A DNA stretch of 28,473 nt from an uncultured Sutterella sp. (GTDB lineage Bacteria; Pseudomonadota; Gammaproteobacteria; Burkholderiales; Burkholderiaceae_F): positions 1 through 28,473 of the forward strand of contig UQTE01000027.1 in NCBI GenBank assembly GCA_900543805.1, read 5' to 3'. Positions within the stretch are counted from its first letter, which is position 1. Every line of letters begins with the position of its first letter. The notes beneath the pieces are model-generated. The model made no database searches, had not been told where the DNA came from, and worked only from the letters and a program-made list of their open reading frames with translations. This document shows, one piece after another, positions 1-28,473 of the stretch. The translations under genes and the position numbers were made by a program.

Positions 1-1575
1 CACCGATCTCAGAGGAAGGTATTACCCTCGAGCAAGCTCGTAATATAAAGAAGCTTCACGCCGGTGCTACTTGGGCTTTAGACCAAATCGTTGCCGACTC
101 TCCCGTCGGAGAATTCTTAAAGGAGTGCTTTCCGAGGCATAAGGACTATAAAAAGATTCTTTCTCTAGCCTATTTTCTAATTCTTAACCAGAACAACAAC
201 GTCAGCTTTTATGAAAGTTTTGCCGAGACGACGAGACTGCCTTACCCGCGTGCGCTAAGTCCTTCGGCAGTAACGCGCCTCTTTCAAAGAATAGAACTTA
301 GAGACGTGCAGCGTTATTTCTCGCTGATGCGCAGTTATCTTCAAGAAGACGAAGACAATAAGATCATCCTTGCCTTGGATTCCACCTCAATATCTTCTTA
401 TTCCACCAACCTGACCCACATTGAATACGGAAAGAACAAAGACGATGATGCGCTGCCGCAGCTAAATGTTCTCTTCTTGGTAGACCAGAAGTCCGGACTT
501 CCGATTTTTTATCGCTTTTATGACGGGAATGTTCCTGATGTCAGCACCATTCGTCATACGATTGCCGATCAAGCGCTTCTAAATATGAAGAATGTGGTTC
601 TGGTTGCTGACAAAGGCTATAACAGCGTAAAGAACATCAATGACTGTCTGATCAATAAAGTTGAGTTCATCTTTAATGTCCGTCTGGGGACTAAAGGCTG
701 TCTGGCAAGAGAGCTTATCGATGAACACAGGAAAGAGTTTGCAGACCTCAACAGCGGCGACCCCTACATCAGAAAGAACATTGCCACGGCCAAGGTGAAT
801 TGGAAATATGACCCGCGGCCGGTAGATGGAAAACCGGCTTCGAACACCGCATCCGCAGAGCTGTATTACCACATGTTCTACGATCCGGTTATCTATCAGG
901 AAGCAGCCAATAAGCTCACGGAATCGCTCCTCACGATTAAAAAGAAACTCCTCGAAGAGGAAGCCCTTACCGAACAAGAAGAAGAGCTGAAAGAAAAGTT
1001 CTTCCGAAACGATAAAGAAAAAGGCTTGATTATTGTTAACCGCCGGGTTGACGAATACTTGAAGTACAAGGGCTTCAGAGTTTTAGTTACGGACTCTGAG
1101 AAAGATCCGGTCAAAGCGTGGACCGCTTATGCAGACCGCTGGCGCGTAGAGGACGCCTTTGCAACGCTTAAGGATCGACTCGGCTGCAATAGGATCAGAT
1201 GCTCCGACAACAAGGCACTGCAAGGAAAGACCTTCGTACAGTTCATTGCGACGGGCTTGTCGCTGATGGTTCGTTCGAGAATCCGCAGCTATATGAGAGA
1301 AAACAAAAAAGCGGGAAAACTAAACCTGGTCTACGAGAGCGATTCTAAGATCCTTCAGGTTCTGAACAACGTCATGCAAACCCGCTTTAACCATGGCTAC
1401 TACTTCGACGAAGTTGCCGGTAAAAAGATTAAATACTTTGAAGCGTTGGATGTCAGAGTTCCCGGAGCCGGTCCTGAAACCCCGGAAGAGGTTCCTGAAG
1501 AACCGGAGACCGAACCGCTATTGGGTACGGATATTGAAATTTAATGAGACTGCCGGAGCTGGACTCCGGCTAGAT
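1..1575 (+). mobile_element. Insertion sequence, right-hand part (IS4 superfamily, IS1634-like)
   Basis: The window opens inside an insertion sequence whose left end is outside it. The transposase frame fills 3-1544. It is followed by an imperfectly placed hairpin, GCCGGAG at 1552-1558 and CTCCGGC at 1564-1570. Base composition is visibly more AT-rich than the chromosomal genes to the right. The exact right end and target duplication cannot be fixed without the left end. The element stops before the tRNA-Asp terminator at 1631. Confidence 0.6.
3..1544 (+). CDS. DDE transposase, IS4/IS1634-like, 5' end outside window
   Basis: The enzyme would cut and join IS ends through an RNase H-fold DDE active site. 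The frame is open from base 3, so the gene is truncated by the window edge and a GTG at 306 is not its start. 513 residues are visible. Candidate catalytic residues are an Asp in LALDSTS (about residue 126), an Asp in VLVADKGY (about 203) and a Glu in RWRVEDAFATLK (about 383). That arrangement is typical of IS4-type transposases, with a long insertion before the last residue. The last 30 residues are an acidic Pro/Glu-rich tail. No frameshift or stop is visible, so the protein could be intact. The IS1634 assignment is from motif memory and is less certain than the DDE call. Confidence 0.8.
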   Translation, partial: PISEEGITLEQARNIKKLHAGATWALDQIVADSPVGEFLKECFPRHKDYKKILSLAYFLILNQNNNVSFYESFAETTRLPYPRALSPSAVTRLFQRIELRDVQRYFSLMRSYLQEDEDNKIILALDSTSISSYSTNLTHIEYGKNKDDDALPQLNVLFLVDQKSGLPIFYRFYDGNVPDVSTIRHTIADQALLNMKNVVLVADKGYNSVKNINDCLINKVEFIFNVRLGTKGCLARELIDEHRKEFADLNSGDPYIRKNIATAKVNWKYDPRPVDGKPASNTASAELYYHMFYDPVIYQEAANKLTESLLTIKKKLLEEEALTEQEEELKEKFFRNDKEKGLIIVNRRVDEYLKYKGFRVLVTDSEKDPVKAWTAYADRWRVEDAFATLKDRLGCNRIRCSDNKALQGKTFVQFIATGLSLMVRSRIRSYMRENKKAGKLNLVYESDSKILQVLNNVMQTRFNHGYYFDEVAGKKIKYFEALDVRVPGAGPETPEEVPEEPETEPLLGTDIEI

Positions 1576-1630
1576 CACTGAAAAACGCAAAATATCAGAC
1601 CTCAGTTATTCAGAAAATTATCGGGAGAGA

Positions 1631-1669
1631 AAAAAAAGGAAAAGCCTCAGATCCGAAAACCTGAGGCTT
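1631..1669 (-). terminator. Rho-independent terminator after tRNA-Asp
   Basis: On the minus strand a perfect 9-bp stem (arms 1661-1669 and 1642-1650, 10-nt loop) is followed by a T-rich tract (complement of 1631-1640). It lies 8 nt beyond the tRNA-Asp CCA end. Confidence 0.85.
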
Positions 1670-1676
1670 GGAATTT

Positions 1677-1753
1677 TGGCGGAGTGGACGGGACTCGAAC
1701 CCGCGACCCCCGGCGTGACAGGCCGGTATTCTAACCAACTGAACTACCACTCC
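1677..1753 (-). tRNA. tRNA-Asp (anticodon GTC)
   Basis: This 77-nt cloverleaf has acceptor stem GGAGTGG paired with CCACTCC, discriminator G and an encoded CCA. The T-arm contains GGTTCGAGTCC and the anticodon loop reads CTGTCAC. It has its own strong promoter (1793-1821) and terminator (1631-1669). Confidence 0.97.
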
Positions 1754-1792
1754 GTTCTTTCAAACCGTCTGGCGTTTCAGCCTAGGAGGCGT

Positions 1793-1821
1793 ATTATCTC
1801 AATTTCTTATCTTTTTGTCAA
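1793..1821 (-). promoter_or_regulatory. Sigma-70 promoter of tRNA-Asp
   Basis: On the minus strand a perfect -35 TTGACA (complement of 1816-1821) is followed after exactly 17 bp by GATAAT (1793-1798). A TG one base upstream gives an extended -10. Predicted start is near 1786, about 33 nt before the tRNA. This is the best consensus promoter in the window. Confidence 0.85.
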
Positions 1822-1859
1822 GAGTCTCTATTCAAAAAACTTGAAAAAAGTCGAGAAAC

Positions 1860-1935
1860 TGGTGGATGCTGAGAGTCTCGAACTCCCGACCTACGCCTTG
1901 TAAGGGCGCCGCTCTACCAACTGAGCTAAGCATCC
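1860..1935 (-). tRNA. tRNA-Val (anticodon TAC)
   Basis: This 76-nt cloverleaf has acceptor GGATGCT paired with AGCATCC, discriminator A, encoded CCA and anticodon loop CTTACAA. It lies 106 nt upstream of tRNA-Asp on the same strand. That gap holds the tRNA-Asp promoter, and no terminator is visible, so read-through is possible. Confidence 0.97.
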
Positions 1936-1975
1936 GTACGTCTTCCTGCTCCCCGCTCCGAAAAGCGGGAAGTCA

Positions 1976-1984
1976 CGAATTGTA
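1976..1984 (-). promoter_or_regulatory. Candidate -10 box of tRNA-Val
   Basis: The minus strand reads TACAATTCG here. The same 9-mer precedes tRNA-Leu and tRNA-Arg in this window. No good -35 hexamer is visible 16-18 bp upstream. A GC-rich hairpin (about 1952-1969) lies between this box and the tRNA. Confidence 0.5.
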
Positions 1985-2126
1985 CAGGAAATTTCGGGCG
2001 TGTGGGGCGGCGAGGGAAAATTTTTCCGACGCCGTCCGCATCGGTCCCCGCCCGGCCGTTTTCGCCCCTCGAAGAACGCGCCGCCCGAGACGACGGCAAC
2101 CGAAAAAACGCCTGTCCCGGACGCGC

Positions 2127-2151
2127 AAAACCCGCCTTGCGGGCGGGTTTT
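2127..2151 (-). terminator. Terminator after lon
   Basis: A 10-bp perfect inverted repeat, AAAACCCGCC (2127-2136) and GGCGGGTTTT (2142-2151) with a 5-nt loop, lies 26 nt past the lon stop. The four T residues on the minus strand are part of the stem, so it should be moderately efficient. Confidence 0.75.
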
Positions 2152-2177
2152 GTGCGTGTGCGGGATCAAACGGATGC

Positions 2178-4649
2178 TCAGGAAACCGTCACCGACGAGG
2201 CCGAGGTCTTCGGGTTCGCGTCGGAGAGCTTCATCGCCGCTTCCTCTTCGGTAAGGGGCTTGGGAAGTTCCACGAGCGCGTGCGCGAGGACTTCGTCGAT
2301 CGTGTGGACTGCGACGATGTCGAGCGCGTGGCGGACGTTTTCCGGAATCTCTTCGAGGTCCTTCAGATTGTCGGCCGGGATCAGAACCTTCTTCACGCCG
2401 CCGCGAAGGGCCGCGAGAAGCTTTTCCTTGAGGCCGCCTATTTCGAGGACTTCGCCGCGAAGCGTGATTTCGCCCGTCATCGCGACGTCGGAGCGAACGG
2501 GAATGCCCGTGAGCGCCGAGACCATGGCGGTCGTGATCGCGCCGCCCGCCGAAGGACCGTCCTTCGGGGTCGCGCCTTCGGGGAAGTGGATGTGCCAGTC
2601 GGTCGTCGAGAAGATCTCGTGACGGATGCCGAGCTTGGCGGCGCGGCTGCGCACGACCGAGCGCGCGGCTTCGACGGATTCCTTCATCACGTCGCCGAGC
2701 GACCCCGTACGCTGCACGGCGCCCTTACCCGGGAACTGCAGAGCTTCGATCGTGAGGATGTCGCCGCCCACTTCCGTCCAGGCGAGGCCGTTGACGATGC
2801 CCACGCGCGGAGACTTCTGCGCGTACGTGATCGAGAAGCGGCGCACGCCGAGGAAATCGTGGAGGTTCTTCGCGTTCACCGTCTGGCGCTTCGGAGCGTC
2901 CTCCCCTTCCCCGCGGGTTTCGGCCTTGAGGACGATCTTGCGCAGGATCTTGCCGATCGAGCGTTCGAGCCCGCGCACGCCTGCCTCACGCGTGTAGTAG
3001 CGGATGATGTCGCGCACGGCGTCCTCGGTGATGCGCACTTCCTTGTCGGTGACGCCGTTGGCTTCCATCTGCTTCGGAATCAGATGGCGCTCGGCGATGT
3101 GCACCTTTTCGTCCTCGGTGTAGCCCGAAAGCGAAATCACTTCCATGCGGTCGAGAAGCGGCGCGGGAATGTTGTAGGAGTTCGAGGTCGCGACGAACAT
3201 CACCTGCGAGAGGTCGTAGGGAAGTTCCACGTAGTGGTCTTCGAAGGTGTTGTTCTGTTCCGGATCGAGCACTTCGAGAAGCGCCGACGCCGGATCGCCC
3301 CGGAAGTCCGTCTGCATCTTGTCGATTTCGTCGAAGAGGAAGAGCGGATTGCGCACCTTCGCCTTGATGAGGCTCTTGATGACGCGTCCGGGCATCGCGC
3401 CTACGTAGGTGCGGCGGTGACCGCGGATTTCCGCTTCGTCGCGCACGCCGCCCAGGGCCATGCGGACGTATTCGCGTCCCGTGGCTCGGGCGATGCTGCG
3501 GCCGAGCGAGGTCTTGCCGACGCCCGGGGCGCCGACGAAGCAGAGGATCGGAGCCTTCGTCATGTTGACGCGGCGCTGCACGGCGAGGTACTCGAGAATG
3601 CGTTCCTTCACCTTTTCGAGGCCCCAGTGGTCGGCGTCGAGCACTTCGCGCGCCTTCTTGAGGTCGGTCGAAATTTCGGTGCGCTTCGTCCAGGGCACTT
3701 CAAAGAGCGTGTCGAGATAGGAGCGCACGACGGCCGACTCGGAGCTCGAGGGCGGCATCTGATCGAGCTTCTTGGCTTCGTTCTGGATGCGTTCGCGCAC
3801 GACTTCGGGGAAGTCCTTTCCCTCTTCGTCGAGCTTCTTGAGGTATTCGTCGCTTTCGCGCTGATCCTCTTCGTCGCGGTTGAGTTCGCGGCGCAGGGCC
3901 TTGATCTGCTCGTTGATGAAGTAGTCGCGCTGGTTGCCTTCGATCTGCTGCTTGACGCGCATCTGGATGCGGCTTTCGAGGTCGCGCAGTTCGTCGTTGA
4001 CGCGAAGGGCCTCGTAGAAGAACTCGTAGCGCTCCGTGAGCGATTCGCGCGAAAGGAGCTCCATCTGGCGCTCGAGCGGAATCGTCGTCTGCGAGAGCAT
4101 CGCGTAGAGGAGCGCCTCGCGGTCCGTCACGCTTACGGGCACGCTCGGTTCATGCAGAGGAGCCGCATGGCGGGCGCCGTTTTGGGACGTCGCGTGCGAA
4201 TAGGCCTCCTCCACCTTCGCGACGAGTTCGTCGAAGACGGGACCGAGAAAATCGTCCTTTTCCGGTTCGAACACCTCGGCCGTGCAGGTGAAGCTCGTCG
4301 TCTCGAACTTCACGTCGCGGATGCGGGCGCGCTCGAGACCTTCGACGAGCACCTTGCGCGTGCCGTCGGGGAGTTCGATCACCTGCGAGACGACGCCGAT
4401 CACGCCGAGGTCGTAGAGATCCTTGGGCTCGGGCGCCTCGATGTCGGAGTTGCGCTGCGGCACGAAGGCCACGAGCGGCTGCGAGCTCTCGTACGTGCGG
4501 TTGACGACCTCAAGCGACGTCTCGCGCGCCATGAACACGGCCGTGTGCGTCTTCGGATACGTGATGACGTCGCGCAGCGCGATGAGCGGCAACGTCATCG
4601 ACTTGGCTTCATGAAAGGCCGAAAGCTGCTGAGAAATAGACGGTTTCAA
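2178..4649 (-). CDS. lon: ATP-dependent protease Lon (LonA)
   Basis: Lon is the cytoplasmic AAA+ protease that unfolds and degrades damaged and regulatory proteins. An N-terminal substrate-binding domain begins around LPLIALRDV. A coiled helical region follows, then Walker A GAPGVGKTS (about 373-381) and Walker B LFLFDEIDK (about 436-444). The protease domain has the catalytic Ser in PKDGPSAGGA (about S700) and Lys in GGLKEK (about K743), 43 residues apart as in E. coli. I chose the TTG at 4649 because AAGGA sits 7 nt upstream of it. A TTG at 4664 is in frame but lacks such a site, and an ATG at 4596 would cut into the N-domain. That gives 823 residues, slightly longer than E. coli Lon. It lies downstream of clpX behind a terminator-like hairpin and a heat-shock promoter candidate. 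Confidence 0.98.
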   Translation of the reverse strand: MKPSISQQLSAFHEAKSMTLPLIALRDVITYPKTHTAVFMARETSLEVVNRTYESSQPLVAFVPQRNSDIEAPEPKDLYDLGVIGVVSQVIELPDGTRKVLVEGLERARIRDVKFETTSFTCTAEVFEPEKDDFLGPVFDELVAKVEEAYSHATSQNGARHAAPLHEPSVPVSVTDREALLYAMLSQTTIPLERQMELLSRESLTERYEFFYEALRVNDELRDLESRIQMRVKQQIEGNQRDYFINEQIKALRRELNRDEEDQRESDEYLKKLDEEGKDFPEVVRERIQNEAKKLDQMPPSSSESAVVRSYLDTLFEVPWTKRTEISTDLKKAREVLDADHWGLEKVKERILEYLAVQRRVNMTKAPILCFVGAPGVGKTSLGRSIARATGREYVRMALGGVRDEAEIRGHRRTYVGAMPGRVIKSLIKAKVRNPLFLFDEIDKMQTDFRGDPASALLEVLDPEQNNTFEDHYVELPYDLSQVMFVATSNSYNIPAPLLDRMEVISLSGYTEDEKVHIAERHLIPKQMEANGVTDKEVRITEDAVRDIIRYYTREAGVRGLERSIGKILRKIVLKAETRGEGEDAPKRQTVNAKNLHDFLGVRRFSITYAQKSPRVGIVNGLAWTEVGGDILTIEALQFPGKGAVQRTGSLGDVMKESVEAARSVVRSRAAKLGIRHEIFSTTDWHIHFPEGATPKDGPSAGGAITTAMVSALTGIPVRSDVAMTGEITLRGEVLEIGGLKEKLLAALRGGVKKVLIPADNLKDLEEIPENVRHALDIVAVHTIDEVLAHALVELPKPLTEEEAAMKLSDANPKTSASSVTVS

Positions 4650-4689
4650 ATTGTTTTCCTTCAAACGGAGGGATATACCTGGTTCTTCC

Positions 4690-4718
4690 TATATGGGGGC
4701 GTTCTTCGGGAAAACAAG
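4690..4718 (-). promoter_or_regulatory. Sigma-32 (RpoH)-type heat-shock promoter candidate of lon
   Basis: The minus strand carries CTTGTTT (4712-4718), a 13-bp spacer and CCCCATATA (4690-4698). The E. coli heat-shock consensus is CTTGAAA, 13-15 bp, CCCCATnTA. The -10 half is a full match and the -35 half only keeps CTTG. Predicted start is near 4682, giving a ~33-nt leader before the TTG start. The -35 half overlaps the T-tract of the clpX terminator. Confidence 0.65.
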
Positions 4719-4745
4719 GAGGACGTTCGAAAGAAACGGCCCTCC
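4711..4745 (-). terminator. Terminator-like hairpin after clpX
   Basis: On the minus strand GGAGG (4741-4745), inner CGTT/AACG pairs with small bulges, and CCTCC (4718-4722) form a hairpin. TTGTTTT follows (complement of 4711-4717). It lies directly after the clpX stop and overlaps the lon promoter candidate. Confidence 0.6.
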
Positions 4746-4753
4746 GAGTTCTC

Positions 4754-5992
4754 TTATTCGCCGCGGCGCACGAGCTTGACGGGCGCCTTTTCCGTGACGA
4801 CCTTCTCGGTGACGATCACCTCGCTCACGTCCTTTTCGTTGGGGATCTCGAACATCGTGTCGAGAAGAATCCCTTCGACGATGGAGCGAAGGCCGCGGGC
4901 GCCGGTCTTGCGTTCGACTGCAAGCTTGGCGATCGCCTTGAGCGCCTCGGGTTCGAACGTGAGCTTGACGTCCTCCATCGAGAAGAGCGCCTGGAACTGA
5001 CGCACGATCGCGTTCTTGGGTTCCGTCAGAATGGCGACGAGCGCCTTTTCGTCGAGCTCCTCGAGCGCCGCGATGACAGGGAGACGCCCCACGAGTTCCG
5101 GAATGAGACCGTACTTCACGAGGTCCGCGGGTTCGATCGAGGCGAACATTTCCGTGAGGCTGCGGTCGTCCTTCTTTTCCATCACGGCGCCGCCGAAGCC
5201 GATTTCGCTCTTTTCCGTGCGGCGTCGAATCACGCGGGCGATGCCGTCGAAGGCGCCGCCGCAGATGAAGAGGATCTGCGAGGTGTCGACATGGATCATG
5301 GGCTTGCCCGGATTCTTGCGTCCGCCCTGCGCGGGCATCGAGGCGACCGTCCCTTCGATGAGCTTCAGAAGGGCCTGCTGCACGCCTTCGCCCGAGACGT
5401 CGCGCGTGATCGACGGGTTTTCGCTCTTGCGGGCGATCTTGTCGATTTCGTCGAGATAGATGATCCCGCGCTGGGCCTTCTCGATGTCGCCGTCGGCCGC
5501 CTGCACGAGCTTGGCGACGATGTTTTCGACGTCTTCGCCCACGTAGCCCGCTTCGGTAAGCGTCGTCGCGTCGGCGATCGCGAAGGGCACGTCAAGCGCC
5601 TTGGCGAGGGTCTGCGCGAGAAGGGTCTTCCCGGACCCCGTCGGACCGACGAGCAGAATGTTGGACTTCTGCAGTTCGACGTCGGTGAGCTTCTCGTCGC
5701 GGGAGCGAAGACGCTTGTAGTGGTTGTAAACCGCCACGGAGAGCGTGCGCTTGGCGAGCTCCTGACCGATCACGTACTGATCGAGGTGCTTGTAGAGTTC
5801 CCGCGGCGTCGCCAGCGGCTTGGGCGCGGCGGGCGCTTCCTCGGGTTTTTCCTCCTGAGCGGGAGGATCCTCGGCGAGTTCCTTCGTCAGGAATTCCACG
5901 CACTCGTCACAAATCGTCTCGCCGTGCAGACCCCCGAAAAGGGCCTTGCACTGAGAAGCGGGTCGACCGCAGAAAGAACAGGTTTTTTCCAT
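4754..5992 (-). CDS. clpX: ClpX, ATP-dependent unfoldase of the ClpXP protease
   Basis: ClpX is the hexameric AAA+ unfoldase that recognises tagged substrates and threads them into ClpP. The N-terminal zinc-binding domain has Cys 5, 8, 28 and 31. Then come Walker A GPTGSGKT (116-123), pore loop GYVG (149-152), Walker B YLDEIDK (179-185) and sensor-2 GARGLRS (364-370). The IGF loop that docks on ClpP is present as IGFGG (264-268). At 412 residues it is close to the E. coli length. A Pro/Glu-rich linker (about 43-60) joins the zinc domain to the AAA+ core. It starts with ATG at 5992, 242 nt downstream of clpP. That gap holds three hairpins, so clpX may not simply share a transcript with clpP. 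Confidence 0.98.
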
Positions 5993-6062
5993 GTTTCACC
6001 TTTCAGTCGTCCGCCCTTTCGGGCGGGCGGGAAACGGAGCCCAAGCTCGACGTTTCGTACAC

Positions 6063-6101
6063 TTCGACAATAGCGCCGAACGGGGCGCTTCAATTGTCGA
6101 A
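6063..6101. repeat. Long hairpin between clpP and clpX
   Basis: Outer arms TTCGACAAT (6063-6071) and ATTGTCGAA (6093-6101) pair perfectly. Inner arms AGCGCC (6072-6077) and GGCGCT (6084-6089) extend the stem, with a 3-nt bulge on one side. It lies 71 nt before the clpX start codon, in the leader if transcription comes from clpP. It has no T-tract, so an operator or RNA-processing role is as likely as termination. Confidence 0.6.
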
Positions 6102-6134
6102 AACTCTTGATCTATTCCGCATTCGAAGCGGATT

Positions 6135-6159
6135 CGCCCCTTCCTTCCCCCAAGGGGCG
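6135..6159. repeat. Inverted repeat between clpP and clpX
   Basis: Perfect 8-bp arms CGCCCCTT (6135-6142) and AAGGGGCG (6152-6159) surround a 9-nt C-rich loop. It is one of three consecutive hairpins in this intergenic stretch. Confidence 0.5.
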
Positions 6160-6164
6160 GAGAA

Positions 6165-6213
6165 AGGAAAAGGCGAGCCCGCACGCCGTCTCGGACGGCC
6201 CCCGTGCGGGCTC
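6165..6213 (-). terminator. Terminator-like hairpin after clpP
   Basis: Outer arms of 11 bp, GAGCCCGCACG (6175-6185) and CGTGCGGGCTC (6203-6213), are extended inward by CCGTC/GACGG. On the minus strand the stem is followed by a T/C-rich stretch, GCCTTTTCCTTT. It begins 21 nt past the clpP stop, so full or partial termination before clpX is expected. Confidence 0.65.
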
Positions 6214-6234
6214 TCGAACGCGAACGCAGAAAGC

Positions 6235-6828
6235 TTAGCGAATCTCGCCGCGCTTTTCGTAAATCTTGTCGATCAGACCGTACTCGAGCGCTTCGGCGGC
6301 CGTCATGTAGTAGTCGCGTTCCGTGTCGCGGGCGACGACGTCGAAGGGCTTGCCGGTGTTTTCGGCCAGGATCGTGTTGAGGGTCTTCTTCGTGCGCAGG
6401 ATTTCACGCGTCACGATTTCCATGTCGGTCGCCTGCCCCTGCACGCCGCCGAGCGGCTGATGAATCATGATGCGGCTGTGCGGCAGCGCATAGCGCTTCC
6501 CCTTTTCGCCCGCGGCGAGAAGGAAGGCGCCCATCGAGGCGGCGAGCCCCACGCAGATCGTGTTCACCTGCGGACGGATGAAGCGCATCGTGTCGAAAAT
6601 CCCCATGCCCGCGTCGACGGAGCCGCCGGGACTGTTGATGTAGAGCTGAATGTCCTTGTTGGGATTTTCGCTTTCCAAAAAGAGGAGCTGAGCGATCACG
6701 AGGCTCGCGCTCACGTCGTTGACCTCGCCGGTCAGAAAAATGATGCGGTCGCGCAGAAGGCGCGAATAAAGGTCGAAGCTGCGTTCGCCGCGGCCGGAAT
6801 CTTCAAGGACAACGGGTACGAGACTCAC
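6235..6828 (-). CDS. clpP: ClpP, serine protease subunit of ClpXP
   Basis: ClpP is the barrel-shaped serine peptidase that degrades proteins delivered by ClpX or ClpA in the cytoplasm. The triad is Ser98 in GLAASMGA, His123 in MIHQPLGG and Asp172 in RDTERD. The spacings are the same as in E. coli ClpP (25 and 49 residues). The oxyanion region SPGGSVDAG (66-74) and the handle helix are intact. At 197 residues it has only a short N-terminal stretch before VVLED, so any propeptide is a few residues long. It starts with ATG at 6828. It follows tig on the same strand, but a strong terminator at 6957-7001 separates them, pointing to its own promoter in 6829-6956. A palindrome at 6891-6909 is the most obvious control element there. 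Confidence 0.98.
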
Positions 6829-6890
6829 GGTAATTCTCCAATGAAAGCTGAACGGATTCGTCGGTTGACAACGTCATTGTCGCCCCCTCC

Positions 6891-6909
6891 TGCGACATAT
6901 TGTGTCGCA
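6891..6909. promoter_or_regulatory. Palindrome upstream of clpP, operator candidate
   Basis: Perfect 7-bp arms TGCGACA (6891-6897) and TGTCGCA (6903-6909) flank a 5-bp centre, 62 bp before the clpP start. A second small repeat, GACAA/TTGTC, lies at 6867-6881. No sigma-32 consensus is visible here, unlike before lon. The regulator is unknown. Confidence 0.5.
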
Positions 6910-6956
6910 ATAGAGCGCATCCGGACGGATCCGCCGACAAACTGGCTTTGCAGACG

Positions 6957-7001
6957 AAAAAGAGGCTTCTTCCCCCGGACAGCCCGAGCGAAAAAACCTC
7001 T
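6957..7001 (-). terminator. Rho-independent terminator after tig
   Basis: On the minus strand a 12-bp stem with two G-U pairs (arms 6990-7001 and 6961-6972) closes a GC-rich loop and runs into TTTTT (6957-6961). Another hairpin, GACGCCG/CGGCGTC, lies just before it around 7015-7038. This separates tig from clpP transcription. Confidence 0.75.
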
Positions 7002-7063
7002 CCTTCATCGCGGAGACGCCGCCCCGAAAGACGGCGTCCCGATCTTTACTCAAAAGCGGGCAA

Positions 7064-8434
7064 TCAGAAGTTGCCGGCCATGAGCTTGTCGAACTCGACG
7101 GCTTCTTCCGTCGTCTTGGCGTGTTCGAAGATCCAGTTCGTGGCGTTGTTTTCCACGATCTGAGCGCGAAGGTTGTTGAGGGAGTTCTTGTCGTTCATGA
7201 TGTGAGCGACGACTTCCTCGGGCTTTTCATAGCTCGTGGCGATGCTTTCGGCGAGAGCGCGCACGTCGGCGTCATCGGCCTGGATGTTTTCCTGGGCGAT
7301 GAGAGCCTGCATGAAGAGCGAGAGACGAACGCGACGCTGGGCCTGTTCGGTGAAGAGACCGGCCGGGAGCTTGTCGATGTTCATCTTGGAGGTGTCGAGA
7401 CCGCGGGCGGCGAAGTCACGGATGGCCTGCTGGGCGAGGGCCTGTTCTTCGCTCTTGACGAAGGCCTGAGGAGCCGGGAAGGTGAGACGGTCGTAGACGG
7501 CCTGCATCACGCGGCCCTTGTTGGCGTTTTCAAGGCGGGCCTTGACTTCGATTTCAAGGTTCTTGCGGATGTCGGCGCGCATGGCTTCGACGCCGGCTTC
7601 GACGCCGAGGCGCTTGGCGAATTCGTCGTCCACTTCGGGAAGAACGGCTTCGGCGACTTCAACGGCTTCCACTTCGAATTCGACCGTGGCGCCCTTGAGG
7701 TTTTCGGCGTGGTAGTCGGCCGGGAAGGTGAGCGGGAAGGTCTTCTTTTCGCCCGCCTTCATGCCGGTGACGGCTTCTTCGAATTCGGGGAGCATGCGGC
7801 CCTGGCCGAGTTCAAAGACGAAGTCCTTGGCGGAACCGCCTTCGAATTCAACGCCGTCCTTCTTGCCCGTGAAGTTGACCTTCACGCGGTCGCCGGCCTG
7901 GGCCGGACGGTCTTCGCGGGCCTGGTATTCGGCGCGCTGACGACGCATGACTTCGATCGTCTTTTCGACTTCTTCGTCGCCGACCGTGCAGGTGTAGCGC
8001 TTGAGTTCGATTTCGCCGAAGTCGGGCATCGTGACTTCGGGAACGGTTTCGTAGGTGGCTTCAAAGAGCATCGTCGTTTCGTCGCCGCCTTCCTTCGGAG
8101 CGATCGTTTCGAGCGCGGCCACCTTGAGGTTTTCCTTCGTGGCGGTTTCGGCCCAAGCCTTGCCGAGGAGTTCGTTGACGGCGTCTTCAAAAGCGCGGGC
8201 GCCGTACATGGCGCGGATCTGCTTCATGGGAACGTGGCCCTTGCGGAAGCCGGGCATGCGGGCGTCCTTGGCGTAGGCCTTGAGGGCCTTTTCCGTGGCG
8301 GCAAGCGCGTCGGCCTGGGCAATGCGGAGTTCGATCGAGCGAAGCAGCGGATTGACGGGCGCTTCAGCGGTCGTTTCGACCTTTTCTTCCGTGGTTTCGA
8401 CCTGTTCCGTCTGAACGTTTTCGTTTTCAGCCAT
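7064..8434 (-). CDS. tig: Trigger factor, ribosome-bound chaperone
   Basis: Trigger factor binds ribosomal protein L23 at the exit tunnel and shields nascent chains; its middle domain is a prolyl isomerase. The ribosome-docking signature is PGFRKGHVP (about 61-69). The FKBP-type domain spans about 176-265 and contains GDRVKVNFTGKKDG and a Phe-rich core. The C-terminal helical arms complete the protein. The ATG at 8434 gives 456 residues, longer than E. coli Tig. The excess includes a ~25-residue acidic Glu/Thr/Val-rich N-terminal extension before the docking domain. The frame continues upstream without stop to 8479, but those codons are in the leader. The promoter candidate at 8616-8624 implies a ~175-nt leader with two palindromes. 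Confidence 0.97.
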   Translation of the reverse strand: MAENENVQTEQVETTEEKVETTAEAPVNPLLRSIELRIAQADALAATEKALKAYAKDARMPGFRKGHVPMKQIRAMYGARAFEDAVNELLGKAWAETATKENLKVAALETIAPKEGGDETTMLFEATYETVPEVTMPDFGEIELKRYTCTVGDEEVEKTIEVMRRQRAEYQAREDRPAQAGDRVKVNFTGKKDGVEFEGGSAKDFVFELGQGRMLPEFEEAVTGMKAGEKKTFPLTFPADYHAENLKGATVEFEVEAVEVAEAVLPEVDDEFAKRLGVEAGVEAMRADIRKNLEIEVKARLENANKGRVMQAVYDRLTFPAPQAFVKSEEQALAQQAIRDFAARGLDTSKMNIDKLPAGLFTEQAQRRVRLSLFMQALIAQENIQADDADVRALAESIATSYEKPEEVVAHIMNDKNSLNNLRAQIVENNATNWIFEHAKTTEEAVEFDKLMAGNF

Positions 8435-8549
8435 TTTCAAATCTTTACTAAAAAATCGGCGCGGGAACCCCCGCCGCACCGGCGCTCGTCCGAGCCCGGA
8501 CGAACTGGAAAATCGGGACGCCTTCCCTCGGGAAGGCCGGTCTTTTCCC

Positions 8550-8568
8550 CGAAAACAGCGTGTTTTCG
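8550..8568. repeat. Palindrome in the tig leader
   Basis: Perfect 8-bp arms CGAAAACA (8550-8557) and TGTTTTCG (8561-8568) surround a 3-bp centre. They are enclosed by CCCC and GGGG a few bases out. It sits between the divergent tig and lipoprotein genes. Confidence 0.55.
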
Positions 8569-8580
8569 AGAGGGGTTGTC

Positions 8581-8602
8581 CGAAACGAAAGAGTTCGTTT
8601 CG
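8581..8602. promoter_or_regulatory. Palindrome overlapping the divergent tig/lipoprotein promoters
   Basis: Perfect 9-bp arms CGAAACGAA (8581-8589) and TTCGTTTCG (8594-8602) flank a 4-bp centre. It lies immediately downstream of the predicted tig start and in the -35 area for the lipoprotein. This is a plausible repressor site for one or both genes. Confidence 0.5.
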
Positions 8603-8615
8603 AAGAAAGTTTTGT

Positions 8616-8624
8616 ATTATATCA
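8616..8624 (-). promoter_or_regulatory. Extended -10 promoter of tig
   Basis: The minus strand reads TGATATAAT, a perfect TATAAT with the upstream TGn of extended -10 promoters. Start is expected near 8609. On the plus strand the overlapping TATTAT (8615-8620) could serve the lipoprotein gene, so the two promoters would be mutually exclusive. Confidence 0.65.
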
Positions 8625-8660
8625 CGGTGTTTCCATCGGCTTCTTCACGCTATCCCTGCC

Positions 8661-9227
8661 ATGCGGCCCCCCGTCGCTCTTCTCGCCCCCGTTCTCGCTC
8701 TGATTCTTTCGGCCTGCGCGCCTCTGCCGCCGTCACAAGACGATCCGGCGGCTCTTGCTGCGGCCGAAGATGCCCGGGCACGGGAAGCCGCCCGAACCGA
8801 GGCGCAGCTGGCCGTGAAGAAGCAAATCGACCTCGTCGCCCGGCACACGCGGGCGATCTGCGTCGCGCCCGAAAACCGCGCCTACTTCCGGCACACGCCC
8901 TGCCTGCCCGTTGAAGTGACGGATAAGCACCTCGCCGACAAAAAGCTTCCGACCGCCGCAGAACTTCGCATCGCCAAGCGCGTTTTCTCACGCATCGACG
9001 ACATGAACCGCGACACGCTCGCCGTGATGCTGCAGACCGAAGATCCCTACTACAAGGAGCTCGCCGAAAAGATCCGGCTCTTCTACACGCCGAAGATCGA
9101 ACGCCTGCAAAACGAATTCCTGACGGGGCGTATCACGTGGGCCGCCTACAACGCGCAGCGAAAGGCCATGAACGACGAGTTCACGTCCTCGGAGGTTGCC
9201 GACGAATCGGCCGAAGAGGCGCTCTGA
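8661..9227 (+). CDS. Small lipoprotein of unknown function
   Basis: I do not recognise the family. The first 19 residues form a signal peptide with a clear lipobox, LSAC with Cys19, so the mature protein should be lipid-anchored; Ala20-Pro21 follow. The mature part is Ala/Glu/Arg-rich and predicted mostly helical from about 35 to 65. Two further Cys lie in AICVAPEN and TPCLP, close enough to form a disulfide. The C-terminal part, from PTAAELRIAKRVF on, is charged and helical. It has 188 residues with an ATG start at 8661. The upstream region is shared divergently with tig. A 7-bp hairpin (9242-9264) just past the stop may end its transcript before tRNA-Leu. Confidence 0.8.
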   Translation: MRPPVALLAPVLALILSACAPLPPSQDDPAALAAAEDARAREAARTEAQLAVKKQIDLVARHTRAICVAPENRAYFRHTPCLPVEVTDKHLADKKLPTAAELRIAKRVFSRIDDMNRDTLAVMLQTEDPYYKELAEKIRLFYTPKIERLQNEFLTGRITWAAYNAQRKAMNDEFTSSEVADESAEEAL

Positions 9228-9241
9228 TCTCTTTCCGCATC

Positions 9242-9264
9242 GCCGATGCCGCCACACCATCGGC
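9242..9264 (+). terminator. Weak terminator-like hairpin after the lipoprotein gene
   Basis: Arms GCCGATG (9242-9248) and CATCGGC (9258-9264) enclose a 9-nt loop. Only a short T-rich stretch follows. It lies just upstream of the tRNA-Leu -10 box and may instead simply occupy the promoter region. Confidence 0.35.
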
Positions 9265-9275
9265 CGGTTATTCTG

Positions 9276-9284
9276 TACAATTCG
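9276..9284 (+). promoter_or_regulatory. Candidate -10 box of tRNA-Leu
   Basis: TACAATTCG lies 10 nt before the tRNA 5' end (13 nt counting from the TACAAT hexamer), giving a predicted leader of about 7 nt. It is identical to the 9-mer before tRNA-Val and tRNA-Arg. No consensus -35 is visible. Confidence 0.55.
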
Positions 9285-9294
9285 TTTTCTCTTC

Positions 9295-9381
9295 GCGAGA
9301 GTGGCGAAATTGGTAGACGCACCAGGTTTAGGTCCTGACGCCGTAAAAGGCGTGCCGGTTCGAGTCCGGCCTCTCGCACCA
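9295..9381 (+). tRNA. tRNA-Leu (anticodon TAG)
   Basis: This 87-nt class II tRNA has acceptor GCGAGAG paired with CTCTCGC, discriminator A and an encoded CCA. The anticodon loop is TTTAGGT and the variable arm is long. A 14-bp palindrome, ACAGAA/TTCTGT (9395-9408), follows, and then decayed mobile DNA, suggesting the tRNA 3' side has been an insertion site. Confidence 0.97.
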
Positions 9382-9422
9382 ATCCACTACTGCCACAGAA
9401 AATTCTGTCTAGCGTCCCTTAA

Positions 9423-9917
9423 CGTCTTTCCCGAACAGAAACGCTGCCCCCACTCTACCAACAGTTCGCAAAACAGGCTGAGCTGTCGCTGATTCGCCTG
9501 AAGGGAGGCAAGGTTAAGCGCGGGATCTACCACATCCAGAACGTCAACCAGTACCACCGCTCGATTAAGGAGTTTCTTCGCCCCTTCCATGGTGTTGCCA
9601 CGAAGTATCTCAGCAACTACTTGACCTGGCACCGGCTCTTTGCGTTCCGCGTTGGCAAGCGCCAGCCCATTGAAGAAGCCTCATGGCTTCTTGATAGCGA
9701 AACTTGCCCGACCGTTACGCGTACGCTGTCCGAGCGCCCCGCCATACCGATCAGCTCGACGACTCAACGTCCGAAACTGAACGAGTTGATAAAGCAGATG
9801 GTCGAGAAGGAACGGTACGCTCGAGCACACCTCAAGAAGAACGTAAAGCCGACGACGAAGTCGACCCCCGACTGGGACTCCCCGACTCCCGAGCTGTTTG
9901 AGGACGTCCCCTTCTAA
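9423..9917 (+). pseudogene. IS1595-type transposase, 3' remnant
   Basis: The frame from about 9444 to the TAA at 9917 encodes the end of an ISXO2/IS1595-like DDE transposase. Recognisable parts are KRGIYHIQNVNQYH, then GVATKYLSNYLTWHRLF, the typical C-terminal end of that catalytic domain. An in-frame TAA at 9420 and the absence of the first two DDE blocks show that the N-terminal ~two thirds are gone. The last ~80 residues, after the family motif, are charged and low-complexity. The break lies only about 40 nt from the tRNA-Leu 3' end. Composition is less GC-rich than the flanking genes. Confidence 0.75.
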
Positions 9918-9936
9918 AATCAACACTTTGCTCTAA

Positions 9937-10236
9937 CAGAGCCTAAAGAAAAGCCAAAAGATTCTCGATCATATGGGACACGAGGAGCTTGCAGCAAATC
10001 TATTCCGAGCGACTCAAACCGAAGCGAAACTACGGCGAGATCACGTCATCGGAAAAGACAACGCGAACAAGCTTCACTTTAGAGTTGGACAGGTAGTTCG
10101 AGAAACGATTCGTCAGTTGGGCGGAACTATGCCGGAAGACCCACCTACCCCTGAGAAAAGCTTTCAGCAACTCGAAAGAGAGGAACGCAAGCGCCTTGAA
10201 GGAAACACGTCTGACAGGAAACTTCCTAAGAAATAA
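9937..10236 (+). pseudogene. dinD: DNA-damage-inducible protein D (dinD), 3' remnant
   Basis: The translation SLKKSQKILDHMG, ELAANLFRATQTE and ETIRQLGGTMPED matches the C-terminal third of DinD very closely. E. coli DinD has LKKNQKILDHMG, ELAANLFRATQTE and QTIQELGGTMPEE at these positions. DinD is an SOS-induced protein that inhibits RecA filaments. Similarity begins just after a TAA at 9934, so the N-terminal ~190 residues are missing. An ATG at 9973 could still express an 87-residue fragment, but no ribosome site is visible. It directly follows the transposase remnant, which fits a decayed island next to tRNA-Leu. Confidence 0.85.
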
Positions 10237-10515
10237 CTCCTTCTTGTCGGCGAAAGCTTCTTCCACCTCTCCCGCTTCGGGCGCCTCATCTGTTGGGCTC
10301 ACTCTTGCTACTTGAAGCCTCTACAGATCTGCATACAGGACGATAAATTTGCCCCATAACGAGAGACTGAGATTTGTCTCATCTGAATACGCATTGTCCC
10401 CAGAAAGGAAAATTCTTTCTGGGGACAGCACTTTGGGCCTTTGCCCTTTTCCTGCGTACCGCGCGTTTGTCACGGAACGCCCACGAAGAGGACTTCCGCA
10501 CAAATCGTTCGGTTA
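10237..10515. other. Gene-free debris stretch between dinD remnant and the UreE-like gene
   Basis: No convincing gene is visible on either strand. It contains the strong inverted repeat at 10395-10427 and a smaller one, GAGAC/GTCTC, near 10365-10378. Short open frames here have no recognisable motif. Confidence 0.6.
10395..10427. repeat. Perfect 13-bp inverted repeat
   Basis: Arms TGTCCCCAGAAAG (10395-10407) and CTTTCTGGGGACA (10415-10427) flank a 7-nt loop. It lies 88 bp past the end of the UreE-like gene, but no T-tract follows on either strand. It could be a terminator, an operator or a fragment of a small mobile element. Confidence 0.7.
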
Positions 10516-11337
10516 TCAAGCCTTCTGCTTACCGCAGCAGCATTCACCTTCTTCATGATGATGGTGGTGATGGCCTTCACCGCCGCAGCAACATTCGCCT
10601 TCTTCATGATGATGGTGATGATGGCCTTCGCCGCCGCAGCAGCATTCGCCTTCCTCATGATCGTGGTGATGATGGTGACCGCCGCAACCGCAACCGCATT
10701 CTTCCTCATCGTGGTGATGATGGTGACCGCCGCAACCGCAGCCGCATTCTTCGTCATCGTGGTGATGATGGTGATGACCGCCGCAACCGCAGCCGCATTC
10801 TTCCTCATCGTGATGATGGTGGTGACCGCCGCAGCCGCAACCGCATTCTTCACCGTCGTGATGATGGTGATGGCCGCCGCAACCGCAACCACAGCCGCTA
10901 GCGGAACGGTAGACGATGCGGATCGGATCGAACCCTTCTTCGACTTCGGTGATTTCAAGACCGATCATCGTGAGCATCTTCGCGACGTTTTCCTGCGCAA
11001 CGACGGCAAAGCCCCCTTCGGCTTCGGCAACGCGCACGCCGCGGTTGATCAGGGCGCCCGCCGCTTCACGCATGAGGTCGAGGTCGCCCGTGACGTGAAG
11101 AACCTTTTCCACGGCCGGACGAACCGCCCAGAATTCGCCCTTTTCGTCCACGAACACGTCGTTGACTTCAAGCACGCGGCGTTCCGTCACGCCGAAGGTG
11201 ATGACGTCGCCGTCCACCTTCACTTCCTGCGGCCATTCCACGCGTTCGGCCAGAGTGAGCGAAAGCGTGTGCGCACGGTCAAGAATCGGCTGGGCCGGAG
11301 CAGCTTCGGGAGGAAGCAGTTTCGTAAGAGTCGTCAT
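10516..11337 (-). CDS. ureE: UreE-like nickel chaperone with Cys/His repeat tail
   Basis: UreE proteins bind nickel and hand it to urease assembly. Residues 1-140 follow the UreE plan: LTKLLPPEAAPA at the start, NDVFVDEKGE in the N-terminal domain, then AGALINRGVRV, VAKMLTMIGLEI and GFDP in the C-terminal domain. Where UreE has GNRHV with a nickel-binding His, this protein has INRGV. From about residue 148 it becomes seven metal-binding blocks, CGCGCGG or CCCGGEG plus five or six His and acidic residues, ending CCCGKQKA. The tail alone has about 39 His and 24 Cys. No urease or hydrogenase gene is in the window. The ATG at 11337 gives 273 residues. It lies 40 nt after radA and may be co-transcribed with it. 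SlyD has a similar tail but a different fold. Confidence 0.75.
   Translation of the reverse strand: MTTLTKLLPPEAAPAQPILDRAHTLSLTLAERVEWPQEVKVDGDVITFGVTERRVLEVNDVFVDEKGEFWAVRPAVEKVLHVTGDLDLMREAAGALINRGVRVAEAEGGFAVVAQENVAKMLTMIGLEITEVEEGFDPIRIVYRSASGCGCGCGGHHHHHDGEECGCGCGGHHHHHDEEECGCGCGGHHHHHHDDEECGCGCGGHHHHHDEEECGCGCGGHHHHHDHEEGECCCGGEGHHHHHHEEGECCCGGEGHHHHHHEEGECCCGKQKA
10534..10893 (-). repeat. Tandem repeat coding for the Cys/His tail
   Basis: Seven consecutive units of roughly 48-54 bp encode the metal-binding blocks of the UreE-like protein. The first five encode CGCGCGG plus a His run and the last two CCCGGEG plus six His. The 3' two units are almost identical in DNA, suggesting recent duplication. 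Confidence 0.85.
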
Positions 11338-11377
11338 GATTAAATTTCCAGACAGAAATTGGGATGATTGGGCAATT

Positions 11378-12763
11378 TTAGGGCAGAGCGGCGGAAAGCG
11401 CATCCGACAATCGGTCTACGGCGACGACCTCCAGCCCTTCGATCGGCGTACGCGGCGCGTTGGCGCGCGGAATGATCGCCTTGGAAAATCCGAGCTTGGC
11501 GGCTTCGCGAAGACGTTCCTGTCCGCGGGGCGCCGGGCGGATTTCACCCGCAAGGCCCACTTCTCCAAAAACGACGAGTCCCTTCGGAAGGGGCTTGTTG
11601 CGGATGCTCGAATAAATGGCGGTGAGAATGGCGAGGTCGACGGCCGTTTCCGTGATCTTCACGCCGCCCACGGCGTTGACGAAGACGTCCTGGTCAAAGC
11701 AGGCGACGCCCGCGTGGCGGTGCAGCACCGCAAGAAGCATCGCGAGGCGCTGCGCGTCGACGCCCACGGCGAGACGCCGGGGGCTCGGCAGATGACTCGT
11801 GTCGACGAGCGCCTGCATTTCGACGAGGAGCGGGCGCGTCCCCTCCTGCGTGACGAGAACGGTGCTCCCGGGCACGTTCGCCTTGTATTCGGAAAGAAAA
11901 ATGGCCGAGGGATTCGTCACCCCCACGAGACCGTGGTCGGTCATCGCGAAGACGCCGAGCTCGTTCACCGCCCCGAAGCGGTTCTTGAAGGCGCGGATGA
12001 GGCGGAAGTTCGAGTGGGTGTCCCCTTCGAAGTAGAGCACCGTGTCGACGATGTGTTCGAGAATGCGCGGCCCCGCGAGCGCCCCGTCCTTCGTGACGTG
12101 CCCCACGAAAAAGAGCGTGATCCCGAGACGCTTGGCGGTGCGGGTGAGCCGCGCCGCGCATTCGCGCACCTGCGAGACCGACCCCGGCGCGCTGTCGAGG
12201 TCGCCCGAGAAAAGCGTCTGAATCGAGTCGAGGACGACGAATTCGGGCTTCACGCGGTTCAGAACCGATTCGATCTGCTCGAGCTGCACTTCGCTCATGA
12301 GCTGCAGTCCCTTGGGTTCGAGTTGCAGGCGCTTGGCGCGCAGAGCGATCTGCGAGGGACTTTCTTCGCCGCTCACGTAGAGGGCCTTGCGGCCCATGCG
12401 CACGATGCGGCTTACCACCTGCAGAAGGAGCGTCGACTTCCCGATCCCCGGATCGCCCCCGATGAGGGAGACGCCGCCAGGGACGAGGCCGCCCCCCATG
12501 ACGCGGTCGAATTCAGATAGGCCCGTCACGATGCGGGGCGTATCCTCGATCGTCACATCGCCCAAATCCTGCAGGGTACCCGTCGTTTCCACGAAGCCCT
12601 GCGCGGCGCGCTCGTTGCCGTAGCGGCTCGCCGCGCCCTGCGTCACCTTGAATTCCTGAAGCGTATTCCACGCCTTGCAGTGCGGACACTGGCCGCTCCA
12701 CTTGAGGGTCGTCCCGCCGCATTCGGTACAGACGAAATTCGTTCGTGCCTTTTTGAGCGCCAC
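11378..12763 (-). CDS. radA: DNA repair protein RadA (Sms)
   Basis: RadA is a RecA-related hexameric helicase that drives branch migration during recombination and processing of recombination intermediates. The N-terminal zinc finger has Cys 12, 15, 26 and 29. Walker A is GDPGIGKS (103-110) and Walker B VVLDSIQ (176-182). The RadA-specific KNRFG motif is at 260-264. A Lon-like inactive protease fold fills the C-terminal third. Length 461 is normal. It starts with GTG at 12763, only 3 nt after the alr stop, with AGGGAG just upstream inside alr, so it is translated from the alr transcript. The UreE-like gene follows after 40 nt. Confidence 0.97.
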   Translation of the reverse strand: MALKKARTNFVCTECGGTTLKWSGQCPHCKAWNTLQEFKVTQGAASRYGNERAAQGFVETTGTLQDLGDVTIEDTPRIVTGLSEFDRVMGGGLVPGGVSLIGGDPGIGKSTLLLQVVSRIVRMGRKALYVSGEESPSQIALRAKRLQLEPKGLQLMSEVQLEQIESVLNRVKPEFVVLDSIQTLFSGDLDSAPGSVSQVRECAARLTRTAKRLGITLFFVGHVTKDGALAGPRILEHIVDTVLYFEGDTHSNFRLIRAFKNRFGAVNELGVFAMTDHGLVGVTNPSAIFLSEYKANVPGSTVLVTQEGTRPLLVEMQALVDTSHLPSPRRLAVGVDAQRLAMLLAVLHRHAGVACFDQDVFVNAVGGVKITETAVDLAILTAIYSSIRNKPLPKGLVVFGEVGLAGEIRPAPRGQERLREAAKLGFSKAIIPRANAPRTPIEGLEVVAVDRLSDALSAALP

Positions 12764-12766
12764 GGA

Positions 12767-13852
12767 TCAGTCTCCCTTCACGACCACGGGAACGCGGCGC
12801 GCGAGCGCGCAGATGAGTTCGTAACCGATCGTCCCGCAGGCCGCGGCGACGCGGTTGACGGGGAGGTTCTTTCCCCAGAGTTCGACGACGCTTCCGACGC
12901 GCGCGCTCGGCACGTCCGTAACGTCGATCGTGAGCATGTCCATCGAGACGGCCCCGGCGATCGGCGCCGTGCGGCCTTCAACCCACACGGGCGCGCCGTC
13001 GGGCATCGTGCGCGGATAGCCGTCGGCGTACCCGCAGGCGACGACCGCAATGCGCGAGGGACGCTTGGCGATCCAGCGCGAGCCGTAGCCCACGGCTTCG
13101 CCCGGCGCGATGTCCTGAAGCGCAATGATCTTGGCGGAGAGCGTCATGGCCGGACGGATGTCGAGTTCTTCGGAAGAAATGTGCGAGTCCGGGCTCACCC
13201 CATAGAGCGCGACGCCCGCGCGCACGGCGCAGCCCGACACTTCGGGGTGCCAGAGAATGCCCGCGGAATTGGCCATGCAGGCGGGCGCCCCTTCCTGCGC
13301 GAGACGTCCCATGCGGGTGATCTGACGGCCCACCGACGCGGGACCGTCGGCGAGATACGAAGGCTCGGCGTTCGCAAAGTGCGTCACCACCCCTTCGACG
13401 CGCACGCCCGGAATCGCCGCGAGCTGATCGTGCACGACGCCCACTTCCGAGGGAAGAAAGCCCAAGCGGTTCATGCCGGAATTCACCTTGATGTGCACGC
13501 CCACGTCGCGAAGCGGACGGCTCTTCAAAACGTCGATCTGCCAGAGCGAATGCACGACCGTCTCGACGCCGAGCTCCTGCAGGGGTTCGATGTCGTCCTC
13601 GTCGAAGAAGCCTTCGAGAAGAAGAATGCGCTTTTGCCACCCGTATTCCCGCGCGCGGCGCGCGTCCGTGAGGTCGATCGTCGCGAGCCCGTCCGCGTCG
13701 GCGAAGGCCTTCACCGCGTTCTCAAGACCGTGCCCGTATGCGTTGGCCTTGACGACGGCCCAGAGCATGCGGTCTCCCGCGGAAGCGCGCATGCGCGCAA
13801 GATTGTGACGAAGGGCGGCCAGATCAATTTCGGCGTAAATCGGACGCGGCAC
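12767..13852 (-). CDS. alr: Alanine racemase
   Basis: This PLP enzyme interconverts L- and D-alanine and supplies D-Ala for peptidoglycan. The PLP-binding Lys35 is in VVKANAYGHG and the second catalytic base, a Tyr (about 256), is in VGYGSRW. A conserved Arg lies in NSGMNRLGF (about 129). I chose the GTG at 13852, preceded by AGAGG at good spacing, because it begins the family-typical PRPIYAEIDL. The frame is open for another ~145 codons upstream, but that reads through the promoter and the tamB remnant. Length is 361. It heads a tight alr-radA operon. The promoter has TATAAT at 13890-13895 with a palindrome over the start site. Confidence 0.97.
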   Translation of the reverse strand: MPRPIYAEIDLAALRHNLARMRASAGDRMLWAVVKANAYGHGLENAVKAFADADGLATIDLTDARRAREYGWQKRILLLEGFFDEDDIEPLQELGVETVVHSLWQIDVLKSRPLRDVGVHIKVNSGMNRLGFLPSEVGVVHDQLAAIPGVRVEGVVTHFANAEPSYLADGPASVGRQITRMGRLAQEGAPACMANSAGILWHPEVSGCAVRAGVALYGVSPDSHISSEELDIRPAMTLSAKIIALQDIAPGEAVGYGSRWIAKRPSRIAVVACGYADGYPRTMPDGAPVWVEGRTAPIAGAVSMDMLTIDVTDVPSARVGSVVELWGKNLPVNRVAAACGTIGYELICALARRVPVVVKGD

Positions 13853-13873
13853 GAAACACCTCTCGAAAAAAGG

Positions 13874-13891
13874 ATGGACGAAAACGTCCAT
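13874..13891. promoter_or_regulatory. Palindrome across the alr transcription start
   Basis: Perfect 7-bp arms ATGGACG (13874-13880) and CGTCCAT (13885-13891) flank AAAA. On the alr strand it begins in the last bases of the -10 box and covers the predicted start. That is a classic place for a repressor operator, or it is a 5' hairpin of the mRNA. Confidence 0.5.
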
Positions 13892-13917
13892 TATAGGAGC
13901 CTCGAAATTCCGACGAA
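13890..13917 (-). promoter_or_regulatory. Promoter of the alr-radA operon
   Basis: The minus strand has a perfect -10 TATAAT (13890-13895). Sixteen bp upstream is TTCGTC (13912-13917), a poor -35. The start would be near 13883, about 30 nt before the GTG. Confidence 0.6.
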
Positions 13918-13958
13918 TTCGCTCGGTTACGCTTTCGCACCATTTCACCTGGCCCCCC

Positions 13959-13989
13959 AAAAGGGAAAGCCGTCCGGAGGCGGCTTTCC
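13959..13989 (-). terminator. Terminator following the tamB remnant
   Basis: A perfect 9-bp stem, GGAAAGCCG on both transcribed arms (13981-13989 and 13964-13972 complement), is followed on the minus strand by CCCTTTT (T-tract at 13959-13962). It lies just past the tamB stop and insulates alr from upstream transcription. Confidence 0.7.
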
Positions 13990-13995
13990 GGGGAC

Positions 13996-14223
13996 TCAGT
14001 CGAATTCGAAGGAGTAGAGCATGTCGAGCGCCTGATCGACCCCGGTCGCCGCCTCCACGTAGAGTTTCGGAATCACGCGGTAGCGAAGCGTCAGAGTGGC
14101 GAGCGAATCGAAGATCCCCACGCCGTACTTCACCTTGAGGCCGGGGAGCACGTAGCCGCTCAAAACGAGCTGGGAGTTGTCCCCGGCCGCGGGCGCTTTC
14201 GTGCGACTTCTTACACTCTTTCG
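13996..14223 (-). pseudogene. tamB: tamB 3' remnant (translocation and assembly module)
   Basis: The minus strand between the TAG at 14224-14226 and the TGA at 13996 encodes 75 residues without ATG, GTG or TTG near the start. The stretch [19 protein letters not shown], then [16 protein letters not shown] and [11 protein letters not shown], is the hallmark end of TamB/DUF490. TamB is the large inner-membrane protein of the TAM system. Full TamB exceeds 1,000 residues, so over 90% is missing. Upstream DNA is the lplT gene on the opposite strand. Its terminator survives at 13959-13989. I infer a deletion or inversion joined the tamB end to lplT. Confidence 0.75.
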
Positions 14224-14237
14224 CTAGGGTCCGCCCC

Positions 14238-15605
14238 GTGGAACGCGCTACACTTAGTGGTTTCATCAATACGGACTTCCCGAGTTTCATGAATCGAGGT
14301 TTCTACACGATCATGGCGGCGCAGTTTCTGTCGTCTCTCGCCGACAATGCGCTTCTCATCGCCGCCATCGCGCTTTTGACCGATCTGCAGGCTCCGGACT
14401 GGATGACGCCGCTTCTGAAGCTCTTCTTCGTGGTGAGCTACGTGTGTCTCGCGGCCTGGGTGGGCATATTCGCGGACTCCATGCCCAAGGGCCGCGTGAT
14501 GTTCATCTCCAACAGCCTCAAGGCCCTCGGTTGCCTTCTGATGCTCTTTGGAAGCCATCCCCTTCTCGCCTACGCGATCGTGGGCGTGGGCGCGGCGGCC
14601 TATTCGCCCGCGAAGTACGGCATTCTCACGGAACTCCTCCCCGCCGAAAAGCTTGTCGTCGCCAACGGCTGGATCGAAGGCCTCACGGTCGCCTCGATCA
14701 TTCTCGGCGTCACGTTGGGCGGCGTTCTCATCCGCCCGGACGTGGCCGGAGGCCTTCTCGAAATCTTCCACCTCGAAGCGGTGGGGCTCGAGCGCTTTGC
14801 GCAGGCGGCCATCTTTGCGATCGTCTTCATCTACACCTTCGCCGCGATCGTCAACCTCGCCATTCCCGACACGGGCGCGCGCTATCCCAAGCAGGACTTC
14901 CGCCCGATCGAATCGCTCAAGCACTTCTGGCAGAGCAACCTCCTTCTCTGGCGCGATCCGCTCGGCCAGATCTCGCTCTCGGTCACGACGCTCTTCTGGG
15001 GCGCGGGCGCAACGCTGCAGTTCCTCGTTCTCAAGTGGTGCGAGCACGCCCTCGGCATGAATCTTTCGGAAGGCGCCATCATGCAGGCGGTCGTGAGCCT
15101 CGGCGTGGCGCTCGGGGCCGTCCTCGCCGCGGCCAAGGTGCCTTTGAAGCGCTCGCTCTCCGTCCTCCCGATGGGGATCTTCATGGGCGTTCTCGTGACG
15201 TGCACGGCCTACTTCACGCGCGACATCGCGCCGGCCGGGGGACTCTCGCTGCCGGGCTTTGAAATCTCCTGGGCCGCCCTCATCGCGGGCCTCGTCATGG
15301 TGTCGGTGGGCCTTTCCGCAGGCTTCTTCCTCGTTCCCATGAACGCGCTTCTGCAGCACCGCGGCCACGTCCTCATGAGCGCGGGCCGCTCGATCGCCGT
15401 GCAGAACTTCAACGAGAACCTCTCGATTCTCGCCATGCTCGGCGTCTACGCGATCCTCATCAAGCTCGACCTCTCGGTCCCGGCCACGATGGTGATCTTC
15501 GGACTCTTCGTAGGGGGCTCCATGGCGCTCGTGATTCTCAAGCACCGCCTCAATCAGAAGAAGGAGGACAGCCTCCATCTGATCGGCGAAGCGAAGCGCC
15601 ACTGA
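14238..15605 (+). CDS. lplT: Lysophospholipid transporter LplT (MFS)
   Basis: LplT flips lysophospholipids across the inner membrane for re-acylation. The protein is a 12-helix major facilitator. Family landmarks are AAQFLSSLADNALLIAAIA near the start, FADSMPKGRVMFISN in the 2-3 loop and GVGAAAYSPAKYGILTELL, the last nearly identical to E. coli LplT. Hydrophobic segments continue to the end, with a basic C-terminus (KHRLNQKKED). The GTG at 14238 gives 455 residues; an ATG at 14289, just before GFYTIMAAQF, is an equally plausible start and neither has a strong ribosome site. A -10-like TACACT lies at 14212-14217. No aas acyltransferase is adjacent. It is divergent from alr, with the tamB remnant between. 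Confidence 0.93.
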   Translation: MERATLSGFINTDFPSFMNRGFYTIMAAQFLSSLADNALLIAAIALLTDLQAPDWMTPLLKLFFVVSYVCLAAWVGIFADSMPKGRVMFISNSLKALGCLLMLFGSHPLLAYAIVGVGAAAYSPAKYGILTELLPAEKLVVANGWIEGLTVASIILGVTLGGVLIRPDVAGGLLEIFHLEAVGLERFAQAAIFAIVFIYTFAAIVNLAIPDTGARYPKQDFRPIESLKHFWQSNLLLWRDPLGQISLSVTTLFWGAGATLQFLVLKWCEHALGMNLSEGAIMQAVVSLGVALGAVLAAAKVPLKRSLSVLPMGIFMGVLVTCTAYFTRDIAPAGGLSLPGFEISWAALIAGLVMVSVGLSAGFFLVPMNALLQHRGHVLMSAGRSIAVQNFNENLSILAMLGVYAILIKLDLSVPATMVIFGLFVGGSMALVILKHRLNQKKEDSLHLIGEAKRH

Positions 15606-15623
15606 TCGACACCGCAGAACAAA

Positions 15624-15659
15624 ACGTCGCCCGAGGTCCGCGAGGATCCCGGGCGATGT
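15624..15659. terminator. Convergent terminator between lplT and sbcC
   Basis: Arms ACGTCGCCCG (15624-15633) and CGGGCGATGT (15650-15659) form a 10-bp stem with one G-U pair. An A-run lies before it and a GTTT after it. It sits 18 nt after lplT and 33 nt past the end of sbcC, so it can serve both strands. Confidence 0.6.
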
Positions 15660-15692
15660 CGTTTCAGGCCGCCCCCGAAGGGAGATTTCTCG

Positions 15693-18600
15693 TCAGGCGA
15701 CGAGGCGCTTGACGCCCGGCCCTTCGATGCGGCTCACGCCCCGACCGCGTTCGGGCGTGACGACGATCTGCGTCTCGACGCGCTCCTTCACGGCCGCGAC
15801 GTGACTGATCACGCCGATGAGGCGTCCCGTCGTGCGGCGAAGGTCGTCCAAGACGCCGAGCGCCGTGTGAAGCGTCGCTTCGTCAAGCGTCCCGAAGCCT
15901 TCGTCCAAAAAGAGCGTCTCGACCCGCAGACGGCTTCCCGAAAGGTTCGAGAGTCCGAGCGCGAGCGCGAGGCTCACGATGAAGCTTTCTCCCCCCGAAA
16001 GGTTCGTCGACGAGCGGACCGTGTCGGCCATGTCGTGGTCGATCACCGCGATCTCGAGCGCGGGTTCTCCCACGGCGGCGAGTCCGTAGCGGCTCTTCAT
16101 CATGCGGAGCACCCGGTTGGCCGCTTCGATCAAGACGCGGAAGGTGATCCCCTGCGCGATCGTGCGAAGACGCTGTCCCTTGGCGTCGCCGATGAGTTCG
16201 TTCAGGGCGAGCCAGCGCTTTCGCTCCTCTTCCCGGAGTTGCCACTCCGATCGGAGTTCCTTGGCGCGTTCGCGCCGCGCGTCGTCGGCGCGGATCACTT
16301 CGAGACTGCGGCCGCGTCGCTCTTCGACTTCCCGCTCTTTTTCCCGAAGCGCGTCCAGCGAAGTGAGCGCTCCGTCGCGCGAAAGCGACGCGGCGTCCGC
16401 CCGACCGCTCATTTCGTGGAGCGCCAGTCTTTCCTTTGCCGTCTCCTCTGAGAGATGTGCGATCCGAAGACTCCGCTCCCGGACCTTGAGAAGCAGAGCG
16501 TTCAACTTTCTCTCGTCCTCTTCCGAAAGAAGTGCGGCGCGCAGATCCTTCGACGAGGCAAAGCCCGACTTTTCCTTTTGCCGGCGCCACTCGTCCTCGG
16601 CCGACAGGAGACGATCCCGTTGTGCAATCAGTTCTTGTTCCGCCTTGGCGAGACGGGTTTCGAGCGATTCCAAAGTCTTTTCGCACGCGCGCACGCGTTC
16701 GGCCGCGCTTGCGGCCGCCGCCTTTCGGGCGCTTCGCTCCGTCTCGAGGCGTTGAAGTTCCGCTTCGGGCGGCGCCTTTTCCCAGGACGCGCGCCAACGG
16801 GCGAAGTCCTCGTCGAAAAGTCGCCGGCCGTTCTCCAAGCCTTCGGAAAGCTGCGTTGCAAGCGCCTGCGTCGTTTGGGCGCGCTCGGCGAATTCCGCGA
16901 GGAATCCCGCGGCGCTTTCCTCGGCCGAGCGCAGATCGTCGCGCTCGCGAATCTTCTTCTCGTGGACCGTGCCCCGCTCTACGAGTTGAGCGAGCGTCCC
17001 CTCGGGATCCTGCGTGCCGAGAATCGTCTTCCAGGGAGTCGCAAGCGTCTCGACGCCCTTGCGGGCGGCCTCGGCGGCGAGGCGCTTCGCCGCGTCGAGC
17101 GAACGCACTTCTTCAAATCCCTTTTGCGCTTCCGCCAAAAGGGTTTGATCCGAAGCGAGCGCTTCCTTCTCTTTGGTCCAGCGCACTTCCGCCGCACCCG
17201 CTTCGTCGCGGGCCGCGGCCTCGGTTTTCCGAAGCGATTCGAGCGTCCGAACGTTCCCGAGGAGCGTTTCGCGCTCCCGGGCGAGCCGTTCGAGCGCCGC
17301 GAGACCTTCCGCGCGCACGCACTCGGAGAGCCGTGGCCAATCCGCGTCGATCGACGTACGACGCCCGTCGTGCAGGTCTTCGAGCGCCTTTCTTTGCGAT
17401 GAATTTTCAACGGCCGCGATGAAGGGCGCATCCTCTTCGAGGTCCAGGAGGCGCCTCGCGGCGCCGATGCGCTCCGTCAAGAGCCGCATGCGAACGATCG
17501 GATCTTTCCCTTCGCCGAGTCCGGCCGCGGCAAGCGCTTCTCTCGCCTTCAGGAGCCGCTCGCGGGCGGCAATGCGTTTGTTTTCCGCGTCTTCCAGACG
17601 ACGCTCCGCGGACTTTGCCTTGCCTTCAAGGAGCGTGCATCGATCCGAGGCCAGGCGCAGGCGCTCGGCGGCATCTTGGGCCTCCGCTTCACTGCGGCGC
17701 CACAAGTCGATCGCGCCGCGCAGGCCTTCGGTCGCTTCGCGCCAAGTTTCCAGGGCCGCGTTTTGCGAGAGTTCCGCCTCGAGTTTGCCGAGTTTTTCCC
17801 GCCGCGCGGCCGACTTCTTTTGGGCGGCCGCGAGGTTTTTCTTCGCGGCTTCGGCGTCGCTCACCGCCGTGCGGGCGTGCTTTTCCGATGCTTCAAGCGA
17901 AGCGCGCCGCGTCTCAAAGCGGGTCTTTTCCTCGCGCCAGGCTTCGACCGTCGGGCGGAAGGCTTCGAGCCGCGCCTCGGCCGCCTCGGATTCCGCATTC
18001 GCTTGAGGAAGCGCGAGACGCTCCGCTTCGAGCCTCTTTTTCGCGGCGTCTCGATCGTTTTGCGTGGCGAGGCGCTCCTTTTCCAGGCGTTCCGCTTCAG
18101 TACGAAGCACATCGCGCCGCTCGAGCGACGAGAGCGCCTTCACGGCGCGATCCGCCGCGTCCTGCCGACGCTCGGCCGCCTCCACCGAAGTGCGTTCCCT
18201 TTCCTCTTCTCCCTTCAGGGCGAGAAGCTCCGCTTCGCGTCCTTCCAACCGAAGTCGGGCTTCATGCCAGGCCGCGACCGCGCGAAGGCGGGTCTCTTCC
18301 TTGCGGATCGTTTCGACGACCGAGGCGTAGTCGCGAAGCACCGCCTCTTCTTTGGCGCGGTCTTCGTCCGAGAGAAGGTCGAGGAGCTCGAGCTGCTTCT
18401 GAACGTCCGCGGCCGCGCGGTCGGCTTCGCTCCAGCGGCGGTAAACGGTGCTCCCGATGCGGGCGTAGATTTCGGAGCCCGTGACGCGCTCGAGAATTTC
18501 CGCGCGCTCCTGAGGCTTGGCCGTAAGAAAACGTCCGAAGGCGCCCTGAGCCAAGAGCACCGTGCGCGTGAACGCGGAAAAGCCCATTCCGAGAAGTTCC

Positions 18601-19025
18601 GAAATCTTCTGCTCCCACTCCCGCACCTTCTCGGCAACGATTTCCCCCTTGAGATCGTCAGGCGAGGAAAGGCGCACAAGTTCCACAGACTTCCCGTTCG
18701 ACTTCACGAGCCGCATGCGGCAGCGGCTCAGCCAATAGACGCCGTCCACCTCAAAGACGACGCTCGCCCCGCATTCCTTTTCGCCGCGCGTGATGAGAAC
18801 GCTCTTTTTCTCGTCTTCGTTCGCGGCCACGACGGCGCCCTCGGTGCGGGGCGTCACGCCGAAGAGCGCGAAGCTCACCGCGTCGAGAATCGAAGTCTTG
18901 CCGCTTCCCGTCGGCCCCACGATCGCAAAGAGGCCGCCCCGGGCGTAGGAGGGCGTCGTAAAGTCGATTTCGTAGGCGCCCCGAAGCGAATTGATGTTTT
19001 TGAAGCACAGTTTGAGAATCTTCAT
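15693..19025 (-). CDS. sbcC: SbcC nuclease-complex ATPase (Rad50-like), no zinc hook seen
   Basis: With SbcD it forms the Mre11-Rad50-type complex that cleaves hairpins and blocked DNA ends. Walker A is GPTGSGKTS (37-45). About 850 residues of Arg/Glu/Ala-rich coiled coil follow. The C-terminal half-site has the signature LSGGES (1009-1014), Walker B LFLDEGFG (about 1040) and the ISH His switch. Length 1,110 is normal. I read the whole coil and found single Cys residues only (SDRCTLLE, LSECVRAE, VRACEKTL) and no CxxC, so the usual zinc hook is absent. The ATG at 19025 is 16 nt past the sbcD stop, so the two genes are co-transcribed. Confidence 0.95.
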   Translation of the reverse strand: MKILKLCFKNINSLRGAYEIDFTTPSYARGGLFAIVGPTGSGKTSILDAVSFALFGVTPRTEGAVVAANEDEKKSVLITRGEKECGASVVFEVDGVYWLSRCRMRLVKSNGKSVELVRLSSPDDLKGEIVAEKVREWEQKISELLGMGFSAFTRTVLLAQGAFGRFLTAKPQERAEILERVTGSEIYARIGSTVYRRWSEADRAAADVQKQLELLDLLSDEDRAKEEAVLRDYASVVETIRKEETRLRAVAAWHEARLRLEGREAELLALKGEEERERTSVEAAERRQDAADRAVKALSSLERRDVLRTEAERLEKERLATQNDRDAAKKRLEAERLALPQANAESEAAEARLEAFRPTVEAWREEKTRFETRRASLEASEKHARTAVSDAEAAKKNLAAAQKKSAARREKLGKLEAELSQNAALETWREATEGLRGAIDLWRRSEAEAQDAAERLRLASDRCTLLEGKAKSAERRLEDAENKRIAARERLLKAREALAAAGLGEGKDPIVRMRLLTERIGAARRLLDLEEDAPFIAAVENSSQRKALEDLHDGRRTSIDADWPRLSECVRAEGLAALERLARERETLLGNVRTLESLRKTEAAARDEAGAAEVRWTKEKEALASDQTLLAEAQKGFEEVRSLDAAKRLAAEAARKGVETLATPWKTILGTQDPEGTLAQLVERGTVHEKKIRERDDLRSAEESAAGFLAEFAERAQTTQALATQLSEGLENGRRLFDEDFARWRASWEKAPPEAELQRLETERSARKAAAASAAERVRACEKTLESLETRLAKAEQELIAQRDRLLSAEDEWRRQKEKSGFASSKDLRAALLSEEDERKLNALLLKVRERSLRIAHLSEETAKERLALHEMSGRADAASLSRDGALTSLDALREKEREVEERRGRSLEVIRADDARRERAKELRSEWQLREEERKRWLALNELIGDAKGQRLRTIAQGITFRVLIEAANRVLRMMKSRYGLAAVGEPALEIAVIDHDMADTVRSSTNLSGGESFIVSLALALGLSNLSGSRLRVETLFLDEGFGTLDEATLHTALGVLDDLRRTTGRLIGVISHVAAVKERVETQIVVTPERGRGVSRIEGPGVKRLVA

Positions 19026-19041
19026 GGCCGTCTCTCCCGTA

Positions 19042-20262
19042 TCAATCGTTGCCGCCGCTCATCGCGTCGCGCGCGACCTCGGCGAAAAGCGCCCGCAGGC
19101 GTTCGCTCTCCTCTTCGCCGCGCGCGGCTTCGCGAAGCACCTCGTCAAAAACGGCCTCGGGCGTGAGCATTTCGAGCGTCAGTCCCTCTTCCGAACGGAA
19201 GACGTCGACCGTCGGGCTCGCGAGTCGGAAACTCACGAAACGCAACCCAAGAGCCGCGCACTTGTCGACAAGGGGTTCGAGGAGGTCGCGCGTGGGCTTC
19301 GGGTCCGTGAGTTCCATGCCGACATAGCATTCGGGCAGTTCCGAGGCGACCTTTTCGAGTGCCGCCGGCAATTCCGACGAATGGCCGCGCAAAATGCGGA
19401 CCGCGCGCTTTTGCGGTACGTCGTGAAGGATTTCCTCGACGCCCGACTCGGTAAAGTTCACCTCCACGATCTGATGCAAGTAGTCCTGGTGCTTCACGTC
19501 CAAAGAGATCGGTATGCCGCTGTAGCGCGCCGGCACGGCGCCCTCGAGTTTTCCAGCCCGATGGAGGTGTCCGAGCGCCACGTAGTCCCAGTCCGATCCG
19601 AGACGAGAAAGGTCCGCCATGCGGATCGATCCCACCTGGGGATCGGAGAGCACCTTCTCGCGCCGCTCCTTCGGGATGCTGTCGCGAAGATAGAGGTGAC
19701 CCATCGCGATCTTCGGCACGTTTTCCGCCCCTTCCCTCGCCATCGCTTCGAGGAGCTTTTCGTGCGCGAGCGCATAGCGCGCCTCGATCCCCGCTTCGTA
19801 GAGAGCGAGTTCGTCGAGTGCATCCCCAAGGGCGAGGCCCTTTCGCACTTCGCCTTCCTTCAGGAAGGGCACGGCCGCGACGGCGGCGAGAGACCGTCCC
19901 TCGCGGTCGCGCACGACGATCGACTGTTCTTCGGGCGTCGGCCCCGCGACGATCGTGCGCACGCTTCGGAGCACTTCGGCCGAAGCGGAGAGAAAGGACT
20001 GCGAATCGTGGTTGCCCGCCGTCACGACGACGGCCTGCAAGGGCGTCGACGCGGCGCGCTCGAGAAAACCGTAGTAGAGCCGCTGCGCGGCGATCGGCGG
20101 CATCGAGACGTCGAAGACGTCCCCCGCGATGAGGAGGATGTCGGGACGGCGCTCCGTGATTTTCGCGAGAAGCCAGTCGAGAAAGAAGACGAAGTCCTCG
20201 GTGCGATCCCAGTCGCCGAGCATCTTGCCGAGGTGCCAGTCGGAAGTGTGGAAAATGCGCAT
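19042..20262 (-). CDS. sbcD: SbcD nuclease subunit (Mre11-like)
   Basis: SbcD is the metallophosphoesterase of the SbcCD nuclease. Metal ligands are visible as DWHLG (Asp8, His10), GDVFD (Asp48), GNHD (Asn84-His85), GHLY and GHLH. The capping and SbcC-binding regions follow. Length is 406 with the ATG at 20262, which starts the family-typical MRIFHTSDWHLGK. The open frame continues 56 codons upstream without family similarity. A -10-like TACAAT is at 20298-20303 on this strand. It is the first gene of an sbcD-sbcC operon. Confidence 0.96.
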   Translation of the reverse strand: MRIFHTSDWHLGKMLGDWDRTEDFVFFLDWLLAKITERRPDILLIAGDVFDVSMPPIAAQRLYYGFLERAASTPLQAVVVTAGNHDSQSFLSASAEVLRSVRTIVAGPTPEEQSIVVRDREGRSLAAVAAVPFLKEGEVRKGLALGDALDELALYEAGIEARYALAHEKLLEAMAREGAENVPKIAMGHLYLRDSIPKERREKVLSDPQVGSIRMADLSRLGSDWDYVALGHLHRAGKLEGAVPARYSGIPISLDVKHQDYLHQIVEVNFTESGVEEILHDVPQKRAVRILRGHSSELPAALEKVASELPECYVGMELTDPKPTRDLLEPLVDKCAALGLRFVSFRLASPTVDVFRSEEGLTLEMLTPEAVFDEVLREAARGEEESERLRALFAEVARDAMSGGND

Positions 20263-20297
20263 GAACCGTCGGTCGTGAAAAGAGAGAAACGCTTTCG

Positions 20298-20303
20298 ATT
20301 GTA
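20298..20303 (-). promoter_or_regulatory. Candidate -10 box of sbcDC
   Basis: The minus strand has TACAAT 35 nt before the sbcD start codon. The same hexamer is used in front of three tRNAs and nnr in this window. No clear -35. Confidence 0.35.
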
Positions 20304-20398
20304 CGACGGCGAGCGCAAAGGGCGAGGGCGGAGGAAAGAGGATTTTCCGGCCGCGGGGAAACTCTTTCAATTTCCCCCGAAAGTCTGTGCGGGAATGC

Positions 20399-20437
20399 AA
20401 AACGGGCGCAACGCTCCTTCTTCGGAGCACTGCGCCC
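20399..20437 (-). terminator. Terminator after the flavoprotein gene
   Basis: On the minus strand GGGCGCA (20431-20437), an inner GCTCC/GGAGC stem and TGCGCCC (20404-20410) form a hairpin, followed by GTTTTG (20399-20402). It lies 23 nt past the stop at 20461 and separates this gene from sbcDC. Confidence 0.75.
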
Positions 20438-20460
20438 GCCGGAATGTCGAAAGGTCGTCC

Positions 20461-21984
20461 TCAGGGCTCGTCGGGCCGGCAGCGGGGATCGAGCCTGAGC
20501 GTGTAACCCGAAGGAATCATGCGGCGGCTTTCCGGAACGGGAAGATCGGGGCGGGCAAAGCGGGACGCGCAGTATCCGGCCTCGCGACCGAAGACGACCG
20601 CGGCGGCGATCCCCATGCCCGAGACGCGCTCGAGACCGTTGAGGCCCGACATCACGTCGCCCGCGGCGTAGAGCCCCGGAATGGGCTTCCCCTCTTCGTT
20701 TTGCACGTGCGCGTGTTCGTCGGCGACGAGTCCACCCGAGGTGCCGTGCACGGCGGACCGGACGGGAAAGGCGTACAGCGGTACGGCGCTAAGGTCGCTT
20801 TCCATCGTGCGTCGCCCGAAGGCGTCCTTTCCCTTCAAGAGACCCTCGCGGTAGGTGCGAAGCGTCTCCTTGAAGGTCTCGGGATCGACGCGCATGCGTC
20901 GGGCGAGTTCCTCCTCCGTCGCGCCCGTCACGGCCGCAAGTTGATACGAGCTCTCCTGCAGAAGGCTTTCCTGTTCGACGATCTTTTCGTCCGCGATGAG
21001 CCAGGCGACGTGTCCGGGCTGCTTTTCGGTTTCGGCCACGACCGCGCGGCGCTTGTCGAGTTCGTTGACGAAACGCTTCCCCTGCTGATTGACGAGGATC
21101 GCGCCGCGGCTGCGCACCGACGAGGGAATGATGTCGCCCGTCGTCGCGATCGTGGTCGGATGAAATTCGAGGAGTTCGAGGTCGCGCACGGCGGCGCCCG
21201 CCATGTGTCCGAGGATGAGGCCGTCGCCGGTGCAGCCCGGGGCGTTCGTCGTGAAGTTGAGCGCCGTGTACTGACGGCTTTCCTTGCCGGCGTGCATGCG
21301 GACCATGTCGGGATTGGCCGCGTAGCTCCCCGTGGCGATCACGACCGCGGGCGAGCGGATGATGAAGGTGCCGCCGCGCATGTCGGTGACGCGCACGCCC
21401 GCGACGGCGCCCTTTTCCATGAGGATTTCCGAAGCGGGCGCAAGCGTTTCGATGGGAATGCGACGGTCTTCGGCGCTGCGCAGGAGGGCCTTGACAACTT
21501 CCACGCCCACGGTCGTTCCCTTCGTGTCGGTACGGAATCCCGCCCATTCGCCCCCTTCGCGCACAGGAACCGGACGCGCCAGCGACGCGCCCATCGAAGT
21601 GAGCCACTCGTAGGCGTCGTCCGTCATCAAAAGGAGCTTTTCAATGAGCTCGGGGTCGTTTCGTCCGCCGCCGCTCCGAACGATTTCCTTGTAGAGCGAC
21701 TCGACGGAGAGTTCCTTTCCCGCGACCGCCTCGGCGCGCTTTCCGATCGCCGTCACGTAGTCGGCCGCAAAGACGGAACTTCCCCCCACCACGGGCATCT
21801 TCTCGAGCACCATGACCTTCGCGCCCGTTTCGGCCGCGGCGACCGCGGCCGAAAGGCCGGCCGCGCCCGAACCGAGCACGACCACGTCACTGTGATACAC
21901 CGTCTCGCCCGCGCGCGCGACAAGCGTCGCGGCCGCGCAGAGCACGCCGAAAAGAATCACCCGCAACCCGGAAAAGATACGCAT
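20461..21984 (-). CDS. Exported FAD-dependent reductase of the fumarate reductase/flavocytochrome c family
   Basis: The ATG at 21984 begins a signal peptide, MRIFSGLRVI followed by a hydrophobic stretch ending VARAGE, so the protein should be periplasmic. The FAD-binding GSGAAG is at 38-43. Residues matching the fumarate reductase active site of Shewanella flavocytochrome c are His275 (EFHPT), Arg293 (RSRGAILV), His413 (VHGTSGG) and Arg453 (GLERVSG). There is no heme domain and no CxxCH, so electrons must come from a separate cytochrome. Length is 507. Relatives reduce fumarate, urocanate or other enoates in anaerobic respiration; the substrate here cannot be told. The gene stands alone, with its own terminator at 20399-20437. 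The last ~30 residues are Pro/Arg-rich. Confidence 0.88.
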   Translation of the reverse strand: MRIFSGLRVILFGVLCAAATLVARAGETVYHSDVVVLGSGAAGLSAAVAAAETGAKVMVLEKMPVVGGSSVFAADYVTAIGKRAEAVAGKELSVESLYKEIVRSGGGRNDPELIEKLLLMTDDAYEWLTSMGASLARPVPVREGGEWAGFRTDTKGTTVGVEVVKALLRSAEDRRIPIETLAPASEILMEKGAVAGVRVTDMRGGTFIIRSPAVVIATGSYAANPDMVRMHAGKESRQYTALNFTTNAPGCTGDGLILGHMAGAAVRDLELLEFHPTTIATTGDIIPSSVRSRGAILVNQQGKRFVNELDKRRAVVAETEKQPGHVAWLIADEKIVEQESLLQESSYQLAAVTGATEEELARRMRVDPETFKETLRTYREGLLKGKDAFGRRTMESDLSAVPLYAFPVRSAVHGTSGGLVADEHAHVQNEEGKPIPGLYAAGDVMSGLNGLERVSGMGIAAAVVFGREAGYCASRFARPDLPVPESRRMIPSGYTLRLDPRCRPDEP

Positions 21985-22175
21985 AGGAAAGCTGTTGTTA
22001 TTTTGATGTCGCCGAATCCATTGTCCCCTGGGAAACACAGGGACGCCTCAAATCTGTAAGAGTTCTTTCTCTGAAAATTTGCCTATTTCCTAGAGGAAAA
22101 CCCTGAGCGAAGGATAGCAAATCTTTTCGTTTTTCGCCTATGCCGAGAAAACGATTTCCAATCGGCCAGCCTCGA

Positions 22176-22769
22176 TCAGGCGCGCATCGAGAGCACCCGG
22201 TCCGCCCACACGAGGCCGATGATCGTCTTTACGTCAGTGATGCGGCCGTCCAAGGCCATCGCCGTCGCTTCGCGCCGCGGAACGCGCACGAGTTCGAGAA
22301 ACTCGCCGTCGTCGAGCGCCTGTTCGCCCGCCTCGGGCCCCTCGGCGAGGAACATGACGATCCCTTCGTTCGAGTAGCCGATCGCGTTGTGGAGCGTCCC
22401 GAGCTCCGTCCAGCGGCGCGCCGAAAAGCCCGTTTCCTCATGAAGCTCGCGCTTGGCGCAGACGAGCGGCGCCTCCTTCGGATCGAGCTTTCCCGCGGGA
22501 AGCTCCCAGAAGCTTCGTCCCATGGGATGGCGCCACTGTCTCTCGAGAAGCACCGTGTCGTCCTCAAAAAGGAGCACGATCCCCGCGGCGCCGGGGTGCC
22601 GCAGAAATTCGCGCGAACGGCGCGCGCCGTCGGGCAAGGTCACTTCGTTGCGGATCACGCGCAGAAAGCCGCCCCGCCAGGCTTCTTCTTCGGAAATTGT
22701 CGTCTCCTTCAGGGGATCGTCGGCACGCGCCGCATCGGGAAGCGTCTTCAAAACGGGAATGTCGGTCAT
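22176..22769 (-). CDS. nudF: Nudix hydrolase, ADP-ribose pyrophosphatase type
   Basis: Nudix enzymes of this subgroup hydrolyse ADP-ribose or other nucleoside diphosphate sugars to AMP plus sugar phosphate. The complete Nudix box runs 93-115: Gly93, Glu99, the REL core 107-109, the metal-binding Glu pair 111-112 and Gly114. Preceding RQWRHPMGRSFWELPAG fits the ADP-ribose pyrophosphatase group. The ATG at 22769 (197 residues) has AAGGA upstream; an ATG seven codons earlier lacks a ribosome site. It is divergent from the NAD(P)HX repair gene. The nudF symbol is by family resemblance; substrate preference is inferred. Confidence 0.85.
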   Translation of the reverse strand: MTDIPVLKTLPDAARADDPLKETTISEEEAWRGGFLRVIRNEVTLPDGARRSREFLRHPGAAGIVLLFEDDTVLLERQWRHPMGRSFWELPAGKLDPKEAPLVCAKRELHEETGFSARRWTELGTLHNAIGYSNEGIVMFLAEGPEAGEQALDDGEFLELVRVPRREATAMALDGRITDVKTIIGLVWADRVLSMRA

Positions 22770-22818
22770 CTCGGTTGTCCTTTCCGTCATTTGGCCGCAA
22801 ACGCCGCGGCCGTTGTCC

Positions 22819-22824
22819 TACAAT
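22819..22824 (+). promoter_or_regulatory. Candidate -10 box of nnr
   Basis: TACAAT lies 27 nt before the start codon, giving a short leader that includes the AGGGG ribosome site. No clear -35 hexamer. Confidence 0.4.
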
Positions 22825-22851
22825 CTTGGCACTTTATCTTAGGGGAACCGA

Positions 22852-24306
22852 ATGAGCAAAACCATCCTCACGATCGACGAATACCGCAGTCTCGAGACGC
22901 GCGCGGGCAACATGCTCGGCCACGACGCCCTCATGTTGCGCGCCGGCACGGCCGCGGCCGACTTCATCGCCGAACGCATTCCCGCGGGCGGGCGCGTGAC
23001 GCTCCTCGTGGGCCCGGGCAACAACGGCGGCGACGCGCTCGTCGCCGCCCTCGAACTCAAGAAGCGCGGGTTCGCAACGACCGTCGTCCTGCCCGGCGGC
23101 CGCCAGCCCAAGTCCGAACTCGCCAAGCGCTTCTTTGCCGAATGGTGCGAAGCGGGCGGCGCCGTGACCGACGATCCCTACCTCACGGAAAAGGCCGACT
23201 GCGTCGTCGACGGCCTCTTCGGCATGGGCCAGACCAAGCCCGTCGCGGGCGACGACCTCGACGCCGTCCTCTGGTTCAACGAACGCCGCGGCCTCAAGGT
23301 GTCGCTTGACGTTCCCACGGGGCTCAATCCCTACACGGGCCGCTGGATCGGTCCGCGTCCGGGCTGCCGCGCCGACGCGACGCTCACCTTCCTCGCCACC
23401 AAGGCGGGCTTCTACATGGAGGAAGGCGTCGACGCCGCCGGCGAAATTCATCTCTTCGAACTCGACGTCTCGATTCCTCTTTCGACCCTCTCCGTCGTGG
23501 AAGAGGACGAATTCCCGCACGTGCTCCATCGCCGCGCCCAGAACGTCCACAAGGGCGACTTCGGCCGCCTCGTCGTCACGGGCGGCGCCCGCGGCACCTT
23601 CGGCGCCGCGATCCTCGCCGCGCGCGCGGCCCTTACTATGGGTGCGGGGCTCGTCACGGTGGACGCCCTCGCAGAAGACATTCCGGCCTTCGATCCGCTC
23701 GAACCCGCCCTGATGTTCGCCGTCGAAAAGCCCGACTATTCGAAGTTCGACGTGACCGTTCTCGGTCCGGGCCTCGGCCGCTCCGAAGCCGCCCGCGCCC
23801 GCGTGAAGGAAGCGCTCGAAACGGCGCACGCTCTGGTGCTCGACGCCGACGCGCTCAACATCATCGCCGAGGATCTTCCTCTGCAGGATCTTCTTCTCTC
23901 CCGCCGGGAACCGACGGTTCTCACGCCGCACGCCATGGAGGCCGCTCGCCTTCTGCGCCGCGACGTCAAGGACGTGACCGTCGACCGCGTGGCGGCCGCC
24001 CGCGAACTCGCCGTGCAGACGGGCGCGATCGTCGTTCTGAAGGGTCCGGGCACCGTCACGACGCTTCGCAGTTCGCGCGCCTGGATCAATCCGACGGGTT
24101 CGGCCATGCTCGCCACGGCGGGCACGGGCGACGTCCTCGCCGGCATGATCGGCGCCATGTTCGCGCAGAAGTTCGACATGGTCGAAGCGACGCTCTCGGC
24201 CGTGTGGCTCCACGGCCGCGCGGTTGAAGGCATCGAAGCGGGCGTCACGGCCTCTTCGGTCGCCCGCCTCGCCGCGGATCTTCTCGACAGAATGCGTCAA
24301 TCGTAA
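22852..24306 (+). CDS. nnr: Bifunctional NAD(P)HX epimerase and ADP-dependent dehydratase
   Basis: This enzyme repairs hydrated NADH and NADPH. The N-terminal YjeF domain epimerises R-NAD(P)HX and contains GPGNNGGDALVAA (54-66) and DVPTGLNPYTG. The C-terminal ribokinase-fold domain removes water using ADP; its key motif is NPTGSAMLATAGTGD (413-427) with catalytic Asp427. Length is 484, typical of the fused form. The ATG at 22852 has AGGGG about 7 nt upstream. Codon use is strongly GC3-rich, like the other core genes. It is divergent from the Nudix hydrolase, another nucleotide clean-up enzyme. A hairpin with 7-bp arms GAGCGCA/TGCGCTC (24318-24353) follows, but A rather than T residues come after it. 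Confidence 0.96.
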   Translation: MSKTILTIDEYRSLETRAGNMLGHDALMLRAGTAAADFIAERIPAGGRVTLLVGPGNNGGDALVAALELKKRGFATTVVLPGGRQPKSELAKRFFAEWCEAGGAVTDDPYLTEKADCVVDGLFGMGQTKPVAGDDLDAVLWFNERRGLKVSLDVPTGLNPYTGRWIGPRPGCRADATLTFLATKAGFYMEEGVDAAGEIHLFELDVSIPLSTLSVVEEDEFPHVLHRRAQNVHKGDFGRLVVTGGARGTFGAAILAARAALTMGAGLVTVDALAEDIPAFDPLEPALMFAVEKPDYSKFDVTVLGPGLGRSEAARARVKEALETAHALVLDADALNIIAEDLPLQDLLLSRREPTVLTPHAMEAARLLRRDVKDVTVDRVAAARELAVQTGAIVVLKGPGTVTTLRSSRAWINPTGSAMLATAGTGDVLAGMIGAMFAQKFDMVEATLSAVWLHGRAVEGIEAGVTASSVARLAADLLDRMRQS

Positions 24307-24412
24307 CTGTTCGTAGGGAGCGCATCCGATGATTTGCATCCGGGGCTGCGCTCAAAAAACCTTCGGGGAGACGAAAATTCCGTTCGATCCGGGCTTGTGA
24401 GCCTCCCAACGT

Positions 24413-24467
24413 TTTGTTACGGGGAAGGAAATTTCGACATACCTCCTCCCGAGACCTTTGTTAGAGT
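24413..24467 (+). promoter_or_regulatory. Promoter-like boxes of small RNA unit 1
   Basis: Box A TTTGTTACG at 24413, box B TTTCGACATA at 24432 and box C CTTTGTTAGAGT at 24456. The start-to-start distances A-B 19 and B-C 24 are identical in units 2 and 3. Box C contains the -10-like TAGAGT. The bases 17 bp upstream (ATACCT) are not a sigma-70 -35. Confidence 0.6.
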
Positions 24468-24473
24468 AGCCTT

Positions 24474-24571
24474 CAACAGGAAGGACAAACACCGGACTGT
24501 TGGACTCCAGCTTAGGTTGAGTTATTGAGGGTTTGAGAGGCCGTGGGCATACGCTCACGGCCCTTTTTTTT
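24474..24571 (+). ncRNA. Candidate small RNA, unit 1 of 3
   Basis: Predicted 98-nt RNA. A 5' hairpin has arms CAACAG (24474-24479) and CTGTTG (24497-24502), with GGA motifs in the loop. The single-stranded core, from AGGTTGAG to GAGGGTTTG (24514-24535), is kept in all three units. The RNA ends with a 10-bp terminator stem (24539-24548 with 24553-24562, one G-U) and eight T. No open frame with a start and ribosome site fits inside. Units 1 and 2 are nearly identical over the RNA while the DNA between them is not. The family is not one I recognise. Confidence 0.7.
24539..24571 (+). terminator. Terminator of small RNA unit 1
   Basis: Arms GGCCGTGGGC and GCTCACGGCC with a 4-nt loop, then C and eight T. 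Confidence 0.9.
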
Positions 24572-24740
24572 GGTTCCGCATGCGCCGCTCGGCATCTTCG
24601 TCGAGTCACACTGCGCCATGCCTGCACATCGAATTTTTCCAGATCGTAACCGTTCGTTTGCGACCGACGGCCCCAAGCGTGAGACAAATCCGTCCCGCGT
24701 CGGCTTTCCCTGTGCGCAGAAAGTTTCCCGGCTCCTACAC

Positions 24741-24795
24741 TTTGTTACGGGCTACGGCATTTCGAAATATCCTCCGCCGAAGGCTTTGATAAAGT
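24741..24795 (+). promoter_or_regulatory. Promoter-like boxes of small RNA unit 2
   Basis: Box A TTTGTTACG at 24741, box B TTTCGAAATA at 24760 and box C CTTTGATAAAGT at 24784. Spacings of 19 and 24 are the same as in unit 1. The -10-like TAAAGT is at 24790-24795. Confidence 0.6.
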
Positions 24796-24800
24796 AGCGT

Positions 24801-24900
24801 CAACAGGAAGGACGAACACCGGACTGTTGAGACTCCAGCTTAGGTTGAGTTATTGAGGGTTTGGAAGGCCGTGGGCGACATCGCTCACGGCCCTTTTTTT
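24801..24900 (+). ncRNA. Candidate small RNA, unit 2 of 3
   Basis: Predicted 100-nt RNA. It is almost identical to unit 1 from the 5' hairpin (CAACAG 24801-24806, CTGTTG 24824-24829) through the core to the terminator. Differences are one base in the first loop, one inserted base after the hairpin, an altered linker before the terminator and a longer terminator loop (GACATC instead of ATAC). These changes spare the stems and core, which is the pattern expected of a functional RNA. Confidence 0.7.
24867..24900 (+). terminator. Terminator of small RNA unit 2
   Basis: Same 10-bp stem as unit 1 (24867-24876 with 24883-24892), 6-nt loop, then C and seven T. Confidence 0.9.
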
Positions 24901-25114
24901 GATCGAGGACCCGTGCACGGATACGATCGGAGATTCCTTCGGAGCGCCTCCCGGCAGCCTCTGTAACGAAGCATGAAAATCCTCCCCTGCCGAGCAAAAA
25001 ATGCGGGAACAAATCTCTTTTCCCGGCTTGCCCTCCCTGCACCGCTTTTCCAGGATTCCAAGTCCCCACACAAAAGAAAAAGTCCTGAGACAGAACGGAT
25101 TTCCCCGTCAACAC

Positions 25115-25169
25115 TTTGTTACGTGCTTCGGATTTTCGACATATCTTGAAGAAGGCCCTTTGGTAGAGT
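25115..25169 (+). promoter_or_regulatory. Promoter-like boxes of small RNA unit 3
   Basis: Box A TTTGTTACG at 25115, box B TTTCGACATA at 25134 and box C CTTTGGTAGAGT at 25158. Spacings are 19 and 24 as in the other units. The -10-like TAGAGT is at 25164-25169. Confidence 0.6.
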
Positions 25170-25175
25170 TACCCC

Positions 25176-25271
25176 GTCGAGAGGAACGACAGCGTCCTTT
25201 CGCGACTCTGCCAAGGTTGAGTATTTTGAGGGTTTGGAGTGGCCGCGAACTTCGGTTCGCGGCCTTTTTTT
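25176..25271 (+). ncRNA. Candidate small RNA, unit 3 of 3 (diverged)
   Basis: Predicted 96-nt RNA. The first hairpin has a different sequence but the same position: GTCG plus AGAGGA (25176-25185) pairs with TCCTTT plus CGAC (25195-25206) around a 2-nt bulge. The core AAGGTTGAG, then TTTTGAGGGTTTGGA (about 25213-25238) matches units 1 and 2. The terminator stem is also replaced but intact, with a TTCG tetraloop. Structure kept while sequence changes argues for selection on the RNA. Confidence 0.65.
25241..25271 (+). terminator. Terminator of small RNA unit 3
   Basis: Perfect 10-bp stem GGCCGCGAAC (25241-25250) and GTTCGCGGCC (25255-25264), TTCG tetraloop, then seven T. Confidence 0.92.
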
Positions 25272-25302
25272 CATGAAAGAGTTTGACTTTCATCATGTAG
25301 GG
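25265..25302. repeat. CATGAAAG hairpin element, copy upstream of recD2
   Basis: After a seven-T tract the sequence reads CATGAAAGA, then GTTTGAC, then TTTCATCATGTA. It forms a hairpin with ATGAAAG and CTTTCAT arms. A second copy lies at 28064-28105 on the other side of recD2 in the same orientation. It also encodes a possible 10-residue peptide beginning MKEFDF, which the second copy does not preserve. Confidence 0.65.
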
Positions 25303-25303
25303 T

Positions 25304-25626
25304 GAAGGCGTCGCCTTCATCCCCATCTTGTGACTCTTTACGACTTTTTTGGGGGCCGTCCCCTCGTCTTTGACGTCGGGGGACCGCGTTGGTCGCGTCG
25401 AACGCCAACGAACGCGAGCTGCCACGTCCGAGCCACTCAGCCCGGTCGCTCGGCTCCGCCTCGCGAAGTCTTCGGCCCGATGCTTGGTGATCGGAGAACC
25501 TCGGTACGGGATCACGCGAGGCTCTAGAGAAGAATCGCGTATTTGCAGGAAATCTGCCCGGGCGTCTATGATTTCCTCACCGACTCGGCTCTGCCGCTCC
25601 GATTCGTTCGACTTTTCATCTCCTTC
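25304..25626. other. Gene-free region between the small RNAs and recD2
   Basis: No supported gene is visible. It holds a small perfect hairpin TGAAGGC/GCCTTCA near 25303-25319. A larger one pairs GTCCCC with GGGGGAC around 25358-25383, and CGAGC/GCTCG arms lie near 25430-25455. A 202-codon open frame on the minus strand (25108-25716) crosses the region but also runs through the third small RNA and its terminator. A TAGAAT -10-like box is at 25671-25676. Confidence 0.5.
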
Positions 25627-27990
25627 ATGCCACGTTCCTCTTATTCGCCGCCGCATTCGCGCCCCCGTCCTAGAATTCACCCATGCGCTCCTCCGGACCC
25701 AATATCCGATAACCACTCCGCGGCGCCCCGCCGTCCCGCTCAGCCCTCGTCCTCGACGCCGACGTCTTCACCGAACGGCGCGGGCGCAACCTCGGCCTCC
25801 TCGGCCGGCACTCCTGCGCCGTTTGCCAAGATCGCGGGTTTGGTGGAGCGCGTCACCTTCCACAACGGACAAAACGGCTTCTGCGTCCTGCGGCTCAAAG
25901 TGAAGGGCGAACGCGACCTCGTTACGCTCGTCGGCCACACGCCCTCCGTCACGCCCGGCGAATACGCCACGGCTTTCGGTCAGTGGATCGTCGATCGGGA
26001 ATACGGGCGGCAGTTCAAGGCAGAATGGCTTCGCATTCATCAACCGACGACCGCCACGGGTATTGAAAAGTACCTGGGCTCGGGGATGGTGAAGGGAATC
26101 GGGCCTTTCTTCGCCAAAAAGCTCGTGCAGGCCTTCGGGACGGAGGTCTTCTCCGTTATCGAGAACGAACCCAATCGCCTGAGGGAAATCGAGGGGATCG
26201 GGCGCAAGCGCCTCGAACGTATCACGGCCGGCTGGGCCAGCCAAAAGGTGATTCGGGAAATCATGGTCTTTCTTCACGGTCACGGCGTCTCGACATCAAA
26301 GTCCGTGCGCATCTACAAGACTTACGGCAACGACGCCGTCCGGGTCGTTCAGGAGAATCCGTATCGCCTTGCGCAGGACATCCGCGGGATCGGTTTCAAG
26401 TCGGCCGATACCATTGCGAAGAACGTCGGGATCGACCGGCATTCCCCGCTTCGTGCCCGCGCCGGGATTTCCTATACGCTCCTCGAAGCATCGGGGAACG
26501 CCGGGCACTGCTGTCTTCCACGCTCGGAACTCGTCCAAAAGGCGGTGGAACTTCTCGACATTCCGGAAGACGTGATTCAACCGGCGATCGACTTCGAACT
26601 CGAATCGCAACGAGTCGTCGAAGACGTGTTCCCGGAACCGGGGAGCGTCTATCCGATCGGTCTCTATCTCGCGGAAGAGGGCGTCGCCAAGGAAGTGCGC
26701 CGTCTCGGGCGCGGACGCTTGCCATGGCCCGCGGTCGATTCCGAGAAGGCCGTACCCTGGGTCGAAACGAAGCTCGGCATTCGATTGGCCGACAGTCAGC
26801 GCGCCGCGGTTTCGACGGCACTGCAGTCGAAGTTCAGCATCATCACCGGGGGACCCGGCGTAGGCAAAACAACGCTCGTGAAGTCGCTTCTCACGATCCT
26901 GGAAGCCAAGCACGTACGGATTCAGCTTTGCGCCCCAACGGGGCGCGCGGCGAAGCGTCTTTCCGAATCTTCGGGACGGGAACCCAAGACCATTCATCGC
27001 CTCCTTGAAATCAATCCGGAAAACGGGGAATTCAAACGCAACCAGGAAAATCCTCTGGAGTGCGATCTGTTGGTCGTCGACGAGAGCTCCATGATCGACA
27101 TCCAGTTGGCGAACCACCTGCTCACGGCCGTACCGTCCACCGCCTCCGTCCTGATCGTAGGCGACGTCGACCAACTTCCGTCCGTGGGACCGGGCGCGTT
27201 CCTATCCGACCTCATTGAGTCCCACACCGTTCCCGTCATTCGCCTCACGGAAGTCTTCCGACAGGCGGCTTCATCCTGGATCATCAAGGCGGCGCACCGC
27301 ATCAACGCGGGGCAGATGCCGCAGTTTCCGACGAAGGACGATCACGGCGACTGCTACTTCGTCAAGGTCGAGGAGACGGAAGAGGTGGCGGAGCGAATCG
27401 TGGATCTGGTGAAGCGCCGTCTTCCGAAGGCCTATGGAGTTGATCCGATTCGCAACATTCAGGTTCTCTGCCCCATGAACCGAAGCGGCTCGGGGGCGCG
27501 CGCCCTGAACCTCCTTCTGCAGGAGGCCCTGAACCCGCCAACCGACCAGTCGGTGGAGCGATTCGGCTACAAATTCGGGATCGGCGACAAAGTGATGCAG
27601 ATCGAAAACAACTACGACCGCGAGGTCTACAACGGCGACATCGGTTTCGTGGTTCGAAAGAACGAGGAGGATAAGACGCTCACGATCGACTTCGACGGAC
27701 GGGAAGTTGCCTACGACTACGCGGACCTCGACGAACTCGTCCTCTGCTACGCGACGACTATCCACAAATCTCAGGGAAGCGAGTACCCGATCGTCGTGAT
27801 TCCGCTTTCGATGCAACATTTCGTGATGCTGAAGCGCAACCTCGTCTACACGGGCGTAACCCGCGGAAAGAAGCTCGTCGTGATCGTGGGACAGCCCCGG
27901 GCCCTGGGCCTTGCCGTACGCTCGAACGACGCCCTGAAGAGAAAGACGGGGCTCCGCGCCCGATTGATCCGGCAGTGGTCGGGCGGCTGA
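25627..27990 (+). CDS. recD2: RecD2-type ATP-dependent DNA helicase
   Basis: RecD2 is a 5'-3' superfamily 1 helicase that acts without RecBC. From the ATG at 25627 (787 residues), an N-terminal OB-like domain (GLVERVTFHNGQNGFCVLRL) precedes helix-hairpin-helix motifs GIGPFFAKK, IEGIGRKRLE and IRGIGFKSAD. Helicase motifs are Walker A GGPGVGKTT (408-416), VVDESS (about 483-488), GDVDQLPSVGPG, VFRQA and YATTIHKSQGSEY near the end. The first ~65 residues are Pro/Ser/Ala-rich and unlike the family, so the true start is uncertain. The frame opens at a TTG at 25543, and TTG/GTG codons just before VERVTF at about 25840 are alternatives. No recB or recC is nearby. The CATGAAAG element flanks the gene on both sides. 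Confidence 0.93.
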   Translation: MPRSSYSPPHSRPRPRIHPCAPPDPISDNHSAAPRRPAQPSSSTPTSSPNGAGATSASSAGTPAPFAKIAGLVERVTFHNGQNGFCVLRLKVKGERDLVTLVGHTPSVTPGEYATAFGQWIVDREYGRQFKAEWLRIHQPTTATGIEKYLGSGMVKGIGPFFAKKLVQAFGTEVFSVIENEPNRLREIEGIGRKRLERITAGWASQKVIREIMVFLHGHGVSTSKSVRIYKTYGNDAVRVVQENPYRLAQDIRGIGFKSADTIAKNVGIDRHSPLRARAGISYTLLEASGNAGHCCLPRSELVQKAVELLDIPEDVIQPAIDFELESQRVVEDVFPEPGSVYPIGLYLAEEGVAKEVRRLGRGRLPWPAVDSEKAVPWVETKLGIRLADSQRAAVSTALQSKFSIITGGPGVGKTTLVKSLLTILEAKHVRIQLCAPTGRAAKRLSESSGREPKTIHRLLEINPENGEFKRNQENPLECDLLVVDESSMIDIQLANHLLTAVPSTASVLIVGDVDQLPSVGPGAFLSDLIESHTVPVIRLTEVFRQAASSWIIKAAHRINAGQMPQFPTKDDHGDCYFVKVEETEEVAERIVDLVKRRLPKAYGVDPIRNIQVLCPMNRSGSGARALNLLLQEALNPPTDQSVERFGYKFGIGDKVMQIENNYDREVYNGDIGFVVRKNEEDKTLTIDFDGREVAYDYADLDELVLCYATTIHKSQGSEYPIVVIPLSMQHFVMLKRNLVYTGVTRGKKLVVIVGQPRALGLAVRSNDALKRKTGLRARLIRQWSGG

Positions 27991-28063
27991 GAGCGTTCGA
28001 ATCGGCAAGAGCGTCACCCGGGACGATGGCGGCCGCCCCGGGAAAAGCCTCGTGCACGTCCTC

Positions 28064-28105
28064 TTTTTTTCATGAAAGAAAGGTTTTGACCTTCATCATG
28101 TAAGG
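28064..28105. repeat. CATGAAAG hairpin element, copy downstream of recD2
   Basis: Seven T, then CATGAAAGAAAGG, TTTTGACC and TTCATCATGTAAGG. It has the same start and end as the copy at 25265-25302, with a longer middle. The inner stem here is AAGGT/ACCTT, while the other copy has AAAG/CTTT: paired bases change together. No small RNA core precedes this copy. Confidence 0.65.
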
Positions 28106-28172
28106 AGGGAGGTCATTGTTTTTTTTCTTTTTCGAACGAAACTCGAAGACGGGTGCTCAGCAACCGAATACG

Positions 28173-28198
28173 AAAAAACCCCGACCAGACCGTCGAGG
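28173..28198 (-). terminator. Second terminator downstream of tRNA-Arg
   Basis: On the minus strand CCTCGAC (28192-28198), a 6-nt loop and GTCGGGG (28179-28185) form a 7-bp stem, followed by TTTTTT (28173-28178). Flanking sequence resembles 28422-28465. It can also stop minus-strand transcription running toward recD2. Confidence 0.75.
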
Positions 28199-28218
28199 CT
28201 TTGAAAAGGATCGCCGAG

Positions 28219-28250
28219 AAAAAAAACAAACGATTTACTAAAAAAAATCG
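28219..28250 (-). terminator. Terminator directly after tRNA-Arg
   Basis: On the minus strand CGATTT (28245-28250) pairs with AAATCG (28231-28236), followed by TTTGTTTTTTTT (28219-28230). The stem is weak but the T-tract is long. Confidence 0.55.
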
Positions 28251-28281
28251 CTTGCTTGCACACTCTAGCAATACAAAAATC

Positions 28282-28357
28282 TGGCAGGCCCACCGAGACT
28301 CGAACTCAGAGCTGTCCCTTAGGAGGGGACCATTCTATCCTGTTGAACTATGGGCCC
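28282..28357 (-). tRNA. tRNA-Arg (anticodon CCT)
   Basis: This 76-nt cloverleaf has acceptor GGGCCCA paired with TGGGCCT (first pair G-U), discriminator G and an encoded CCA. The anticodon loop is CTCCTAA and the T-arm contains GAGTTCGAGTCTC. It decodes the AGG codon. Two terminators follow on the same strand. Confidence 0.95.
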
Positions 28358-28369
28358 TGCCGGAGAAGG

Positions 28370-28378
28370 CGAATTGTA
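28370..28378 (-). promoter_or_regulatory. Candidate -10 box of tRNA-Arg
   Basis: The minus strand reads TACAATTCG, with the TACAAT hexamer 15 nt before the tRNA 5' end. This is the third occurrence of the 9-mer, each in front of a tRNA. No consensus -35. Confidence 0.55.
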
Positions 28379-28421
28379 GCAGGTTCCGCGGCCGATCACC
28401 GCGGTTCCCAGCAGAGACGGT

Positions 28422-28447
28422 AAACAACCCTCGACTAAAGTCGAAGG
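28422..28447 (-). terminator. Terminator-like hairpin at the window edge
   Basis: On the minus strand CCTTCGAC (28440-28447) pairs with GTCGAGGG (28428-28435) and TTGTTT follows. It would end a minus-strand gene lying beyond the window and lies just upstream of the tRNA-Arg promoter. Confidence 0.6.
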
Positions 28448-28473
28448 CTTTGCAACTATTGCCGAGACAACGT

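Follow-up and report, generated by a model that had tools for sequence, protein, structure and literature searches.

A genus-wide family of predicted tandem sibling small RNA genes downstream of nnrD in Sutterella, with a covarying fold and an invariant core

Tandem sibling small RNAs (sRNAs) have been described in Neisseria, where NmsRA/NmsRB of N. meningitidis and NgncR_162/163 of N. gonorrhoeae are reported to have three predicted stem-loops and to act on the 5′ leaders of metabolic mRNAs (PMC5362039), and where the siblings are described as altering amino-acid uptake (PMC9973317). Related sRNAs in several copies are also the topic of review sections on PrrF1/2, AbcR1/2, OmrA/OmrB and Qrr (PMC4211561). 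The window analysed here, a stretch of 28,473 nucleotides from an uncultured Sutterella sp., carries three units of about 100 nt in tandem on the plus strand, between an nnrD-type and a recD2-type gene. In layout and inferred role this array is closest to the tandem Neisseria siblings, a comparison made by published description. However, the Neisseria RNAs act through a UC-rich anti-Shine-Dalgarno motif lying between stem-loops 1 and 2, whereas what is conserved in the Sutterella RNAs is the purine-rich UGAGGGUU, which follows hairpin 2 and precedes the terminator. CUCC does occur in A-type GACUCC and in C-type UUUCUCCUGA, where the consensus structure places it in the 5′ arm of hairpin 2.

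Several of the PrrF1/2, AbcR1/2, OmrA/OmrB and Qrr RNAs are tandem as well, and their hosts are unrelated to Sutterella. None of them gave a hit when the window was scanned with Rfam 15 at curated gathering thresholds, which only four tRNAs reached, so that the absence of a known family claimed in the initial annotation holds at threshold. The best sub-threshold match in the array was SorY (RF02651) on unit 3 (23.4 bits, E 0.025–0.031, gathering 111). SorY, an alphaproteobacterial RNA, shares hairpins and a terminator with the unit, but eight positions in the region of the 5′ stem are marked as non-standard. The Betaproteobacteria toxic small RNA (RF02278) aligned to unit 3 only, with 16 bits against a gathering threshold of 50; it likewise is an sRNA with one hairpin and a terminator, but its consensus start UGUCUCCUCCA is not matched by unit 3. 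At least two highly similar sRNA genes per genome, as expected of siblings, were found in 6 of 12 Sutterella genomes (two to four in tandem) and in the window (three). No small-RNA study of Sutterella was found in the literature searched, most subscription papers lying outside that search. The array thus represents a new sRNA family of an already known kind, sibling sRNAs, and the term undescribed system used in the initial annotation overstates the case, given NmsRA/NmsRB, PrrF, AbcR and OmrA/OmrB.

In every unit, a conserved upstream box and a -10 box precede a 5′ hairpin at the probable transcript start, a second hairpin closed by CUC/GAG, the core and an intrinsic terminator; the sRNAs are predicted from sequence, fold, terminator and covariation. 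The features, all on the plus strand, are as follows.

22852..24306, +: nnrD-type gene (NAD(P)H-hydrate dehydratase and YjeF_N; Pfam), conserved upstream neighbour
24416..24421, +: unit 1 upstream box GTTACG, putative activator site
24462..24467, +: unit 1 -10 box TAGAGT, with TGn just before
24472..24571, +: unit 1 predicted sRNA, A type
24474..24502, +: unit 1 5′ hairpin CAACAG/CTGTTG
24503..24523, +: unit 1 hairpin 2 GACTC/GAGTT
24526..24533, +: unit 1 core TGAGGGTT
24539..24571, +: unit 1 terminator
24744..24749, +: unit 2 upstream box GTTACG
24790..24795, +: unit 2 -10 box TAAAGT
24799..24900, +: unit 2 predicted sRNA, A type
24801..24829, +: unit 2 5′ hairpin
24831..24851, +: unit 2 hairpin 2
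24854..24861, +: unit 2 core TGAGGGTT
24867..24900, +: unit 2 terminator
25118..25123, +: unit 3 upstream box GTTACG
25164..25169, +: unit 3 -10 box TAGAGT
25176..25271, +: unit 3 predicted sRNA, B type
25178..25202, +: unit 3 5′ hairpin CGAGAGGA/TCCTTTCG
25204..25223, +: unit 3 hairpin 2 GACTC/GAGTA
25227..25234, +: unit 3 core TGAGGGTT
25241..25271, +: unit 3 terminator
25543..27990, +: recD2-type helicase gene (Pfam), downstream neighbour of the array

Elsewhere in the window, a DDE transposase gene (PF01609) lies at the left end (306–1544), and a minus-strand open reading frame (10516–11403) ends in a C-terminus with repeated Cys-Gly-Cys-Gly and poly-His blocks, which by eye looks like the metal-binding tail of a UreE-like chaperone.

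The three tandem units lie where they had originally been placed. Units 1 and 2 have an identity of 0.88 over the RNA, 0.63 over the preceding 75 nt, 0.39 further upstream and 0.17 downstream, against an average of 0.30 and a maximum of 0.47 for random 100-mers of the window. Because identity drops to 0.39 and 0.17 in the flanks, the two are similar in RNA and promoter only; they had been called near-identical only within the unit, a description that fits the RNA well and the promoter less closely. Unit 3, whose RNA identity is 0.63 to unit 1 and 0.53 to unit 2, retains both hairpins through paired changes, just as had been read from its new but still paired sequences. All three RNAs fold better than their shuffles (z of -3.77, -4.30 and -3.30 for units 1, 2 and 3), and the unit terminators have the longest stems among the five terminators found in the region. 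A chance origin is excluded by covariation and by the fact that 10 of 12 genomes of the genus, with a weak eleventh, carry the RNA at this same position. Sequence, recurrence and covariation together support a family of RNA genes of about 100 nt with shared promoters and terminators, and we infer that the units are expressed as transcripts. No sign was seen that they are fragments of a transposon or a protein gene; protein coding was rejected since a one-base difference between the A- and B-type cores (TTA versus TATT) would break the frame.

The covariance-model search proposed in the initial annotation found the RNA well beyond the window. The exact core pattern had matches in 2 of 61 relatives, the nearest relative genome G001 (four sites) and G010 (three sites). 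A first model, R1, built from seven A-type units, matched 6 of the 12 Sutterella genomes, and a second, R2, built from 23 aligned matches, matched 10; in every one of these a copy lies shortly after nnrD, a gene present in all 12. In G005, a weak copy with several stem mismatches lies just after nnrD (27.9 bits with filters off) and was left out of the 28 distinct copies analysed below; in G002, no copy was found after nnrD with filters off. The first RNA starts approximately 105–385 bp after the nnrD match on the same strand in the ten genomes and G005, with a gap of 165 bp in the window. Copy number in tandem ranges from one to four across the genus: four in G007, three in G010, G006 and G012, three in G001 with a fourth 2.1 kb on, two in G009, and one each in G003, G004, G005, G008 and G011. 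Dispersed matches away from the array occur in G001 (C45), G012 (C22) and G011 (C3). On the latter contig (L031), two shortened relatives of the sRNA with the cores AATGAGGG or AAATGAGGG lie near lpxA/fabZ-like genes (by eye), away from nnrD, and are possibly a second, divergent branch.

Outside the genus, R2 matched 0 of 55 other genomes of the family, and in the samples of the order (399 genomes) and class (369) two each, namely G001 itself and one further genome. Both further matches were rejected by eye: the one from the order, in G269 (L099, 33.7 bits), lacks UGAGGGUU, and the one from the class, in G741 (L351, 39 bits), has TTGAGGGTCAT right after an apparent gene end and lacks the GGUUG hairpin. 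Of 22 pattern stretches in named genomes, 14 were non-Sutterella and none of these fitted the model (best L050, 21 bits, E 0.16). The family, order and class samples therefore hold no convincing copy outside Sutterella, although weak copies may be missed in samples of more than 40 genomes, for which stricter filters were used, as the G005 copy was. These searches place the family in the genus Sutterella.

Over its flanks as well as the RNA, unit 3 nearly matches the fourth unit of G001 (0.96–1.0). In G001, units 2 and 3 also resemble each other upstream (0.89), as would follow a recent duplication, whereas for units 1 and 2 of the window, and for the copies of S. massiliensis, the resemblance lies mainly in the RNA and to a lesser degree in the promoter. 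The A and B types are thus probably older than the separation of the window, G001 and G010. Between the third and fourth units of G001 (L008:1380–2900) lies a transposase-like sequence, IS110-like by eye.

In the 28 distinct copies, pairing is preserved in 97.0% of 666 cells, and both partners have changed in 18 of the 24 pairs (6/6 in helix 1, 3/8 in helix 2 and 9/10 in the terminator). Cells changed on both sides number 152 against a shuffled mean of 49.4, and 0 of 500 shuffles reached 152; pairing falls to 38–45% once partners are slid. Two caveats apply to these values: fitting the alignment to the model favours the structure, and kinship among copies inflates the shuffle control. Helix 2 reads GACUC/GAGUU in the A type and UUUCUC/GAGAAA in the C type, and because it covaries between them, the GAG of GGUUGAG is paired. 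The unpaired core originally drawn from AGGTTGAG to GAGGGTTTG is thus shortened, its GAG belonging to the second hairpin, while a shorter invariant stretch outside the hairpins, UGAGGGUU, persists before the terminator. Both TGAGGGTT and GGTTG are found in 28/28 copies, and UGAGGGUU extends to UUGAGGGUUUGG in most A- and B-type copies. The predicted accessibility of TGAGGGTT is middling (mean unpaired 0.43, and 0.08–0.23 in the three B-type copies), and single-sequence folding often pairs it with the CUC arm or other bases. In these predicted folds the competing pairing with CUC is possible, and it is not favoured by covariation. It is quite doubtful that the RNA is a self-masking riboregulator in which the CUC of hairpin 2 pairs either with the GAG of GGUUGAG, leaving the seed open, or with that of UUGAGGG, shutting it; if so, each sibling would be a switch with two states, controlled by Hfq, a metabolite or the target, and the tandem copies would differ in the strength of their preference for one state or the other.

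Upstream of the RNAs, GTTAC or GTTGC lies 45–48 nt before a TANANT-like -10 box in 23 of 28 copies, with a maximum of 2 in shuffled upstream regions; in the window units, GTTACG is followed 46 nt on by TAGAGT or TAAAGT. Approximately 20 nt past the GTTAC/GTTGC box, a further stretch, TTTCGACATA or GAAATACC, is conserved. A sigma-70 -35 element was not found (0 sigma-70-type sites, shuffled mean 0.2). The promoter-like boxes described earlier are thus shared as to the upstream box and the -10, with no recognisable sigma-70 -35 hexamer, and from this arrangement we infer that a shared activator would act on the copies. A GTAAC motif in the opposite orientation occurs approximately 98–155 bp upstream of each GTTACG (24303–24307, 24646–24650 and 24963–24967), that of unit 1 overlapping the nnrD stop; similar motifs are seen by eye in G001 and G010, and the motif may serve a second regulator or be left over from duplication.

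If the invariant core is the seed of a trans-acting sRNA, as had been proposed, its complements may be enriched near start codons. Matches were counted at -40..+20 of gene starts called by our own script (263 and 662 genes called) and compared with -120..-40 and with dinucleotide shuffles. In the close relatives, 8-nt complements of the A and B cores were about 2.3–2.9-fold over-represented near starts: in the G001/G010 samples, in which some genes are orthologues counted twice, the A core matched 19 of 659 genes (shuffle mean 6.55, reached by 3/400; sense control 5) and the B core 17 (mean 7.24, 4/400), against 5 for the 5′ hairpin as query (mean 8.17, 327/400). At -120..-40 the A core matched 8 genes (mean 5.05, 76/400), the 5′ hairpin 21 (mean 13.2, 45/400) and the B core 14 (mean 6.12, 11/400), the last being an excess not confined to starts. 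G010 alone gave 16 of 609 genes for the A core (mean 5.78, 0/200), and a second G010 sample of 254 genes gave 7 for the A core (mean 2.71, 12/200) and 8 for the B core (mean 3.08, 8/200), with 2 each in the upstream window. Of the 9-nt matches, 10 of 102 sites were near a start, a region holding 3.5% of positions. Among unselected loci, 10 of 26 were judged by eye to be real gene starts, versus 2/28 and 3–4/26 for the two controls.

Other counts were less favourable. At 7 nt, the A core was weak in both windows (38 vs 25.9 and 34 vs 23.0). At 10 nt there was no excess near starts (1 of 16 sites, shuffled mean 2.3), in a count that omitted the putP-like site although its ATG follows approximately 30 nt on. 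In the distant species G008, with C-type RNA, the 8-nt excess was not significant (5/262 genes, mean 3.42, 106/400), and a longer core gave 10 (mean 5.62, 30/400). Leaders are C/A-rich in general, permuted 7-mers being observed 236 times against 99 expected; among permutations, AACCCTCA ranks 2/280 and ACCCTCA 4/105, and counts of AACCCTCA paired with an ATG are little informative (183 vs 190 on the opposite strand and 88 for ACTCCCAA). Statistical support for the seed is moderate and mixed, the start-proximal excess speaking for it and the 10-nt and distant-species tests against it.

Sites occur in the G001 and G010 leaders of cytochrome bd subunit I (cydA), a sodium:solute symporter (putP-like), an FMN/FAD reductase, a dicarboxylate symporter and a peptide-binding protein, in the leader of a DcuC-type carrier in G011, and in that of a DHDPS-family enzyme in G008 and G004. 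The putP-like leaders of G001 and G010 contain TCCAAACCCTCAA, which is perfectly complementary to units 2 and 3 over 13 nt. These two genomes are the only ones with the site among 10 Sutterella cydA leaders and 12 putP-like leaders, and outside the genus it was absent from 8 and 5 such leaders, respectively. The duplex energy was reached by 0 of 300 shuffled leaders for the putP-like gene and the reductase, by 2 for the dicarboxylate symporter and for a DUF6198 gene, by 5 for a permease, and by 30, 31 and 80 for cydA, the DHDPS gene and the peptide-binding protein, although these shuffles are no independent test because the leaders were chosen for holding a site. In the closest relatives, the most promising candidate targets belong to transport and respiration: the putP-like symporter, the dicarboxylate symporter and the FMN/FAD reductase, with cydA and the peptide-binding protein being less convincing. 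The DHDPS-family leader of G008 and G004 (L147/L150) reads AACCCTCAGGAGAAA, of which the AACCCTCA part matches the core and the TCAGGAGAAA part C-type UUUCUCCUGA; a two-part pairing, with both matches in the right order, is possible, and its duplex energy is unexceptional.

That candidate mRNA sites are not conserved, whereas the motif is invariant in all 28 copies while its surroundings change, would also fit RNAs that act on a protein, for example as CsrA/RsmA decoys, with UGAGGGUU as the protein site and copy number as the titrating dose. Decoys such as CsrB and RsmY carry repeated conserved GGA motifs, the signature of CsrA; in the Sutterella RNAs, GGA is not conserved, occurring 1 to 6 times per copy and only once in 6 of the 28. 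A protein partner also leaves the start-proximal excess of the complement unexplained, and we consider it unlikely. The same excess favours mRNAs over another small RNA or a tRNA or rRNA fragment as the pairing partner; a sponge or anti-sRNA of this kind would account for a short invariant core together with turnover of candidate mRNA sites, as expected of one conserved RNA partner, and appears distinctly unlikely. Since the units lie between two same-strand genes, and since tandem repeats often stem from mobile DNA, they might instead be leaders, attenuators or mobile repeats rather than independent sRNAs. We regard this as very improbable: each unit has its own promoter boxes and terminator, location and fold are kept across the genus, and the gene following the array, read by eye, is not the same in every species, the recD2-type gene being seen after the array in G001 but not within 0.85 kb past it in G010. 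A transposon or phage origin was rejected on the same conserved placement and on 0 of 40 viral pattern stretches matching the model at E 0.5.

Because the copies keep fold, promoter and an eight-letter core, they are probably mRNA-pairing regulators. With somewhat better than even confidence, we favour three separately transcribed sibling genes of one Sutterella sRNA family that act in trans, with UGAGGGUU(UGG) pairing to mRNA leaders. Hfq is encoded in all 12 Sutterella genomes (in two pieces in G002), and the RNAs have an intrinsic terminator with a U run, as is typical of Hfq-dependent sRNAs. We propose the following hypothetical mechanism, in which (i) an activator bound at GTTAC(G/A)...GAAATA would turn the copies on together; (ii) Hfq would bind the U-rich 3′ end; (iii) UGAGGGUU, as UUGAGGGUUUGG in most A- and B-type copies, would pair with leaders near the ribosome-binding site and repress translation; and (iv) tandem copies would raise the dose and allow siblings to diverge, as in the A and B types. 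A genus-wide sRNA with a fixed location, one to four copies, strong covariation and an invariant 8-nt core would offer a natural series in which to study the multiplication of sibling sRNAs and its causes, and may provide a first entry to the post-transcriptional control of uptake and respiration in Sutterella gut bacteria.
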